DNA from: Halomarina salina
GTDB lineage: Archaea; Halobacteriota; Halobacteria; Halobacteriales; Haloarculaceae
Length of the DNA stretch: 64,000 nucleotides
NCBI RefSeq assembly: GCF_023074835.1
Contig: NZ_JALLGW010000004.1
Coordinates: forward strand, 62,001-126,000
Direction: 5' to 3'
The position numbers were made by a program, and so were the translations under genes. The stretch's first letter is position 1; every line of letters starts with the position of its first letter. The notes under the pieces were generated by a model that ran no database searches, had not been told where the DNA came from, and worked only from the letters and a program-made list of their open reading frames with translations. Below, piece after piece: positions 1 through 64,000 of the stretch.

Positions 1-2
1 AA

Positions 3-857
3 CGAACCAATCACGAAGAGGGCATCGTTCGAATAACACTCGACCGACCGGATACGCACAACGCAATATCGCCACAGCTTATCGATGAACTTGACGAAGC
101 GCTAAAAGAAGCCGAGGATGAAGAAGAAACCCGAGTCATCATTATCGACGGAAACGGACCGTCATTCTCCTCGGGTCACGATCTCGGTGGGGGCGAGGAC
201 GGTTTCCAAGATAGTCGACGAGGCTGGTCTGCCGAGAAGCGGCTCAGTTATGAACAGGAGTATTATTGGGAACGCAGCATGGACATTCGAGATCTTCGTG
301 TCCCCACAATCACACAAATTCACGGATATTGTGGCGCAGCAGGACTGATGCTGATGTCTGTGTGTGATCTTGCAGTCGCCTCAGCTGATGCTACGTTCCA
401 ACAGCCCGTCAATCGGATGGCCTCCGCAGCGACCGAACTCCTGCTTGAGCCGTGGGAGATGGGCTTTCGGAAGGCCAAGGAGTTCATCTGGACTGGAGAC
501 CCGATTTCCGGGCCGGAAGCTGAACGACTTGGTCTTGTGAACAAGGCAGTACCTGAAGAGGACCTTGATGAAGAGACGATGGTGTTGGCGACAAAACTCG
601 CCCGGCAGCCACCTTTCGCGCTCCAACTCAGCAAGAAGACCATTAATCACGCCGAAAACCAGGTCGGTCGGCGAGAGGCAATGTACTCTCATTTCCTAGC
701 TCATCAGCTCACTCACCAGAGCGACGAGTGGACAGACTGGCATGACGAAGCGGGTGAGAAATGGGAAGAAGAAGGGCTTCGAGCATGGCTTAACCACCGA
801 GACGATCGGTTCGACATCGAAACGATGGAAGACATCGAGGAAACGAGAGAGGACTAA
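3..857 (+). CDS. Enoyl-CoA hydratase/isomerase family protein, 5' partial
   Basis: The frame is open from the window edge, so the N-terminus is missing; about 284 residues remain. The crotonase signature is visible: LDRPDTHNAIS near the start, then the oxyanion-hole stretch IHGYCGAAGL followed by CDLAVASADATF. Crotonases bind acyl-CoA and hydrate, isomerise or hydrolyse it. The second conserved region reads QQPVNRMASAATE and lacks the usual Glu-containing motif of true hydratases, so the exact reaction is uncertain. A C-terminal extension rich in Trp, Asp and Glu follows the core. It is the first gene of a run of acyl-CoA genes on this strand, 87 bp before the 3-hydroxyacyl-CoA dehydrogenase. 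An internal ATG at 279 exists but lies well inside the fold, so it is not the start. Confidence 0.9.
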   Translation, partial: RTNHEEGIVRITLDRPDTHNAISPQLIDELDEALKEAEDEEETRVIIIDGNGPSFSSGHDLGGGEDGFQDSRRGWSAEKRLSYEQEYYWERSMDIRDLRVPTITQIHGYCGAAGLMLMSVCDLAVASADATFQQPVNRMASAATELLLEPWEMGFRKAKEFIWTGDPISGPEAERLGLVNKAVPEEDLDEETMVLATKLARQPPFALQLSKKTINHAENQVGRREAMYSHFLAHQLTHQSDEWTDWHDEAGEKWEEEGLRAWLNHRDDRFDIETMEDIEETRED

Positions 858-944
858 TTGGCGTCCGTCTGTGTCAGTGAACCTCTGATGAAACGAATGG
901 ACACTATTCCTCGTATTTATCTGAGATGGTAGCCACGACTGTGC

Positions 945-1826
945 ATGCAGATTGCAGTACTTGGAGCCGGGACAATGGGTCATGGTATCGCACAGGTGTT
1001 CGCGATGAGCGGTCACTCAGTCAGATTATACGATATCGACGAGGATATTGTAGCAGCAGGCCGCGACCGTATCGAGACAAACCTTGATCGCGGAATCGAG
1101 GTAGGAAAGGTTTCGAATGCGGCCAAAGCAGCGACCTTAGATAACCTCACGACGACAACTGATCTTACCGACGCAGTAGATGAGGCCTCATTCGTCATCG
1201 AAGCAGTTCCCGAAGAAGTCGAGCTCAAACGAGAGGTCCTCGCTCGTGCCGAACGTGATGCGCCTACCGATGCGATAATTGCCTCTAATACCTCGTCAAT
1301 ATCAATCACTCAACTCACCGAAGATCTGAAGCGACCTGACCAAGCGATTGGTCTTCACTTCTGGAACCCCGTACACCTGATTGACTTTCTCGAAATACCA
1401 CTGGCGGCCCGTACTAGCGACAAAACGCTCGCGTTCGTCCGGCGTCTCGTAGAAGACGACCTTGAATTTGATTACGAAGTTGTGAATGACTACCCTGGAT
1501 TTGCTTCATCCCGACTCGGCGTTGCTCTCGGCGTTGAGGCGATGCGAATGGTCGCACAGGGCGTCGCCTCGCCAGCAGCCATTGATAACGTCATGACGAA
1601 GGGATACAACTACTCAATTGGCCCACTCGAACAGAGCGATCTCGCCGGTCTTGATGTCAGATTGGATATTCTCGAATATCTCCGCGAGCAGCACGGAGAA
1701 CGGTTCTGTCCGCCCCAAATCCTTCGTCGGAAGGTTCAATCAGGAAAGACTGGCCAGAAGTCAGGTGAAGGGTTCTATGTCTGGGATGGTGACACTCGAC
1801 TCGAAGTCAGTGATGATCATCGGTAA
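945..1826 (+). CDS. 3-hydroxyacyl-CoA dehydrogenase
   Basis: 293 residues, the normal length for a single-function enzyme. The N-terminal Rossmann fold shows GAGTMGHGIA at residues 7-16. The acidic residue ending beta-2 is in LYDID, and the family motif appears as LHFWNPVH around residue 143, carrying the catalytic His. The C-terminal helical domain starts near residue 180 (DYPGFASSR). It oxidises (S)-3-hydroxyacyl-CoA to 3-ketoacyl-CoA with NAD+, the step after the crotonase encoded just upstream. A TATTTAT box at 914-920 lies 25-31 nt before the ATG, which fits leaderless haloarchaeal transcription. Confidence 0.93.
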   Translation: MQIAVLGAGTMGHGIAQVFAMSGHSVRLYDIDEDIVAAGRDRIETNLDRGIEVGKVSNAAKAATLDNLTTTTDLTDAVDEASFVIEAVPEEVELKREVLARAERDAPTDAIIASNTSSISITQLTEDLKRPDQAIGLHFWNPVHLIDFLEIPLAARTSDKTLAFVRRLVEDDLEFDYEVVNDYPGFASSRLGVALGVEAMRMVAQGVASPAAIDNVMTKGYNYSIGPLEQSDLAGLDVRLDILEYLREQHGERFCPPQILRRKVQSGKTGQKSGEGFYVWDGDTRLEVSDDHR

Positions 1827-2165
1827 CAGGTGAATCACCCGCTAGTTCGAAGATATCGGCTAGAAGAAACAATAGAATACTGGTCCCCACGATTTCCGGC
1901 TGAGTCGGAATTTTTCACCTTCGGTCGGTTCGCTATACGATGCGGGCGAATTGTAGATACATGATCTGATGGCAAAAGCCTCCATTGGCGCAACTCCGTC
2001 TATCGGTACTACTCTCGGCCTCTGCTCGGTCGACCAAATGGAAGCCTCCTGTCCGCTGATTATTGGAGCGTGAAAACAGGATCTATTGCGACTCAAACGT
2101 CTATTTTCGAGTATCTGATTGGGTCGACCGGAACTACTATTTTCGTTGGCTAGTTCCCTCTGGCC
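1827..2165. other. Intergenic stretch without a gene
   Basis: No convincing reading frame on either strand. It ends with the promoter of the next gene: TACTATTTTC at 2135-2144, centred about 26 nt before the GTG start, preceded by GACCGGAAC. The same GACCGGAAC string occurs upstream of the paralogous gene at 9857. Confidence 0.6.
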
Positions 2166-2867
2166 GTGCCAGCCGTAGAGACCCCCCATTTGGAGGTAGA
2201 CGTGGGAGATATTGTGACGGTGAGCCTCAATAGGCCGGAAGTGCTCAATGCAATTGACACCGAACTCGCAACTGCGTTGGAGTCATTGCTCAAGAGGTTG
2301 CACGAGCACCCCCCAAAACCCCTGTTACTCCGGGGCAATGGGGAGGCAACCTGTTCAGGCGTCGATACGGCAATCGTTTCAAATCCGGATTTCGAAGCCG
2401 AAAACGTCGAGTTTCGCCACACAATCCACGAGGTGTTTGACCTCCTCCGACTATACGGTGGACCAGTCGGGTTCGCTGGGAAAGGAGCTGTGGTTGGCGC
2501 AGGGATGGTGTTGGCAGCGAACTCGGATTTCGTCGTACTAGCTGACGATACGACGCTCATGTTCCCAGAAATCAAACTGGGACTTCTCTCTCGGCCCACT
2601 ATGGTGATTTTGGCAGACACAGTTGGTGACCGACTAGCCAAAGAGATAGTGCTGACGGGAGAGCCGATTACGCCGGAGCGGGCGCGAGAAATCGGACTCG
2701 TAAACTGCGTTGTACGCGCTGCCGATGTCGTTGAAACAACGCGACGCTATCTCGATCAGACGCGAGAATATGACGCTGAGCTCGTAGCATCAGCTAAGCA
2801 TACCATCAACCGGCGGGACGCCAAGACGTTCTGGAACCGGAACGAAGCAGATCTCCGAGGCGAGTAA
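2166..2867 (+). CDS. Enoyl-CoA hydratase/isomerase family protein (short form)
   Basis: 233 residues, shorter than the usual 255-265. Crotonase features: LNRPEVLNAID near residue 21, a core near residues 50-60 (LLLRGNGEATCSGVD), and an oxyanion loop GKGAVVGAGMVLAANSDFVV around residues 105-124. The Glu-containing second motif is not obvious (FPEIKLGLLSRPTM). It closely resembles the 226-residue protein at 9857 (GNGxxTCxGxDT, KGAIVGA), so the two are paralogues. GTG is taken as start because an upstream TATA-like box fits it and the first beta strand follows at once. The specific substrate is unknown. Confidence 0.87.
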   Translation: MPAVETPHLEVDVGDIVTVSLNRPEVLNAIDTELATALESLLKRLHEHPPKPLLLRGNGEATCSGVDTAIVSNPDFEAENVEFRHTIHEVFDLLRLYGGPVGFAGKGAVVGAGMVLAANSDFVVLADDTTLMFPEIKLGLLSRPTMVILADTVGDRLAKEIVLTGEPITPERAREIGLVNCVVRAADVVETTRRYLDQTREYDAELVASAKHTINRRDAKTFWNRNEADLRGE

Positions 2868-2914
2868 TACCCCTCGAAGTAGAGCACGAACCTCCAATCA
2901 CCGACTAAACCACC

Positions 2915-4597
2915 ATGACACAGATACGTTCGTTTGACGGGTTGCCTCAAGAACAGGAGACGAAGGTTAGCGTCCTCGAGACACAAGCCGACCAATACGG
3001 TGAGGAGACATTCCTTATCTACGGTCCAGAGGATCGGAAGGTCTCGTTCGCAGAACTCAACGAAATCGCCAACCGAATCGCGAATTCGCTCCGTAATCTC
3101 GGCCTCAGAAAAGGCGAGCGAGTATCCCTCCTCTTCCGTGATCCACTACGGACGCTGTTTGCCATGTTCGGCATCAAGAAAGCCGGTGGCATCTACGCGC
3201 CGATAAACTTCGAGTATAAGGGCAAGACGTTGACATACCAGCTCAATGATCTGGACTCGGAGATTTTGTTGCTCGAGGATCAGTACACCGATCGACTGAA
3301 CGCGATAACGGAGGATCTCAAGACGTATCCAAAGGTCGTCCTCTTACAGACAGATGCAGAAAGTGAACCGCTCGATGCAGCCTTCACTCAGTCCACATTC
3401 GCTCAGCTCAGGGAGGGAAGCCCAGAACGGCCCTCAGTCGATGTTAGCTGGATGGATCCAGCAAGCATTATCTACACTTCGGGGACGACGGGCAAGCCGA
3501 AGGGGTGTTTGCTGTCCCATCGCTGGCCAATCTACTACACGAAAGCAAGACGGGCGGTTATGAACGAGGAGGATACGATTCATTCGGTCGTACCAATGTA
3601 TCACGTCGTCGGGCCGTACTGGGACACAACGACGGCGTTGATGACGGGTGCCCGAATATCGCTGTGGGATAGGTTCAGTACCTCGAGCTTCTGGGACCGT
3701 GTTGAGCAGTACCAGGCAACGAATACAACGCTTATCTCGGTGATGCAGTCGTGGCTGATGAATCAGCCCGCACAACCGGATGATCATCGCAACCCACTCA
3801 ATAAAGTACAGATGTCACCACTGCCGGAGAACCATGTTGAGATCGCGGAACGTTTCGGGTTCGAGTTCATTACCTGCGGTTTCGGTCAGACAGAAAGTGG
3901 TCGCCCATTAGGCGGGCTTATCCATGCTGCACGAGGGAACAACGCTACGCCAGATGGTTTACGTCATGGCCAAGACCCGGAAGAGATCATCCGCAACTCG
4001 GAGAAATTGGGCGTCGCCGTAGTCGAGGAAGTGCCAGAAGATCGGTTCATGGGCAATCCGATGCCATGGGCGGAGGTCGCGATTCTTGACGACGACGACG
4101 AACGGCTCCCCCCCGGCGAGGTAGGCCAACTCGCAATCAGACCCCAGCAGTCCGAAATCATTCTCAAGGAGTACTTCGGGGCGCCGGAGAAGACAGTCGA
4201 GGCGTGGAGCAACCTCTGGTGGCACACCGGTGATGCAGCCTATCAGGACGAATCTGGGCACTTCTACTTTGTAGACCGGATTGGAGATGTTATCCGACGC
4301 CGGGGCGAGAACATTTCATCGATGCAAATCCAGAATACCGTCACCAGCCATGACGGTGTCGCGGAAGCAGCTGTATTTCCCATTCCAGCATCTGAGGGGG
4401 GTGAAGATGAAGTCGCGACAATCGTTCAGCCGAAGACAGAGCAGTCACTGTCAGAAGCCGACGTTCGCTCGTATCTTGAGGACCTACTACCGAAGTTCAT
4501 GCGACCACAGCATATTCGAATCGAAGAGAAGCTTCCAACGACCGAGACGAATAAACTCGAGAAGTACAAACTGCGTGAGCGATACTTCGAAGACTGA
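2915..4597 (+). CDS. AMP-forming acyl-CoA synthetase (CaiC-like)
   Basis: 560 residues, full length for the ANL superfamily. The phosphate loop YTSGTTGKPKGC is near residue 187, the GQTE motif near 324 (GFGQTESGRP), WWHTGD near 435 and the hinge segment DRIGDVIRRRGENI near 455. The C-terminal catalytic Lys lies in PTTETNKLEKYKL near 547. It would adenylate a carboxylic acid and form its CoA thioester. The substrate cannot be deduced; overall it resembles carnitine/crotonobetaine-CoA-ligase-type proteins. It begins 47 bp after the crotonase gene and is likely co-transcribed with it. It is strongly similar along its length to the synthetase at 5776. Confidence 0.92.
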   Translation: MTQIRSFDGLPQEQETKVSVLETQADQYGEETFLIYGPEDRKVSFAELNEIANRIANSLRNLGLRKGERVSLLFRDPLRTLFAMFGIKKAGGIYAPINFEYKGKTLTYQLNDLDSEILLLEDQYTDRLNAITEDLKTYPKVVLLQTDAESEPLDAAFTQSTFAQLREGSPERPSVDVSWMDPASIIYTSGTTGKPKGCLLSHRWPIYYTKARRAVMNEEDTIHSVVPMYHVVGPYWDTTTALMTGARISLWDRFSTSSFWDRVEQYQATNTTLISVMQSWLMNQPAQPDDHRNPLNKVQMSPLPENHVEIAERFGFEFITCGFGQTESGRPLGGLIHAARGNNATPDGLRHGQDPEEIIRNSEKLGVAVVEEVPEDRFMGNPMPWAEVAILDDDDERLPPGEVGQLAIRPQQSEIILKEYFGAPEKTVEAWSNLWWHTGDAAYQDESGHFYFVDRIGDVIRRRGENISSMQIQNTVTSHDGVAEAAVFPIPASEGGEDEVATIVQPKTEQSLSEADVRSYLEDLLPKFMRPQHIRIEEKLPTTETNKLEKYKLRERYFED

Positions 4598-4889
4598 TCG
4601 AGACACATCGCACGGGACAAATCAAGGCCGCAGGATGGAGCGCAAACCGATGTGCGTCCAACCTATTCCGTGGTTCGATCAAAGAAAACTACAGCAGTGA
4701 CCCGTTCAAGCGGTGGTTGCTGAATGAACCAAATGGAAGCCGATTAGTGAGACCTCCGGTTCGGGCAGGTGAGTACGACGTAATGCATGAAAAGACCGTA
4801 CAACACCTCTACAGACGTTCGGTATTCCTCAAGTATAGTAGGGTCAGCGGCAGCTATTTGTGGACCGAACGGGCATACCTGTTTCGTAC

Positions 4890-5642
4890 ATGATGGGCCG
4901 ACTAGCCGGGAAAACTGCGATAATCACTGGTGCTTGTAGTGGAATTGGATTCGGTATCGCTGAGGCGTATGTCGACGAGGGCGCGCGCGTAGCAATTTTC
5001 GACGTCGAAACGGACGACTTCGAGTCGGTAAATGCGCAACTCGATGGCGAGACACTCACTGTGGAATGTGACGTGATGGATTCCAACGACGTGCAAAGCG
5101 CCGTTGATCGTGTCCTTGATGAATGGGGTCAAATCGACATTGTTGTGAACAACGCGGGGATTGTCGTCCGGAACAATATCGAGAATACAACTGATGAGGA
5201 GATGGAGCTAGTATTGGACGTGGACCTCAAAGGGGTAATGCGAGTTACACGGGCAGCGATGCCAGCACTCCGTGAGTCCGGAGGATCGATAATCAACATC
5301 TCGTCGGCTGCAGCGGAAGGAGGGGTAGCTAATCTCAGTGCGTACTCGGCGGCCAAAGGGGGCGTCTCGAGCCTGACCCGGCAGCTAGCAGCGGATTATG
5401 GAGAAGATGGGGTGAATGTCAACGCCATTGCTCCCGGCACTGCGAAGACCCCAATCAACGAAGCAGTCCGTGAGAAGGACCCCGAGTGGGAAGCCGAGAT
5501 TGCCTCGAAGATTCCACTCGGGCGACTCGCGACACCCCAAGACATGCAAGGGCCTGCCGTCTTCTTAGCGTCCGAGGAAGGCGCGTATGTGTCTGGTCAA
5601 ATCCTGCTCGTCGACGGTGGACGGACCGCCCAGTCGCGATAG
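4890..5642 (+). CDS. Short-chain dehydrogenase/reductase (SDR)
   Basis: 250 residues from the ATG at 4890 (a second ATG follows directly). An upstream GTG at 4860 would add ten residues that do not fit the fold. Classical SDR motifs are present: the cofactor loop TGACSGIGFGIA near residue 13, NNAG near 87, catalytic Ser in NISSAAAEGG and YSAAKGG near 155, followed by the usual IAPGTAKTPI. The acidic residue after beta-2 (FDVE) favours NAD(H). It probably oxidises or reduces a hydroxy/keto intermediate of the acyl-CoA pathway; FabG-like function is an alternative. Confidence 0.9.
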   Translation: MMGRLAGKTAIITGACSGIGFGIAEAYVDEGARVAIFDVETDDFESVNAQLDGETLTVECDVMDSNDVQSAVDRVLDEWGQIDIVVNNAGIVVRNNIENTTDEEMELVLDVDLKGVMRVTRAAMPALRESGGSIINISSAAAEGGVANLSAYSAAKGGVSSLTRQLAADYGEDGVNVNAIAPGTAKTPINEAVREKDPEWEAEIASKIPLGRLATPQDMQGPAVFLASEEGAYVSGQILLVDGGRTAQSR

Positions 5643-5775
5643 ATCGCCGCGACGCTACGATCAATTGATCTTCGACGTACGTACCAGCCAACCCCATCGA
5701 GAGGCCGCGATGGGTCGCTTCCAGGGTAGTACTCCCCGGAACACTTAACAGACCAACGGGTGACTCTTTCTGTTC

Positions 5776-7485
5776 ATGGGCCTCCCTTCAGAGGTACAAC
5801 CAGCGTTTGATGATCGACCAATTGAGAACCATACGTTCAAGAGCGCGCTCGAACACAGAGCGGACGTATTCGGCGATGACCCCTATCTTATCTACGGGCA
5901 TGACGACCGGCAGGTGTCCTATGCTGAACTCGACGCAGTATCGAATGCAATCGGCAACACCCTCGCTCAGATTGGAGTCGAGAAAGGTGACAATGTTTCT
6001 GTCATGTTTCGCAACCCGCTACAGACGGCGTTTGCCATCTACGGTATCAACAAAATCGGAGCCGTCTACAGCCCTATCAACTTCGACTACAAGGGAGATA
6101 TCCTCACCTACCAAATCAACGACTCAGCGCCGAGCGTACTGTTAGTCGAAGACCAGTACATCGAGCGAATCAACATGGTCGCCGACGAATTGAACACGGT
6201 TGACCATCTTGTCGTCTATAAGACCGATGACGGTGGGGTCCCGGTCGATGACCATTTCGAATGCTCGACGTTCTCCGCTGCAAAAGACGGTAATACGGGT
6301 GAAACGGAGGTCACGATCGATTGGAGTGACCCTGCGAGTATCATGTACACCTCCGGGACAACCGGTCAACCGAAGGGTTGTGTCCTCCCATATCGGTGGA
6401 TCTTCGGTAACTACTCATTGTTCCGCTCAGCGACCATCGATCGAGGCGATACAATTCATTACTCGCTGCCGTTGTACCACGTCTCAGCAACGTACAATGG
6501 TCTTGCACCTGCACTCATCGCCGGAACCTCAGTTGTTCTGTGGGACCAGTTCAGTACCTCAGAGTTCTGGGAGCGAATCGAACGGTACGAAGCGACGACG
6601 ACAACACTCATCTCAGTGATGCAATCGTGGCTGATGAGTCAGCCCGAGGAACCAGATGACCATCGAAATTCTCTCAACAAGGTACAGATGGCGCCACTGC
6701 CGGAGAACCACGTTGAGATGTGTGAGCGATTTGGATTCGACCTACTCACCGGGCAGTACGGACAGACCGAGTGCGGAAATCCAGTGACGGGGGTCATCAG
6801 TCCGGACAACGCGGACCGTCAAACACCAGACGAAGTTCGAAGAGGGATGAATCCAGACGAGGCTGTTAGGGTAGCCAAGGCACTCGATGTGCCTGTTTAC
6901 GAAGAAGCACCTGGAGAGCGATTCATAGGTACATCGATGCCCCTCATCAAGGCGACAGTACTCGATGAGAACGACGAGGAGTTGCCTCCCGGTGAGGTAG
7001 GAGAGTTCGCTGTCCGGCCACAGCGTCCAGGAGTCATCATGTCGGAGTACTATCGAGCACCCGATAAGACGGTCAAGGCGTGGAGTAATCTCTGGTGGCA
7101 CACTGGAGATGCGGTGTTTAGAGACGAGGACCACAACTTCTACTTCGTTGATCGGATTGGTGATGTAATTCGGCGTCGAGGAGAGAATGTTTCCTCGATG
7201 CAAATTCAGAACTCGATTAACGACCATCCAGCCGTCACCGAAACAGCCGTGTTCCCTGTCCCGGCGGATGAAGGTGGAGAGGACGACATCGCCGCAATCG
7301 TTCAGCACGTCGATGGCGCTGCGGTGACAGACGCTGACCTCTATGAGCATATCGAACCCAAGCTTCCGGAATTCATGCACCCCCAGTACATCGAAGTCGT
7401 CGCTGATCTTCCAACGACCGAGACGAACAAGGTTGAAAAGTACAAACTACGTCAGCAATTCATTGATGGCGAGCTGAACAGTTGA
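5776..7485 (+). CDS. AMP-forming acyl-CoA synthetase, paralogue of 2915
   Basis: 569 residues with the same motif set as the 2915 gene: YTSGTTGQPKGC near residue 190, YGQTECGNP near 328, SNLWWHTGDAV near 432, DRIGDVIRRRGENV, and the catalytic Lys in PTTETNKVEKYKL near the end. Long blocks match the 2915 protein (for example KVQM.PLPENHVE), which indicates tandem gene duplication with divergence of the acid-binding part. An ACTTAA box at 5743-5748 sits about 30 nt before the ATG, so it likely has its own leaderless promoter. Two similar ligases may act on related acids. Confidence 0.92.
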   Translation: MGLPSEVQPAFDDRPIENHTFKSALEHRADVFGDDPYLIYGHDDRQVSYAELDAVSNAIGNTLAQIGVEKGDNVSVMFRNPLQTAFAIYGINKIGAVYSPINFDYKGDILTYQINDSAPSVLLVEDQYIERINMVADELNTVDHLVVYKTDDGGVPVDDHFECSTFSAAKDGNTGETEVTIDWSDPASIMYTSGTTGQPKGCVLPYRWIFGNYSLFRSATIDRGDTIHYSLPLYHVSATYNGLAPALIAGTSVVLWDQFSTSEFWERIERYEATTTTLISVMQSWLMSQPEEPDDHRNSLNKVQMAPLPENHVEMCERFGFDLLTGQYGQTECGNPVTGVISPDNADRQTPDEVRRGMNPDEAVRVAKALDVPVYEEAPGERFIGTSMPLIKATVLDENDEELPPGEVGEFAVRPQRPGVIMSEYYRAPDKTVKAWSNLWWHTGDAVFRDEDHNFYFVDRIGDVIRRRGENVSSMQIQNSINDHPAVTETAVFPVPADEGGEDDIAAIVQHVDGAAVTDADLYEHIEPKLPEFMHPQYIEVVADLPTTETNKVEKYKLRQQFIDGELNS

Positions 7486-7710
7486 AGCAGAGCCTTGTTA
7501 CCCCACAGACTGTCACTCAATCTAATTAGGTGAGATTCTGTTGAGACGTATTTCGCGATGGCCTTCCTAGAGTGTTATTGCGGCATCATGATGGCATAAA
7601 AATTGAATAGAAAACGGCTACCCTTCACCAATTGGTTAATCGATTGCACCCGAACTAACCGCTTTGAGGTTCGACCGAGGGTTTTTCTGTAGAGCAACGA
7701 TGGTAGTTTC

Positions 7711-8649
7711 ATGGCATATCTTATTACAGGAGGGACCGGGTTCCTCGGAGCGAGAGTCGCTCACCGACTCGTCTCACGAGGGGAAGACGTCGTTCTGTTC
7801 GATTATGCTCCAGTACGTGACAGAATCACAGGAATCGAAGACGACGTTACTCTTGTCCGGGGAGATATTCGGCAGGTTGAGCAGTTAGCGAGAGTGTTCG
7901 TCGAACACGACGTGACGTCAATCGCCCATCTTGCGTCAGCACTCACCGGTACGTGTAGCGACCAACCACCCCTTGCGATGTCTATCAACGCCGTCGGTTC
8001 AGCAAACGTACTCGAACTCGCTAGCATTCACGACGTTAATCGGGTAGTGTTCGCAAGTTCACTTGCGGCGTATGGATACGTCGAATACGATGAGGAGAGA
8101 GAGGTCGACGAGAAATCCCCTCGATGGCCGAACAACCTCTATGGATCGACGAAAGTGCTGAAAGAGGATATGGGACGACACTACGCAGCAGAAAACGACA
8201 TGAACGTGTTCGGACTACGTTTCGGTGCGATTGTCGGACCGGGCCGTGCTGGTGGAACTCCAGTCGTCCATCTACAGGACCTCTTTGAGAACCCCGCAAC
8301 AGGGAAACCGGTCACAGTGACTGGAGCTGAGTTGAAAATGAACTGGCTCTACGTCAAAGATGCCGCAGCGAGTATCATTCAGGCGTTAGACGTTAGCCAG
8401 CAAGGGTTTGATATGTTCAACGTTCGTGACCGCTTTATGTCGGTTCGAGCGGTTGCCGGACTGGTGGCTGAGAACGTACCTGATGCGGATATTACCGTCG
8501 TGTCTGAGCCAGACGAAGATCACTACCCGTATGGGACCCACCCGAAACTCGACGACACAAAAATGCGGGAGGTTCTCGGCTTCACACCCGAAGTTGGACT
8601 CGAAAGCGGTATCCAGGAATACGTGCGACTCACAGCAGAGCAGTCCTGA
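7711..8649 (+). CDS. NAD-dependent epimerase/dehydratase family protein
   Basis: 312 residues of the extended SDR type. The Rossmann loop GGTGFLG is at residues 7-13, and the catalytic YGSTK motif (NLYGSTKVLKED) near 147. A Ser before it (FASSLAAYG) completes the triad, and an acidic residue ends beta-2 (FDYAP). Family members are sugar-nucleotide epimerases or dehydrogenases of small organic substrates. Placed among acyl-CoA genes it may act on a hydroxy-acid or alcohol rather than on a sugar, which is inference from context only. Confidence 0.85.
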   Translation: MAYLITGGTGFLGARVAHRLVSRGEDVVLFDYAPVRDRITGIEDDVTLVRGDIRQVEQLARVFVEHDVTSIAHLASALTGTCSDQPPLAMSINAVGSANVLELASIHDVNRVVFASSLAAYGYVEYDEEREVDEKSPRWPNNLYGSTKVLKEDMGRHYAAENDMNVFGLRFGAIVGPGRAGGTPVVHLQDLFENPATGKPVTVTGAELKMNWLYVKDAAASIIQALDVSQQGFDMFNVRDRFMSVRAVAGLVAENVPDADITVVSEPDEDHYPYGTHPKLDDTKMREVLGFTPEVGLESGIQEYVRLTAEQS

Positions 8650-8913
8650 CCGAACCTCGTCAGCGCATGTAGCACCAACCACAGAGAATGTATCTGATTG
8701 ATAATTATTCAATCATAGTAACTATACAAGGATCGGTGATAGAGTCACTATCTATTGCTTTGCCGCTTGGTCGCACCCATCGTCTTTGACCGGTCATATT
8801 CTCCGTTACCTAACCCAACAATGGACCGGACGGTCGAGTTCAAGATATTAAACAAATGGACTACTATTTCACCGGTGCGTGGTTATTAATGGTACCGCTG
8901 TCAGACACCGCAT

Positions 8914-9708
8914 ATGGAGTCGACAGAGTATGATAATCTGGTGGTTCGTCGCGACGGGAGTGTTGTTCACGTTACGATGGAGAGCCAGAGTCAATTCAAC
9001 GCATTGAACACGGAAATGGCGAGCGAATTGGCCGACGTCGCAACGATGCTCGCTGAAGACGACGAAACACGCTGTCTCACACTCACTGGCTCGGACGAGG
9101 TATACTGCCCGGGAGCGGATCTATCGCAGTTCACAGGCGACGAAAGCGACGCTGCGGCACTGCGTGCCGAAGCGTCCGAACTCCATCGGGCCTTAATCCA
9201 CTTACATCAAGCCGAGCTGCCAATCGTCGGTGCTATCAACGGAACTGCTGCGGGGGCCGGTTTCAGTCTCGCTCTCTTCCCGGACATCGTTGTGATGAGT
9301 GAGGACGCTCGGCTGGAGTTCGCTTACCCTCGAATCGGGCTAACTGGCGACGGGGGGTCGACGTTCATGCTTCCTCGTATTGTCGGACTACGTCAGGCAA
9401 TGGAGATTATATTGATGGACGAGCCGATTTACCCCGAGCGTGCCGTTGAGCTTGGCCTCGCCACTGAAGTCGTCGAAAGTGAGGACCTCAATCAGCGAAC
9501 AGAGGAAATTGCGGCGAAACTTGCAGAAGGACCGACACATGCGATTGGGAAGACGAAGCGCCTCGTGCACGAGAGCTTCGATCGAGCGTTCGCTGACCAA
9601 CTCGCAGCGGAGACCGAGGCGATTTCATCCGCGACGCGGACAACTGACTACGAAAGAGGGTTTGCAGCGTTCGGAACGGACGAGGAGCCGGAGTTCACGG
9701 GTCGGTAA
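8914..9708 (+). CDS. Enoyl-CoA hydratase/isomerase (PaaG-like)
   Basis: 264 residues, standard crotonase length. It has FNALNTEMASEL near residue 31, an oxyanion loop INGTAAGAGFSLAL near 110, and a second active-site region FAYPRIGLTGDGGST near 135-149. An Asp in GDGG is typical of the isomerase/ring-oxepin branch (PaaG type), where one Asp replaces the hydratase Glu pair. It may therefore shift a double bond rather than add water. TTATTAAT at 8883-8890 lies about 25 nt before the ATG and fits a leaderless promoter. Confidence 0.9.
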   Translation: MESTEYDNLVVRRDGSVVHVTMESQSQFNALNTEMASELADVATMLAEDDETRCLTLTGSDEVYCPGADLSQFTGDESDAAALRAEASELHRALIHLHQAELPIVGAINGTAAGAGFSLALFPDIVVMSEDARLEFAYPRIGLTGDGGSTFMLPRIVGLRQAMEIILMDEPIYPERAVELGLATEVVESEDLNQRTEEIAAKLAEGPTHAIGKTKRLVHESFDRAFADQLAAETEAISSATRTTDYERGFAAFGTDEEPEFTGR

Positions 9709-9856
9709 GGTAAAGCACACATCTACCAAGGTCGGCCAGTTCGCTGAGGTAGAAAACTCTCCGGTTCAGCCAGTGAGCACGGCAACGCAGTGCTTTATCT
9801 ACGAACAGGGCACTTGGACGAACACTTATGACGATTTGACCGGAACTCTTTCAGAG

Positions 9857-10537
9857 ATGGTTTCCAATAGCTATCCCTCGCTGGAAATCGACGAGACAGA
9901 CGCTACCATTGTCGCCTCACTGGACCGACCCAAGAAACTCAACGCACTCGATACGGAGCTTGCGAGCAGCTTGCACGAACTGTTGGGTGATCTCAATAGT
10001 GCTCCCGAGAAGGGACTACTACTCAGAGGAAACGGAGCGACGACGTGTGCAGGAGCGGATACGAGTATTGTCGCAAACGACGATGTCGATTCATCGGCAC
10101 ACTCGCAGATGATTCACGAGATTTACCAACGACTCCATCGATATCCACGACCGACTGTGATGGCCTGCAAAGGGGCTATTGTTGGTGCCGCGTTCCAATT
10201 TGCTCTCGCATCCGATATCGCGGTCGTCGGTGAGGAAACGACGATTTCGAAAGCCGAGATTGAGCACGGCATATACTCCGAGTTCGCAGTAGAGATGACT
10301 GCTCATGAAATCGGGAGGCGAGCAACCAGAGAGCTCTACCTATCGGGCGATCCCCTGGCACCAGAACGAGCGCTCGCAATGGGGTTTGCCTCTGCGGTTG
10401 TCCCAGAGGATACAGTCGATTCTGTCGCCCGATCCAAGCTTCACGAACTCGTCGAGAAGGACACCGTCGCCTACGAGAAGATCAAGCGCAAGCTAATGTT
10501 CTACGAGGACCTCGATACGTTCGAACTGTATTCATAG
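9857..10537 (+). CDS. Enoyl-CoA hydratase/isomerase family protein (short form)
   Basis: 226 residues from the ATG at 9857. The open frame extends upstream into the previous gene, but that part is out of character. Crotonase features: LDRPKKLNALDTELAS near residue 20, GNGATTCAGADTSI near 60, and CKGAIVGAAFQFALASDIAVV near 100. It resembles the short protein at 2166 in length and in the GNGxxTC.G.DT block. The catalytic acid region reads KAEIEHGIYSEFAVEM and carries Glu residues, but alignment is needed to place them. It is last in the run of plus-strand acyl-CoA genes, 148 bp after its neighbour. Confidence 0.87.
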   Translation: MVSNSYPSLEIDETDATIVASLDRPKKLNALDTELASSLHELLGDLNSAPEKGLLLRGNGATTCAGADTSIVANDDVDSSAHSQMIHEIYQRLHRYPRPTVMACKGAIVGAAFQFALASDIAVVGEETTISKAEIEHGIYSEFAVEMTAHEIGRRATRELYLSGDPLAPERALAMGFASAVVPEDTVDSVARSKLHELVEKDTVAYEKIKRKLMFYEDLDTFELYS

Positions 10538-10753
10538 TTCTACTATCTCTTCGATTGTCGGCGCAAGCATCTGCATGTCCGAAAACGGGTCGATACCCAT
10601 GGACAGATGGACCGACCGAATCTGTTCGCTGTGACTCTGGTATACTACTCTACCGCGCTTGTTGAAAATAGACGAGATAAACCCTCAAGCAGATGGGGAT
10701 GAAGACCTCCATCAAGTCGCAAGCAACCAGCCATCAAACAAGTGGCTCTCAGT

Positions 10754-12394
10754 TCACGACCACTGTCTGAGGGTCTGATAATCGACTTTATCGGTTTCAG
10801 TAATTGGAATTTCGCCGACAAACACGATTTCATGTGGGTACTCGTACCTGGCTAGCGAGTTCTTGACGAACTTTCTGATATTCTGTTTGGTCGCTTCAGT
10901 CGCATTAGCGTCCGGTGCCAGCTGGACAAACGCCTGAATGACTTCGTTCCGAGTCTCATCGGGTTTGCCAACAACACCGACTACCTCAACTGCCTCATGG
11001 GCTCCGACAGCCGCTTCGACCTCCGCGGCAGCCACCCTATAGCCACTCGTGATAATGACATCATCGTCACGGGACTCAAACCAGATATATCCCTCTTCGT
11101 CTCGAGTCGCTAAATCACCTGAAAGCAACCAGTCACCGAGATACATCTCTTCGGTTTTCGTCGGGTCGTCGATATACCCCTTGAAAATCCCCGGTTCACC
11201 GTTATCCCTTACCGCGATCATTCCTTCATCTCCTCGTGGCATTTGCTCGCCTGTCTCCGGATCGATAATGCGCACGTCGTATCCGGGTACTGGTTTCCCA
11301 ATTGTCCCCGGTTTAGGCTCGAACCAGTCAGGACAGTTCGCGACGATTGGCTGCGCTTCGGTTAGCCCGTAGCCTTGTGTGAGGTCGACGTCATCGAACG
11401 TTTGGTCGACCCACTCATACAGTTCGACGGGCACAGGCTCACCACCTGAGTGGATTACGTCCAGCGCGAGATCGTACCGCTCTGTTGGATTGTTGACCGT
11501 TCGCATCTTCTGAATCGCCGTCGCTGTAAGCAGCGTGTCTGTGACTCCGAACTCTTCGATAATCTCGTAGGCATACTCAGGGTCGAACTTCTTCTTTGGA
11601 TAGCCCACAATAGGGCGACCATAGTGGAACGCTGGGACGATGGCGTTCGCGAAGCCAGCAATCCATACCCAGTCCGCAGGTGACCAGAACACCGATTTCC
11701 CAATGATATCACGGTTGTGTTCCATGTACGCCGCAGGACAGGCGTTCACACCCTTACCATGGGAGTGTAAGACTCCTTTTGGCTTGCTTGTCGTCCCACT
11801 AGTAAAGATGATCATCGCAGGCGTGTCGGGGTCCGTATCCTTGATTTCATAGCAAGCAGATTGTCCATCAAGCAGCGACGAGAACTGCCGATCGTCGCCT
11901 TGGACCTCGCCGTCGATCTGAATTACTTGCTCCAACGAAAGGGAGCTCTCTCGAATCGAATTGACCGTATCAATTGCTTCTTGACTTACGACGGCTGTTT
12001 TGACAGTGGCTTTCTCAAGCCGATATTGAAGGCCGTCTTCGCCGGTGAGAATTGAACAGGGGACCGTCACTGCGCCGAGTTTCCAACAGGCGTAGGCCGT
12101 CATCATGAACTCTGGTCGCTGCGAGCAAACGATAGCGACCCGATCACCAAATCCAACTCCTAATTCCTCTAGTGCATGAGCGACCTTGTTGGAAGCCCGA
12201 TCAAGGTCGTGGAATGTGTAGGTTTCACGACGCCCATCATGATACGCTTGGAAAAGAGCGACACGACCCCGTGGGTCGTTGTGCTTGCGAAGGTGGTCCC
12301 GGGCGATATTGTAATTCTCTGGGAGTATATCCCAGGAGAATTCCTCGACTGCCTGGTCGTAGGTCTCTTGCTCCAGAGTGACATACCATGTCAT
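10754..12394 (-). CDS. AMP-forming acyl-CoA synthetase (medium-chain/ACSM type)
   Basis: 546 residues from the ATG whose complement is at 12392-12394; the frame runs further upstream, but that part does not resemble the family. Motifs: FTSGTTSKPKGVLHSH near residue 198, GYGLTEAQP near 330, SGDLATRDEEGYIWFESRDDDVI near 420, and the catalytic Lys in PITETDKVDYQTL near 536. The family activates medium-chain or aromatic acids. It converges with the 9857 gene, and its start faces the regulator gene at 12659. Confidence 0.92.
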   Translation of the reverse strand: MTWYVTLEQETYDQAVEEFSWDILPENYNIARDHLRKHNDPRGRVALFQAYHDGRRETYTFHDLDRASNKVAHALEELGVGFGDRVAIVCSQRPEFMMTAYACWKLGAVTVPCSILTGEDGLQYRLEKATVKTAVVSQEAIDTVNSIRESSLSLEQVIQIDGEVQGDDRQFSSLLDGQSACYEIKDTDPDTPAMIIFTSGTTSKPKGVLHSHGKGVNACPAAYMEHNRDIIGKSVFWSPADWVWIAGFANAIVPAFHYGRPIVGYPKKKFDPEYAYEIIEEFGVTDTLLTATAIQKMRTVNNPTERYDLALDVIHSGGEPVPVELYEWVDQTFDDVDLTQGYGLTEAQPIVANCPDWFEPKPGTIGKPVPGYDVRIIDPETGEQMPRGDEGMIAVRDNGEPGIFKGYIDDPTKTEEMYLGDWLLSGDLATRDEEGYIWFESRDDDVIITSGYRVAAAEVEAAVGAHEAVEVVGVVGKPDETRNEVIQAFVQLAPDANATEATKQNIRKFVKNSLARYEYPHEIVFVGEIPITETDKVDYQTLRQWS

Positions 12395-12658
12395 TGCATA
12401 CCGTAACGGACGATTCACCAATAAGTGTGGGTCATCGGAAGCAAGACTCCAACCTAGAGGGGTTCTGCAGGAGAATCGGTTGCCGTAATTGACCGTATAT
12501 TTCATAGCTTTCCGATAGCCCATAGTGGCCTCGAGAAACACACAGTTCGTAAGCACCTGTCCGAAAATAACAGAAAGGCATAAGCATTCTAGTCTATATC
12601 GTTTACCGTAACGGGGCGTCGAGCTAATCCGTTGGCAGGGATAGCCCCTGCAGCCACC

Positions 12659-13342
12659 ATGAGTGGAACAGAGAACCAACAGCCCATTCCGCGGGCAATG
12701 ATACACAAACGGATCCTAGATGTGGCTGAGTCTCATCCACAGATAGCTATCAGTACTATCGCGTCCCGAGTCAGCGGTGCAGACTCAGAACTAGTCGAGC
12801 GAGTACTCGATGAATATGGGGATCCAAATCAAGAACAGACACCGGCAAACAAAGCCGACCCCTCCGCGACCATGAGCCAAAGCCAAACACCGCCAGGAGC
12901 CGACAAGACTGAACTGCATACAGAGACCGATGTCGCTACCAAATTCGGTGATGACGTTGGACCGAAACAACTCATGACGCTTGAGGCGATTTATGAACAT
13001 CCCGATGCGTCACAGCGTCAGCTAGCTGACCTGCTCGACGTCAGCCACTCAACAATCTCTCACCGACTGAGTGAAATCGAGGGATTCGACTGGGAGAACC
13101 GATGGAGCATTGTCAAAGACTTCTTTGAGGATGCGGATACTGACGGAAAAATCTCAAGTCAGGAGATGGGCGATCGACTTGATCAACTCGAACAACAGAT
13201 CGAATCGCTCGACCGGTCTCCAGAATCCCCCTTCAAGGATGTTGAGCTGGCACATAAGGTCATACACGCGTGTATTGAATCGGAAAATATCTCAGTTGAA
13301 GAGGAACTCCGGATACTCAAATCAGTAGCCGTTGACAACTGA
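12659..13342 (+). CDS. Winged-helix/HTH transcriptional regulator
   Basis: 227 residues from the ATG at 12659; an upstream TTG would add nine residues. Residues 17-55 look like a first helical DNA-binding or dimer region (HKRILDVAESHPQIAIS). A clear helix-turn-helix lies at about 112-140 (ASQRQLADLLDVSHSTISHR). The C-terminal third is acidic and probably coiled (LDQLEQQIESL). It is divergent from the acyl-CoA synthetase at 10754-12394, with 264 bp between starts, so it may control that gene. No ligand domain is recognised. Confidence 0.8.
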   Translation: MSGTENQQPIPRAMIHKRILDVAESHPQIAISTIASRVSGADSELVERVLDEYGDPNQEQTPANKADPSATMSQSQTPPGADKTELHTETDVATKFGDDVGPKQLMTLEAIYEHPDASQRQLADLLDVSHSTISHRLSEIEGFDWENRWSIVKDFFEDADTDGKISSQEMGDRLDQLEQQIESLDRSPESPFKDVELAHKVIHACIESENISVEEELRILKSVAVDN

Positions 13343-13586
13343 GAAAGGAACCAGTACGAAGGAAGAATCAAGAAGAACCCGGAGGACAGTTCTTTACAAC
13401 ATAGAGTTCAGTCACCTACGCGAGCCAATGGGACCCCCACCCCTCCACCCTCATGTGAGCTAGCGGCACAGAAGTGTTTGAGTGACTGGGAGGCCCCCCG
13501 TACATAGAGGTCTGTTCGAAAATTCGCGGAGCGTTTATCTGAAGGCGAAATAGTAGCGAGCGGCGGTCATAAGTCGGTCAATCGAA

Positions 13587-14375
13587 TCAGCTCTCTCCTT
13601 GGTTGAACTTGGGATATCGTAGCCGGAGTTCGATTTCGTTGCTCGCCTCCATCACTCGTTCAGGAATCTCCTCTTGATACAGCGAGTCTCGGAGACGGTT
13701 GGCCGGACCGGCGACTCCAATCGACCCGTACACTCGTTCGCCGACGATAATCGGACTGAACACGCTTCGAACTCCTTCATATCGCTCTTCGTCACTAACC
13801 GCATAGCCGTTCTCTCGAATCTCTGCGAGCTCTGCGAGCAGCTTCTCGTGATCAGTAATCGTATGTTCCGTACTCTTCGGCAACCCCTTCTTTTCAATTA
13901 TATCTAATATCTGGTCTTCAGGAAGGAACGCGAGGACTGACTTCCCGGCGCCACTGTTGTGAATGTCAGTATATGAACCAATCATCCCAACGGATTCGAC
14001 ACTACGGTCTACTGTCTTATTCATCACTGGAACGCTGGCTCCGTTCTCCTCGATAGTAAGCCAAGCTTCTTCTCCAGTATCCTCGGCAAGAGCGGTGAGT
14101 GTCGGTTCAGCTGTCGATACTACGTCAAGGTCGAATCTGATTTCACGACCGAGTTTGGTGAACTTCAGTCCAAGCTTGTACTTTCCATCCTGTCTTACTA
14201 CATATTCTCGTTGGAGGAGCGTTGTTAGATGACCGTGGACGGTGCTGGGGGCCTTGCCGACGTTGTCAGCTAGTTCTGTCACCTGCATGGGGCCCTCAAC
14301 TTGCAGTGTTTCGATGATATCAAACACGGTTTCAGCGGCCTTAATCGTCCGCCCTCCCCTGTGTTTGTTTACCAT
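13587..14375 (-). CDS. IclR-family transcriptional regulator
   Basis: 262 residues, the family norm. The N-terminal winged helix covers about residues 10-75 (MQVTELADNVGKAPSTVHGH). The C-terminal effector domain shows SVGMIGSYTDIHNSGAGKSVLAF near 125 and EERYEGVRSVFSPI. The ATG at 14375 is preferred over one five codons upstream because KAAETVFDIIE follows at the usual distance. IclR proteins in haloarchaea commonly control catabolic operons, so the acyl-CoA genes on both sides are the likely targets. The ligand is unknown. Confidence 0.92.
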   Translation of the reverse strand: MVNKHRGGRTIKAAETVFDIIETLQVEGPMQVTELADNVGKAPSTVHGHLTTLLQREYVVRQDGKYKLGLKFTKLGREIRFDLDVVSTAEPTLTALAEDTGEEAWLTIEENGASVPVMNKTVDRSVESVGMIGSYTDIHNSGAGKSVLAFLPEDQILDIIEKKGLPKSTEHTITDHEKLLAELAEIRENGYAVSDEERYEGVRSVFSPIIVGERVYGSIGVAGPANRLRDSLYQEEIPERVMEASNEIELRLRYPKFNQGES

Positions 14376-14840
14376 GGCATCACTCAGCACCCACAGTCAC
14401 TTAACGATTTGTGCGTCCTATCACTGTTTGACCTCCAAATTGCCGAGATTCGATATCTTCGAATTTCGTATATTGATGTTAACATACTGCATTTCGCATA
14501 CCGCACCAATATGGTTGCTAATCCACTATGAACCGCGAGCGGATCTTGAGATAAGTTCACATATCGTCCTTCGATCGTGAGTCGCCAATGTAGGTGATTC
14601 GATATCATCGAAAGCGCTGCTCAGGAGCCTACTGCTCCTGAGTATCAGTGAACAATTGTGCGCGGGCCGATATCATGTGGATTCGTTACTATCCGTTACC
14701 GATGAGTCAGTAATTGAACCACGGTCGGAAGGGAGGAAATAGTTCATTCAATCAACAAAAGAAGTGAACAGGGGACCTAGTGCTCGCTCACCAGGGGACC
14801 AGGGAAAACATTCATCACACCTTAGAGAGAGAACAGGTGC

Positions 14841-16061
14841 ATGGTGTTGTCCGACCTTCGGGTCATAGACTGTGGACAAGCAATCGCTGGACCACTCTGT
14901 GCGACGTACTTAGGCGATTTGGGGGCAGACGTCATCAAAATTGAACGGCCAAGCGGTGATATCTATCGCACTGATCGACGCCAGAAAGATGGAAAGTCGT
15001 TCAATCCGGCGTTTGAGCAGTTCAACCGAAACAAGCGCTCGCTATGTGCCGACATTAAATCCCCGGAAGGTCTCGCAACGCTGTACGATCTGGTCGAGGT
15101 TTCCGACGTCTTCGTTCAGAATTGGCCACCAGGGGTAGCAGAGAGTCTAGAAGTAGACTATGAAACGCTCCGAGAACTCAATGAAGACCTCATCTACGTT
15201 CATGTAACGGGGTACGGAGAGACAGGCCCCATGGCCACGAACCCCGCAATGGACACCATTGTACAACACGTTTCGGGTCTTTCGAGTCTCATGGGGTATG
15301 ACGACGAGAAGCCCCCGATCCGTTGCCAGTCGTCTGTCGCGGACTACTATGCTGGCTGCCACGCGACGATTAGTGCACTTGCAGCGATTCGACATCGCGA
15401 CGTTACCGAAGAGGGGGGACAGCTCGTCGATGTCTCGCTCCTCGAATCACTTATGCACAACATGGACGGAGCATTTGAGTACTACAATAACCTCGGAGAG
15501 GTACCCAGCCACGGTGGTCGTAATGCGTTTTTCGATTCTGATATGCTCTATGGCGCTACCGAAGCCGCCGATGGGTGGATCTGTGTGGCTCTACTGCTCT
15601 ACTCCGAAAGAATATGGGAATCTTGTTGTGAGCTAATTGGCCAGAAAGACCTCCTCGAGGACGAGCGGTACCAAACGGCTGCAGGAAGGATGGCAGACGC
15701 TGAGGAACTCACAGCATTGTTCGAGGGGTGGGTTCAGGAAGTCCCTGCAGAGCAGGCAGTGCAACAACTCAATGCAGTCGGTATCCCTGCAGCACACCAT
15801 CGAACAGTTGCAGAGGCTGCCGAACTGGACCACGTAAAAGAACGAGAGGTGTTCAAGGAAGTATCGCACAGCCGGCTTGGGTCACTTGAGCTGACCGATA
15901 CACCACTTTCGCTTTCAAAGACACCCCCAGAATCACCCTGTCAGGCGCCAGCTCTCGGTGAACATAACCGCCAGATACTTCGAGAACTCGGGTATGATGA
16001 AGAGCTAATCGATGATTACGCGGCTCAACGCATCATTACAGGGCCTGAGCTAGAACACTAA
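14841..16061 (+). CDS. Class III CoA-transferase (CaiB/BaiF family)
   Basis: 406 residues, full length. The opening VIDCGQAIAGPLCATYLGDLGADVIKIE is diagnostic, as is GYGETGP near residue 131. The catalytic Asp is most likely in SVADYYAGCHATISALAAI near residue 168. The reaction moves CoA between two carboxylates through an acyl-enzyme anhydride without ATP. Alongside three ligases it gives the cluster a second way to make the CoA thioester, and a formyl-, succinyl- or carnitine-type donor is possible. The gene has its own upstream region, is preceded by the divergent IclR gene and is followed by about 550 bp without a gene. Confidence 0.92.
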   Translation: MVLSDLRVIDCGQAIAGPLCATYLGDLGADVIKIERPSGDIYRTDRRQKDGKSFNPAFEQFNRNKRSLCADIKSPEGLATLYDLVEVSDVFVQNWPPGVAESLEVDYETLRELNEDLIYVHVTGYGETGPMATNPAMDTIVQHVSGLSSLMGYDDEKPPIRCQSSVADYYAGCHATISALAAIRHRDVTEEGGQLVDVSLLESLMHNMDGAFEYYNNLGEVPSHGGRNAFFDSDMLYGATEAADGWICVALLLYSERIWESCCELIGQKDLLEDERYQTAAGRMADAEELTALFEGWVQEVPAEQAVQQLNAVGIPAAHHRTVAEAAELDHVKEREVFKEVSHSRLGSLELTDTPLSLSKTPPESPCQAPALGEHNRQILRELGYDEELIDDYAAQRIITGPELEH

Positions 16062-16615
16062 TCCCCGTCTAGCGACATAACGTCCGCTCCTCAACACTAA
16101 TCAGCCATCACCTTCGTTCGAGAGAAATTTTCACATCTCCAGACCATATCCTGATTCGCTATTATCGAATCCGGTGAATTCAGTATGTAGTGGCTCATTC
16201 GGGTTATATTCGGCCTCATGCGTGAGAGTCAGCACCAAAGCGATCCCCTATGATGGTAGTTAGAGAACGTTGTCACCGGAATCTGAATGACTCGATGAGC
16301 TTGATGCTACTCGTCACAAAGCCAGACAACGCCACCGAGTCAGTGAGCCCTCCCTCTTGCGGATTTGCCGAGGAACACATCTTATAACAAGTATATGCTT
16401 GTTATCTTTATGGCTCACAGAGAGCCCGGTAGCTTCGCAGCGATAACTGTTCGTACCAACTAGGTTCGTACCGTGTGATGAGAATTAGTAAGGTAGTTGA
16501 TAGACTAAGTGCGACTAGCAGCCACCAATTTGGAACAGAAGTGATTGTAAACACTCCATTCTAATTTAGCAGTAGACGGCCAGATCGTAGTTACTTTTAT
16601 TCGGCGGCAATGACG
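16062..16615. other. AT-rich intergenic region
   Basis: No gene of normal size is visible. It holds a palindrome at 16384-16405 followed by a 17-codon open frame at 16410-16463 that starts MAHREPGSF and stops. This may be the severed start of a lost gene. The remaining sequence shows no tRNA, and no DDE-type transposase part could be found on the minus strand downstream of the transposase ORF. Confidence 0.5.
16384..16405. promoter_or_regulatory. Palindrome, candidate operator
   Basis: Arms ATAACAAG and CTTGTTAT are perfect inverted repeats around a 6-bp TATATG centre. It lies directly before a short open frame beginning at 16410. It could be the operator/promoter of a gene that has since been cut away. 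Confidence 0.45.
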
Positions 16616-17035
16616 TTATTCAGCTTCGTTTCGCAGTATACGCTTACAATGGCCAACAGAATACTCTACCTGAAACTCAAGTCGGATCATTTTGCAGAGT
16701 GCGTCTGGTGTCCAAGAGGTATCCTCTAACCCATACTGAGTCGGAGGATTTGAGATCCACTTTGAAACACGATTTCGTTGCTCTTCGGTAAGCTTCGATG
16801 GCCTTCCGGGCCGGGAAGCGTCGGTCAATGCCTGCTCAATTGTTCCCTGCTTAAATCGGTTGACCCAATAATATATTGTCGATGGTGGAATCCCATATCG
16901 GGTCGAAAGACGAGTTACAGAGACATCGTCTTTGATGGCTAAGGCTATCATGAGGCGCTTCACGGCTTTCGCGTCGTTCGTATTGGACAGTGCAGTCCGT
17001 AACTCTTCCATAGAGTGATTTCCCAATTCCACCAT
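16616..17035 (-). CDS. IS630-type transposase N-terminal part (orphan or remnant)
   Basis: 139 residues containing a double helix-turn-helix: residues 35-60 (SVTRLSTRYGIPPSTIYYWVNRF) and a winged part SRPGRPSKLTEEQRNRVSKWI near 90-110. This is the DNA-binding first half of IS630/Tc1-like transposases. The DDE catalytic half is not found downstream, so the copy is either the first frame of a split element whose second half is deleted, or a stand-alone remnant. No flanking inverted repeats were identified by eye. It lies at the edge of the metabolic cluster. Confidence 0.7.
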   Translation of the reverse strand: MVELGNHSMEELRTALSNTNDAKAVKRLMIALAIKDDVSVTRLSTRYGIPPSTIYYWVNRFKQGTIEQALTDASRPGRPSKLTEEQRNRVSKWISNPPTQYGLEDTSWTPDALCKMIRLEFQVEYSVGHCKRILRNEAE

Positions 17036-17222
17036 ATAGGTAAGTGGAGCTAGTTACAATTATTTCTGTTGGTACAACCGCTAATCGTCGAACCAGCTGA
17101 ATCAGCGTGAGTGAATACGACACTATCGAATTTTGGAGACTCGACATGCTACGGCAATCTAACATCGATTGCCGGAGGGGAGGTACTGAGTGCAAGCGAC
17201 CCCGTCCGTAGAATCGATTCGT

Positions 17223-18185
17223 TTAGATCATACTGTACTGCCGGACTTGGTCCTCTTTTTCGATGTGAACCCGATTTTCGTCTTCGAGTAGGTCGAGGTG
17301 GCCAATGACTTCAGACATCCCAGCGAACACCTCGGTTGCCGGCAATTCCGGGAACATCTCTTGCATAACATCGTAAGCAGACATCGGCCCAATCTTGTTG
17401 ATCAAACCCGCAATGAGCTCTTTTCGGTCATTATGATGTTCAAGCGTCTCTTGAATACGAGCATCGATATCCGTGATATCATCGCCGTGGCCGGCTCGTC
17501 CAACTGTCGCATCTACACGGCGTAATCTGTTGAGCGACTCCAAATAGGTCGGGAGGCTCCTCGTTCGTTCGTCTCCGGCGCCCGGTGTGATAGTCAGGAG
17601 AGGGTTCGGGGTAACGTCTTGGAGAACGTGATCCCCAGTAAAGACGACATCGTCAGTTCGGCTGACGAAGCACACCGAACCAGGCGCGTGTCCGGGGGTG
17701 TGAATCGCCGTCAGTCCACCGCCGACATCGATGGTATCGCCGTCGGCTAGTTTGCGATCTACGGCAAATGGCTTCCGGTACTCCGTATACGCTTCCGGGA
17801 GCATTAGCGCAGACGCAATGATATCCTCCGGAACACCCATCGAGAGTAAGAACGGCCTGAAGAACGCCCGTTCGCGTTCGAAGTGTCTATCTGGGCCATT
17901 GAGGGCCACGACAGCGTCGCGGTGAGCGACGGTCTTGGCACCGGACTCTTCAACGATTCGGTTGGCCATCCCGAAGTGGTCCATATGGGGATGAGTGAAA
18001 AGCACATGGTCCACATCGCTAACTGAGAAACCCTGCTCGTTCAGACCAGCGGAGAGTGCTTCGTACGCTGCTTCTGTATTAGGTCCAGGGTCAAGTAAGG
18101 TCGCTTCCGCTCCAGTGAAGAGGTAACAATTGACTCTACCCACCTCGAACGGAGTTGGAATCTCGATCTGCTGCACAGCGTCCAT
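17223..18185 (-). CDS. MBL-fold metallo-hydrolase
   Basis: 320 residues from the ATG at 18185; an in-frame ATG three codons upstream is also possible. The metal-binding signature HPHMDH is near residue 65, TPGHAPGSVCF near 158 and FTGDH near 180, giving the usual two-metal site. The C-terminal helical part (residues 220-320) resembles the LACTB2/glyoxalase-II-like group with a small winged-helix tail. Such proteins hydrolyse thioesters, lactones or RNA. Beside acyl-CoA genes a thioesterase role is plausible but inferred. Confidence 0.88.
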   Translation of the reverse strand: MDAVQQIEIPTPFEVGRVNCYLFTGAEATLLDPGPNTEAAYEALSAGLNEQGFSVSDVDHVLFTHPHMDHFGMANRIVEESGAKTVAHRDAVVALNGPDRHFERERAFFRPFLLSMGVPEDIIASALMLPEAYTEYRKPFAVDRKLADGDTIDVGGGLTAIHTPGHAPGSVCFVSRTDDVVFTGDHVLQDVTPNPLLTITPGAGDERTRSLPTYLESLNRLRRVDATVGRAGHGDDITDIDARIQETLEHHNDRKELIAGLINKIGPMSAYDVMQEMFPELPATEVFAGMSEVIGHLDLLEDENRVHIEKEDQVRQYSMI

Positions 18186-18443
18186 GTACCGCAATCGAAA
18201 CCCCTCCCTAAAAACCGAAGCCCAAAAGAGCCAATCTCGAATTATTCCCTGAGCAGTTACCCTCGGAGCAGAGAGGGACGGTTAACGTAGGAACGGTCCT
18301 CAAGTCCCAGCCGACTGAGCCGTTGTAGCAGCCAGACCCCTTAGAGAACCACAATTATTGGGATTTCACTGATGCTCAGGTCGGGCGTTGGTGGATCGAC
18401 CCGCTGTTGTGGGGTCAGTTCGCTTGATTCGCCCTCAGACGGC

Positions 18444-18824
18444 TCAGTCATCGGCAGTCGCCTCACCGTTGCCGAAGTGCTGAAAGCTACTGCCGTGTCC
18501 ACTGTTCGTTCTTACACAGACGAGCCCGAGATGCTCAATGAGCAGCGGGTCGAACGCCTCCAGGTTCACCCACCCGGGAATCTGTTCGTCACTGCGCCAC
18601 AGCGCCATGCGGCGCGCATGCTTACAGCCACCCTCGGGGTTGTTGTACTGCGCATCCGGGCACGTACAGGCCCTCGTTTCGGCATCCACGGTGTACTCTC
18701 GTCCTTCCTCGCTGTACACCCAGTATAGCTCTGGCGCGAACTCATACACTGCCAGCAACTCACTCAGCGCCCGGACGTCTCGTGGGGCGGTCATCGCCAG
18801 CGACTCCCCACTGTCGACGCTCAT
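18444..18824 (-). CDS. SWIM zinc-finger protein
   Basis: 126 residues. The SWIM motif CxCx(n)CxH is clear near residues 52-70 (ACTCPDAQ, then GGCKHARR). Small stand-alone SWIM proteins are frequent on haloarchaeal plasmids and are thought to bind nucleic acid or protein partners. The start overlaps the stop of the upstream zinc-finger gene by 4 nt, so the two form one transcription unit. It marks the left edge of the accessory region; about 250 bp separate it from the metabolic cluster. Confidence 0.82.
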   Translation of the reverse strand: MSVDSGESLAMTAPRDVRALSELLAVYEFAPELYWVYSEEGREYTVDAETRACTCPDAQYNNPEGGCKHARRMALWRSDEQIPGWVNLEAFDPLLIEHLGLVCVRTNSGHGSSFQHFGNGEATADD

Positions 18825-19003
18825 CGCCGCTCACCGCACCGGCAGTGCGTCTGAACGTCCACCCGGCGGAGTGCCTCGACCCCACACCCCGAACACCGGT
18901 AGTAGCACACCCCAGTCGACCGCCCGTAGCAGTCGTACTCCGGATGCGGACCGGTGATACTCATCTCGTGATTCGACTCTTCGTAGCTTTCTACGTCGTT
19001 CAT
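18821..19003 (-). CDS. Small zinc-finger protein
   Basis: 60 residues. Cys pairs in YYRCSGCGVEAL and HCRCGERR form a probable zinc ribbon. The shared CCCCTCAGGGG promoter module lies 33-43 nt upstream of the ATG. The stop overlaps the SWIM gene. An internal ATG (MSITGPHPEYDC) is an alternative start. Function is unknown. Confidence 0.7.
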   Translation of the reverse strand: MNDVESYEESNHEMSITGPHPEYDCYGRSTGVCYYRCSGCGVEALRRVDVQTHCRCGERR

Positions 19004-19035
19004 GACACGCGAGGGTACTCACGAGCACCCCCGCG

Positions 19036-19056
19036 CCCCTCAGGGGGGTGATATAC
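19036..19056 (-). promoter_or_regulatory. CCCCTCAGGGG promoter module, copy 1
   Basis: Read in gene direction, a TATA-like GTATATCAC is followed by CCCCCCTGAGGGG. It is upstream of the zinc-finger/SWIM unit. The same arrangement recurs before the TFB and ArdC-like genes and at 45407. Confidence 0.7.
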
Positions 19057-19080
19057 GCTACCGGAGTCGCGAGGGCTGAT

Positions 19081-19320
19081 TTACTCCTCGACGGGTTGGA
19101 TGGCCCGCACCTCGTCGGCGAGTGCACGGACGTACGCTCGCAGCTCGTCCATGTCCTCCTAGGCTTCCTCGAGCGTGGTCGCCTTCACCTTCGCGGTGAT
19201 AGTGTCCTGGTCACGTGTCGCGGTTCCCCGCTTCAACTTCACTGTGAGCGAGACGCCCACGTCGGTACGTTCGATGCAGTCGGTCAACTGTGCGTCCGTC
19301 TGCGATGGTTCGTCAGTCAT
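19081..19320 (-). pseudogene. DUF7389-like small protein interrupted by an amber stop
   Basis: The frame MTDEPSQTDAQLTD to KATTLEEA is followed by TAG at 19159-19161. It then continues in the same frame as EDMDELRAYVRALADEV up to a TAA at 19081. I recall the joined 79-codon frame as the usual length and sequence of a small haloarchaeal plasmid protein annotated as DUF7389. A single base change in a Gln, Lys or Glu codon would explain the stop. The truncated 53-residue product may still be made. A degenerate copy of the shared promoter module lies about 20-54 nt upstream. Confidence 0.72.
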
Positions 19321-19339
19321 GATTCGAGGATGCGTATCA

Positions 19340-19374
19340 GCACCCTCACCGCTCGTGGGTACGATAAACACCAC
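19340..19374 (-). promoter_or_regulatory. Divergent copy of the shared promoter module
   Basis: In gene direction TGGTGTTTATCG precedes an imperfect palindrome GTACCCACGAGC then GGTGAGGGTGC. The TATA-like part matches that before the TFB gene exactly (GGTGTTTATCG), while the palindrome differs. Confidence 0.55.
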
Positions 19375-19417
19375 CGAGCAGTCACACCCGGTTCGCAACC
19401 ACCTGCTCACCACCTGC

Positions 19418-19912
19418 TCAGAAGTGGACGTCGGCGGGAACGATCCACAACGAATGCTCGTCATCCGCGTCGAGAACTCGGTCGAGCGCCTCACGATGGC
19501 GAATCCCCTGGCCATGCTCGTCGTACAGGTACACTGACGGCCCGCGATACGCGCCGAGCGTGCGGCAGGCGTGGCGGGCCATCTCGTTGCCCATCAATTC
19601 CTCATCAGAGTACTCTGTGAGTGCCTCGCGAACACGCCCGAGTGTCCGGTGGAACTCCTGTTCGGTCGCCTCCCACCCGCTGTCGAGCAGTTGTTGCCCA
19701 GCAGGAGAGTCGACCCGAGCGACCGTCGGCCGGTCGCCCCATCGTGCTGGCCCAGCCACTCTCGACGACGACTCGTCGAACGTCACGTAGTAGTCGAAAA
19801 CAGGAACCTGCGACAGGTCACCGCCGGTCAATCCATCGAAGACCGTCTTCGCTGTACTCAACGCGTAATCTGTAGTCGGTGCGCTCACGAGCGCGTAGAT
19901 GAGTTGGTGCAT
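19418..19912 (-). CDS. Conserved hypothetical protein
   Basis: 164 residues from the ATG at 19912; the frame continues upstream without family character. No known domain is recognised. It opens with a hydrophobic strand (MHQLIYALVSAP), has an acidic middle, and ends with strands (PSVYLYDEHG, SLWIVPADVHF). The sequence looks like a compact cytoplasmic protein of the haloarchaeal accessory gene pool. It lies between the broken DUF7389-like gene and a small helical protein. Confidence 0.72.
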   Translation of the reverse strand: MHQLIYALVSAPTTDYALSTAKTVFDGLTGGDLSQVPVFDYYVTFDESSSRVAGPARWGDRPTVARVDSPAGQQLLDSGWEATEQEFHRTLGRVREALTEYSDEELMGNEMARHACRTLGAYRGPSVYLYDEHGQGIRHREALDRVLDADDEHSLWIVPADVHF

Positions 19913-20140
19913 TCCAGAACTCCTCTGGCTCCGATTGAGTCGAAGCCAGCACCCCTGCTGGCGACGACAGACACCACGCGGCTCGGTTACCCCACGCTCG
20001 AACTCGTGTCGAACTGTGGGGCAACTAATCCACGAATGTGGCGGACGGACAAGGCAGCTGGCCAATCATCTACAGACGAAAAACGGACGAACAGTATCGT
20101 GTATCAGATACCCCGATGGGCACGCGCTTCTCGCCCTGGC

Positions 20141-20365
20141 TCAGGTTGGCGTCACGTACAGGCAGTCGTCGACGGCGTATAGATAGCCCTTCGAGAGGAG
20201 TTCGTCGAGGAAGACGTCAGCGTCGCCAGAATCGATCCCGACGTCGGTGAGCACCGTCGTTGCCTCTTCACGAGTCAGTCCCTCGGCTCGATTGATCGGT
20301 TCGTCCAGAGTCTCGAGGGCATCGGTTGCAGCGGGACTCAACCGTGTGCGGTCGTTTCGGGGCAT
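20141..20365 (-). CDS. Small hypothetical protein, winged-helix-like
   Basis: 74 residues from the ATG at 20365. Predicted helices (SPAATDALETLDE, TREEATTVLTDVGI, ADVFLDELLSKGYLY) end with a short strand (AVDDCLYVTP). That is the layout of a small winged-helix domain, but no family is recognised. It is on the same strand as the TFB gene. Confidence 0.65.
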   Translation of the reverse strand: MPRNDRTRLSPAATDALETLDEPINRAEGLTREEATTVLTDVGIDSGDADVFLDELLSKGYLYAVDDCLYVTPT

Positions 20366-20459
20366 ACGCCGGATAGCGTATGATTGCGTCTCAGTGGGTA
20401 TCAACCTATGGCAGCCATTCGACAGACGACCGAGGAAAGAGGAGACGGCGAGGCCGCGC

Positions 20460-21401
20460 TCAGACGATATCGACCTCGATATGCTCGCGCAGTTCGGTCC
20501 AGCGCGCTCTGAGCGTGACTGTCGACACGTCGGCCGCCTTTGCGAGTTCCCCCTGCGTCACCTCTTCGACGCGCGCCTCGGCAACCAGATACAGCGCAGC
20601 GGCAGCCACCCCGGCGGGATGCTTCCCGTTGGTCAATCCACGCTCCTGGGCCTGCTCGGTGACGTGCGCCGCCTGTCGGCGCGTCCCATCTGAGAGCCCG
20701 ACCGTCGAGGCGAGTCCGGGCACGTACGCCCCCGGCGGGACGGGCACCGAGGGCAAGGAGAGTTCGCGATTCAGCACCGAATAGGCGTTCTCGACTCTGT
20801 TCTGCGACACGCGAGCGGGTGCGGCGACGTCACCACAGGTCCGCGGCAACCCGTTCGTCCGACAGATCGCGTACACCGCTCCGGCGGCCATCGCTTCGAC
20901 CGACCGTCCCGGAAGCAGGTCCTCGCGCTGGGCCCGGCGGAACAGGGCACACGCCTGCTCGACGATGCCGTCTGTGAGACCCATCGCGCCCGCGATTCGT
21001 CGCACTTCGCCCAGGCCGTGCGCGAGATTTCGGTCAGCCGTCGACTGCCATTTCGCGCGGGAGTGCTCCCGGCGGAGTCGCGAGAGCTGCCGCCGTTTCC
21101 GCCCTGGAAGAGTCTTTCCACGCCCATCGCGCTTTCGACCAATCTCAGTCGACAGCCCCCAGTCGTGCCGTCGCTCGGTAAGCGGTGCGCCGGTTCGTTC
21201 ACGCTCCTCTGTTTCGAACGGACGCCACTCCGGCCCACGGTCGACGCGCTGGCCGTCGAGGATGAGACCACAGTCCTCGCAGACAGTCTCTTGCGTAGTC
21301 GTCCGCACCACCCCATCGCACTCCGGACAACGTTGCGTGTACTGGGTGGTCGCTTCTCGATGCTCGTCGAAGCCCGTCTGGTAGATATCTCGAATCGACA
21401 T
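20460..21401 (-). CDS. tfb: Transcription initiation factor TFB, accessory copy
   Basis: 313 residues. The N-terminal zinc ribbon CPEC...CEDCG spans about residues 24-44, the conserved B-finger/linker follows (GPEWRPFETEER, GAPLTERRHDWGLSTEIG), and two cyclin-fold repeats cover about 115-205 and 215-305. TFB recruits RNA polymerase to TBP-bound promoters and reads the BRE. Haloarchaea keep several TFBs, and plasmid copies may serve their own gene sets. The promoter module before this gene recurs before neighbouring genes, so element-specific recognition is an attractive inference. Start chosen at MSIRDIYQTGFD. Confidence 0.93.
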   Translation of the reverse strand: MSIRDIYQTGFDEHREATTQYTQRCPECDGVVRTTTQETVCEDCGLILDGQRVDRGPEWRPFETEERERTGAPLTERRHDWGLSTEIGRKRDGRGKTLPGRKRRQLSRLRREHSRAKWQSTADRNLAHGLGEVRRIAGAMGLTDGIVEQACALFRRAQREDLLPGRSVEAMAAGAVYAICRTNGLPRTCGDVAAPARVSQNRVENAYSVLNRELSLPSVPVPPGAYVPGLASTVGLSDGTRRQAAHVTEQAQERGLTNGKHPAGVAAAALYLVAEARVEEVTQGELAKAADVSTVTLRARWTELREHIEVDIV

Positions 21402-21438
21402 TGCTGATGTCGCGAGGCACTGTTTAGAACGCCCCACA

Positions 21439-21462
21439 CCCCTCAGGGGGCGATAAACACCA
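21439..21462 (-). promoter_or_regulatory. CCCCTCAGGGG promoter module before the TFB gene
   Basis: In gene direction: GGTGTTTATCG, then CCCCCTGAGGGG, 38-62 nt before the ATG. The palindrome sits between the TATA-like box and the expected transcription start, a position suited to a repressor site or a modified core promoter. Confidence 0.75.
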
Positions 21463-21517
21463 CCGCTGGCGTGGTGAGCGACGTAGATCGTGTTGGTAGT
21501 TGATACTTGTCACTGAC

Positions 21518-21565
21518 GGCGTGCATCGTTTGCCGCAAATGATAGACTCAGAGCGTGAGTGTATC
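21518..21565 (-). repeat. Island repeat 1, left terminal variant (inverted)
   Basis: Read on the minus strand: arm GATACACTC, spacer ACGCTCT, arm GAGTCTATC, then ATTTG and CGGCAAACGATGCACGCC. It matches repeat 16 at the other end over 48 bp, in opposite orientation. Confidence 0.92.
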
Positions 21566-21581
21566 AATTCGAGCTGGTAGA

Positions 21582-21992
21582 TTACGACTCGGCTGACGAA
21601 GTGCTCTCGGTGTTCTCACGCTGTCGCTGCTCGTCGGTTGGAACTTCGGTGAATAGATACCGCGTATCGTCCGTCTCTGCGTATATCTTCAGATTCTGCT
21701 CACGGCGCAGTCCATCGACTTCAAGCTCGGCACCTTCGGTGGAGAGGATGTGCTTCTCAGAGGGACCAGATGCGTTGGTCACCTCCGCCACGAGTTGGGT
21801 AGCATTGCCTAAGCTATCGACCGTCACTGACGCGGTACATGGAGGGTCCTGTAATTCAATGCAGTTGTACTCAGAACTCACCGCAATCATGTCCTCCGAG
21901 TCGTCTCCTGTCAGTCCAGACGCTCCCGAACAACCAGCGGTGGCGGCTGTCCCAATCAGGGCGAGGAGGGCGCGACGTTTCATACGGTCCAT
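21582..21992 (-). CDS. Tat-type lipoprotein, cassette 1
   Basis: 136 residues. The start MDRMKRRALLALIGTAATAGCSG has a twin-arginine pair, a hydrophobic stretch and a lipobox with Cys near residue 21, typical of haloarchaeal lipoproteins exported folded and anchored outside. The mature part is Thr/Ser/Asp/Glu-rich with a likely beta fold (ASVTVDSLGNATQLVAEVTN). No known domain is seen. Its 3' end lies 16 bp from repeat 1. A second ATG three codons later is possible. Confidence 0.78.
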   Translation of the reverse strand: MDRMKRRALLALIGTAATAGCSGASGLTGDDSEDMIAVSSEYNCIELQDPPCTASVTVDSLGNATQLVAEVTNASGPSEKHILSTEGAELEVDGLRREQNLKIYAETDDTRYLFTEVPTDEQRQRENTESTSSAES

Positions 21993-22027
21993 CAGCCAAC
22001 GAGTGGTAAATATCTTCTGTGAGGAAT

Positions 22028-22052
22028 GATACACTCGCGGCACGAGTCTATC
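22028..22052 (-). repeat. Island repeat 2, short right-core form (inverted)
   Basis: Minus strand: arm GATAGACTC, spacer GTGCCGC, arm GAGTGTATC, 25 bp. It is the right half of a full repeat alone, with a regenerated perfect outer arm. Confidence 0.9.
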
Positions 22053-22059
22053 AGCTGTA

Positions 22060-22209
22060 TCACACTGGAACAGCATGGAAAAAAGTCGGCGAACTGGTCG
22101 CGCCAGCAACCTCGATGGGGGCCGGTGGTCCACGACGACTCGGGGTGGCGATCGGAGGGTCAGTTCTGAACGGTGCCAGGCGTCGGCTCGGCAGAGGTGG
22201 ATATTGCAT
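22060..22209 (-). CDS. Possible 49-residue ORF in the gene-poor cassette 2
   Basis: An ATG-initiated frame of 49 residues (MQYPPLPSRRLAPF..., ending FFHAVPV) fills most of the interval between repeats 2 and 3 and stops 8 bp from repeat 2. It is Pro/Arg-rich, unlike its acidic neighbours, so it may be chance. The interval otherwise holds nothing recognisable. Confidence 0.25.
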   Translation of the reverse strand: MQYPPLPSRRLAPFRTDPPIATPSRRGPPAPIEVAGATSSPTFFHAVPV

Positions 22210-22254
22210 TGTCGAGAGCCGATTTTCTTTCACCGTAACTCGACTGATTCAACT

Positions 22255-22279
22255 GTTAGATGTGTGCCGCGAGTGTATC
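22255..22279 (+). repeat. Island repeat 3, short right-core form
   Basis: Arm GTTAGATGT, spacer GTGCCGC, arm GAGTGTATC. It lies in opposite orientation to repeat 2, so the 200-bp interval between them is bounded by inverted short sites. Confidence 0.9.
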
Positions 22280-22811
22280 ACTCTGCAGTCAGTGTCGCCC
22301 TCTGTGTTGTCTCGGGACCATCGGCTGAGCGCTCGGTGACGCGAATCGTCTCGACAGATGTCTCCGCCGTCGAGATGACGACTTCGTACAGACTGAAGGC
22401 CATGTCGCTGTAACACGTTCGTGGTGCAGGTTCCTTGGTTGTTGGCGCGATAACGAGTCGGAGGTCGTTCTCATCGGTCACGCTCAGTTCCTCAACACCG
22501 ATTTGCTTGCAACTGCTCGACCCATAGTACGTTCCACCGGAAACACTGATTGTGCCGCTGTCGTCCCGATAGGCGGTAATAGTGGGCGGAGCCTCGGGAG
22601 TCTGGTCGCTGCCTGAAGACGGCTCCCACTGAGAGAGACAGTAGGAGAGGTCGCCCCCATCCGTATCCGTCCGTGATGGTGAGCAACTCGGTGTCCCTGT
22701 TGGAGTCGCAGGACGAGGCTCGGCAGGTGAGTCTGAGCCGATAGAGTCGATGCACCCCGAGAGTCCAGCGATACCCGCTGAAATCGAGGCAAGGAGGGCA
22801 CGGCGGTTCAT
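22278..22811 (-). CDS. Tat-type lipoprotein, cassette 3
   Basis: 177 residues starting MNRRALLASISAGIAGLSGCID, with twin Arg, a hydrophobic core and a lipobox Cys at residue 20. A Ser/Pro/Thr-rich linker follows, then a domain with four Cys (SYCLSQW, SSSCKQIG, RTCYSD) that may form disulphides outside the cell. No known family. The TGA stop at 22278-22280 lies in the TGATACACTC of repeat 3, so the repeat supplies the stop codon. Confidence 0.78.
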   Translation of the reverse strand: MNRRALLASISAGIAGLSGCIDSIGSDSPAEPRPATPTGTPSCSPSRTDTDGGDLSYCLSQWEPSSGSDQTPEAPPTITAYRDDSGTISVSGGTYYGSSSCKQIGVEELSVTDENDLRLVIAPTTKEPAPRTCYSDMAFSLYEVVISTAETSVETIRVTERSADGPETTQRATLTAE

Positions 22812-22858
22812 ACACTGACCTTCTTTCTGTCCGATAAGTACTTTCGGGGTGGCCGAAT

Positions 22859-22921
22859 GTTAGACCCACGCTCTACGTCTCTCAAACGGGTCAAGTGAAA
22901 GATGCGTGCCGCGAGTGTAAC
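22859..22921 (+). repeat. Island repeat 4, full 63 bp
   Basis: Outer arms GTTAGACCC and GAGTGTAAC, spacers ACGCTCT and GTGCCGC, inner arms ACGTCTCTC and GAAAGATGC. Confidence 0.93.
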
Positions 22922-23003
22922 CTCAACGTTGGGGAGAAACACGCACCGAAAATCACGGTTACCAGCCAACGATTTATTGGCATTCGTATTGTCAGTTACA
23001 GGG

Positions 23004-23375
23004 ATGACTGATATCAAATCCCTCGCTGTCGGCGGTTTCGCTGGAGTGGCGGTTGCTGGTATCACCTACGTCGACGGAGTAGAGAGCCTGCAGCTGGTGG
23101 TGTGTCTTGGTCTTGTCTGGGCGTTCGCTGGCTGGTCGTTGACACGGAACCGTCGCCTGCTGAGAGACGCTGATGCGCTCCCCTCAGTGCTGTACGCACT
23201 CTTAGTGGTTGGTGTCCCATTCTTCGGAGTGCATGCCGACCTCGCGCTCAGCGGACTTCGGGAGCCATTGATGTTCCTCACGATGGGTGTGGCAGCGGCA
23301 GGTATCGGACTGGGCGCGGAGATAAGTGCCCCGACCGAACAGGAACGGACCACGACTGTCGCCACCGCAGACTGA
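23004..23375 (+). CDS. Small integral membrane protein, cassette 4
   Basis: 123 residues from the ATG at 23004; the frame extends back into repeat 4 but that part is not protein-like. Four hydrophobic segments are visible at about residues 7-24, 28-43, 60-76 and 88-105, separated by a basic loop (LTRNRRLLRDA). The tail is polar. No family is recognised. The 3' end is followed by repeat 5 after 18 bp. Confidence 0.72.
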   Translation: MTDIKSLAVGGFAGVAVAGITYVDGVESLQLVVCLGLVWAFAGWSLTRNRRLLRDADALPSVLYALLVVGVPFFGVHADLALSGLREPLMFLTMGVAAAGIGLGAEISAPTEQERTTTVATAD

Positions 23376-23393
23376 CGTCGAATACGTCGTAGC

Positions 23394-23456
23394 GACAGAC
23401 TCACGCTCTACGTTTCTCAATCGGGTTAAGTGATAGACGTGTGCCGCGAGTGTATC
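23394..23456 (+). repeat. Island repeat 5, full 63 bp
   Basis: Outer arms GACAGACTC and GAGTGTATC, spacers ACGCTCT and GTGCCGC, inner arms ACGTTTCTC and GATAGACGT. Confidence 0.93.
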
Positions 23457-23513
23457 AGTTCGACCAGTTTGCGTGGAGAACTCTTTTACAACTAGTAAGT
23501 GTCACGTTCTGAT

Positions 23514-24347
23514 ATGCGACGTGCCCTCCCCCTCGCAGTGGTCGCCCTCGTCTGTCTCGCTGGGTGTGGTGGCCTCGTCGGTGATGGCTCAAGTCCTGCC
23601 TCCACCTCGACCCCTGCCGACGTACCGACCGATTCTCCTCTGGTCAACCCGCCTCCCGGACTCTCCGAGGACGGCGTCACCGGCGTACAGACACTCGTCG
23701 ATGCCCACACCGACGCACTCGACAACCGGAGTTTCACCGAACGGAGGAGCGACCGACTGCTGGCCGCGAATGGCACGACCCTCGCGGCGACCAACAGTAC
23801 GGGGCGCGTGAACGACGCCCACGACCGAGCGGCGACGTCGTATCGACTCACCGGCATCCCGGCATCGTCCGAACGGTACGTCCCGTGGTTCGACCAGTCG
23901 GTGACTCGTCTCGACCAGTGGTACAACGGGAGCCAGTTCGTCCTTCGTGGCGACGGACCCAACGGAACGATGTACGCGTCCGTTCCGCCGCTCGGCACGC
24001 CGACGTGGGGCCCGACAACCGCTCTTGAGCGTTTCTACTACGCCGCCGAGTCGACGAGGGTGTCGAGCGAGAACGGCAGCATCGAGGTGCAACTGGACGG
24101 CGTCACGGGCAACTGGTCCATTGCGAGAGTCTCCGTTACCGTCACCGACGGGACGGTCACCGTGACGATGACCGATGACGGCCGCGTCACACAGTACCGA
24201 ACTGAGTTCACTGGAACCTTAGAGAGAGCACCGAACACGACCGTCGAGGGTGAACAGGTGGTCGAGTACACCGCTGTCGGTGAGACGACCGTCGACCGCC
24301 CGGAGTGGGTCGACAGTGCCCGGAATGCGACGACCACCATCAACTGA
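23514..24347 (+). CDS. DUF7537-like lipoprotein, cassette 5
   Basis: 277 residues from the ATG at 23514. The signal MRRALPLAVVALVCLAGCGG has its lipobox Cys at residue 18. A Ser/Thr/Pro linker and NPPPGLSEDGV follow, the layout I associate with a haloarchaeal lipoprotein family annotated as DUF7537. The mature domain contains WFDQSVTRLDQWYNGSQF and ends in TMTDDGRVTQYRTEFTG, resembling LolA/LppX-like folds, which is inference. It is paralogous to the next cassette gene. The TGA stop lies in repeat 6. Confidence 0.85.
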   Translation: MRRALPLAVVALVCLAGCGGLVGDGSSPASTSTPADVPTDSPLVNPPPGLSEDGVTGVQTLVDAHTDALDNRSFTERRSDRLLAANGTTLAATNSTGRVNDAHDRAATSYRLTGIPASSERYVPWFDQSVTRLDQWYNGSQFVLRGDGPNGTMYASVPPLGTPTWGPTTALERFYYAAESTRVSSENGSIEVQLDGVTGNWSIARVSVTVTDGTVTVTMTDDGRVTQYRTEFTGTLERAPNTTVEGEQVVEYTAVGETTVDRPEWVDSARNATTTIN

Positions 24348-24370
24348 TACACTCACGCTCTAAGTCTATC
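24346..24370 (+). repeat. Island repeat 6, short left-core form
   Basis: Arm GATACACTC, spacer ACGCTCT, arm AAGTCTATC, followed by ATTTG as in repeat 1. The right core is missing. The upstream gene's TGA overlaps its first two bases. Confidence 0.9.
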
Positions 24371-24478
24371 ATTTGACGGGTGCCTTGTTGGAGACAGGAG
24401 TGTCGATGATGCGAGAGAGGTAGCCACGCCACAATCGTTTGGCGAACTGATAAGAGTATAACCAGAGAATTGGTTCCT

Positions 24479-25291
24479 ATGCGCTCCGCCCTCCCGCTTG
24501 CCCTTCTTCTCATGGTCGCCCTCGCTGGCTGTGGGGGGTTCATGGGGAGCGCCCCCGCCAGTACATCAGACAGTCCGACCCCAGCTGCCGTGCCGACCGA
24601 CCATCCCCTTGCAAACCCGCCACCCGGTCTCACTGCCGGTGGTATTTCCGACCCGCAGACCCTCGCAGCAGCCCATCGAGACAGCCTCAACGCGTCGTCG
24701 TTCACTATTCAGACACACGTTCGTTGGCAGTACGCGAACGGAACGGAGGCACTCAACGTCACGACTCGGACGAACGTCGCAGCCACCCACCAGCAATGGC
24801 GGACCATCACTACGTCCCATCAGGTGCCGACCGAAACCGCGGTCGTCCAGTTCGATGAGTGGTACAATGGCTCTCACTCGTTCCAGCGGATACTGGTGAA
24901 CAACACGACGGTGAGAACGGGAGGACCGACGTTCAGCCCGAACCAATCCGTCCCAGACCGGCAACGTAGCCTCGCGCTTGTGTACGCCAGTGCCCGCGAC
25001 CCAACCATTCGGACAACGAACGGACTGATTCAAATACAGACGACGACCCCACCAACACGGACTGCCCTCACCGAATCGGGAGTCGAGAATGTGACCAACT
25101 GGACGTTGACTGCGACGGTGACCGATGACGGGCGCGTCACAGAGTATCGGGTGACCTACACAGGAACCGTCGCTGAACTACAGGGCACGAGAGTCACCGG
25201 AGAGACTGTCGTTTCGTTTGTCGTCCCTGCTGAGGCAGGTGTGGACCGCCCCGATTGGGTCGCGCGGAACACGACGGCCACAGCTGCGTAG
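24479..25291 (+). CDS. DUF7537-like lipoprotein, cassette 6 (paralogue of cassette 5)
   Basis: 270 residues. The signal MRSALPLALLLMVALAGCGG ends in a lipobox, followed by a linker, then NPPPGLTAGGISDPQTL, FDEWYNGSHSFQ and ATVTDDGRVTEYRVTYTGTV. All have counterparts in the previous cassette's protein, so the two cassettes carry diverged copies of one gene. Probably an envelope lipoprotein; function unknown. Repeat 7 starts 2 bp after the TAG stop. Confidence 0.85.
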   Translation: MRSALPLALLLMVALAGCGGFMGSAPASTSDSPTPAAVPTDHPLANPPPGLTAGGISDPQTLAAAHRDSLNASSFTIQTHVRWQYANGTEALNVTTRTNVAATHQQWRTITTSHQVPTETAVVQFDEWYNGSHSFQRILVNNTTVRTGGPTFSPNQSVPDRQRSLALVYASARDPTIRTTNGLIQIQTTTPPTRTALTESGVENVTNWTLTATVTDDGRVTEYRVTYTGTVAELQGTRVTGETVVSFVVPAEAGVDRPDWVARNTTATAA

Positions 25292-25293
25292 GT

Positions 25294-25356
25294 GAGAGAC
25301 TCACGCTCTGTATCTATCGAACACGCCGAACGAAGGACTCGTGCCGCGAGTGTATC
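25294..25356 (+). repeat. Island repeat 7, full 63 bp
   Basis: Outer arms GAGAGACTC and GAGTGTATC, spacers ACGCTCT and GTGCCGC, inner arms GTATCTATC and GAAGGACTC. Confidence 0.93.
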
Positions 25357-25417
25357 ATCCGCCAGTCCCCAAAGCGTACCGAAAGCTTATACGAAAACGT
25401 ATCAGTTTATCTGGGAC

Positions 25418-26113
25418 ATGGCTCCGTCATGGTCCCGACGCGGTATCCTCCGACTCAGTGGGGCAGGGGTTGCACTCCTTGCAGGCTGTGCGAGTGACCA
25501 ACCGGCTGGTAATCAGTCCTCCATCAACTCTCTACCTTCCGAAACGACGGCGGCGACACGTCCGCCCACATCACCGACGAGTACGCAGACCTCCGAACCC
25601 ACGGCATCATCAACCCCTGAGGAGGTTCCGGTCGTCACACCGCCAACGTGTGACAGCAGTCTCACTCGACTGGACCGCCCATCCGAGTCGGTCTCGTACA
25701 GTCAGGTCAACGGCTTCGAGTTGGCAGCGAGTGCCGATACGGTCGCACACGGCGAAGACATCGGGTTCACGCTCAAGTGGGTCGAATCGACTGGTGAAGA
25801 CCCGGAGACGGGCAACAACGAGATGTTCACCATCGACTGGGAGACCGAGAACGGGTGGCAGTCGATTTATCGAATTCGGGACCCACCGAATGCGGGCTGG
25901 ACCAGCCTCGCACACACTGCCCCATCGAACGAATCGCCACCAGTCACGTGGTTCGAGTGGTCATTTACCACGACCCAAGACGGGCTGGCTCACTCGACCC
26001 AGTTCAACGTGCCCTACGCCGTTTGTGAGCCGCTCTCCGCCGGAACGTATCGGTTTGTCTACTGGGGACTGGACGAAGCGGCACTCGGGTACAAATTCGA
26101 ACTCACCGAATAG
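25418..26113 (+). CDS. Tat-type lipoprotein, cassette 7
   Basis: 231 residues from MAPSWSRRGILRLSGAGVAL, with twin Arg and a lipobox (LLAGC) near residue 25. A long Ser/Thr/Pro linker follows. The globular domain (about residues 85-231) has an immunoglobulin-like pattern, with GEDIGFTLKWVES and AGTYRFVYWG near the end, reminiscent of BsuPI-like or other extracellular beta-sandwich domains; this is a weak resemblance. TATA-like CTTATACG is about 30 nt before the ATG. Confidence 0.78.
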   Translation: MAPSWSRRGILRLSGAGVALLAGCASDQPAGNQSSINSLPSETTAATRPPTSPTSTQTSEPTASSTPEEVPVVTPPTCDSSLTRLDRPSESVSYSQVNGFELAASADTVAHGEDIGFTLKWVESTGEDPETGNNEMFTIDWETENGWQSIYRIRDPPNAGWTSLAHTAPSNESPPVTWFEWSFTTTQDGLAHSTQFNVPYAVCEPLSAGTYRFVYWGLDEAALGYKFELTE

Positions 26114-26119
26114 ACCTGT

Positions 26120-26181
26120 GATACACCCACGCTCTACGTCTCTCGAACAGCCGAGCGAGCGACGCGTGCCGCGAGTGTATC
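26120..26181 (+). repeat. Island repeat 8, full 62 bp
   Basis: Outer arms GATACACCC and GAGTGTATC, spacers ACGCTCT and GTGCCGC, inner arms ACGTCTCTC and GAGCGACGC; the centre is 12 bp. Confidence 0.93.
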
Positions 26182-26242
26182 GGTCAGTTCACAAGATGTG
26201 TGTACCCAGAAAAGATATACTCGCCAACTCACCAGTGTCCGT

Positions 26243-26680
26243 ATGACTTCCCCTCTCTCCCGTCGGCGAGTATTGGCACTTGGTGCCACCGCGTCAGTGA
26301 GTGCTCTCGCAGGTTGTACTGACTATGTGTTCGGGGGACCACAGGAATATCTCCCCGTTGTCGTTGAGAACAACCACGACGAATTACACCGCATGATGTT
26401 TTCGGTAACCAGTGAATTCACTGGGGAGGTTGGGTCGTCAGAGTATTTTATCGACTGGAGACAGCTCAGCAGTGGTGAACAGTATCGGTTCGACGAAGGC
26501 GTTCCGTATACCGACTATAGCCCGATGCTCACGGCAATGGCGACGCTCGAAGACGGGACATTCGGGCGTGTCGAGTTCGAGTTCTACGAATTTGAGGAAC
26601 TCCGATTCCGAGTGACGAGCGAGAAAACACTTGACATTGTGCCAGTACCAGCGGCTGATGGACAGCAGACACCGAATTGA
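26243..26680 (+). CDS. Tat-type lipoprotein, cassette 8
   Basis: 145 residues starting MTSPLSRRRVLALGATASV, with three Arg, a hydrophobic stretch and a lipobox Cys in LAGCTD near residue 25. The mature domain begins LPVVVENNHDELHRMMFSV, a pattern seen in small haloarchaeal beta-sandwich envelope proteins. AGATATACT at 26212-26220 is about 26 nt before the ATG, so the cassette appears to carry its own leaderless promoter. Confidence 0.78.
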   Translation: MTSPLSRRRVLALGATASVSALAGCTDYVFGGPQEYLPVVVENNHDELHRMMFSVTSEFTGEVGSSEYFIDWRQLSSGEQYRFDEGVPYTDYSPMLTAMATLEDGTFGRVEFEFYEFEELRFRVTSEKTLDIVPVPAADGQQTPN

Positions 26681-26728
26681 GCTCGCTGCGTCCGGGCTCT
26701 CGGAATGTGCTGCCTACAATATTCCAAT

Positions 26729-26789
26729 GGTAGACTCACGCTCTGAGTCTCTCAAACGGACCGAGAGCGACGCGTGCCGCGTGTATATC
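26729..26789 (+). repeat. Island repeat 9, 61 bp
   Basis: Outer arms GGTAGACTC and GTGTATATC, spacers ACGCTCT and GTGCCGC, inner arms GAGTCTCTC and GAGCGACGC; the centre is 11 bp. Confidence 0.92.
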
Positions 26790-26803
26790 GTCTGCGACCC
26801 ATC

Positions 26804-27076
26804 TCACAGACTATCGTGAATAGAGGATTTCACCCGGACAACCATCGCTTGGCTTTCGGCGATTCCGCAACCACAGTTCGGGCAATGTGACGGCTTCGTA
26901 TCGTCTTGATAGCCGTACACACCGCCATCAAATCCGCACTCATCGCAATCGACACGGTACTCGCCCGGAACATCAAGGAGCCGTCTGATGACGTCCTCGT
27001 AGCTTTCTCCTCGTGCTTTCCGTGAGTGCAATTCGTCCGCCAGCTCGTTACTCGCTTGAATCGATGTCCGACCCAT
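26804..27076 (-). CDS. Antitoxin-like N-terminus fused to a zinc ribbon, cassette 9
   Basis: 90 residues. Residues 1-40 (TSIQASNELADELHSRKARGESYEDVIRRLL) match the VapB-like, ribbon-helix-helix style N-terminus common in haloarchaeal antitoxins. Residues 42-75 hold a zinc ribbon: CDECGFDGG, then HCPNCGCG. A DNA- or protein-binding regulator is likely. No toxin gene is adjacent, so it is either an orphan antitoxin or a stand-alone regulator. A palindrome 39-56 nt upstream suggests autoregulation. Confidence 0.8.
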   Translation of the reverse strand: MGRTSIQASNELADELHSRKARGESYEDVIRRLLDVPGEYRVDCDECGFDGGVYGYQDDTKPSHCPNCGCGIAESQAMVVRVKSSIHDSL

Positions 27077-27114
27077 GAGAGCTGCGACGACGGCTATTCG
27101 TAAGTATCTATGGC

Positions 27115-27132
27115 CACTATAGAACTATAGTG
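27115..27132 (-). promoter_or_regulatory. Operator-like palindrome
   Basis: CACTATAG and CTATAGTG form perfect 8-bp arms around an AA centre, 39-56 nt upstream of the antitoxin-like gene's ATG. A ribbon-helix-helix dimer pair could bind here. Confidence 0.6.
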
Positions 27133-27150
27133 ACAGAGCGTGGCTGTATC
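27132..27150 (-). repeat. Island repeat 10a, partial and inverted
   Basis: The minus strand reads GATACAGCCACGCTCTGTC, the outer arm and spacer of a left core. It abuts repeat 10b head to head. Confidence 0.75.
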
Positions 27151-27213
27151 GTTAGACCCACGCTCTGCGCCTCTCGAACGGGCTGAGTGAGCGACGCGTG
27201 CCGCGAGGCTAAC
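27151..27213 (+). repeat. Island repeat 10b, full 63 bp
   Basis: Outer arms GTTAGACCC and GAGGCTAAC, spacers ACGCTCT and GTGCCGC, inner arms GCGCCTCTC and GAGCGACGC. Confidence 0.93.
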
Positions 27214-27273
27214 AGTGAGCACTCAACTATCACGTCGAATGAATCTTGTACATTCGGAAATTTTAATGAATCA

Positions 27274-28677
27274 ATGACCCTCCGTATCCTACACTACGCC
27301 GACGTTGAGAACGCCTATGACGATGCCAGCGGAATTGGACGGCTCGCTGGCCTCATCAAAGAGTTGCGTGATGAGGAGACCATCATCTGTGGCTCCGGTG
27401 ATAATACCGGACCCGGCGTCCTCTCGGTCGTCACCAAAGGACGGCAGGCACTCGATTTCTTCGAGGCAGTCGACCCCGATGCTGAGACTTTCGGCAACCA
27501 CGACTTCGACCACGGTCCCGAACACCTACTGAAGCTCGTCGACGAATCCCCTCAGCCATGGGTGTGTGCGAATGCGTTTCGAAACGGCGACCGATTCGCG
27601 GGTACGCAGGGTGCCGTCCCATGGACCATCATAGAGGCAGGCAACACACGAGTGGGCATCATCGGGGTTGCACATCCCGAGACTGTCGGCATCAACCCGT
27701 ATGCGGGTGATGTCGAGTTTACCGACCCCGTCCCAGCCGTTGAGGAAGGGATTAGCACCCTCAGTGGGCGTGGTGTCGACCGACTCATCGTCCTGTCACA
27801 CCTCGGCGACGATACCGACCTCGCCCGAGCGGTTGATGCTGACGTCATTCTCGGTGGGCACGACCACGACCGACTTGTCGACTGTGTCGCTGGGACGCTC
27901 GTCTGTCGGCCGGGTGGCAACGGTCGATTCGTACTCGAAGTGTCGTTCGAGGGAGAAGCCCCGACAGCTACACATCACTCGGTAGCTGATGGTCCACCGG
28001 ATACCGAGGTAGCAACCGCGCTCCGCAATCGAGCGGAGGCAGCAGGACTCATGGATGTCGTCGGCACTGCCGAGACGCCAGTGGTGTGCGACATGATGGC
28101 CTCGAAACGGGGTGAGAGCAGATTGGGCAATCTCGTCACTGACGCCTTTCGGACTACAGCAGACGCGGACATTGCGGTGTTCGCCGCGGGTGGGTTCCGC
28201 CGCCGACCGCCGTTTGAAGGGACCGTCACAGCGTTCGACCTCGTAGGTGTCATGCCCTTCGACCGAGAGTTGGTCTCACTACGTGTTGATGGCGAAACGC
28301 TGTGTGATGTCTTTCGACAGCTCGCGCTCGCTCACTTCGACGACGCGCCTCACTGGTTCTTCGGCCACGTCAGTGGAGCGAGTATAGTGTGGGATGATGT
28401 GGCGAACGAACTTCGGTCCGCCCACGTGAACGGAGGTCCCATCGAATCGACCAAGCAGTACGATATCGCGACGACCGAGTTCCTCGTTGAGAACGACACG
28501 CTGTTCCCTGCATTCAGGCCGGACGATGTCGTCGAAGCGTATGGTCTCGTGTACGAGGTACTCGTGGAGTATGTCCGTACAGTAGGTCTCAACCCACGGC
28601 TGGAGGGGCGGATTCAACGACCGACCCTCGACCCGGAAACAGTTCCCGACCGGGACTGGCCATTCAGCCCCGAGTGA
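27274..28677 (+). CDS. 5'-nucleotidase/metallophosphatase family protein, cassette 10
   Basis: 467 residues from the ATG at 27274. The metallophosphatase domain shows LHYADVENAYDD near residue 4 (the usual D-x-H is altered to ADVEN), GSGDNTGPG, GNHDFDHG near 82, VLSHLGDD near 182 and GGHDHD near 200. The C-terminal 5'-nucleotidase domain has RGESRLGNLVTDAFR near 285. Relatives dephosphorylate nucleotides outside the cell, but no signal peptide is visible here. The altered first metal motif should be checked before assuming activity. The TGA stop lies at the start of repeat 11. Confidence 0.88.
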   Translation: MTLRILHYADVENAYDDASGIGRLAGLIKELRDEETIICGSGDNTGPGVLSVVTKGRQALDFFEAVDPDAETFGNHDFDHGPEHLLKLVDESPQPWVCANAFRNGDRFAGTQGAVPWTIIEAGNTRVGIIGVAHPETVGINPYAGDVEFTDPVPAVEEGISTLSGRGVDRLIVLSHLGDDTDLARAVDADVILGGHDHDRLVDCVAGTLVCRPGGNGRFVLEVSFEGEAPTATHHSVADGPPDTEVATALRNRAEAAGLMDVVGTAETPVVCDMMASKRGESRLGNLVTDAFRTTADADIAVFAAGGFRRRPPFEGTVTAFDLVGVMPFDRELVSLRVDGETLCDVFRQLALAHFDDAPHWFFGHVSGASIVWDDVANELRSAHVNGGPIESTKQYDIATTEFLVENDTLFPAFRPDDVVEAYGLVYEVLVEYVRTVGLNPRLEGRIQRPTLDPETVPDRDWPFSPE

Positions 28678-28737
28678 TTCACCACGTTCCCAGTCTATCG
28701 AACGGGCCGAGTGAGCGACGCGTGCGGTGGGGCCTAC
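28676..28737 (+). repeat. Island repeat 11, degenerate
   Basis: The centre and right inner arm (GAACGGGCCGAGT, GAGCGACGC) match the consensus exactly. The outer arms (GATTCACC, GGGGCCTAC) and spacers (ACGTTCC, GTGCGGT) have drifted. Confidence 0.85.
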
Positions 28738-28777
28738 GGCACGTAGCACTAAACACAGCCCAGCTGATAAGTCTGGT

Positions 28778-29362
28778 ATGGACGCGCTCTCCCTCTACGA
28801 CGAATTGCAAGCTATCGCTCGTGAAGGGCTCTACTACGCCGACGACCCGTACGATGAGGAACGGTACGAGCGAATCCTCGAACTCGCCTCAGAGGGGTAT
28901 GGCGAGGCGCTCGAATTGCCAGCAAATCACGTTCAGGAAGAACTCACCGACGGCCTCGCTGTCCTGACCCCGTTTGTCGGGGTGAAGTGCGGCATCTTCG
29001 ACGAACAGGGTCGGGCACTGATGATGAAGCGAGCCGACACGGGGGAGTGGGATATGCCGGGTGGAGCCGTGGACACGATGGAGTCGCCAGACGAGACCGC
29101 CGTCCGCGAGACGAGTGAAGAAACTGCTCTCGACGTTCGTGTCATCCAGCATGTCGGCGTCTACTACGTCCCCCCGAACAAGGCCGACCCCCATTCGAGT
29201 GTCATTCTTACGTATCTCTGCGAGCGAACTGGTGGCGACCTCACACTGTCCCATGAGGGGACTCAGCTGGAGTACGTAGACCCGACAACAAACGACAGAC
29301 CATGGAGTCTGAGCACCGATGAGTGGGCGCTGGACCTTCGCTCAGCAAATGCCGGGCGATAG
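28778..29362 (+). CDS. NUDIX hydrolase with N-terminal extension, cassette 11
   Basis: 194 residues. Residues 1-60 form the helical N-terminal domain found in ADP-ribose or CDP-choline-type NUDIX proteins (LYDELQAIAREGLYY). The NUDIX box lies at about 92-114: GGAVDTMESPDE, then VRETSEETALDV, with REUxEE intact but Ala in place of the final Gly. It would cleave a nucleoside diphosphate linked to another moiety. ATG at 28778 gives the natural domain start. The TAG stop is inside repeat 12. Confidence 0.9.
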   Translation: MDALSLYDELQAIAREGLYYADDPYDEERYERILELASEGYGEALELPANHVQEELTDGLAVLTPFVGVKCGIFDEQGRALMMKRADTGEWDMPGGAVDTMESPDETAVRETSEETALDVRVIQHVGVYYVPPNKADPHSSVILTYLCERTGGDLTLSHEGTQLEYVDPTTNDRPWSLSTDEWALDLRSANAGR

Positions 29363-29420
29363 ACCCACGCTCTACATCTCTCAAACGGACCGAGCGAGAG
29401 ATGCGTACCGTGTAGGAAAC
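29358..29420 (+). repeat. Island repeat 12, 63 bp with drifted right core
   Basis: Arm GATAGACCC, spacer ACGCTCT, inner arms ACATCTCTC and GAGAGATGC, then a changed spacer GTACCGT and arm GTAGGAAAC. Confidence 0.88.
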
Positions 29421-29492
29421 GAAGGGCTGTGCTCAGTCACCGTCTCGTAATGGCTGGAAGCACTCAATGAGTCTTCTGTGAGTGCCTTGAGG

Positions 29493-29687
29493 TCAGCTTC
29501 GCACAAGCCGGTAGGTGACTCCCACTGCGACGACAGCGGCGACGAGGCCGACTATGAACGCAACCGGTTGATTGGCGAACGACTCTCCCCATCGCCAGTC
29601 GAGGAAGATGCGCCCACCAATAGCCACGATGACGAAGGCAATTCCGACTACTGTCCCGAGCGTCGAAGTGTCGCGTCGGAGGACCAT
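29493..29687 (-). CDS. Small two-helix membrane protein, cassette 12
   Basis: 64 residues from MVLRRDTSTLG. Two hydrophobic segments lie at about residues 11-25 and 38-57, joined by a Trp-rich loop (LDWRWGESFANQ). No family is recognised. It is divergent from the regulator at 29801, with 113 bp between starts and no repeat between, so it may belong to the same cassette and be controlled by that regulator. Confidence 0.6.
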   Translation of the reverse strand: MVLRRDTSTLGTVVGIAFVIVAIGGRIFLDWRWGESFANQPVAFIVGLVAAVVAVGVTYRLVRS

Positions 29688-29800
29688 GCGAGTGTCACTA
29701 CAGTGGCCCATATTAACAACCCGGGGTCACGATTCCACGGCGTGGAACTGTGTCGTGGCGACTATATCTCGTCCGATAGATTGCTCTGGTGACGCGTGAA

Positions 29801-30154
29801 ATGGGCACTGAGGACGAAGACGTTCGTGACATCGCGTCTCTCCTCGCAGATGAATGTACACAGACGATACTCACCGAAACCGTTACTGAGCCGATGTCAG
29901 CGAGGGAACTGAGCGACGTCTGCGACGTCTCCCCCCAGACGATTTATCGCCGATTGGACGGGCTTCTCGACCACGGCCTCGTAGAAGCGGAGACGAAACC
30001 AGACGCCGAGGGGCATCACTACAAGGTGTATACAGCGACGCTCGACCGGTTCGTTGTCGAGCTTACTTCGGAAGGACTTGAGCTCTCTATTTCACGCCGA
30101 AATCAGATGGCAGACCGGTTCACACGATTCGTCGACGAGGTTCGGGACCGATGA
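29801..30154 (+). CDS. Winged-helix transcriptional regulator, cassette 12
   Basis: 117 residues. A winged helix-turn-helix of ArsR-like type spans about residues 8-70 (SARELSDVCDVSPQTIYRRL, then GLLDHGLVEAE). The C-terminal helix (MADRFTRFVDEVRD) likely dimerises. The stop overlaps the next gene's start by 4 nt. I recall this HTH plus small membrane protein pair as a common haloarchaeal arrangement, with the membrane protein annotated as DUF7521. It may sense a membrane or envelope state. Confidence 0.82.
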   Translation: MGTEDEDVRDIASLLADECTQTILTETVTEPMSARELSDVCDVSPQTIYRRLDGLLDHGLVEAETKPDAEGHHYKVYTATLDRFVVELTSEGLELSISRRNQMADRFTRFVDEVRDR

Positions 30155-30459
30155 CTCCACTCCAACTTACTCCAGCAGTTCAATCGCACATCGCACTCGT
30201 CCTGACGGTCACCTCCACAGTACTCGGGCTCGCCGTCGGGTACATCGCGTTACGCGGCTACTGGCGGAGTCGCAAACGCCCAATGTTGTTCATCGCGCTC
30301 GGGTTCTTCCTCGTATTCTGGACTCCGGTGTTACTTCTCATCGGTCCATATCTCGTCCCACTCGTTGGGGGGTTCGTCTATGGAATGCTCGGTGAGGTGA
30401 GTCAGATTCTCGGGCTCTTGAGCATCCTCTATGGACTGCGGATGCCACCCTCCCGATAA
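30151..30459 (+). CDS. DUF7521-like membrane protein, cassette 12
   Basis: 102 residues with three hydrophobic helices at about residues 12-34, 46-64 and 68-92, and a basic loop YWRSRKRPM after the first. It is translationally coupled to the winged-helix gene by an ATGA overlap, so the two probably work together. The molecular role is unknown. Repeat 13 follows 18 bp after the stop. Confidence 0.78.
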   Translation: MTPLQLTPAVQSHIALVLTVTSTVLGLAVGYIALRGYWRSRKRPMLFIALGFFLVFWTPVLLLIGPYLVPLVGGFVYGMLGEVSQILGLLSILYGLRMPPSR

Positions 30460-30477
30460 TGCCGACAGTTCTCGACT

Positions 30478-30509
30478 GATAGCCCCACGCTCTACGTCTC
30501 TCGTTCAGG
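30478..30509 (+). repeat. Island repeat 13, left half only
   Basis: Arm GATAGCCCC, spacer ACGCTCT, arm ACGTCTCTC, then the centre breaks off. The stop of the converging methyltransferase gene follows 2 bp later. Confidence 0.85.
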
Positions 30510-30511
30510 TT

Positions 30512-31288
30512 CTACGCTTTCTGTCCGACGAACAGTCCCATCGACTTCTGAATCTCCAATGGGCCGTCGTCGAGGTGGTCATCGGTTCGGTCGGCAAAGT
30601 CGGCGACCTGTTGACCGTCTACCTTCTGAAGCGAGGCGGCATATGCGACAAGCGGTTCGAGCTCCGGGACACGGAGGAACGTATCACGTTCGTACCTGTG
30701 GACAGTGTCGAAGTGGTGGGATAGCTGTTCCCCACCGTTTTCGAGCGTGAACGCTCCCTTGTCGGATGGCTCGTGGTCAGTCGTCGCCATCAGGAGCGCC
30801 CGGAGTTCACGCATGTTCGCCTCACCGTTCGTCGTTGCGAACAGTCGGCCTCCGGGCCGTAACACGCGGTGCATCTCCGAGAGTGCGACGTCACGGTCCG
30901 TGTGGTAGAGCATGTGGTTCGCGACGACAGTGTCAACGCTTTCGTCCGCGTACGGGAGGGACTCTGCGGGTGCCACGCCGACGGTCGCTTCGAGACCTGC
31001 ATCGAGGAGCGACTCACGTGCGTCAGCGGCCATTCCCTCCGAGAAATCGGTTACCAGAAGCCTCCAGTCGTCAGGAATTCGGTCGGCGTTGTCCTGCCAT
31101 AGCTTCGCGGTGCCACAGCCCACCTCGAACAGGTCGGCATCAGCTGGCACGGGGTCGTAGTGGTCGAACACCCACGGCCACCAGTCCCGGTCGGCGACCT
31201 CGTACGTCTCGTGAAGATGAATGCGTGCGCTCAGGTTCGCCCCATCTGCATACTGCTCGGCTAGTACAGCACGGTCACTCTCGTTCAT
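30512..31288 (-). CDS. SAM-dependent methyltransferase, cassette 13
   Basis: 258 residues from MNESDRAVLAEQY. The class I fold is shown by motif I FEVGCGTAKLW near residue 54, VTDFSEGMAADAR near 77, ADESVDTVVANHMLYH near 112 and the post-motif LRPGGRLFATT near 146. The substrate is unknown; relatives methylate small metabolites. Its 3' end abuts the truncated repeat 13, as if the right half of that site was lost when the cassette was inserted or trimmed. Confidence 0.9.
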   Translation of the reverse strand: MNESDRAVLAEQYADGANLSARIHLHETYEVADRDWWPWVFDHYDPVPADADLFEVGCGTAKLWQDNADRIPDDWRLLVTDFSEGMAADARESLLDAGLEATVGVAPAESLPYADESVDTVVANHMLYHTDRDVALSEMHRVLRPGGRLFATTNGEANMRELRALLMATTDHEPSDKGAFTLENGGEQLSHHFDTVHRYERDTFLRVPELEPLVAYAASLQKVDGQQVADFADRTDDHLDDGPLEIQKSMGLFVGQKA

Positions 31289-31331
31289 GATTGCTCTCTC
31301 GTCTACCGTGTGAAAAATGGACTCCCGAGCT

Positions 31332-31394
31332 GATACACTCACGCTCTAAGTCTATCGAATGGGTGGAGTGAGCGATGCGTGCGACGAGTCTAAC
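31332..31394 (+). repeat. Island repeat 14, full 63 bp
   Basis: Outer arms GATACACTC and GAGTCTAAC, spacers ACGCTCT and GTGCGAC, inner arms AAGTCTATC and GAGCGATGC. Confidence 0.93.
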
Positions 31395-31438
31395 GGTTGA
31401 CCGCAACACTTGTCAGTCATTACTACTCACCAGTGCTC

Positions 31439-31897
31439 ATGTCCTCCTCTTCTCTCGCTCTCGCCGTCTACCTCCAGAGTTCGTCGTTCACTGGCTACCA
31501 GTCGGTAGAGACAGGCGTTCTCGTCGCGGCACTCGGTGCTGGACTCTTCAGCCTCGTTACGACGGCGCTGTTCGTCCTGCCACAACTTGAAATCGAGAAG
31601 GGAATCGTAGGAGCCGTCGCCGTGGCTGCATTCTTTGCATTGGTTCTCTTCGGCTTCGCGTTCGTCCCGGCAGTGCTGTTCTGTACGATGGGTCTCATGA
31701 CACCACTCGCGCTGTGGCTGGTGGTTGCAGGCGGATACACCATCCACGGATGGAGTCTTCCCGGAGAAGGTCAGACGTTGGTTGGATTCGTCGTCGTGGT
31801 TCCAGTAATACTCGCTGTCCTCCTCGTCGCTGGTGGCATCGAATACGGCGTCCGAGTGTGGCTGAACCTTGCCCCACCGTCAGTGCCGTTCCTCTGA
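31439..31897 (+). CDS. Integral membrane protein, cassette 14
   Basis: 152 residues from the ATG at 31439; a TTG at 31397 is possible but lies right after the repeat. Four to five hydrophobic segments are visible at about residues 3-14, 27-45, 55-75, 78-100 and 118-138. Charged residues are very few, as in small multi-spanning proteins. No known family. The TGA stop is 1 bp before repeat 15. Confidence 0.7.
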   Translation: MSSSSLALAVYLQSSSFTGYQSVETGVLVAALGAGLFSLVTTALFVLPQLEIEKGIVGAVAVAAFFALVLFGFAFVPAVLFCTMGLMTPLALWLVVAGGYTIHGWSLPGEGQTLVGFVVVVPVILAVLLVAGGIEYGVRVWLNLAPPSVPFL

Positions 31898-31898
31898 C

Positions 31899-31961
31899 GA
31901 TACACTCACGCTCTGAGTGTATCGAACGGCCCAAGTGAGCGACGCGTGCCGCGAGTGTATC
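31899..31961 (+). repeat. Island repeat 15, full 63 bp
   Basis: Outer arms GATACACTC and GAGTGTATC, spacers ACGCTCT and GTGCCGC, inner arms GAGTGTATC and GAGCGACGC. The left core is a near-perfect inverted repeat. Confidence 0.94.
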
Positions 31962-32006
31962 AGTCCAATTTCGAGTTAGCAGAAGATACTTGCTCGCCAA
32001 TAGGTA

Positions 32007-32546
32007 ATGTTCCGTATGAAACGCCGTGCCCTCCTTGCCCTCTCTGGGGCTGCTCTCAGCAGCCTCGCGGGCTGTTCCGACGCAATCCCATTCGGTTCTG
32101 ATGGGGCAGCAGATGCGACGACCGTCGAGCAACCGGGCTGTTCATCGTATAAGGTCGACCAGATAGTGAAACCCTCCGAGGAGACGTTGGGGGTCAATTA
32201 CGAGGTGTCTGGGGAGCTTTCTGGCGATACCGACAGCTGGGAGGAGACGATTTCGCTGCAAAACACTGGGCGCTCACCAGTAGTCCTCACTGGCGACGGA
32301 GTTTTGTTCGAGACGGCCCGGAAGTACACGTTCAGCGAGTTCACGCTTATCCCGAGCGCGGAGGTCACGTTCATCACGTTCGGTGACCCGTCAGCATCAA
32401 CCGCGACATCTTGTCCCAAATACGACTATGTACGTCGGATAGACCTTGAGGAACCTCTGTTACAGGACCAAACAGCACGCGTCGCGTTCTTAGAACTGGA
32501 TGGAGGGCACTTGTTTGACACAGAGATTGAATTGCCCAGTTCGTAA
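32007..32546 (+). CDS. Tat-type lipoprotein with a lamin-tail-like domain, cassette 15
   Basis: 179 residues starting MFRMKRRALLALSGAALSSLAGCSD, with twin Arg and the lipobox Cys at residue 23. The signal region is close, in DNA as well, to that of the cassette 1 lipoprotein (MKRRALLAL). The C-terminal part has the strand pattern of lamin-tail domains (SLQNTGRSPVVLTGDGV, then FTLIPSAEVTFITFG), which haloarchaea often export; the match is suggestive only. It is the last gene before the right terminal repeat. Confidence 0.76.
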   Translation: MFRMKRRALLALSGAALSSLAGCSDAIPFGSDGAADATTVEQPGCSSYKVDQIVKPSEETLGVNYEVSGELSGDTDSWEETISLQNTGRSPVVLTGDGVLFETARKYTFSEFTLIPSAEVTFITFGDPSASTATSCPKYDYVRRIDLEEPLLQDQTARVAFLELDGGHLFDTEIELPSS

Positions 32547-32591
32547 TGGTGCACACCCTCTACTCTGACTTGTAGTCGGGTCGGCCTATTC

Positions 32592-32639
32592 GATAGACTC
32601 ACGCTCTGTGTCTAACAAAACCGGCAAACGATGCACGCC
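32592..32639 (+). repeat. Island repeat 16, right terminal variant
   Basis: Arm GATAGACTC, spacer ACGCTCT, arm GTGTCTAAC, then CGGCAAACGATGCACGCC. It pairs with repeat 1 in inverted orientation; the similarity extends a few bases outward (CAGTGA). Confidence 0.92.
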
Positions 32640-32731
32640 ACCAGTGATCAGTGCGAAAGCCCGGCGGCCGTGGCCGCCCGGACCGTGGAGGTGGGTGGGG
32701 CGGTGGCTCGCGAAAAAAGAGCGCGACCGGC

Positions 32732-33583
32732 TTACGCCCACCAGCGCCCGCGCTCGGGGAAGACGATTCGACTCCATCCCGTCGCGACGAGCGAACACCG
32801 ACCACGGTGCCAGCTCTTTTTGACGTTACAGAGGCGCACCACCTCACCCTCCGCGACGACGGGCTGATTCGAACGCTCCCAGACAGTGAACTTCGTTACC
32901 GCGCTCTTGTCGGCAATCAACCCGACCTGCTGGATGTTCGGCGTCGAGGGCTCCCACAGTTCGACGATCTCGCCTTCCACCGTCACCTCACCCACTGGGA
33001 CCTCGGGCACCTCTGCGATGGGCACGATGACCCCTGAGATGCGCTTCTCATCCTCGATCGTCTTGAGGACGGCACTCCCCACGTCTTCGCCACTGACGAC
33101 TCGCTCTGCAATCCGCCGCGCCACGACCGCTCGACTCTCACCGCCGCGCATCCGTTGATGGACGCGACTCGCCTGCCGATTCACCACGCCGAGCTCCGCG
33201 CTCGTCAAGTCTTCTTGGGGATGCATACGTTCCTCTCGCACTCGCCCACACGTCTCTTCAACCACCGCTCGCGTCCGCTCTGCGCGTCCTTCTTGCGTGC
33301 CGAACGTCGCCTGGGCGCTGATATGCGCCAACTCTTCCTCCCGCGCCCGGATGCACTCCTCCTGTTCGAGGGTCACGCCGTAGATCCGCTCCTCACCAGT
33401 GTCGACCATCCCGTCCGGGTGGTTCACGTCCACCTTTGCCTGGATCTCTTGTTCGACGGAGGCTCGGAGTTCTGGTGTCTCCTCGACCACATCAAAGCCG
33501 TCCTCGTCGACTTGCTCATCCGTCTGTTCGACGCCCTGTTCATCGACCGAAACCTCATTACTGAATACGTTCCTAGTTGCCAT
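32732..33583 (-). CDS. RPA-like OB-fold single-stranded DNA-binding protein
   Basis: 283 residues from MATRNVFSNEVSVDEQGV at 33583; the frame runs on upstream through GC-rich noncoding DNA. The N-terminal half is acidic and helical with a coiled-coil-like stretch (EQEECIRAREEELAH). Residues 185-275 form an OB-fold (EVTVEGEIVELWEPST, then VTKFTVWERSNQP, EGEVVRLCNVKKS, IVFPERGRWW). Haloarchaeal plasmids often carry such short RPA relatives. It probably protects single-stranded DNA during conjugation or repair. Confidence 0.8.
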   Translation of the reverse strand: MATRNVFSNEVSVDEQGVEQTDEQVDEDGFDVVEETPELRASVEQEIQAKVDVNHPDGMVDTGEERIYGVTLEQEECIRAREEELAHISAQATFGTQEGRAERTRAVVEETCGRVREERMHPQEDLTSAELGVVNRQASRVHQRMRGGESRAVVARRIAERVVSGEDVGSAVLKTIEDEKRISGVIVPIAEVPEVPVGEVTVEGEIVELWEPSTPNIQQVGLIADKSAVTKFTVWERSNQPVVAEGEVVRLCNVKKSWHRGRCSLVATGWSRIVFPERGRWWA

Positions 33584-34136
33584 TGCAGACTCTGAAGGCG
33601 CTCTCTGAGCGTCCGACACTGCGGTGCTACTACATCGCAGTTTTCCATACACGACGACCCGACCAGTCACGACTGCGCGCTCGCTCGCGCCTTCGCGAGC
33701 GCCCCCGGGCGCGAGCGAGCGCGCTCTGCGGTGACCGGCACCCCAGAGCACCGCGCGGCGTCCGCCCGGAGCGAGCGGCCAGCGGAGTATGCGTCGCGGG
33801 GGGAGCGCAGTGACCCCCCGACGGATACCCGCTGGCGTCGAGGGCACACGCCCGGAATGGTGAGCGACGAACGGAGCGAACCACATGCCCGGACTGGTTG
33901 GTCGCGAGCGAACCGCGGGCCCGAGCACAGCGAGGGACCGCAGCGGAGGGCGGCACGCGCCGAGTGGGGCGGGCCGAACTGCGACTCACCGGACACCTCT
34001 CCACCTCGCCAGGGGGTCGTGAGGCTCTATCAGCAGGCGTTGGTCATCGAACCGAATCCAAACCAAATCTGAACCTGACTCGCACCGTCTAGACGAACGT
34101 AGTGAAATTCTCTCTGGGCGGAAAGTATTAGTAGAT
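33584..34136. other. GC-rich noncoding region
   Basis: No gene is supported; the open frames are Arg/Ala/Pro-rich and lack haloarchaeal acidity. It contains a 17-bp perfect hairpin at 33675-33724 and short phrases (CACACGCCCGGAATGG at 33847-33862 and GGGCGGGCCG near 33965) that recur at 45602-45672. This suggests a repeated noncoding module of the element. Confidence 0.55.
33675..33724. repeat. Perfect 17-bp inverted repeat (hairpin)
   Basis: Arms GCGCGCTCGCTCGCGCC and GGCGCGAGCGAGCGCGC are separated by 16 bp. It lies about 90 bp upstream of the RPA-like gene. It could be a terminator or a protein-binding hairpin. Confidence 0.75.
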
Positions 34137-34694
34137 ATGGTAGAATTAGTAGAACAGGTAGAAACGGTGACCACCGACAAGACAATCAAGGTCAGTGAGG
34201 AAGTACACGCGGAACTTGAGCGCCGAAAGCGGACCTCAAGGGCAGATAGCTTCGATACGGTTCTCAAGCAGGTACTCGAACTCGTGTCCACTCCCGATAG
34301 TGACACCCTCGGGGCGTACTTCCCGCTCGACGAACACCGGGAGGCAGCACAGGCCGTCATCGAACATATACGAACGCTTGGAACCCTCGATGAGTCAGTC
34401 ACATCCAATCCAAGGTACCTCGGGACCAGCTACACGGAGGGACTGGAGTTCGAGAGCAAAGAGAGCAGTCGGACGATTGTCGCAATCGGATTTGACGAGA
34501 CGACGTTCACCGTGTACTATCGCGGCCCGGGCAACGAATTCCGCCAGGTTGCCAGTGTCCGACACAATCGCGATGAGAAATCCGTCGAGTACGATAACTG
34601 TGCGTCCTCGAGTGGCTACTTCGATGACGATCTGTCGGGAGTTATCGAGGCCATCGATCAGAAGGTCGCGGGAGCACTTCGGCGGTGGTCCTGA
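34137..34694 (+). CDS. Antitoxin-like N-terminus with an unknown C-terminal domain
   Basis: 185 residues. Residues 12-50 (KTIKVSEEVHAELERRKR, then FDTVLKQVLEL) resemble the VapB/DUF7557-type antitoxin N-terminus. The C-terminal 110 residues have alternating strands (TIVAIGFDETTFTVYYRG) and no recognised family. The gene ends 2 bp before the Mrr-like nuclease gene, so the two are co-transcribed and this protein may regulate or restrain the nuclease. Confidence 0.72.
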   Translation: MVELVEQVETVTTDKTIKVSEEVHAELERRKRTSRADSFDTVLKQVLELVSTPDSDTLGAYFPLDEHREAAQAVIEHIRTLGTLDESVTSNPRYLGTSYTEGLEFESKESSRTIVAIGFDETTFTVYYRGPGNEFRQVASVRHNRDEKSVEYDNCASSSGYFDDDLSGVIEAIDQKVAGALRRWS

Positions 34695-34696
34695 CC

Positions 34697-35929
34697 ATGC
34701 CAGAGTCACTCACGACGCTCGTCGGCTACAACGGACGCATCGAGTTCGCCGAGGGCATCGCTCGACAGCACGGCTTCAGTGCAGGCGACGCACTTCGACT
34801 CCGAATGACCGAGGCGGCGACGCCATATGGCCGGACGACCACCGTTCCAGACGGACCGTTCGTCGTCGACCTGAATCACAATTCAGCGACCCGGTTCTCT
34901 CTTCGGAGTGATCTGATGGCGATGCACGACATCGAGGAGGACTCGCGCATCACGCTGGAGATTCAATCGCTCATCTCCGACGAGGGTGAGAAGGCAATCA
35001 GTGAATCCACGGGGAGTCCTGCTGTGGCGGGCGAGCCAACGACGTCACAGGTCAGCGGAGATCGGGTTCGATTCGCCGACGGGCTGACACGGCTCTACGA
35101 CATCAACGCAGGCGATTCACTGCGCGTGACCCTCACAGATGTCCTTGACCGTTGGGGCGACGACAAGCATACGGGGCTTACAGAGTCGTTCGTCGTCGAT
35201 ACCCGCCACAACAACGCGACCCAATTCGCCCTTCCAAAGTGGGTCACCGATATCTACGACATCGAGAGCGAGGAATTCGTTCGATTCCGACTGCATCAAC
35301 TCATCACGGATGATAACGCTCGACCGATCGGTATCGAGCGCCGTGAGTCAAGGCCACACGACCCGAAAACGATGACTCAGAGGCAATCTACCCCCACACC
35401 ACCAGCATTCACGGGTGAAACGCGAGAACCGCTCGAGGAAGTCGTCGCCTGTGCGTTCGAGACGCTCGGATACGACGTGACGACGAATGCACAGTGTGAC
35501 GCAACCGATGGCGGGTCACGAGAGGTCGATGTCTGGGCGACCCATCCGACTGCGGCGTTTGCAACGTACGTCTCCTGTAAGAACACGGAGCGACGAATCG
35601 GGCGGCCAATCATCGATGAGGAGGTCGGACGGATCGATGCGCTCTGTCAGCGCCCGCACGTGGTTGTCATCGTCGGGCCGGAGTTCGCCGATGGCGTCAA
35701 ACAAGAGCTCGAATCGCGAGGGGTGATCGGCATTGAGACGGGACAGCAGGTGGATGCGGCGAATAAAGAAGCCATCTATCGGACCGTTCACGACCAGCTG
35801 GCCACATCGACGGTGGCACTGGGCGCTCCGGATTTTCAAGGACTGGCACAGCGCGCAGCGAGTCTCTCAGAGGAACTCACATCGCTTGCAGAGGGTGGTC
35901 CTGAACGACGCAGCAAGAGACACGGATAG
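34697..35929 (+). CDS. Mrr-like restriction endonuclease domain with duplicated N-terminal module
   Basis: 410 residues. Residues 5-95 and 118-220 are two copies of one domain. Each has a phrase like IEFAEGIARQHGFSAGDALRL or VRFADGLTRLYDINAGDSLRV, later VVDLNHNSATRFSL or VVDTRHNNATQFAL, and ends in an MHDIEE or IYDIESE helix. Residues 240-350 are a PD-(D/E)XK Mrr-type domain: LGYDVTTNAQ, REVDVWATHP, YVSCKNTERR, then EEVGRIDALCQ. Mrr normally has QxK or ExK; here it is SxK (SCK), so catalysis is not certain. The paired module may read DNA bases. A GTG start at 34685 would overlap the upstream gene. Confidence 0.8.
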   Translation: MPESLTTLVGYNGRIEFAEGIARQHGFSAGDALRLRMTEAATPYGRTTTVPDGPFVVDLNHNSATRFSLRSDLMAMHDIEEDSRITLEIQSLISDEGEKAISESTGSPAVAGEPTTSQVSGDRVRFADGLTRLYDINAGDSLRVTLTDVLDRWGDDKHTGLTESFVVDTRHNNATQFALPKWVTDIYDIESEEFVRFRLHQLITDDNARPIGIERRESRPHDPKTMTQRQSTPTPPAFTGETREPLEEVVACAFETLGYDVTTNAQCDATDGGSREVDVWATHPTAAFATYVSCKNTERRIGRPIIDEEVGRIDALCQRPHVVVIVGPEFADGVKQELESRGVIGIETGQQVDAANKEAIYRTVHDQLATSTVALGAPDFQGLAQRAASLSEELTSLAEGGPERRSKRHG

Positions 35930-36021
35930 CCGACGAGAGGGTGTCGACATCGGAACAGCAGATCGAATCGGACTGCTCATATTCAGCTTGAAGTGCCAGA
36001 TGACGTACGCGACCGGCAAAG

Positions 36022-36522
36022 CTACTCGGTCAACTCATCGAGAAACCGAAACCCATCGATATACGTGAATGAGTCGCCGTACCCCTCGCTCGCGAAGACG
36101 GCCTCAGCACCCTCCCCAGCTAAACGGTCGGTCGTATAGATGAACGCCCGAGTCGCGGTCCCCTCGGCGAACGCGTGGGCGGCGAGGCCCGCGAGCGCAG
36201 CATCGGCCCGTTCGACCTCGTCGGCCGGTCGGTCGTCAGCGTTCGCTATATATCGCTGCACACCGTCCATCGTTCGCGAAACCAGTCCATGAGAGTACGT
36301 CAGGGGTTCCGCGACACGGGTCCATCCGTCCTGAATGGCGACGTCGACCGGGAGTGGGTCTGGACCGGACGCGTCAGCAGTCAGTTCCGCATAGACGCGT
36401 TCGGGAACCACGAACACGATGTCGTTACGCTGAGCGAACCGTCGAACGGCCCGATACCGCTCGTTCGAGGGCTGGCCCATCGCGAGAAACAGCCCCGTGT
36501 CGGCGATGTGGATGGCACTCAC
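36022..36522 (-). CDS. PIN-domain protein, probable toxin-like nuclease
   Basis: 166 residues from a GTG start at 36522 that overlaps the upstream stop by 4 nt. PIN features: the first acid in IADTGLFLAMG near residue 7, a Glu in VPERVYAEL near 44, acids in DEVERADAALAGLA near 110 and TTDRLAGEG near 133. PIN proteins are metal-dependent RNases, often toxins. The tight coupling to a winged-helix gene upstream suggests a regulator/toxin pair. Confidence 0.8.
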   Translation of the reverse strand: MSAIHIADTGLFLAMGQPSNERYRAVRRFAQRNDIVFVVPERVYAELTADASGPDPLPVDVAIQDGWTRVAEPLTYSHGLVSRTMDGVQRYIANADDRPADEVERADAALAGLAAHAFAEGTATRAFIYTTDRLAGEGAEAVFASEGYGDSFTYIDGFRFLDELTE

Positions 36523-37106
36523 GCGTCGTCGGTGGCATCGCTGTTCTCGATTGCCGCGACCGACGCGCCCGACGCCTCGATGTCGTAGTGCTCGTGAACG
36601 ACCGGGCGAAGCGCCTGCAGGATAAGCTCGGCTGCCAGTGGCGAGCACTCGAGATCTCGTGCCATCAGCCGGTGGGTCGTCTCCCCACGCTCACGGGCAA
36701 CCGCGTAGGTCAGCGCCGTCGCGAGCCCGTCGATACCGTGGCGCTCGATGTACGCGTCGATGTCCTCGTCGCTCGTGCGCCGCGCGACCGCGTCGACGAG
36801 GACCGGGGTAATGGTGTACTCCCGATCGCCCGTTCGTACGGTCAGCTCGATGTCGCGGGCAATGTACCGTCGTGGCTGATCGTCGGTCGTCTGCTCGATG
36901 ACACCGGCATCAACGAGCCGGTTGATGTAGCTGTACGCAGTCCCCTGTGCGAGCTCCAGTGCGTCGATGACCTCCTGGACGGTCGACTCTTCGTTCTGAG
37001 CGAGATGGGCGTACACACGAGCCAGCGGTGGCTCCTCGAGGAGGTCCGCGACCGAGAGGAACTCACGAACGACAGCACCGTTCGCGTTCGTCGACGTGCG
37101 TGACAT
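36519..37106 (-). CDS. Winged-helix regulator paired with the PIN protein (DUF7437-like)
   Basis: 195 residues. A winged HTH lies at about residues 25-75 (TVQEVIDALELAQGTAYSYINRL, then DAGVIEQTTDDQPRRY). A helical C-terminal domain (VLVDAVARRTSDEDIDAYIERH) follows. I recall this layout as a haloarchaeal family annotated DUF7437. It probably acts as antitoxin and autorepressor for the PIN gene that follows. Confidence 0.8.
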   Translation of the reverse strand: MSRTSTNANGAVVREFLSVADLLEEPPLARVYAHLAQNEESTVQEVIDALELAQGTAYSYINRLVDAGVIEQTTDDQPRRYIARDIELTVRTGDREYTITPVLVDAVARRTSDEDIDAYIERHGIDGLATALTYAVARERGETTHRLMARDLECSPLAAELILQALRPVVHEHYDIEASGASVAAIENSDATDDA

Positions 37107-37162
37107 GGCTGGTTAGTACAGATTACAGCGAATCGATAAAGAGTGTGTCGGTGGCGCTCCGA

Positions 37163-38107
37163 TTAGGCATCGAACTGCCTCTCGATCGCCTCGATGAGCT
37201 CACGAGCGGTCCACTGAATCCGCCCGAGTCGCTCGTCGATAGTGTCGACAGCCCCGTCGCTCCACGCGGCGACGTACAACGCCGACGTACTGGCGTCGAG
37301 CCCGACGTACTGGGCGACGACGTACGCGACCGCCTCGGCTTCGACTTCCGTTGTCGACGTCGCATCGTCCGAGCGCTCAGCGTGGAGTTCAGCGTGGGCG
37401 AACTCATGGATCGTCGTCCGGGCCTGGTCGGCGGTGTTTCCGCGTTCCAGAACCTCGATGACCGGTGGGTCAGACATCGGGGCACAGACGCCCTTGGCCG
37501 ATCCATGGGACCATTCGGCCTCGGGAACGAGCGAGTAGTCGTACCCCCGCTCCTGTGCAACGGCCGCCAGCGCCGGGGAGAGTGTCGACGCGTCCCCATG
37601 AGCAGCAATGTCCACCTCGGGCAGTGGGTCGCCCTCGGTCTGGGAGACGTCGAACACGGGGACGGGTTTGAACGCGACCACACCGCGCTCCCACTCGTCA
37701 GTCGGTATCTCGCTTCCTTCACACGCCGAGTCCGCACAGTACGACGGGCTGTTTCCACACGCAGGGCACTGTTTGGCCATGATCGGTGCCCAGATCCAGA
37801 TGGCCTGCTCGCCCTTCTGGACCGTCCGGTCGAACTCCTCGCGCCACGTGTTGAACCCAGCCACGCGGGTCGCATCGGGTCGCTGGAGCGCGATGAGCAG
37901 CTGGTTCTGCATCGAGTACTCGTGAAACCGGCTCATCACGTCTAACCACTGCTGGAACTGTTCGTTCGTCTCAGCGTCGTCAACGCCCTCGCGCAACTGG
38001 TCGAGCCAGTCGTCGATGGCGCCACTCATCCGGTCTGCGCGGTCCTCAGTCTCCGAAAACGAGACACAGGCGGTGCTGTCGATTGTCGAGTGTTGTTGAG
38101 TCATCAT
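37163..38107 (-). CDS. ArdC-like protein with ImmA/IrrE-type metallopeptidase motif
   Basis: 314 residues from tandem ATGs at 38107/38104. Residues 25-110 match the ArdC N-terminal ssDNA-binding domain (FHEYSMQNQLLIALQRPDATRVAGFNTW in part). Cys residues at about 113-130 (CPACGNSP, then CADSACEG) form a zinc-ribbon insert. The zincin motif HEFAHAELH is near 232, with Glu residues downstream in EVEAEAVAY. ArdC proteins protect incoming conjugative DNA from restriction, which fits the conjugation genes at the right of the window. Confidence 0.86.
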   Translation of the reverse strand: MMTQQHSTIDSTACVSFSETEDRADRMSGAIDDWLDQLREGVDDAETNEQFQQWLDVMSRFHEYSMQNQLLIALQRPDATRVAGFNTWREEFDRTVQKGEQAIWIWAPIMAKQCPACGNSPSYCADSACEGSEIPTDEWERGVVAFKPVPVFDVSQTEGDPLPEVDIAAHGDASTLSPALAAVAQERGYDYSLVPEAEWSHGSAKGVCAPMSDPPVIEVLERGNTADQARTTIHEFAHAELHAERSDDATSTTEVEAEAVAYVVAQYVGLDASTSALYVAAWSDGAVDTIDERLGRIQWTARELIEAIERQFDA

Positions 38108-38154
38108 TCGAGTCACGGGCACACCAATTCGATTGTTCAGCAGTGCCCCCTGCA

Positions 38155-38178
38155 CCCCTCAGGGGCCGACAAACACCT
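38155..38178 (-). promoter_or_regulatory. CCCCTCAGGGG promoter module before the ArdC-like gene
   Basis: In gene direction AGGTGTTTGTCGG is followed by CCCCTGAGGGG, 48-71 nt before the ATG. It has the same order of elements as the TFB promoter. Confidence 0.75.
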
Positions 38179-38317
38179 CTTGCGGACGTACCGGTCCTTC
38201 AGCCAGTCGTTCCACGGCAGCAATTTCGTTGCGTTTTGTGGGGTAACGTCGAATCCGAACGGAGACGCGACGCCCGGTCAGAACAACACGTTGCCCAATG
38301 AACGTACCAGACAGCAC

Positions 38318-39193
38318 TTACCTCTCATCGAGGTGGATTGACTCCCCATCGCGCTTGAGAACGTCCTTTGCAATGAGTCGGTCAATCGCTTCGTCGACGA
38401 CGTCGCCCTGGTCGTCGGACAGCGCTCGCACATTCGCGAGGACTCGCTCTCGGATTGCCTCGGTATCGCTACTCCCATCGTCGACAGCCCCGAGGACAGT
38501 GTATTCGACTTCGAACTCCGTGGCGAACGCTGCGATACGAGTCGTGAACGTGCGTGGAAGTCCCGATAGTGAGGTCACTGCCATCTCGATCGTGAACAGT
38601 GGATGTGAGCGGTCACGTATCTGCCGCGCCTCTGTTGAGCCGGTGTTGAACGGTCGCTGGTTCTCGATTTCGCTCAGAATTACGTCGTAGTCCAGTCCAC
38701 GCTGGGCGTATATTCGCATGTCTTCGATATCGCGTCGACGGCCACTCGCGAGGTCCCCGCCGGAGACCGCTTTCAGCAAGAACATATCCTCATCACTGAG
38801 GATGTATGCGGTGGCGTGCGTACCGGCCCAGAACTCCGCTGCCCGGTCGTGCATCGAGTCAGTAATCCACACCTTGCCGACGATTTGCTGCTCGAACAGG
38901 TCAATCTGGAAGCCGCGCGCTGCGTCACGAAGCTCGATGGTCGTCCCGACGCCCTCGAACGCCGCAGTCGGCTCGTCGACGATTGTGAATCCCTGCGATT
39001 GGAGCGCCTCACAGACGTGCTCAAACTCAGACACGATGCCGAGCGCCAGGTCGATATCTTCCGTCTGGTCTTTCAGTCCCTGAATCGTCATCGCAGATCC
39101 CCCGAGGAGATACACCGTCACCGACTCTGAGAGCCAACTGTCGAACTGTTCGAGAAACGCTTCGATCGCGTCGCCGCCAGAGAACACAGTCAT
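38318..39193 (-). CDS. AbiEii-like nucleotidyltransferase
   Basis: 291 residues. The nucleotidyltransferase core shows VYLLGGSAMTIQGL near residue 28 and DQTEDIDLALG near 42, giving the GGS and DxD elements. RRRDIEDMRIYAQRGLDYD near 150 matches the AbiEii/DUF6036 group. Such toxins transfer nucleotides to tRNA or other targets. Its start overlaps the stop of the upstream regulator by 4 nt. A two-gene type IV toxin-antitoxin or abortive infection system is the best reading. Confidence 0.82.
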   Translation of the reverse strand: MTVFSGGDAIEAFLEQFDSWLSESVTVYLLGGSAMTIQGLKDQTEDIDLALGIVSEFEHVCEALQSQGFTIVDEPTAAFEGVGTTIELRDAARGFQIDLFEQQIVGKVWITDSMHDRAAEFWAGTHATAYILSDEDMFLLKAVSGGDLASGRRRDIEDMRIYAQRGLDYDVILSEIENQRPFNTGSTEARQIRDRSHPLFTIEMAVTSLSGLPRTFTTRIAAFATEFEVEYTVLGAVDDGSSDTEAIRERVLANVRALSDDQGDVVDEAIDRLIAKDVLKRDGESIHLDER

Positions 39194-40140
39194 GAGACAC
39201 CGTACTGCTCTTTGAGCGCCGTGTATTCCGATTTGCTCGGGAGGACGACTGGGAGGTCCTCTATACCGTCGAACTCGCCGTGGAGTGGTCGATACATCGC
39301 ATCAATCACGGGCGCCAGATCGTACCACGTTGCAGTCTCAGCGAGCGTCTCTTGTGCGATGCCGACGCTCTCGATCAGGAGCATCGCATAGCTGACGCGG
39401 CGGGACCCGCTATCGAGGACGAGCGTATGACACACCACCTCAGCAGGGGTGAGGTCCTCATCAGGGGCATACCAGAACGCGGGTTCGCCAGCGAGGAAGA
39501 ACTGCAGACCGTACTCTTCGAACCGAGCGAGTCCGGTCAGTTCCCACTCGGAGTCCTCCCGTAACGTGGTGGTATCCGCAGCCGTCTGCACGCGGACGAG
39601 CGCCCGCTGTGGATCACACCATTCAACGGTTGCACTCGGAGCGACCGCCCGAACTCGTGTCCGGTGTTCGTGGCGCACGACAGCACGAGCGAACGCCAGC
39701 AGTGGCGAAAGATCCTCACTCAACGCGTACTCTGGCCCGGATGGGAAGAGCATCGCTCGATTCTTGAGCGGCGACAGCGCCTTGTGAACGCCTTGTCGCG
39801 TAATCATCAGCCGCGCTGCAATCTCAGCGACCCGACGCGGTTCGTCGAGGTACCAGCAGACCCGGAGGGTCGACGGCGAGAGGAGGTCAACCCAGGTGAC
39901 GTGGCCGAGGTCCGACTGGAGAGTCCGGTATGCTTCGACGACTGGATGGTCGGTCACGTGGACCCGCCGCTGGTTGTTCGGACCGCGGCGCTCGGCGAGG
40001 AGCCCTGACGCCAGCAATTCATCCAGGACGTCATAGAGATGAACCCGCGAATATCCGCTCTCTTCGGCGAGTTCAGTTGCCGTCGCGTCACGACCGGTAC
40101 TCAATGCGTCGATGACGGCGAGTCCGGCCTTGGAGAGCAT
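39190..40140 (-). CDS. HTH regulator paired with the AbiEii-like gene
   Basis: 316 residues with two helix-turn-helix regions: residues 17-50 (TATELAEESGYSRVHLYDVL) and about 100-130 (RVAEIAARLMITRQGVHKAL). A mixed C-terminal domain follows. AbiEi antitoxins also combine an N-terminal winged helix with a larger domain. The 4-nt overlap with the nucleotidyltransferase supports an antitoxin/repressor role. Confidence 0.78.
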   Translation of the reverse strand: MLSKAGLAVIDALSTGRDATATELAEESGYSRVHLYDVLDELLASGLLAERRGPNNQRRVHVTDHPVVEAYRTLQSDLGHVTWVDLLSPSTLRVCWYLDEPRRVAEIAARLMITRQGVHKALSPLKNRAMLFPSGPEYALSEDLSPLLAFARAVVRHEHRTRVRAVAPSATVEWCDPQRALVRVQTAADTTTLREDSEWELTGLARFEEYGLQFFLAGEPAFWYAPDEDLTPAEVVCHTLVLDSGSRRVSYAMLLIESVGIAQETLAETATWYDLAPVIDAMYRPLHGEFDGIEDLPVVLPSKSEYTALKEQYGVS

Positions 40141-40280
40141 CAGTGTCTACACTAACCCGCATTCGTATAAATACGTTTCTGGGTTTCGGTTGACGGAGAG
40201 ATTATGTGGCGACATTTCTCCGGATATTTGAGCAGGGTGTCTCGAAACGCTGTGAGCGTCGCAACGGAGACGACAATCTG

Positions 40281-40510
40281 CTACTCGCTAGGAAATCCCT
40301 TGACGACGATGTCGTGGGGGACGCCGGTTGCGATGACGCTCGAAATGAGGACGTTCGTATCGAGAACCGCTCTCATTCATCAGCGCCCCGCGCATCGTGC
40401 ACCAACTTGGTGACGTGCTCCATCGAGAGGTCGACCGACTCGGCGCGTTGCTCGGTCCAGAGGGACTTTCGGAGTTTGTCGCGAAGTGACGTGACGTCCT
40501 CCAGTGTGAA
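40281..40510 (-). pseudogene. Remnant of an antitoxin/PIN toxin pair
   Basis: At 40373-40510 the end of a small helical protein is readable (LEDVTSLRDKLRKSLW, then VDLSMEHVTKLVHDARGADE) without a start codon. Its stop overlaps by ATGA the start of a PIN gene at 40376 (MRAVLDTNVLISSVIATGVP). That frame stops after 31 residues at 40281. Both members are truncated, so the unit is dead. Its former layout was the usual haloarchaeal VapBC-like operon. Confidence 0.75.
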
Positions 40511-40560
40511 CCCCTGCGATCACACAGGGGAGTCGTCGGCGAGAATCGACGGTGAGTGAC

Positions 40561-40851
40561 TCACGAGTCGGAGGGATCGACCGGCTCTGGTGGGGAGAGC
40601 GCCTCCTCGCGCAGTCGATCGTCGAGCGCCTGCTGGCGGTGGCGGATCGCCCGCATCTCGTCGGGATGCCCATAGTAGTACGCGAGCGTGGTATGGACCT
40701 CAGCGAGCGAGAGATCCAACTGGTCGGCAGCATACTCCGCCGACTCCACCCGGGCGAAATCGACGATACGGAGGACGCTCACCCGCCGGCCAGCAAGCCG
40801 CGGCGCACCATCGAGGACGTCCTCGGTCGTGACGATCTCGGGCATATCCAT
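40561..40851 (-). CDS. DUF433-family protein (antitoxin-like)
   Basis: 96 residues from MDMPEIVTTEDVLDGAPRL. The DUF433 signature is clear: GAPRLAGRRVSVLRIVDF, then SAEYAADQLDLSLAEVHTTLAYYYGHPDEM. DUF433 proteins have a helix-turn-helix-like fold and usually pair with a DUF5615 PIN-like toxin. No such partner is next to it, so it is an orphan antitoxin or has lost its toxin. Confidence 0.87.
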   Translation of the reverse strand: MDMPEIVTTEDVLDGAPRLAGRRVSVLRIVDFARVESAEYAADQLDLSLAEVHTTLAYYYGHPDEMRAIRHRQQALDDRLREEALSPPEPVDPSDS

Positions 40852-40912
40852 CGCTACGGCCCCCGCCAGCAAACCGTTTGCGTCGGGGCCGATCAGACAC
40901 ACGATGTCCGCC

Positions 40913-41392
40913 TCACAACTGTCCTCCTGGGAGCCACCGGCAGACACTGACGAACCAGCACCGGAGTTGCCGACGAACCGCCGTCTGGAGGTCCCGCTGG
41001 AGGACGCCGACCTCGTCGTAGAACGTCCGCCGAGCGGCGGGCATCTCCCGCAGACAGGTCCCACAGTCCGCACAGACGAACTCGAGTTCGCCGCGCAGGT
41101 TGGCGCCGATCGACGCGAGCGCGCCGTGCTCGTCGAACGTGCGTGTCTCGTAGACGAGCTGTCTCGCCACGAACTGCCGGGCGTTACACTCGGGACACCG
41201 GGTGTATCCAAGGGGCTGTTGCTCGTCTCCCCCCAGTGTGTCCTCGTAACCGTCCGCACTCGATTCGCTCGACGCTTGCGCGTTCAGAGGCTCGTCTGTC
41301 GCCTCTCCGACCCACTCGTGGGCCTGCTCGCTCTCGAACGGGTTCGATGGCTCTGCCGCTGTGTCGCTGGTCGCTGTGTGGTTATTAGCCAT
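40913..41392 (-). CDS. Zinc-ribbon hypothetical protein
   Basis: 159 residues from MANNHTATSDTAAEPSN. The N-terminal 65 residues are acidic and disordered. A zinc ribbon follows with RCPECNARQF near 75 and FVCADCGTCLREM near 115. The C-terminus is basic and Trp/Cys-containing (RRQLRCWFVSVCRWLPGG). A divergent form of the shared promoter module lies 22-44 nt upstream. Function unknown; nucleic-acid binding is likely. Confidence 0.68.
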   Translation of the reverse strand: MANNHTATSDTAAEPSNPFESEQAHEWVGEATDEPLNAQASSESSADGYEDTLGGDEQQPLGYTRCPECNARQFVARQLVYETRTFDEHGALASIGANLRGELEFVCADCGTCLREMPAARRTFYDEVGVLQRDLQTAVRRQLRCWFVSVCRWLPGGQL

Positions 41393-41413
41393 GAGTACGA
41401 AGGCACGCAGGGT

Positions 41414-41445
41414 GCGCCCTCGCCGCTCGCGGGCGCGAAATACGC
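41414..41445 (-). promoter_or_regulatory. Divergent promoter module
   Basis: In gene direction GCGTATTTCGC precedes a palindrome with arms GCGCCCGCGAGC and GGCGAGGGCGC. It is the same type as the copy at 19340-19374. Confidence 0.5.
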
Positions 41446-41450
41446 AGGGG

Positions 41451-41868
41451 TTACTCCGAGTCCTGGCCGACGAAGCGCCATGCTCGGCCCATGAACGAGT
41501 CCGTCGTGCCACTCTCAGCGTCCTCGTCGGTACCACCGCTTGCCTCACTGCTGCTGGCGGTGTCTCCGGTACAGGTGGCCACGCTATGGCTGCGCTGATC
41601 GGCGACGCATGCCGAGTCGTGGGGCCCTGGCGGTTCCGCCTCATCGAGCTCGTCCTCTCCGGCCGCGAGTCGGGTTTCGAGCGAGTCGAGCCGTTCAGCC
41701 TGTCGCTCGATAGTACCGGCGTGGCCTCTGCGTCGGGGGCATGCCATTCACGAGGTGGAGCGATAGCGCCGTGATGGCAATCCCGAGGAGGATTTGTGGT
41801 TCGAAGATTTCCTTCACGAAGAGGTGATTATCAGCGCGGTTGTCCGCGAACGGCTGACGCAGTTCCAA
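41451..41868 (-). pseudogene. Frameshifted small membrane protein
   Basis: One frame reads LELRQPFADNRADNHLFVKEIF, then a hydrophobic helix EPQILLGIAITALSLHLVNGMPP. The neighbouring frame then continues as TIERQAERLDSLETRLAAGEDELDE with a coiled-coil pattern and an acidic tail ending WRFVGQDSE. The two fit together as one membrane-anchored coiled-coil protein broken by a frameshift near 41710-41745. No ATG is seen, only a TTG at 41868. Confidence 0.55.
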
Positions 41869-41957
41869 CGCCGAAAACCCTAATATCCCAACTCGGCGGT
41901 GCGGTAGCGTGGGGTTTCCGCGTCTTCAGGCGCAGGATGTCAACGATTCGTGTCTGT

Positions 41958-42554
41958 CTATGGGTAATCCAGATCACTCACGAGAGCCTCGGTACACTCG
42001 ACGAGGTCGTCCTCAGATGACCACTGACAGAGACGCCCAGCATCGTCGAGCATCTCGAAGATCGCAGTCTGCATTCCGCTATACGGGTTCTCGATATCGA
42101 TGCCCGTGTCGATCGTATCCACATCCAACGAATCATACTCGCGTTTGAATACGTGGGTCTTCGTGAAGTACTCCTCGAGGGCTGTGAAGTAGCCCTGCTC
42201 GACGAGGAATCCGCCCTGGGCGTGTTCGGCGACACCCACGATGATGTCCGTGTAATCGGCGAGCAGTCGGAACTTGAGGTAGGTATTCGTCCACTCGCTT
42301 CGAATGTCGACCATCAGGAACGCGTACGCACCGGGCTGCCGGTTGAGGCGATCTTTCACGAGCTGGAGACGACGGATTTCGTGTTTCCCGTAGCTGCCGA
42401 GAACGAAGTACGAATTCTCAGCTGAGAAGATCGGCGTGAGCTCCGCAACACTCTGTTTCAGCGCTTCGTATTCTTCCGGTGTGAGTGAGGCATCATGTAG
42501 ATACTCGTCGGCTTTCTCGGCGAGCTCATCGATAGTGACCGGCCCCTCACTCAT
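41958..42554 (-). CDS. DUF7509-like hypothetical protein
   Basis: 198 residues. After a helical N-terminus (TIDELAEKADEYLHDASLTPEEYEAL in part) there is an alternating alpha/beta domain. It begins SYFVLGSYGKHEIRRLQLVKDRL near 48, then YAFLMVDIRSEW, TDIIVGVAEHAQGGFLVE and a C-terminal acidic part. The order of strands resembles TIR/nucleoside-deoxyribosyltransferase-like folds, an impression only. It is divergent from the winged-helix gene at 42676, with 121 bp between, so the two may be linked. Confidence 0.7.
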   Translation of the reverse strand: MSEGPVTIDELAEKADEYLHDASLTPEEYEALKQSVAELTPIFSAENSYFVLGSYGKHEIRRLQLVKDRLNRQPGAYAFLMVDIRSEWTNTYLKFRLLADYTDIIVGVAEHAQGGFLVEQGYFTALEEYFTKTHVFKREYDSLDVDTIDTGIDIENPYSGMQTAIFEMLDDAGRLCQWSSEDDLVECTEALVSDLDYP

Positions 42555-42675
42555 CTACCCGGGACTTCTCCCGTACCCTGCTTCAATGTGGCGAATACAT
42601 CGGTGACCGTATCGCAAAAGACCGATTCGCATTTGAGCGAAACGCTTTTGCACGCACTACACGAAATGTGGTGTA

Positions 42676-43086
42676 ATGAGTACGTCCGATCATCCGCCAA
42701 GCGACTTGGAGTCCGTTCGGGAGCGGCTCAACGTCGTCACCCAGGAGACACGATTCGCGCTCCTCCAGGACATCCTCGGGCATCCGTCGGAACTGCCGAC
42801 GCTGAAGGAACTCGACTACGTCAACCCGAGCAAGAGCCAGACGACGATTCGTCAGCACCTCCAGCAGCTCGTCGACGCTGGCATCGTTGAGGAAGTCCTC
42901 CTGCCCGAAGACCGCCGGAGGAACGATTTACCGTACAAGTTCTACGGAATCAGTGAGAGTGGTCGGCAGTTCCTCGATGAGCACAAACTCCTCCGGGCAC
43001 AAGACACGCTTCGCGAGATCTACGACCGGGTGGAGAAGACCGACGACATCGAACGGTACGAGACTGCCCCGCGACCCGAGCGCTAA
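42676..43086 (+). CDS. ArsR-like winged-helix regulator
   Basis: 136 residues. A winged HTH covers about residues 15-90 (QETRFALLQDILGHPSELP, then SQTTIRQHLQQLVDAGIVEE). Basic wing residues follow (DRRRNDLPYKFYGISESG). A near-palindrome CACTACA with TGTGGTG (42655-42673) abuts the ATG and could be its operator. It may also control the divergent gene at 42554. Confidence 0.83.
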   Translation: MSTSDHPPSDLESVRERLNVVTQETRFALLQDILGHPSELPTLKELDYVNPSKSQTTIRQHLQQLVDAGIVEEVLLPEDRRRNDLPYKFYGISESGRQFLDEHKLLRAQDTLREIYDRVEKTDDIERYETAPRPER

Positions 43087-43160
43087 CAGCTCCCGTCTTT
43101 CACTTCGCAGACGGGGTGTCTCCCTGAACCATCGGTCATCCGACTGTGGCGTAATCTCGT

Positions 43161-43412
43161 CTATTCGTCGGGATTGACGGGACCTTTGTACTGAGAACGG
43201 ATTTTGTCGCCGTCCCGCCACTGCCAGTAGTAGTAGCGGTTATCGTTGATCCCCTTGATCGTAATTGTCGCCTTCGATGGGGCGTCATCTGGGAGGTCGT
43301 CTGGCCGTTTTTCAATCTCGTCTTCCTCCTCCGCTTCGGAAAGGAGGGCCTCACGCTCACGGTATTCAGCGAGTTCCTCGGAGTAGCTCGCGACGTGACG
43401 GAGGATTCTCAG
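43161..43412 (-). CDS. Small hypothetical protein with apparent CTG start
   Basis: 83 residues. The sequence is protein-like: LRILRHVASYSEELAEYRE, an acidic linker, then ATITIKGINDNRYYYWQW and KYKGP-type ending (SQYKGPVNPDE), as in small haloarchaeal proteins of unknown function. No ATG, GTG or TTG exists between the preceding in-frame stop and the conserved part. A CTG at 43412 overlaps the upstream stop as CTGA, exactly where an ATGA overlap would be expected. Either CTG is used or the start has been lost by one base change. Confidence 0.65.
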   Translation of the reverse strand: MRILRHVASYSEELAEYREREALLSEAEEEDEIEKRPDDLPDDAPSKATITIKGINDNRYYYWQWRDGDKIRSQYKGPVNPDE

Positions 43413-43825
43413 GTCTCGTCCGCTCGTTCGACAGTGATGGTCAGGTCGCCCGATTCGTTGTCAGCCTCGAAGTCGACCGCGAACGCGTCCGACTTGTAGG
43501 CGGTGTGGTAGGCGCGGTGGCGTTCGAGCGAGCCTGTCGCTTTGAAGTGGAAGAACGCGGCCGGCGTGTAGGGCTTGCTTTGTGTTTCGACCTGCGACTC
43601 GACGGAAGCCGGAAGCGCGATCTGGGGCGTCTCCGTGTCGATACTCGCAGCGAACTCCCTCGCTTCCTCGACGGTTGCTTGCGAATGTGCCGGTGTCTCG
43701 CCGGTCAGGACGTTCACCGGGGTTTCCGTCTCGTCGGTGAACAGGACGTCTTCGAAGGTGTGTGTTCCAAGGATCGCGTCGGGAGCTAACACGCAGTCGT
43801 GAAATGCATCGTCGTTTGAGGTCAT
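43409..43825 (-). CDS. Hypothetical protein
   Basis: 138 residues, acidic. It opens MTSNDDAFHDCVLAPDAIL and ends with a strand-rich region (FAVDFEADNESGDLTITVE). No family is recognised. It forms a two-gene unit with the small protein downstream through a 4-nt overlap. Confidence 0.7.
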   Translation of the reverse strand: MTSNDDAFHDCVLAPDAILGTHTFEDVLFTDETETPVNVLTGETPAHSQATVEEAREFAASIDTETPQIALPASVESQVETQSKPYTPAAFFHFKATGSLERHRAYHTAYKSDAFAVDFEADNESGDLTITVERADET

Positions 43826-43997
43826 CGAATCACGAGCCTATGGCGGGGCTCACCCATACTGGCCCCTGAAAAACAGCAGGTGCCACGAAGCAGATCGAAG
43901 CAGGGAGAAACTCAAGGAACACGACCTCAAACTGCTGGAGAAATAGGAAGGCGTTTGAGGAAACGCCGAATCACAGGGATAATTGCTGCCAGAAAAG

Positions 43998-45077
43998 TCA
44001 GATTGACCCTTCCTCCTTGTCCATCACCTCTTTCATCAACTCGACGTACTCTTCACTAGGATTTTCACCGATGAACCGTGCCAAGATGAGGAACAGCTTC
44101 TTACTGGATGAGAATCCCCAACCAGAGGTCAGATACAGTGCAGCCGGCATAACCACCAGTATCGCCGCTCCATGGATCAGATCGGCGTTCGACACAGCCG
44201 CGAACGCTACAATAATACAAGTTACTAGCTCGACAGGCATCGTTCGAAGCTTCCGAGAAATCTCTCTCCGCAACCCGAACCGGGTATGAAGGAGTATAAA
44301 CGAATTGTAGACACCGATAACCAGAAAGCTGAATCCGAGCATCTCCATCGACTCTGTCGAGGTAAAGAGTTCTGCCGTCGCTACGAAGGCGAAAAGGAGG
44401 ATGATTGATAGCAACGTGTGAAACCCTACGACCAGGATCGGAGTGATATCTCGTTGCCTCTTCAATTGCTGCTTCAGCTGGTTGTGCTCGTCCGGTGAGA
44501 TCTTGCCTTCACGCATTTTCAGAAACAGACGTCTGGACTTCTCAAAGTCGACAGAATCCTCCACATCGAATTCGTAGTTCCCCCTCTCAGATTGCTGCTC
44601 GAGAAACAACGATACTCGAGCGATATACTTCATCGGTCCGTCCTCACCTTCGGCCTTCTCTCTGAACGTCGCCCGTCGCTGCTCATCGTAGCGGAACACG
44701 GAATGATTGAATACGGCGATTAGAAATACTCCTGAAGCCGCTCCCCCAAGCAGAACAAGATACGGCTCCAATCCCGGTCCAAACCCTGTTGTCGCCGATT
44801 TCAACGCTTTGAACGCGAGATGAGAGCTAATGGCTACGGATACCACGAACATGGCGGTACCGGTCATTCGTGCAGCACGGGACTCGTCCAAGTCTTCATC
44901 GGAGACCACGAGATGGTAACGGACAAACAACGAGCCGAAAAGAGCTATGAAGACAACGGTATCGATGGTTAGCGGCAGTGCAAGGAAGACGTTGTAGAGG
45001 CCGTAGACTGCGGTAAAGAAGAAAACCTCGTATCCTATCCGCTCTTTGGCGGATAGTTTCGACCCGGCCTTACCCAT
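43998..45077 (-). CDS. Polytopic membrane protein of unknown function
   Basis: 359 residues. Hydrophobic segments lie at about 17-33, 36-54, 70-90, 102-125, 215-237, 243-265 and 282-325, giving seven or eight helices. A charged cytoplasmic stretch (residues 130-210) includes FEKSRRLFLKMREGKISPDEHNQLKQQLKRQ. A polar tail follows. No transporter signature is seen. It has lower GC than its neighbours and stands alone between gene-poor regions, which may point to separate acquisition. Confidence 0.72.
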   Translation of the reverse strand: MGKAGSKLSAKERIGYEVFFFTAVYGLYNVFLALPLTIDTVVFIALFGSLFVRYHLVVSDEDLDESRAARMTGTAMFVVSVAISSHLAFKALKSATTGFGPGLEPYLVLLGGAASGVFLIAVFNHSVFRYDEQRRATFREKAEGEDGPMKYIARVSLFLEQQSERGNYEFDVEDSVDFEKSRRLFLKMREGKISPDEHNQLKQQLKRQRDITPILVVGFHTLLSIILLFAFVATAELFTSTESMEMLGFSFLVIGVYNSFILLHTRFGLRREISRKLRTMPVELVTCIIVAFAAVSNADLIHGAAILVVMPAALYLTSGWGFSSSKKLFLILARFIGENPSEEYVELMKEVMDKEEGSI

Positions 45078-45406
45078 TAAACAGTAATCAAAACACCAGG
45101 CATCAAGGAGTTGTTGGTTCCCTATCTAATCTCGTGGGATTTCTGTATGAGCACCCGGCTAAACCAGTACCTGTACCACCGTCTAGAACTAACTAGGCAT
45201 CGTATTCAGCGGCTGCTTCACCGCACGTAGCTTCGAACGACACTAGGCTTCCGCTGAAGAGCATTTCTCGGTTTGTCGCTCGGAAAGAGTGCGCGATGTC
45301 CCTTGACCCCCGCTCACATCAGTTAGATGTGGAAATCCCGCCACGGGCTGTGAGAGTACGTTTCTCGGACATCGTTGCTCAGGGACACGTTCTAGTGTGC
45401 CCTCCG

Positions 45407-45433
45407 CCCCTCCGGGGGCAGACAAACACACAC
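45407..45433 (-). promoter_or_regulatory. Orphan CCCCTCCGGGG promoter module
   Basis: In gene direction GTGTGTTTGTC is followed by a palindrome with arms CCCC and GGGG, 35-45 nt before an ATG at 45372 whose frame ends after 17 codons. The gene it once served seems deleted. Confidence 0.6.
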
Positions 45434-45742
45434 CGCTCGCACCAGCTTGCTGGCTCCTCATCGATCGCCCTCCCTCAAACTGGGACAAGGGTTGTGGCTG
45501 CCGGCCGACCGGAGGGAAGCCGGGAGCGGAGGGTGGGGCGGTGGGGCTTGGGCTGGTCCGGCATTCACTAAAACAGAGATGACCACATCTGATTGCGGAG
45601 AGCGCCCACACGCCCGGAATGGGCGGTCGCGAGTGACGCGGAGGGCGGCAGCGGCGAGCGGGGCGGGCCGTTACGTACACACCTGTCCGACCGACCACGT
45701 TGTTCGGTGGATCATCGACAGGCCTGGCGGACTCAGAAAGGG

Positions 45743-45831
45743 CGAGGCCGCCTCGGTCGTCCCCCGACCCCATAAGCACCGAGTGAAACGAAGGGCACAG
45801 CGTGGGTCGGGGGATGCCGAGCGGCCGAGGG
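45743..45831. repeat. Long imperfect hairpin
   Basis: The inner stem CCCCCGACCC (45761-45770) pairs perfectly with GGGTCGGGGG (45804-45813). GAGGCCGCCTCGG and CCGAGCGGCCGAG extend it imperfectly outward. The loop is 33 nt. It might be a structured RNA or an old element end. Confidence 0.55.
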
Positions 45832-45935
45832 CTTTCAAAGAGTAACCTTCCGGTGTCTGGCAAATCCAGAAAGAGATGGATCGATATAGTAGAGCCACCC
45901 CGACGGTATTTCCTATGTCCTGTTGATGAGACAGT

Positions 45936-48113
45936 ATGGGGAATCGGATCTCTGATGAAGAACTGCTGGCTGAAATCCATCGTCTCAACGACGAATATGG
46001 AAAGGCAACCACGACGCGTCTCCGCAGACACGGTAACTACAGCAGTCGAACCTACAGTCTTCGCTTCGGATCTTGGTCGAATGCGCTTGAGCTCGCAGGC
46101 CTCGAACAGAATGTGGTTCGGGGTCTCAGCGAAGCAGAGTTACTCGATGAACTGCGTCGAATAGCCGAGATTGTAAGTCGAACACCGAAAGAGTCTGACG
46201 TGAAGAAACACGGGATCTGCTCCCGTGGCCCATTCATTGACCAGTTCGGCACATGGAACGAGGCACTTATCGCAGCAGGTTTCACTCCAAATCGACATAC
46301 CGAATTCTCCGACTCCGACTTCATCGAGGACCTTCAACGGGTGGCAGATTCACTCGGATACACCCCTCGAAAAGAGGATTACGATGAACATGGAACGTTT
46401 GGAACCTCAACGGTGACGCGGGCGTTTGGAAGCTGGAGCGATGCTCTTCGTAAGGCAGAATTGGAGATCCCTCGGCGGTCAAGGCAGTACAGTCGCGATG
46501 ACCTTCTCGAAGAGCTGCACCATGTCTCGACCGCCGTTGGAGGCGGTCGACCAATGACCGCAGATTTAGTGGCGCACGATGCCCCGACACCAGCAACGTA
46601 TCGAGCACGATTTGGGTCGTGGCGAAATGCGTTAGCAGAAGCGGGATTCGACTTACCGACTCGGTATGAAGATGTCACACCGGAAGAGTTGCTGACAGAG
46701 GTACAGTCTGTTGCGTCGTCACTCGGATACACTCCTACCAGAACCGAGATGCGGGAGGAGATCGACTACCCGATTGGGTGGTATTACCGAGCGTTCGGGT
46801 CGTGGAGTGCAACACTTGACCGAGCAGGTCTTGAACCGGCCCCCGTCGAACACATCTCGACAGACGCACTTCGTGCAGAACTAACCGATTTATCGACTGA
46901 ACTGGGTCGGACACCGACACAAGAGGATGTACACCTCTATGGCGCCTATTCTGTGTCGACGTATCAGTCTCGGTTCGGGTCATGGAATGCCGCATTAACC
47001 GAGTCTGGATTCGAGCCGAACCACCGCTACCGGATTCCAGAAGAGGAACTGCTGGATGAATTACGGGCACTAGCGACTCGTCTCGACAAACTCCCGACCA
47101 CAACCGACACAAAGACACACGGTGCGTTCACGTACGTACCGTACATCGACCGGTTCGGATCGTGGGCGGAGGCGTTGGACGCTGCTGGCCTAGAGCCCGT
47201 TCCACGATTCGAAGAGGTAACGCGTGAGGATTTACTGAAGGAGATCAGGTCGGTTGCTGTGATGGTGGAAGGTGTTCCCAAAATATTCGATATGCGGGAG
47301 CACAGTCACTTACCGTCGCGGTGGTACTACCGGGCGTTTGATTCCTGGAGTGAGGCCCTTCGAGAAGCAGGATTCAGTCCACATCGGAATACGGACGTCT
47401 CACGTGACGAAGCGATTGAACACCTCCAAGCGATTGCAGAGCAGCTAGGTCAATCTCCGTCATTCTCAGGCGCTTCTCAATTGGGCGAGTACCCGGCATC
47501 ATTGTATATCACGATGTTCGGAACCTGGAACGAGGCGCTCCAAGCTGCCAATCTGGATGTGAATAAACCACACCAGTTGACGGATGACGAGTTGGAGCAG
47601 GAGTTCTATCGGTTGAAAGATGTATTCGGGTACGTTCCCTCCGGCCCAGAGATGACGGAATTGGGGTCGTATTCGGTAGGGGTCTACTCGAATCGGTTCG
47701 GCTCGTGGAACGAGGCTGTACGAGCGTTCGGTGAAACCCCACGGCATCGGTCGCCGGGCGAGTTGGGGAAAACGTCGTACGGCCCGCTCTGGGAAACGCG
47801 ACGAGAAGAAGCGATTCAGCGAGATGACGAAGAGTGCGTTATCTGTGGTCTTTCTCGCGACGTACACATGGAGGAGTTCGACCGGGATTTGACTGTACAC
47901 CACATTGACCGGTTTCTGGTAGAATTTGAACGGACAGAGAGTAAGGAGGTCGCGCACCGGTTGCCAAATTTGGTGACGGTCTGTTTGCCCTGTCACGGAA
48001 CAGCGGAGGGCCAACCCAGAGAGTACTTCATGCAGTTCGTTCCCGAAGGCGTGTTAGACGAGCTAGCTGGTGAGGTGAATGACAGAGAGAATCACCGGTT
48101 AGACGAATGGTGA
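45936..48113 (+). CDS. HNH endonuclease with ten homing-endonuclease-associated repeats
   Basis: 725 residues. About ten tandem units of 60-67 residues fill residues 5-605. Each ends in an FGSW, FGTW or FDSW motif followed by NAL or EAL and AG (RFGSWSNALELAG, QFGTWNEALIAAG and so on). Each starts with an acidic helix (DELLDELRRIAE type) and contains a GxTP-like turn. This is the HNH-associated repeat, a small helical DNA-binding unit. The C-terminal HNH nuclease (residues 630-700) has ECVICGLSRD, LTVHHIDRF, the conserved Asn in RLPNLVTVC, and a CLPCHG pair. It is free-standing, not in an intron or intein, and is probably a site-specific nuclease or defence protein. Confidence 0.92.
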   Translation: MGNRISDEELLAEIHRLNDEYGKATTTRLRRHGNYSSRTYSLRFGSWSNALELAGLEQNVVRGLSEAELLDELRRIAEIVSRTPKESDVKKHGICSRGPFIDQFGTWNEALIAAGFTPNRHTEFSDSDFIEDLQRVADSLGYTPRKEDYDEHGTFGTSTVTRAFGSWSDALRKAELEIPRRSRQYSRDDLLEELHHVSTAVGGGRPMTADLVAHDAPTPATYRARFGSWRNALAEAGFDLPTRYEDVTPEELLTEVQSVASSLGYTPTRTEMREEIDYPIGWYYRAFGSWSATLDRAGLEPAPVEHISTDALRAELTDLSTELGRTPTQEDVHLYGAYSVSTYQSRFGSWNAALTESGFEPNHRYRIPEEELLDELRALATRLDKLPTTTDTKTHGAFTYVPYIDRFGSWAEALDAAGLEPVPRFEEVTREDLLKEIRSVAVMVEGVPKIFDMREHSHLPSRWYYRAFDSWSEALREAGFSPHRNTDVSRDEAIEHLQAIAEQLGQSPSFSGASQLGEYPASLYITMFGTWNEALQAANLDVNKPHQLTDDELEQEFYRLKDVFGYVPSGPEMTELGSYSVGVYSNRFGSWNEAVRAFGETPRHRSPGELGKTSYGPLWETRREEAIQRDDEECVICGLSRDVHMEEFDRDLTVHHIDRFLVEFERTESKEVAHRLPNLVTVCLPCHGTAEGQPREYFMQFVPEGVLDELAGEVNDRENHRLDEW

Positions 48114-48184
48114 ATCACCCACCCATCACGTCGGCGTTACCAGCAGCATCAACACCGTTTGTCTCGTGAACGAGCATGGGATCC

Positions 48185-48494
48185 TCATGGAGTGTCCGTT
48201 GGAGGTTCGAGATAGGTCTTAAGCTCGTCGACGACGGTTTGGACGAATATTTCCTTGAGGCGACCCTGCCGTCGGACAATCGCGGTGTGCTTCGGCGACG
48301 CTACTGCCCACGGTGAGGCGTAGCTCTGGCGTGGCATCCCGCCCTCGACCCAGTCGGCGTCGTCGAGGGAAACCCTCATCATGGGGTGTCGTCGTCAGCG
48401 TGACCGTCATGTACTCCTCGTCGCCGAACGGATTAGTATCGTTGTTCAGGATCAGCCACGGACGGGGGTTCTCATCCACCGATACAGCCACCAT
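48185..48494 (-). pseudogene. Frameshifted PemK/MazF-like toxin remnant
   Basis: One frame reads ENPRPWLILNNDTNPFGDEEYMTVTLTTTPHDEGF. The adjoining frame continues SLDDADWVEGGMPRQSYASPWAVASPKH to the stop at 48185. Together they make a PemK-like growth-inhibitor sequence as found in haloarchaea, broken near 48380. The upstream (N-terminal) part is also missing, since other pseudogene sequence begins there. Confidence 0.7.
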
Positions 48495-48873
48495 CCTCGA
48501 GGACGTCTTCGCGGCTGGCGCTGACCACTACGAACTCTCGAATACGGAGCGCGTGCTCAAACAGCTGGAACCGATTGATGAGTGGACGCAGATCGTTCCT
48601 GGCCTCCGCGTTCATCCCGTTCCAGCTGGCCACACGCGAGGTGCTGCGGGCTTCCTCTTCGAGGTCACTGCCGACGACAAACGGCGAACTATCCTCGTCA
48701 CCGGTGATTTCACGACCCGTCGTGCTGCTGGCTATCCCGGCTTCGACCTCGACCTCCCTGTGGATGTCGACGTCCTCGTCCTGACGGCCGCCACGAGCGA
48801 GGATTCCGAAGCGACGCTCACCGAGGACGCTCAGCGGACCACGACCTCCGCTACAAGACGGATTCAGTCCTGA
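48490..48873 (+). pseudogene. MBL-fold exonuclease fragment
   Basis: A frame reading ILEDVFAAGADHYELSNTERV, then HPVPAGHTRGAAGFLFEV and ILVTGDFTTRRAAGYPG, is the middle of an MBL-fold protein of the RNA/DNA-processing type. The first His motif and the C-terminal part are absent and there is no proper start. The fragment abuts the PemK-like remnant head to head. Confidence 0.65.
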
Positions 48874-49125
48874 AGGCCGGGTACGCTGAGCGCCGTCGCC
48901 CTTCACCGGCGCGGACAACGCTATACAGGTCACCACGCCTCCTCACGGGGGAGTACTCATAGGGCTGATCGGAGCAATCCATAGTTTTGCGCGAATCCTC
49001 CCCAGCAGTTGAGAGATCCAGCGAGCGTATTCAGCCTACTCTACCTCGTCGAATTCAAAATCACAAACACCATTCAAATTTTTAATAATAACAGGCATGG
49101 ATTGAGGATTGAACGAATCTAGCTA

Positions 49126-49815
49126 TTAGTCGTCGTGCGAAAAATATGGATGGAGAAGATCTCGGGCGTTGGCCAGACTTCGATTGTATGGCTCCAAGTT
49201 ATTCGGATTGTTCTTTGGGGCCGACCAGTGGACTGTGGGGATCATTGTCGGGTGGGTATTGTACAACCCGGGATCCCAGTATTTTCTCTCAGTGATCTTA
49301 TCGATACTTGGAGCATCGGCGCCGAGCAGGGCATCAGCCACACTCTGGGTCGCCACTTCTCCGGCAGTGACTATCACGTCTGGGTCCACGAGTCGAATTT
49401 CGGGTTCTAGTAGATCGAGATACCGTTCTTCGACGACGCTGGGTATCTCATTTTTTGGCTCTGTCGTTTTACATGCACACGTCTCGTAGACGACATCCAA
49501 CCATCGACTCGAGTGGACTCTCCACGTCCCGTTGGTCACCCCAGATGGGAGAAATAATTTTGCGAAGTACGACCTGAAAAGGTCGTAGTTCTTTATTTTT
49601 TCCCATTGCTCTACTTGACAGACTTGCCGATATTCCGCTGCGGACATCCCCGGTACGAGATCCGGCACATCCTGGAAGTGGCTAGGAAAATATGAAACGA
49701 TCATCACCGTTGGCTCTTTCGGATTCCCGAACCCGTAGTGGATATGGCGGTCACCAACTCTCTCTCGAAGTTTACGGTAGAGATCGTCCAAAGATTGAAA
49801 TCTGTTTGTTGACAT
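49126..49815 (-). CDS. Uracil-DNA-glycosylase-superfamily protein
   Basis: 229 residues from MSTNRFQSLDD. The fold is suggested by VMIVSYFPSHFQ near residue 38 (position of the GEAPG-type loop), LVDPDVIVTAGEVATQSV near 150 and HPTMIPTVHWS near 195 (the His-containing catalytic loop). The first motif is unusual and Cys residues are few (ETCACKTTEP), so an Fe-S cluster of family 4/5 type is doubtful. It may remove modified bases or be a divergent defence relative. Confidence 0.7.
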   Translation of the reverse strand: MSTNRFQSLDDLYRKLRERVGDRHIHYGFGNPKEPTVMIVSYFPSHFQDVPDLVPGMSAAEYRQVCQVEQWEKIKNYDLFRSYFAKLFLPSGVTNGTWRVHSSRWLDVVYETCACKTTEPKNEIPSVVEERYLDLLEPEIRLVDPDVIVTAGEVATQSVADALLGADAPSIDKITERKYWDPGLYNTHPTMIPTVHWSAPKNNPNNLEPYNRSLANARDLLHPYFSHDD

Positions 49816-50742
49816 TCTCAACAGTAGGTCCATTGTCGTATAATAACTTGTTGGGGTGTATTCGGACGTTACTTCCGTCGAGTTTAGCGACAGATGTATA
49901 GAGCGGGTGTCGCACAGCTGAAAACACCCTCTGAGTCGGTTACGTTGACCTCAATCAGTCCAGGATTTGCTGCGTCAGAAAGAACACTTCTGCGAACTCC
50001 TATCAGACTGACGCAAGACGCGGAGAGATCAAGCTATCACTGGACACCTGACTGGGTAGCCACGGATACCACGACGCAGTAGTACACCCTGGACGGATGA
50101 TGAGAGAGTGTCTCTCCTTCAGTTAATTCATGCAAAAACTAAAACAGATGTAGATACTGTTACCAGAGACGTGACCACCCGGGACTTCCCCCGCCTGTCC
50201 ACACATCTACCACCCTCACTGCTCTCCCAATCTCCGCCCCCTCCCGGCCACTGTATAGTACCCTCTCAAACTGATATTTCCACAGATAACGCCTCGCTCC
50301 AACGTCCCCCTGAATCCCTCTCACGAAACACACTGGATTCACACCTCGTACCCCACCCTTCCTTTGGACGGTTTTCGAGGTACGAAGTCTGATTTGACGG
50401 CTGCAGAATTGCATAGGATAGCGGAAGCCTGGTTTGAGGGCGTATTTTGTTATCTGAAAGCGAGTCTCAGAACTCTCGTTGATATATGCAACGTGTGACG
50501 GCTGCTACCCGCTGAATATCGATGAAACGGGAAACTGGTGGAATAAGGTTGCGGATCCTATATGAACGCAAGTTCCGACGATAAATGAAAACCGAGGGGT
50601 CAGAACCGCTAAGACTGCTCAATTACTCACGGAGAAGCCTTCATTCGTATTTGCAAACCTCAGTTCTGAACGCTCTCGATATACAGATGAGGGATAGATA
50701 CGCGAACTGTCAAACGTGACCGCGTCCGCTCGATTCGGTCAG
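49816..50742. other. AT-richer gene-free region
   Basis: About 900 bp without a convincing gene; the short frames lack haloarchaeal composition. No tRNA, repeat array or island repeat was seen. Its position between a DNA-repair gene and the end of the primase/conjugation operon makes an origin or operon terminator conceivable, but no iterons were recognised. Confidence 0.45.
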
Positions 50743-52248
50743 TTACTGTGAAGGAGACGCTCCTTGGTCATCGATCTGCTCGTACATCTCGTCGGGGAAG
50801 GGGAGGCTCCCATAGATCGAGTACGGGCACTGGTCGCGCCCAATGCAGTACCGCTGCATATCATCATTCCCACAATTCATCGGGAGGGGGATTTCGCCGC
50901 CGATGTCGTTGTCGAGTTCGTACCGGATCTGGTACTCAGTCACCTCGTCGTCGTACCAGGGCCACCGCGAGAACAAGTCTTTCACGTCGCTGATGAATTC
51001 CTCCGTACTCGCGTCCCGGTACTGGGGAAGCCACCACGCCAATCGCACCAGGTTGAACAGGTCCTTCCGGACGGGTTTCTTCTCCTGCAGGCGCTCGTCC
51101 ATCGCCGCCATACAGGGCAGCTCGAACAGATTTTCGAGCTTGTCGACGTGGAGGGGTTGTGCACCGTCGCTGTATTCGGAGAGTGTATACCGATTCAAGC
51201 GCGCGTTCTCGACGGTGACACTCGCGTGATCGCGGTTCCGCGAGAGAACTGTGCCGAGACTTCGCGGCGAGGAGATGGACTCACAGACTCTTCGCTCCCA
51301 TGTTCGCTCCGGCTCGTATATCTCAACCGCCTCATAGAGGTCGCGTGCAGTCTGCGTCTCACCGAGTTGGGCAACATCGTCGTCAGCAGCGGAGACAGCG
51401 TTGATGATCGTCAGGAGGTCACGCTTCTTCCGACTCCAGTTCTCCCACACACGGTGGGTCTGTCCGGCCTGGAAGAACCGGTCGATGCGGTCAGTGATCG
51501 CCGTTTCGTTCGCGGTGAGCCAGCTCCGCTGTTCCGCCGTCAGCGTCTCCTCTTGGACCGCGAGCAGGCGTCCAAAGGCGTCTTCGGCGTACTCGCGGTA
51601 CTTTTCCATAAAATCCGAGACAGGAACGTACAGGTGGTTGTCCGCGATGTGGGCCTGGATCTCACCCTGCTGGTTCTCATCCCCATCCGCACGAGCGAGG
51701 CACTTTCGTGAGGCGGCGACGAGCGGGATCTCGAGGTAGTACCCCTTACCGAACTTGGGGCGTTCGGTGATGTCCGTACAGACTCGCCCCGGATGGACAC
51801 CGTCCTCGCCGGGATCTTTTGCGTAGAGGGTTTCGGCGATCTCCTGGTGGAGCGACCAGTCATCGTACTCGCGAACGAGTGAGGCGATATTGTTGACGTA
51901 GAGTTCGCGGAGATTACCGAGGAGCGCGAGATGACGGGGTGGCGTATCTTCGAGTTTCGGATGGTCCATGATACAGACCGCGCCAAGAGTGCTCAAGACG
52001 GCCAGTGCCCCCGGATCGTCGACATAGGGGCGCTCGGCTGCTTCCTCCCGAGTGCTCGGTGCGAACGCGTCGGTAGTGAACCGCTCGATGTCTGTGAGCA
52101 TCTTCTCTGTTTGCTGCTCGCCATCGACCGTCCACCGCTGATACCCGCGTTCGAACAGCTGTGTGAGCTGTAACTCGCCCTTGTCTCGTGGGAGTGCTGC
52201 AACTCGATACGCCGTGTACTCGTCGTTTGTGGGCGTGTCTCGGCTCAT
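50743..52248 (-). CDS. Primase-associated (PriL-like) protein
   Basis: 501 residues. Mostly helical. The C-terminal part has Cys residues in the order LPCMAAMDE (near 379), PMNCGNDDM (near 460), QRYCIGRD and DQCPYSIYG. This is compatible with the four-Cys Fe-S site of archaeal/eukaryotic PriL. It overlaps the end of the primase gene by 4 nt and is the last gene of the operon. It probably helps the catalytic subunit make primers for the transferred or replicating element. Confidence 0.8.
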   Translation of the reverse strand: MSRDTPTNDEYTAYRVAALPRDKGELQLTQLFERGYQRWTVDGEQQTEKMLTDIERFTTDAFAPSTREEAAERPYVDDPGALAVLSTLGAVCIMDHPKLEDTPPRHLALLGNLRELYVNNIASLVREYDDWSLHQEIAETLYAKDPGEDGVHPGRVCTDITERPKFGKGYYLEIPLVAASRKCLARADGDENQQGEIQAHIADNHLYVPVSDFMEKYREYAEDAFGRLLAVQEETLTAEQRSWLTANETAITDRIDRFFQAGQTHRVWENWSRKKRDLLTIINAVSAADDDVAQLGETQTARDLYEAVEIYEPERTWERRVCESISSPRSLGTVLSRNRDHASVTVENARLNRYTLSEYSDGAQPLHVDKLENLFELPCMAAMDERLQEKKPVRKDLFNLVRLAWWLPQYRDASTEEFISDVKDLFSRWPWYDDEVTEYQIRYELDNDIGGEIPLPMNCGNDDMQRYCIGRDQCPYSIYGSLPFPDEMYEQIDDQGASPSQ

Positions 52249-53138
52249 GATTGGAGGAACTCGGGCGTCGCTTCAGTCCGGAAATCGAATCCCGGATCGT
52301 CGATGGGCTGGACGACACGCGAGACGTCGGCGTGTATCGAGTACGGCAGCCGCATCACCCGACGCCGGTCGGCGGTGACGACCGGATCGATAGGAATCTC
52401 GTACTCGTCGAGGAGCAGATCGTTGATCACTTCGCGACTTTGCTCGTCGTAGTGGTGTTGGCGATCCGCATCGAGCAAGTAGACGTGACAGCCCTGCCCC
52501 GAGTAGACGACCATCGTCTCGTCGGCCGCGAAGTCGTCCTCGAAGATGTCCCGGACGGCAAATCCGTACTCAAGGGCCTGCTCGATATCGTCGAACGTGT
52601 AGGGATATGCCTCAGGCGGGCTGTCAAGGATACCTGTGGCACGAAGCTGCTCAGTCCCGACATCGTCGGCTTTCCCATCGCTTGAATCACTGGAAGCGCG
52701 CTGTGCGGCGATGTCCTTCGCGTCGATATCGACCGCGAGGACCCATGGTCGCTCCCAGTGATCGAGCGCGTAGTAGACTGCGTCAGGGCGTGGTTCTGGT
52801 CGTTCTAGGAGATCCGGGTCTGCGAGCGCGTAGTTACTCCCTTGAGCGGGGTCGTAGCGTGCTGGGTACTGGAAGAATTCGACGAGGTCGTCCACTGAGC
52901 CGAACTGCTGGACGGTTCGTTCGCCGGAGTCGCTGGTCTGCCAGGTATCGCGGCGGATAAACGACCGATTGGGAGCGTTCTGCTTTCGGATTGGGTATGC
53001 TTCGCGGAAGGCGATAGCGTACTGCTTCGGGCCACTGGCTGTGAGGAATGACGGGAGGGCGTCAAGTTGGTTCGGAAACGTTTCTGTGTAGTAGGTGTGC
53101 AGTTCCTCGAGAGTTGCTTCTCGCCATTCCCCAGTCAT
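52245..53138 (-). CDS. Archaeo-eukaryotic-type primase catalytic subunit
   Basis: 297 residues. The metal-binding DxD lies in VLAVDIDAKD near 136. The nucleotide-binding SGQGCHVYLLD is near 212 (family consensus SGRGxH). DPVVTADRRRVMRLPYSIH near 250-268 gives the third motif with its basic residues. The RNA-primer-making role follows from the family. It is coupled by 4-nt overlaps to the coupling-protein gene upstream and the PriL-like gene downstream, so it belongs to the mobile element rather than to the host replisome. Confidence 0.88.
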   Translation of the reverse strand: MTGEWREATLEELHTYYTETFPNQLDALPSFLTASGPKQYAIAFREAYPIRKQNAPNRSFIRRDTWQTSDSGERTVQQFGSVDDLVEFFQYPARYDPAQGSNYALADPDLLERPEPRPDAVYYALDHWERPWVLAVDIDAKDIAAQRASSDSSDGKADDVGTEQLRATGILDSPPEAYPYTFDDIEQALEYGFAVRDIFEDDFAADETMVVYSGQGCHVYLLDADRQHHYDEQSREVINDLLLDEYEIPIDPVVTADRRRVMRLPYSIHADVSRVVQPIDDPGFDFRTEATPEFLQS

Positions 53139-56100
53139 AGGTCTTGGTCGACCTCCGTTTTGAGACTCCGAAACGTATGGAGGGCGTTCATCCCCGACAG
53201 GTCGTAGTCGTTGATCGCCGCACGAAGCGAACTAATCGTCCGCGTTTGCGTGGACGTCAACGAGATATCGACTGTGTCAGAGTCTGTGAGCGACTCGATG
53301 ATCTCCAGAATGAGGTCTTTGTCTTCACACGCCCAGACAGCAGCCGCGTCGACGGTCGCCAGCTTCTCGTAATCTGAGAGCAGCGCGTTGGTATTGTTGC
53401 TCGGGGTTTCGACTTCACCTACCCAGACGAGTTCGTCAGCGGCATCGAACCCCGCAACGTCAAATACGACATCCTCCGAATGCTGATGGTAGACGGCCGT
53501 ACGAGCAACATCTTCCTGTTGGGTGAGCCACGCTTCGAGGAACACAACGGCAGCCTTGTGTGGCGTTTTCTCACCGAGATCGCCGATACCTGGGCTGGTA
53601 TCGAGTGACCGATCGAGGAACCGTCGCCCGTCGGGGAGGACCGTATAGTACGTTTGCCAGAACGAACGGTGTTCTTCGATGAACTCCTTCTCTTTGAGCG
53701 TCTCGAGGTCGAGATTGGAGAATGGCTCTTTGAACACGGTCATACTCTCCAGCAGCGAATACTCCTCGACCTGGTGGTTCATCGCATCCAGCACGAGACC
53801 GAGGAAGGCGGCTTCATCACGCGTGATGCCTTCCTCGCGGAGCGTCTCATCCGGGATGCCCGTCGTTGCGTCCTTGAAACGGGTTGAGTGTGACGCATCG
53901 GGGTTCTGACTCTCCTCCGAATCTTGTGCGTGCTCTGACCCACTGTTCGGAGCGGCGGCGGACTCCTCAGAAGCGTCATCAAGCAATGCGAAGTCCTGGA
54001 TAGTCACCTCGATGTCGTACGATTCGGCGTGCTCGGTGATGGTCCCGAGTCGAGTGAAGAGTTCACCAGACGACGAAGCGGTGGAGCGAGCGCGTTTGGC
54101 GGCAACGAACACGTCGTCTTTGCGCGCGAATTGGCAGCAGGCACTGGCCTTCCGCTCCTCGGACGCAGTATATTCGGATCTACAGATGTCACAGACGTAG
54201 CACTCGGTGTCCGCGTCATAGCTCACGTGCTCGGGCGGCGAATCCCCGCCTGCCGTTGCCGCCGAATCTTCTGCGTCCTCGCCGCCGTTCGTGGTTTGTA
54301 GTTCTGATGCCTCGCTGTGCTCCTCACGGTGTTCTGACGCTACCTGTCCCGCAGCCGAGCGCTGAGTGTCTCCCTCGGGGTCCTGCGGCTCGCTTGCAGT
54401 AGCGCCGAACATGGGCGCACTCCCGATATTTCGCTCGTCACTCGATGAGGTGCTGGGATCGTCCGTTGTACTCTCTTTCCCGCCTTTCGCAGAGACGCCT
54501 GTGTCGTCGCTCTCGCCATTCGCGCCGAAGAACGGTGTGTCAGATGGGTTACCGCCGTCGGCGGCCCCAGCGGGTGCTGTGCTCCCGCTCGACGGTGCTA
54601 CTTCTGTGTCGGTATCATCGCCCACCTCGTCGAGCGTCTCCCGAACCTCCTCGCGAGTGAATTGACTCGTCCGGCCCGGTAAACTGCACTCGTCCTGCGT
54701 TCGCCGCATCACCCGGGGAATCTGTTGCTCCTCGAAGAGATGCCGGTCGTCGCCCGAAAGCGGTGCATCGCTCTCTGGGTGCCCCTCCGGAATCGGGAGC
54801 GACGCGAGCGAGAACGGTGCCGGGCCCGTCTCCCCGAACCGAGGGCTCGGCAATTGCGCGATCCATTCGCCGTCCGGCAACCGAGTGATGCGATTACGGA
54901 ACTCGGACGTGCTGAGGTTCTCGTGCGCCATCGACTCGGCGAGCTTCGCATCCGTCGCGATATTCCCGATGAGCTTCGTCTTGACGTTGTTCAGAATCTC
55001 CGTGTACGCTCGGTCGGACGTACTGTACTGCGCCACTTGCTCGGGGTACTGGAGGATCAGACCGAGACTCACGCCGAACGCACGCCCCTGAGGAATGAAC
55101 TGCTCGTAGACCAGCGAGGACGTCGCGACTGGGGCCGCCTCCTCGATGATCATATTCACAATCGTATCGTCGGCATCCTCGTCGTCGTTGACATCCCCGG
55201 TCAGCGACCGGCCCCTTCCGCGGCGACCCTGGACAGCGTCCCAGAGATTGCTCAACAGAATCATCGTCAGGGCGTGCTGGGATTCAGCCCGGAACTCACC
55301 GAGGTCGAACAGGATAACGGCGTCGTCGTTAACGAACTCACGGAAATCGAAGGCGTTCCCGACGTACTCCTCGGCCTCGTTGTCCCACTCGGGGACGTGA
55401 GTGAACATCTGGTAGAGGTGCTCGTGTTCGACGAGTTTGTCGAGGCGGTTCGCCGCGGCCCCCATCGTCTGCTGGAACTGGTGGTCGTCGACCTGGCACT
55501 TCTGGACGAGTGACTGCTCGATATGCGAGTTCGCCTCACAGAGCTCGGGAAGCGTTCGGTCCCGACTCATCCGGAACACGACCTGAATTAGATCTTCGAG
55601 ACTGAACGCGTCCTGGCCGTACTCCCGGTCGAACAGCGCCTTGATAAGGAAGGTGAGGATCTCGTTGGCGACGTACGCCTGTTCGTGGCGCTCCTCGCCG
55701 AGAATGAGCCGCATGATCTCGTGGAAGTGCTCAACTTTGTCCTGAACGGCGTCCTCACGCGACCGTCCCATCGCGAGTGCGGGGCGGATATCGAAAAACG
55801 AGACCGCCGGCAGGGTATCTGGCGCGTTGAAATAGTAGACGTCGTCCAGGTTCCCGTTCGTGGCGTAGTGGGCATGGAGATAGTGCTCGGCCATCCCATC
55901 GCCCTTCCCTTCCAGCAAGACGGTGGGGCCGTCGACGTGCTCGTGAAGCGAGAGCATCTCGGCCTGCGTGGCTGTCGACTTCCCACTTCCCGTCGACGCC
56001 GCCCGAATGTAGCTCGTCGTCAAGAGGTCCGGCGGAATACAAATCGGTTCGTCCAGCGGTTCGTTCCGGTTTCGGAGGGGCTTCCCGACCGCCATGCCCG

Positions 56101-57355
56101 GCCCGGAAAACTCCTCAAGGAGATCCGGGTCGGGCAGCGGTAGTGGTTGACGGAGTCGCTCTTTCCCACGAGCGCCACGCGAGCCCTCGGTGGTCAGTGT
56201 CTGCGCGCTCGGCACCGCCACGAAATTCGCGAGTTCGTCCGCGTTCAGAATGAGCTGGGGGCGGCGCTTCCCCATTGACGACTGGTTGAACGACCGATTC
56301 AGTAGTCGGCTCAACTCCTTCCGAGCTGGGTTCCGAATGTTCGTCAGGCTCTTCGAGACGCGACTGCCGTCGAGGTGATAGAAGTAGCCGTCGAGGTGGT
56401 TGAACGCGTTCGCCAGCGTCTCGATATTGTTCGACGCCTGCGCTCTCTCTATGTCATCGGAGTCCTCGGGCAGGATGGAGACAGCGCGGAGGTTGACGAG
56501 AAACGTTTGTGAGGGGCCTTTCTGGTCGATGAGCACCTGTCGTGAGGCGACCTCCCCACTGGCCGCACTCGACGTCTGCCGGGTACTCTCACCGACGTGG
56601 GGCGGGTCACGACCACGTCGACGATCGCGAATGCGCTCCTGGTCGGCACCGTAGACCATATCGGCGAGACTGGTTCGTGCAGATTGGAGGGCGCCATCGT
56701 GTTTGGTCTCGATCTGCTTTTTCCGACCTTCAGCGAGCTTCTGCCAGCTACTGTACCGGGTGAACAACACTTGTAATGCGGTGGGGGCCGTCGCATCGGT
56801 GAGCCGCTCGACGGCCGTCGCGAGTGGGGCTCGCGCTGGGTTCCCCGAACGAGTGGCCTCCTCTTGGACTTGGGAGTACTGCTTGATCGGCGTCATCCAG
56901 TCCCGGCTCCGCTCACTGATGCCGCTCCAGCGGGCAGCGAGTGGCGTCCGATCGGAGAGTGAGACATCGCCCCCATCGCCGAGTGCCGTCTCGCCTCCCT
57001 CCGCATTCACGTCTGCGTCGTTTTCGTCATCGCGATGACCGTGACTGGCGAGTTCGGCTCGGAGGCCGACGGGTTCCTCATAGATATCGTAGCTCGCTGG
57101 ATAGGCAGTCTGCAACTCAGATTCGAGAGTCGGGAGGAGTTCCTCGTCATCAACGCCCAGGTAGAACCGAACTGGAGCGCCGTCGCCCTGTGTGAGTGCG
57201 AGGAACTCGAATGTAGGCGGGCTCTTTCGCGGGTCGTATTTGATTTTCCACCCCGTTCGAAGCTTCCGCAAGCCAGCCAGCCGGGAGACGATATCCGATG
57301 GGTCGACGCGTTCCCGCGAGGGCTCGATGCGAATATAGTGACGCGAATCAGTCAT
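53135..57355 (-). CDS. VirD4/TraG-like conjugative coupling ATPase
   Basis: 1406 residues. The N-terminal 430 residues are without obvious membrane helices and hold a charged linker. The motor has Walker A STGSGKSTATQ near 450, FNAPDTLPAVSFFDIRP, VILFDLGEFRAESQHAL, and Walker B TIVNMIIEEAAPV near 733. A long acidic Ser/Thr-rich linker follows (about 900-1040), then a zinc ribbon CYVCDICRSEY near 1055. The C-terminal 250 residues have a winged-helix/nuclease-like fold (DVVFDVAGFDAADELVWVGEVET), possibly an inactive PD-(D/E)XK domain. It would pump DNA into the secretion channel. The length is well above the usual 600-900. Confidence 0.88.
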   Translation of the reverse strand: MTDSRHYIRIEPSRERVDPSDIVSRLAGLRKLRTGWKIKYDPRKSPPTFEFLALTQGDGAPVRFYLGVDDEELLPTLESELQTAYPASYDIYEEPVGLRAELASHGHRDDENDADVNAEGGETALGDGGDVSLSDRTPLAARWSGISERSRDWMTPIKQYSQVQEEATRSGNPARAPLATAVERLTDATAPTALQVLFTRYSSWQKLAEGRKKQIETKHDGALQSARTSLADMVYGADQERIRDRRRGRDPPHVGESTRQTSSAASGEVASRQVLIDQKGPSQTFLVNLRAVSILPEDSDDIERAQASNNIETLANAFNHLDGYFYHLDGSRVSKSLTNIRNPARKELSRLLNRSFNQSSMGKRRPQLILNADELANFVAVPSAQTLTTEGSRGARGKERLRQPLPLPDPDLLEEFSGPGMAVGKPLRNRNEPLDEPICIPPDLLTTSYIRAASTGSGKSTATQAEMLSLHEHVDGPTVLLEGKGDGMAEHYLHAHYATNGNLDDVYYFNAPDTLPAVSFFDIRPALAMGRSREDAVQDKVEHFHEIMRLILGEERHEQAYVANEILTFLIKALFDREYGQDAFSLEDLIQVVFRMSRDRTLPELCEANSHIEQSLVQKCQVDDHQFQQTMGAAANRLDKLVEHEHLYQMFTHVPEWDNEAEEYVGNAFDFREFVNDDAVILFDLGEFRAESQHALTMILLSNLWDAVQGRRGRGRSLTGDVNDDEDADDTIVNMIIEEAAPVATSSLVYEQFIPQGRAFGVSLGLILQYPEQVAQYSTSDRAYTEILNNVKTKLIGNIATDAKLAESMAHENLSTSEFRNRITRLPDGEWIAQLPSPRFGETGPAPFSLASLPIPEGHPESDAPLSGDDRHLFEEQQIPRVMRRTQDECSLPGRTSQFTREEVRETLDEVGDDTDTEVAPSSGSTAPAGAADGGNPSDTPFFGANGESDDTGVSAKGGKESTTDDPSTSSSDERNIGSAPMFGATASEPQDPEGDTQRSAAGQVASEHREEHSEASELQTTNGGEDAEDSAATAGGDSPPEHVSYDADTECYVCDICRSEYTASEERKASACCQFARKDDVFVAAKRARSTASSSGELFTRLGTITEHAESYDIEVTIQDFALLDDASEESAAAPNSGSEHAQDSEESQNPDASHSTRFKDATTGIPDETLREEGITRDEAAFLGLVLDAMNHQVEEYSLLESMTVFKEPFSNLDLETLKEKEFIEEHRSFWQTYYTVLPDGRRFLDRSLDTSPGIGDLGEKTPHKAAVVFLEAWLTQQEDVARTAVYHQHSEDVVFDVAGFDAADELVWVGEVETPSNNTNALLSDYEKLATVDAAAVWACEDKDLILEIIESLTDSDTVDISLTSTQTRTISSLRAAINDYDLSGMNALHTFRSLKTEVDQDL

Positions 57356-59583
57356 CGGCCTTGCGGCGCTGTCGGGACACCGGCCTCATCGAGCAGCGAG
57401 TCCGGGATGTCGTAGTCGTCGACACGCCCCTCCCCAGCGAGATACTTGACGTCGCCCGCGTCGATGTACCGCTGGTCGACGAGATACTCCCAGGGGTCGA
57501 GATCGTCGTCGAGGACGTGGATCTCGTAGTCGTTCACGTGGAGCGCGAGTGATTTCGTCCAGTCGTTGACGGCGAGTAAACACTCCGAGTAGCCGCCGTC
57601 TTCGCCGGTCTGGGCGGTCGCGATGAAGTTCTGCTCGGAGGGTGTGAGCCCGTGGAAGTCGATCATGGCGTCGCTGACCGACTCGTGGTGGAAGATCTGC
57701 TTGATGTCACAGAGGTTGTAGACGTTCCGTGCCTTTTCCACGGCCTCCTCGGACTTCTTGTCCGACTTCGCGATGAACTCGTCGACCGTCTGCGAGATGA
57801 GTGTGATCGCCGTGTTGAAGTGGCGGCTGTGCCGGATGAACAGGTCGATCATGTCCGTCGTCGCCGCCCGCCGTAGGAGGTAGTGGGCCTCGTCGATGGT
57901 GACCTGTGTCCGTCGGTCACTGCTCTGGGCACGCTGGTAGATCCAGTCGAACATGACGTGCATAAACAGCGGTGCTTGCCCGGTATCGGCGAACATTGAC
58001 ATGTCGATGACGACGAGGCGATTGTCGAGTTCGACGTTGGTTCGCCCGTTCAGATTGTCGTTCTCGCCACCGTGCTGGAACGCTTCGAGACCGAGGAGGA
58101 GCTGGTAGGCGTACTTCTCGTCGGCCTCTTTGAACCGCAGCTCTAGCTGTTCGATTTCCGGCCGAACGCGCTCCTCGTTTGCATCCTCGTGCAGTTCTAT
58201 GAACTCCGACGGTTGGTCGCCGTCCGTGAGCGCGTGGAGGATGTCGAGGACGTCCTGCATCGTCGGACTCGTGTTTTCGTGCGTCACCGGGTCGGGGGTA
58301 ATTCCGTACTTGAGATAGGCGAGACGGACGGCTCGCCGAAGAATTCCCTCCTGTTCCTTGCTCAGCGACTGGTCGGCGACGGCCGAGAAGTGCGTGCGGA
58401 ACAGCTCCATCACCGACCGGAACTTCTTCTTGAACGGGTCATCAGCGACGTCGTCGATGCCACGGCGAATCTCGAGCGGATTTACCGTGTTCTGGCCGCC
58501 GAAGCGGATGACTTGTCCACCGAGGTCGTTCGCGAAGTCGATAAAGTCCCCGAGTGGATCGAGGACGAGCATCTCGATCTCGGGATCCATCATCAGGCGA
58601 TGGTACATCTCATGCTTCTCGGCGAACGTCTTCCCTGACCCCATCTTTCCGGCAATCGCCTTCGAGTACGATGAGAGCCGGTAGCGGTCAAGCAAAACGG
58701 GCGTGTTTGTCCCGTCGAATCCGTAGAAGACGCCTTCCGGGTCAGCCACAGCGGGCTCGATGAACGGGAACATCGTCCCGACAGCAGTCTCCTGCATGAG
58801 TTGGGTGGCCTTGATCGGGTCGTCGCCTAGCGGCGCGAGTGCGTCCTGTGATTCGATCTGGCGTTTGTCGAGCGTGACGGCTTTGGCATTCGCGGCGCCA
58901 AGCGTTTCGACGACGCGTTCGGTGGCGTCACCGAGTTCCTGCTCGGTGTCGGCGATGATTTCGATGTAGATCGCGAAGTCGAAGAGCTTCGTCTCCCCGA
59001 GGATGATATCCCAGATGAGGTCTTTGACCATGTCGCGGTCGGCCTCAGCCTCATGGGTGTTGGTCTGGTTCTTCTCGTGTTTCTTGTGGAGACGGGCTCG
59101 CAGCTGTGTGAGGCGTTTCTGGAGTTTGCGGAGCACTGACCCAGTATCGCGGGGCTGGATGTGTTGGGTAACGCGGACGTGGTCGTTCGTCGTATAAAGG
59201 TTCTCGAGCCACCCGAGGGGAACGCGCTCGGGATAGCCGTGGATAGTCAGGATGCGGACGAACTGGTCATTGCGAACCATATATCCCGACTCGAAGAGGT
59301 TCGACACCTCCTGAAGCTGGCGCGGAGCAATGACATCTCGGTCAGCAAGCGACTGTTCGGTCTCGTCCTGCACGATGCCGAGCCGGAGTTCACCCTCGTC
59401 GACGTCCTCGACCTCGAGCAGATACTCGGCTTGTTCACGGATGTTCTCCTTCGTGAGGTCGTCCCCATTCGCTTCGAGGATCTCCGCAGCGCGGTCGAAC
59501 GTCTCGTCGTCGATGTCGTCGATGCTCGGCTCACTACTCCCCACGGGAAGCCACGAGCGAAGGCGGTCGAATCGCCCCGCCAT
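57352..59583 (-). CDS. VirB4/TraC-like conjugation ATPase
   Basis: 743 residues. The N-terminal domain (1-290) holds the VirB4 fold (VRVTQHIQPRDTGSVLRKL, FAIYIEIIADTEQEL). Walker A AGKMGSGKTFAEK is near 313, LVLDPLGDFIDFANDLGG near 345, and Walker B VTIDEAHYLLRR near 562, with a downstream LISQTVDEF. VirB4 powers assembly of and transfer through the type IV secretion channel. It overlaps its neighbours by 4 nt and 1 nt. Confidence 0.92.
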   Translation of the reverse strand: MAGRFDRLRSWLPVGSSEPSIDDIDDETFDRAAEILEANGDDLTKENIREQAEYLLEVEDVDEGELRLGIVQDETEQSLADRDVIAPRQLQEVSNLFESGYMVRNDQFVRILTIHGYPERVPLGWLENLYTTNDHVRVTQHIQPRDTGSVLRKLQKRLTQLRARLHKKHEKNQTNTHEAEADRDMVKDLIWDIILGETKLFDFAIYIEIIADTEQELGDATERVVETLGAANAKAVTLDKRQIESQDALAPLGDDPIKATQLMQETAVGTMFPFIEPAVADPEGVFYGFDGTNTPVLLDRYRLSSYSKAIAGKMGSGKTFAEKHEMYHRLMMDPEIEMLVLDPLGDFIDFANDLGGQVIRFGGQNTVNPLEIRRGIDDVADDPFKKKFRSVMELFRTHFSAVADQSLSKEQEGILRRAVRLAYLKYGITPDPVTHENTSPTMQDVLDILHALTDGDQPSEFIELHEDANEERVRPEIEQLELRFKEADEKYAYQLLLGLEAFQHGGENDNLNGRTNVELDNRLVVIDMSMFADTGQAPLFMHVMFDWIYQRAQSSDRRTQVTIDEAHYLLRRAATTDMIDLFIRHSRHFNTAITLISQTVDEFIAKSDKKSEEAVEKARNVYNLCDIKQIFHHESVSDAMIDFHGLTPSEQNFIATAQTGEDGGYSECLLAVNDWTKSLALHVNDYEIHVLDDDLDPWEYLVDQRYIDAGDVKYLAGEGRVDDYDIPDSLLDEAGVPTAPQGR

Positions 59584-60644
59584 CAGTGCTCACCCTCCGT
59601 TTTTGTCGCGTGGGAGAACTTCTCGAACTTCGGGTCGACGTGGTTGTAGTAGTGATAGAGGATCTCCATCGTCTCCTGACGGTCGGTGACTCGTTCGATG
59701 GACACGTCTGTCCGGCCCAGCTTGTTCGTGATTCGGCGCTGTCGCTGCCGGACTTCGCGGATACAGAGTTCGGTTCGAGCCTCCTCGTGGGAGTTGCCCA
59801 GTGGTGTTCGATCGACAATGCCCGAACAGATCCTGCCGATGACCGGAAGCGTCCCGAGCTGGCTCAACACACTCCCTGAATCGAGGTTCTTGTGGACCTG
59901 ACCGGCGTCGACACGCGTGACGATGTAGAAATCGCGCTGTTTGAGGTCCTCGTCTTCGATGTTCGTGTTCGCCCACTGGATGTAGAACTTGCGTCCGTAC
60001 TGGAGGATGGGCGTCTGGCCACGCGAGGCCATGCTCGCGCCGGCAGTGTAGAAGCGTTCGAGATGACCGGTCAGGTCGAAGGTTTTCGGATAGCAGGGGA
60101 CAGCGACACTGGACTCAAGCGACATCAGGAACGACATGTATGCGCTCATCGTGTCGCGTTTCGCCTGGTCACTGAGCGAGAGCCAGTTCTGGGGATGGAT
60201 CTTTAGCAGTCCGATGTAGCAGTTCTCGTCGACGGCGATGCCGTCGTCACGAACGTACTCGAAGCCAAGTTTCTCCTGGGTGGTCGTGGACTCGCCGAGG
60301 CAATTCTCAAGGTCGAAGTGGTCGCGAGCCCGAGCTCGTTCGCGAGCGGTCGGGAGGTCAGTGTCGATGTCATCGAGAAACTTATCGAGTGCCCGGAGGA
60401 CTTCGAGATCGGACTTGGGCGCTGTCGACGGCGCTCCGTTACGAGTCGCCGCAGTCGGCTGGGTACCGTTCTCTACCTTAGAGTTCGAAGTCGAGGTTGA
60501 ATCGTCTGCTGCCACACCCGTCGCCGATTGTCCGGTTGAACTATCGAATGAAGAGTTCCCGTTCGTTGGCCCGTCTACTTCGTGTTCCCCATCGTTGTCG
60601 GAGACCGGTTCGTCAGTAGTCTCGTCGGGGGATGCAGAGTCCAT
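59583..60644 (-). CDS. VirB4-associated conjugation protein (N-terminal-like)
   Basis: 353 residues. An acidic disordered N-terminus of about 90 residues precedes a domain with EKLGFEYVRDDGIAVDENCYIGLLKI, AYMSFLMSLESSVAVPCYPKTFDL and DFYIVTRVDAGQVHKN. This resembles the amino-terminal domain found in TraC/VirB4 ATPases, here encoded as a separate gene directly before the ATPase. It probably forms part of the cytoplasmic assembly. The stop overlaps the VirB4 start by 1 nt. Confidence 0.78.
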   Translation of the reverse strand: MDSASPDETTDEPVSDNDGEHEVDGPTNGNSSFDSSTGQSATGVAADDSTSTSNSKVENGTQPTAATRNGAPSTAPKSDLEVLRALDKFLDDIDTDLPTARERARARDHFDLENCLGESTTTQEKLGFEYVRDDGIAVDENCYIGLLKIHPQNWLSLSDQAKRDTMSAYMSFLMSLESSVAVPCYPKTFDLTGHLERFYTAGASMASRGQTPILQYGRKFYIQWANTNIEDEDLKQRDFYIVTRVDAGQVHKNLDSGSVLSQLGTLPVIGRICSGIVDRTPLGNSHEEARTELCIREVRQRQRRITNKLGRTDVSIERVTDRQETMEILYHYYNHVDPKFEKFSHATKTEGEH

Positions 60645-60650
60645 ATGCGT

Positions 60651-61037
60651 TCACCTCGATTCGGGCTCCTGTTCAGCTTCGATCGTCTCGATGTCGAGTC
60701 CCTCCTGCCGGACGCCGACGACGTCCTGGACGACAGCTGTCTCTGCCTCGGGTCGAGTGCGGCGATTGTAGTACGAGTTCGACGAGAGATAGTAGTCAGC
60801 GGCAGCACGGGCGTAGCTGATCGGTCGCTGACCAGCGGGCGCTACGAGGAGGATGAGGATGCCGAGTGTGAGACCGATGCCGCCAGCAATCAGGAAGAGT
60901 GTGCCGGTGAACCCGAGGCTCTGGGCGATGCCGAGGGCGAGAAATGGGATGATGAGGACCTCGCCAGCTTCGCGGGCAGTGAGACCGAAGATCAACTTCA
61001 TGTTGATGATCTGACCTGCGATGGGGAAGGTCTCCAT
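60651..61037 (-). CDS. Small VirB3/PrgI-like membrane protein
   Basis: 128 residues. The start METFPIAGQIINMKLIFGLTAREAG matches the amphipathic opening of PrgI/VirB3-type proteins. Two hydrophobic helices follow at about 26-44 and 46-66, then a conserved-looking RPISYARAAADYYLSSNSYYNRR segment and an acidic tail. It sits 6 bp upstream of the VirB4-associated gene, as VirB3 usually sits next to VirB4. It would be an inner part of the channel. Confidence 0.8.
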   Translation of the reverse strand: METFPIAGQIINMKLIFGLTAREAGEVLIIPFLALGIAQSLGFTGTLFLIAGGIGLTLGILILLVAPAGQRPISYARAAADYYLSSNSYYNRRTRPEAETAVVQDVVGVRQEGLDIETIEAEQEPESR

Positions 61038-61113
61038 GTGATTATTTCCTTACTGAGATAGATAGTTAATTGTTTCCCCAGTGGGGGTGTTCTCTCGTAC
61101 TATTCAGCATTTG

Positions 61114-62496
61114 TTAGGTACTTTTGTCTGATGCATCGGGGAACGACTCGTGAAGTTCCCTGAGCGTGATTGCCTCTGCATCACGCTCGGCAGCGTGCAT
61201 TGCGGCGTCGTCGACAATCCCCACGATGTCAGCACAACTGAGCCCGTCTGAGCGGTCGGCTAGCTCGTGGTAGTCGTCCTCGTCGAGGGCAGTCGGAAGT
61301 TCGCGGAGTCGGACGCGGAAGATTGCCCCACGAGCGTCGTGGTCAGGGAGGCCGATTTCGTACTGCTGGTCGAACCGTCCTCGGCGTCTGGCAGCCTCGT
61401 CGAGGAGGTCAGCTCGGTTCGTCGCTGCAATCACAAGGAAATTCGGCTCTTCGTCGTCCAGGTGCGCGAGGAACTCGTTGACGACCTGGGCATGCTCTCG
61501 ATGGAGGTCGTTTCCGCGACCAGCGAGCAGCGCATCGATTTCGTCGATAAATATGACACACCGATCGAACTGCTCGGCTTCGTCGAACAGTCGGTTGACC
61601 TGCTCGGTCGACTCGTTGATCCACCGAGATTTGATATCGCCCGCAGATAACTCGAGATACGGATGGCCGAGTTCACCGGCGATTGCTCGGGCGAATAACG
61701 TCTTCCCGGTTCCGGGTGGGCCGTACAGGAGAATTCCATTCGGTGGGGAGACGTTGAATCGTTCGTAGGCTTCGTCGATTCGAGTCAGTGGTCGGAGGAC
61801 AGATCGCGTGATCTCTTTCTTCAGCTCATCTTGGCCACCGACGTCCCGATACCCAACATTTGGAGCGGGTTTCCAATCGTACTCGAGATCATCGAGAGCA
61901 GGACGCAACTGGTTAGAATAGTCGCTGTGATGAGATGCTTTATGCTTAGCAAGCTTTGTGGCCCTGGGAGCAGACGTATCCGGTTCATCAGTTTGAACCG
62001 TCTCTGATGGCGAGGATTTTTCTTTGATATTGTCCGTAGCAGTGCCGAGACTCGTCGAGATCATCAGGGGGATGCACGCAATCCAACTGAGACCCATAAG
62101 CCACAAACGGTCAAACATTGATGAGACTCGAAGTGGAGCGAGGGTTTCTGCAAGTGAGGTCCAGCTGTTCTCCCAAGCCGGGAGGAACCATACAGCTGTT
62201 AATACGACTGAACCAATGAGAATCCCAAAGACCCAATCAATATCTGCACTTTTGGTATTCTCACCATGCATCGGGTAAATCGCTCCAGTCAACAGAGCAG
62301 CAGTGAACGAAGGGAGCATCCAGATGGCTGGAACACCTAAAAGAGCGGCTACTCCTCTAACCGAGGAGGGAGTATTAACTACAACCCAGACGACCCCAAG
62401 TGGGGCCAGTACATAGTTTGCTGTAAAGAGACTCGTTGAGAGAAGCTCCACAACCACCTTCCTCAGACGATCTCCAATCCTCAGTGTTCCAGTCAT
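61114..62496 (-). CDS. Membrane-anchored AAA+ ATPase (FtsH/Cdc48-like ATPase domain without protease)
   Basis: 460 residues from MTGTLRIGDRL, whose ATG follows the upstream stop after 1 nt. Four hydrophobic segments span about 18-160. A polar linker then leads to a classical AAA+ domain: VGYRDVGGQDELKKEI near 222, Walker A YGPPGTGKTLFA near 262, Walker B VIFIDEIDALLAGRG near 315, AATNRADLLDEA near 352 and the arginine-finger region RRRGRFDQQ. No HExxH zinc-protease motif follows. AAA+ proteins of this class unfold or remodel proteins. Its place inside a conjugation operon suggests remodelling of channel or relaxosome proteins. Confidence 0.87.
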   Translation of the reverse strand: MTGTLRIGDRLRKVVVELLSTSLFTANYVLAPLGVVWVVVNTPSSVRGVAALLGVPAIWMLPSFTAALLTGAIYPMHGENTKSADIDWVFGILIGSVVLTAVWFLPAWENSWTSLAETLAPLRVSSMFDRLWLMGLSWIACIPLMISTSLGTATDNIKEKSSPSETVQTDEPDTSAPRATKLAKHKASHHSDYSNQLRPALDDLEYDWKPAPNVGYRDVGGQDELKKEITRSVLRPLTRIDEAYERFNVSPPNGILLYGPPGTGKTLFARAIAGELGHPYLELSAGDIKSRWINESTEQVNRLFDEAEQFDRCVIFIDEIDALLAGRGNDLHREHAQVVNEFLAHLDDEEPNFLVIAATNRADLLDEAARRRGRFDQQYEIGLPDHDARGAIFRVRLRELPTALDEDDYHELADRSDGLSCADIVGIVDDAAMHAAERDAEAITLRELHESFPDASDKST

Positions 62497-62497
62497 C

Positions 62498-63979
62498 TCA
62501 TTTTGACCGGTTCTTGTCGGGGGATTCATCCGTCCAATCGCTTATCGTCTGTTGGTTAGGCCCAGTCTCCGTTGACGTATCGACAGCGGGGTTTTCACGG
62601 TATCTCTCGAGTCCAGCCTCCGCCCAGTCAACGGGTGATTGGTGGAGATTTCGAGTCGCATAGTCGGCACCGGCCTTAACATCTTGAGCGGCACGCTTAC
62701 CGCTCTTCTTCCCTTGAGCCCCCACCTTCTTACTTGTCTTGACAGTCTCTTGCGAGAAGACTGTTGTAGCTGTACTTCCAGCTGCACTCGTTGCTCGACC
62801 TGCTGCAGATCCAGCCCTACTGACTGCGCTGCTCCCGATTCCGCCAGTTTTCCGATCAGCATAACTCAGCCCCTTCGATGTCCCATGCCTCGCCTGTTCC
62901 ATCAGGGCGGTACGAGTCGACTTCTCCCCCGACCGGTTCGTCGACGAACTCTGAGAACTCGATTTGCTCTTCGCACCCTGACGACCCGAGATCCGCCGCG
63001 GCGACAGCCCGGCCATCGCCGCTGATTTGATGCCGACGAGTGCGGGTGCGACGAGGCCGATCAGCCAGAAGAGGTACGCCTCGAGGACTTCCCCGAATCC
63101 AGGATCGCCAGCTTGTTGCGCCTGAGCGGCCGTCGCTCCCTGGCCGGCCATGTCCGCGTACGCACCGGCAGCCGCAGCGCCGGTCTGCAAGAGACCGGCC
63201 ATCACGATTCCGGCGAGGAGCATATAGGCCGTCGCCCGGAGGGCGGTTTTCGCGATCTCCGACGTGTAGCGGAGCGGCCCGAAGTCCAGGAAGAGCATCG
63301 CCCCGAGGACTGGCAAGAGGATGAACGTCGCGTTGAACAGGAACTCACGGAGGACGAAGACGCCCAGCGCGAGGAGGATGCCCGCCACGGAGACCATACT
63401 CAGGATGAGCGCGCCGATGATCACGCCAGCACCCGACGCCGCAGCCCCATCGAGACTGGATTTCAGAACCTCTGGTCCGAATGCGGCGCCGTAGTTGGCA
63501 GTGAAGATGTGGCGAATAACCGCGTTCGTCAGCAGGAGTCCGAAGTGCATGATCTGGCGGGCGACGGCGACGAAGATGATCACCTTCAGCGCCTTCCAAA
63601 CCAACATGAAGTTCGTCACTTCGCGCTGGTCGGCGAACGGTTTCGTCGCGACTCCTGCCATGAACATGATCACGAGCAGCTGCGGGAAGATATCGAGATT
63701 GTGCTGGAAGGCCGCCTGCATCGTCGGGTCCGAGTAGGGGCTGTCGAAGATGATGAACGTCCGCATCCCGTTGGCGATGAGCTCGCCGATGAAGCCGAGA
63801 ATCCCGGTGAGGATGTAGATGAAAAAGTTCGCGATCCAGTCGGTGAAGACGGCGGCGAGCGGAACCAGTGTGGCGTCAGTCGGCAGCGTCGCGATACCGT
63901 GCTGGGCGGATGTCAGGGTATCGGGACCGATGCTGTCGTGGACGACGTCGAGTGGGACGTGGAATTTCGATCCGGTCAT
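62498..63979 (-). CDS. VirB6/TrbL-like polytopic conjugation protein
   Basis: 493 residues. After a short polar start there are about seven hydrophobic helices between residues 35 and 325 (WIANFFIYILTGILGFIGEL, QLLVIMFMAGVATKP, AGVIIGALILSMVSVAGIL and others). A Gln/Ala-rich loop and a long basic, Ser/Lys-rich tail (residues 330-493) follow. VirB6/TrbL proteins form the inner-membrane pore of type IV secretion. It is the most upstream visible gene of the minus-strand operon, which may continue beyond the window. Confidence 0.82.
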   Translation of the reverse strand: MTGSKFHVPLDVVHDSIGPDTLTSAQHGIATLPTDATLVPLAAVFTDWIANFFIYILTGILGFIGELIANGMRTFIIFDSPYSDPTMQAAFQHNLDIFPQLLVIMFMAGVATKPFADQREVTNFMLVWKALKVIIFVAVARQIMHFGLLLTNAVIRHIFTANYGAAFGPEVLKSSLDGAAASGAGVIIGALILSMVSVAGILLALGVFVLREFLFNATFILLPVLGAMLFLDFGPLRYTSEIAKTALRATAYMLLAGIVMAGLLQTGAAAAGAYADMAGQGATAAQAQQAGDPGFGEVLEAYLFWLIGLVAPALVGIKSAAMAGLSPRRISGRQGAKSKSSSQSSSTNRSGEKSTRTALMEQARHGTSKGLSYADRKTGGIGSSAVSRAGSAAGRATSAAGSTATTVFSQETVKTSKKVGAQGKKSGKRAAQDVKAGADYATRNLHQSPVDWAEAGLERYRENPAVDTSTETGPNQQTISDWTDESPDKNRSK

Positions 63980-64000
63980 CGTTTTGGTCTGAGTTTGGTG

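Follow-up and report, generated by a model that had tools for sequence, protein, structure and literature searches.

A two-site gene-cassette system in Halomarina and Halobium, probably served by a phiCh1-Int1-type recombinase

Between about positions 21,518 and 32,640 of the stretch of Halomarina salina DNA analyzed here (64,000 nucleotides, hereafter the window), short repeats stand between the genes, and the question raised by this island is whether its genes are mobile cassettes and, if so, what moves them. A preliminary description, made from the sequence of the window alone, had counted seventeen genes and seventeen copies or part-copies of one palindromic repeat family, seen nowhere else in the window, and had read the island as gene-cassette capture by a system separate from known integrons. 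A repeat or part of one is present at 17/17 of its positions, that at 28676 being degenerate and that at 27132 a weak inverted A box, and the cassette genes number about 16 rather than 17. The repeat, however, is not one palindrome but two heterospecific core sites of 27 nt each, A (10-nt arm, ACGCTCT, 10-nt arm) and B (10-nt arm, GTGCCGC, 10-nt arm), both near-symmetric, with 7-nt spacers and in direct orientation, which alternate in the order B-gene-A.

A PWM scan placed 14 A boxes and 11 B boxes in the window (most true boxes score ~30–44 bits), and shuffled sequence gave zero matches at the threshold used. Within the window, the repeats are intergenic and restricted to the island, with just two weak matches outside it (12–14 bits); their supposed confinement holds that far and fails genome-wide, where ~160 boxes occur in this Halomarina species in ~20 arrays or single units. 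Across 19 loci, 1 of 165 box midpoints fell inside predicted coding sequence, where 105 would be expected (two of the stretches overlap, so that three boxes enter the count twice). A comes after B in 101 of 111 Halomarina units and in 21 of 23 Halobium units, and the junctions have fixed lengths (25, 38 and 81; 94 in Halobium).

At the left outer end of the island, an RE tail (TTTGCGGCAAACGATGCACGCC.., 21505..21539, minus strand), with a 61-nt inverted match to the right end (82% complementary), lies outward of a box A (21540..21566, minus strand, PWM 43 bits); the same tail is common to other array ends. Cassette 1, a small lipoprotein-like gene (21582..21992, minus strand) with a similar cassette in locus L063, is followed by the inner box B of the left array (22027..22053, minus strand, 40 bits). 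The right array starts at its own inner box B (22254..22280, plus strand, 37 bits) with a gene for a hypothetical protein of 177 aa (22278..22811, minus strand). Beyond it, on the plus strand unless stated otherwise and with boxes called by PWM, an A-38-B junction (22858..22922; A 22858, B 22896) leads to a gene for a 123-aa hypothetical protein (23004..23375), and another (23393..23457; A 23393, B 23431) to a DUF7537 lipoprotein-like gene (23514..24347), whose stop codon, TGA, is also the start of the next, solo box A (24345..24371, 44 bits). A paralogous DUF7537 gene (24479..25291) is followed by an A-38-B junction (25293..25357; A 25293, B 25331), a lipoprotein-like gene of 231 aa (25418..26113), an A-37-B junction (26119..26182; A 26119, B 26156), a gene for a hypothetical protein of 135 aa (26273..26680) and an A-36-B junction (26728..26790; A 26728, B 26764). 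Then come a gene for a small protein with an antitoxin-like N terminus (26804..27076, minus strand; sub-threshold Pfam matches), the weak inverted box A (27125..27151, minus strand, 21 bits), an A-38-B junction (27150..27214; A 27150, B 27188), a 5′-nucleotidase or metallophosphatase gene (27274..28677) and, past the degenerate junction (28676..28738; weak B at 28712, 12.8 bits), a NUDIX hydrolase gene (28778..29362). A box A with a degenerate B side (29357..29383) precedes a segment (29493..30459) holding a small membrane gene (minus strand), an HTH regulator and a DUF7521 gene (both plus strand), after which a solo box A (30477..30503) adjoins a class I methyltransferase gene (30512..31288, minus strand). 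Two further A-38-B junctions (31331..31395, A 31331, B 31369; and 31898..31962, A 31898, B 31936) enclose a gene for a 152-aa hypothetical protein (31439..31897), and a lipoprotein-like gene of 179 aa (32007..32546) leads to the right outer end, a box A with RE tail (32591..32640). From this box A onward, the flank is common to H. oriensis arrays (90% and 85% identity). Since box A and the common tail face outward on both sides, the island ends look like terminal inverted repeats.

The centre of the island (22054..22253, minus strand) holds two outward-facing LE motifs and a 5′ remnant of a phiCh1-Int1-type recombinase gene (about 45 codons, broken frame), and matches the LE and int 5′ end of locus L084 of Halomarina rubra (78% over 198 nt). 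The window's island has lost its recombinase gene. One array in the same genome has an intact tyrosine recombinase, and in three Halomarina genomes and in Halobium the recombinase sits between divergent LE-B ends, the B sites flanking its gene in inverted orientation. The LE-B that adjoins the recombinase resembles a promoter plus a site by sequence likeness only, and a promoter role for the LE motif (TTTCTTTC..TGATTCAGC) is inferred.

The predicted recombinase shares 44% identity with the phiCh1 Int1 locus product and 44–48% with phiCh1 Int1-type recombinases, keeps the invariant R, K, H, R, W and Y intact and has haloarchaeal plasmid and virus recombinases as its nearest relatives; on these comparisons, it belongs to the phiCh1 Int1 group and not to IntI. 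NCBIfam gave no integron-integrase match for it, only a weak one to XerA (27 bits vs a cut-off of 220). No close recombinase was found in the array-bearing genomes G001, G003 and G006 (G003 being only 73% complete), and no arrays were found near the plasmid relatives of the recombinase in Halorientalis, Salinirubellus and Halorubrum. Other recombinases are present in the window's genome and could act on the sites.

Arrays of B-gene-A units occur in the genera Halomarina and Halobium. A repeat model from Halomarina, run on 392 genomes of the order, recovered arrays in Halomarina only; those of Halobium score weakly with this model and were found through the recombinase. IMG/VR was searched for viral carriage and yielded no A pattern, and nine scattered single B-core matches there were taken as chance without closer inspection. 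A pattern search of eight genomes for pre-formed empty platforms (LE-dyad-RE, LE-RE) found none.

The same cassette, with its ends in boxes, was found at different loci (L048/L060 at 99.1%, L050/L051 at 94% and L063/L171 at 93%). At the L064 locus, the window's genome and H. rubra (L172) hold different cassettes and H. oriensis (L173) is empty, and the L063 locus likewise carries a different cassette or none between related species. Flanks with as much as 99.92% identity across 7.5 kb give way to unrelated cargo from box A. H. rubra and Halobium salinum are members of different families with unlike arms, and both hold one cassette (93.5% identity across 1,562 nt) that is bounded by A and B and whose outer arms match each host's own type; the arms of Halobium differ from those of Halomarina, with spacers and LE kept. 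Over 33 boundaries, mean mismatches were 2.76/10 in the outer arm, 0.21/7 in the spacer and 1.42/10 in the inner arm (the pairs are not independent, and only boxes of one type were paired). The mapped switches fall at A-A and B-B spacers, although type-matched pairing could not list A-B exchanges; inner arms travel with the cargo, and the outer arms, like LE/RE, differ from locus to locus or from host to host.

Cassette movement with breakpoints at the boxes is well supported by these genome comparisons, which also establish, at the level of sequence, the two sites, their alternation, the sharing of one cassette by two families and the co-location of the recombinase with arrays. The checks proposed in the preliminary description turned out in favor of its cassette reading: a repeat model found arrays (in Halomarina), a tyrosine recombinase co-occurs with them and lies inside arrays, the same flanks carry unlike cargo, and species differ from one another by single units whose ends lie at boxes. 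It had also held that repeats occurring genome-wide after unrelated genes would refute this reading; they do occur genome-wide, yet this does not refute cassettes, because the boxes form B-gene-A units with exchanged contents.

We propose, with a probability of roughly 0.78, a haloarchaeal mobile gene-cassette system in which one phiCh1-Int1-type recombinase uses two heterospecific sites, the window's island being a recombinase-less array. A unit would be one gene or a small operon with B on one side and A on the other, and in some arrays the recombinase gene would occupy the centre, with a B site facing outward on either side of it. The enzyme would most likely bind the arms and exchange strands in the 7-nt spacer, from which we infer that A pairs with A and B with B. 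A single exchange would insert or excise a unit, and arrays would be built in this way; a double exchange (B with B and A with A) would swap the gene at a locus, as a natural recombinase-mediated cassette exchange. The recombinase as the mover, the like-with-like pairing and a circular intermediate are inferred, as is the part given to LE. This simple scheme leaves unexplained some lone units in which A rather than B adjoins LE and the unit common to L053/L054, which starts with RE in place of B.

Each unit could instead be a small non-autonomous transposon whose terminal inverted repeats consist of LE plus arm; the recombinase, or another transposase, would carry it in trans to new sites, and arrays would arise from insertion beside existing copies. 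Such elements would fit the Halobium units, each flanked by LE in inverted orientation, the lone units at scattered chromosomal loci and the lack of LE and RE at empty loci. We consider this unlikely, because inner arms accompany the cargo whereas the outer arms and LE/RE depend on the locus or host, different cargo occupies the same locus, junction lengths are fixed and the units examined showed no transposase gene; in the L064/L172 pair, cargo already seems to have been replaced at a fixed locus without new LE or RE.

Homologous recombination between dispersed intergenic repeats of the REP or terminator kind, which would shuffle neighboring genes without a dedicated recombinase, would accord with boxes that are short intergenic palindromes found genome-wide and with the absence of a recombinase gene from many arrays. 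It is nonetheless very improbable: imperfect 27-nt matches are short for such recombination, switch points cluster at the 7-nt spacers, a recombinase is found at array centres and one cassette is common to two families with different arms. Scattered repeats with stable neighbors, as expected of REP or terminator elements, are not what is seen; the boxes form clusters of B-gene-A units instead of following random genes, and the same locus holds differing cargo.

A true integron, in which an integrase of the IntI type acts on attC sites folded as single strands, is disfavored and hardly tenable: despite one gene and site per unit, an adjoining tyrosine recombinase with an attI-like neighbor (LE-B) and some arms reading GTTAGAC/GTCTAAC in keeping with GTTRRRY/RYYYAAC, there is no integron-integrase match, the box polarity is opposite, breakpoints lie in the 7-nt spacers, and the likeness of the arms is probably chance because the GTT/AAC letters are not kept in the window's species or in Halobium. 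An attC-like RNA or ssDNA hairpin is likewise not supported, as two alignments (short and long junctions) gave no covarying hairpin and single repeat copies often fold no better than shuffles.

The proposed two-site cassette system nevertheless resembles several known ones, and no description of such an archaeal system was found in the literature searched. Integrons have been found in archaeal MAGs by IntI/attC criteria, with haloarchaea unmentioned (Ghaly et al. 2022, PMC9668308). Like integrons, the haloarchaeal arrays consist of single-gene cassettes punctuated by recombination sites beside a tyrosine recombinase, also occur without the recombinase, carry varied cargo often of unknown function, and gain, lose and share cassettes at site boundaries. 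They differ in that their recombinase is not of the IntI type, their sites are not attC and a hairpin in them is unsupported, each unit has two heterospecific sites, and arrays run in both directions from a centre; the function is integron-like yet outside the integron family, as the preliminary description had held.

In the dif modules of Acinetobacter Rep_3 plasmids, genes between small tyrosine-recombinase core sites are shuffled, exchange being seen between sites with identical spacers; these dif-like sites have distinct XerC/XerD halves, a 6-bp spacer and alternating orientation, and use the host XerC/XerD (PMC13141974). The haloarchaeal genes also lie between such small core sites, but these are of two near-symmetric types in direct orientation, each with a 7-nt spacer of its own and served by a dedicated in-array recombinase in the proposed scheme, and they do not qualify as XerCD dif modules. 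The phiCh1/phiH1 Int1 inverts one segment to switch tail fibres (PMC6210493). It shares with the arrays the recombinase family and a recombinase gene between inverted repeats. We know of no cassette arrays or A/B boxes in phiCh1 or phiH1. Engineered recombinase-mediated cassette exchange places a gene between two heterospecific sites that share their arms and differ in the spacer, and double exchange swaps the gene. The haloarchaeal genes are likewise flanked by two heterospecific sites; the engineered version is a laboratory design, whereas the haloarchaeal pattern is natural, arrayed and genome-wide.

Integrons are the main known platform for single-gene capture and, to our knowledge, archaeal integrons are known only from MAGs, by bacterial criteria. 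We lean, with more reserve, towards an archaeal counterpart of the integron that evolved independently, in which a phiCh1-Int1-type recombinase would serve as a gene-capture machine with two heterospecific sites per gene; cassettes could then be inserted or excised, or replace each other one for one, both inside a genome and across haloarchaeal families. If true, an unrelated haloarchaeal system, present in named type strains, would mean that cassette capture has more than one evolutionary origin. Some of the exchange of small accessory genes among haloarchaea would then be explained, high-salt genetic tools would gain a natural two-site exchange system, and how haloarchaea swap single genes across families would become testable in laboratory strains.

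A position-weight scan of the window confirmed the repeat family of the preliminary description and its confinement, as far as the window goes, to 21,518 to about 32,640. The repeat was real, but it resolved not into one element but into two 27-nt dyads, whose arms are common to both and whose fixed 7-nt middle differs: box A (TGATAGACTC-ACGCTCT-GAGTCTATCA) and box B (TGATAGACGC-GTGCCGC-GAGTGTATCA). Conservation was highest in the spacers (about 1.8 bits per position, compared to 1.0-1.3 in the arms), and arm complementarity was well above that of shuffled controls. Most boxes scored about 30-44 bits, and shuffled sequence gave 0 matches at the threshold used. Units are ordered B-gene-A, and where they meet, the A-to-B offset is 36-38 nt in the island and 25, 38, or 81 nt in the rest of the genus Halomarina. 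A conserved motif, LE (TTTCTTTC, about 18 nt, TGATTCAGC), for which a promoter role is inferred, lies directly outside B at left array ends, and a tail, RE (ntaCCGGCAATCGATGCA), lies directly outside A at right array ends.

The anatomy demonstrated here is not limited to the island. A sequence model of the junction detected clusters of the repeat throughout the 4.46-Mb genome, for the most part with a single orientation within each cluster. Nearly all of twenty regions retrieved followed the same B/A grammar; they range from single units (e.g., the loci L060, 0.3 kb, and L064, 2.1 kb) up to some 20 consecutive units at C2:602-616 kb. Only 1 of 165 box midpoints fell inside a coding sequence, where 105 were expected; the genes in this count were our own codon-usage calls, and three boxes, in two overlapping stretches, were counted twice. 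The first TGA of box A serves as the stop codon of several genes.

The window island consists of two arrays that diverge from a 200-nt centre, and its inverted end repeats arise because this arrangement makes both ends A-RE. Its cassette genes are, as first described, mostly without relation to one another and placed on both strands; they include lipoproteins, NUDIX, 5'-nucleotidase, methyltransferase, HTH regulator, and small membrane proteins. DUF7537 paralogues lie side by side at 23514-25291 with a solo box A between them, as if one unit had been duplicated and then diverged. A transcription factor B (TFB) gene (20460-21437) is directly adjacent to the island on its left side, and a sequence with 71% identity to it adjoins the L054 array. 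Beyond the right end, positions 33670-33780 are GC-rich with overlapping palindromes (CGCGAGCGCCCCCGGGCGCGAGCGAGCGCG).

One of the ten Phage_integrase matches in the genome lies inside an array. The gene for this 285-aa protein, P0001, is precisely bracketed by two outward-facing LE-B ends of the array L051, and relatives occupy the same position in arrays of H. oriensis (L079, L080) and H. rubra (L084), so that the anticipated co-occurrence of a tyrosine recombinase with the arrays is directly observed, while catalysis by this enzyme is inferred. Further copies or fragments were found in H. oriensis, H. rubra, and a third genome (G004). In addition to a Cys motif, P0001 has the tyrosine-recombinase active site (R105, K172, H231, R234, W257, and Y266, assigned by us from invariant columns). 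Its identity to recombinases of haloarchaeal plasmids and viruses, among them the one encoded at the phiCh1 int1 locus, is 44-48%. Int1 is flanked by inverted repeats and brings about tail-fibre switching (PMC6210493). The island's 200-nt centre shares 78% identity over 198 nt with LE plus the 5' end of the array recombinase genes and still encodes the protein start, with the frame broken; judged from this sequence remnant, the island formerly had this recombinase, which was lost through an internal deletion. At the centre of two other arrays, an Orc1/Cdc6-like gene replaces the recombinase between two outward-facing LE-B ends (L087:4154-5152 in H. rubra and L093:4734-5731 in genome G001); a link to replication or plasmid origins is possible.

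Among known systems, the Acinetobacter dif modules show a resemblance, but these alternate the orientation of one asymmetric Xer site, whereas the haloarchaeal sites are two, near-symmetric, spacer-distinct, and in direct orientation (PMC13141974). The haloarchaeal system works like an integron, yet it passes neither of the tests that define one, IntI and attC, and P0001 is not an IntI. Many arms in the H. oriensis and H. rubra junctions (A3 alignment) read GTTAGAC/GTCTAAC and match the integron core consensus GTTRRRY/RYYYAAC, but with opposite polarity; this likeness is probably due to chance, since other arms of the same family do not match. Archaeal integrons have been described from MAGs under IntI/attC criteria in a paper that makes no mention of haloarchaea (PMC9668308), and a review of archaeal tyrosine recombinases treats integrons only in general terms (PMC8371274). 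No integron-like array or cassette system in haloarchaea was described in the literature searched, which excluded subscription papers.

Comparison between loci shows, at the level of sequence, that cassettes move and that the breaks fall at the boxes. Pairs of loci have a cassette in common, with the similarity breaking off inside the boxes: L048 and L060 (99.1%), L050 and L051 (94%), and L063 and a lone unit of H. oriensis, L171 (93%); several Halobium cassettes are likewise present at more than one locus. L050 and L051 have different bases at 6 of the 10 left-arm positions, and their match starts with base 1 of the A spacer. Over 33 boundaries, the mean mismatches were 2.76/10 in the outer arm, 1.42/10 in the inner arm, and 0.21/7 in the spacer (one-sided Wilcoxon P = 0.0002; pairs not independent). 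Two expectations of the preliminary description, different cargo between the same sites and gain or loss of single units between relatives, were met: the chromosomal L064 locus holds one cassette in the genome studied here, a different one in H. rubra, and none in H. oriensis, where a 19-bp gap separates the matched flanks; at the L063 locus, two species have no unit and a third has a different one. Shared flanks also give way to other cargo at box A. A 7.5-kb flank common to H. oriensis (L079:6519-14000) and H. rubra (L084:458-7944) is 99.92% identical up to box A, followed by unrelated cassettes, and the window's right flank is 85-90% identical, from box A outward, to those of two H. oriensis arrays with other cargo inside. 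The flanks themselves may have been exchanged between replicons at A sites.

The simplest reading is that one tyrosine recombinase acts, with an overlap of 7 bp, on two heterospecific sites. Since tyrosine recombinases need matching overlaps, each site would recombine with its own kind, a pairing rule that is inferred. A unit freed by A x A or B x B exchange, as an inferred circle, would carry one A and one B; on reinsertion, a single exchange would give a longer array, and a double exchange would substitute the gene that B and A enclose. This two-site scheme accounts for why A and B alternate, why cargo is swapped at one locus, why the breaks in both spacers are sharp, and why outer arms and LE/RE stay at the locus. 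It does not explain LE joined to A in lone units, units without B, the origin of new platforms, or array-bearing genomes without a close recombinase. The lone units (L060, L061, L063, L064, L049:13751, and L172 of H. rubra) have A beside LE (A-GCTGAATCA) and B beside RE, the reverse of the arrays' arrangement. The unit common to L053:2729-3629 and L054:1410-2310 (93%) starts with A-RE and lacks a B box, so that movement of a cassette between two A sites is apparently possible.

The proposed search of haloarchaeal genomes with a repeat model did find arrays, but among 392 genomes drawn from the order, the Halomarina model had matches in Halomarina alone (5 genomes; 1 of 95 genera). The A pattern was without a match in IMG/VR. 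Halobium salinum, from another family, encodes a recombinase 71-76% identical and has its own version of the system, in which the spacers and the type of LE are unchanged, the arms are different (TCCTAGAGAC), and the A-to-B offset in arrays is 93-95 nt (23 pattern matches vs 0 with a reversed control). A 1.56-kb cassette carrying a serine-hydrolase gene (Pfam Beta-lactamase) is 93.5% identical between H. rubra and this species, and its Halobium copy has outer arms of the Halobium type and an inner arm beside A of the Halomarina type. Arms that vary with the recombinase around constant spacers are the pattern expected if the enzyme binds the arms and exchanges strands in the spacers.
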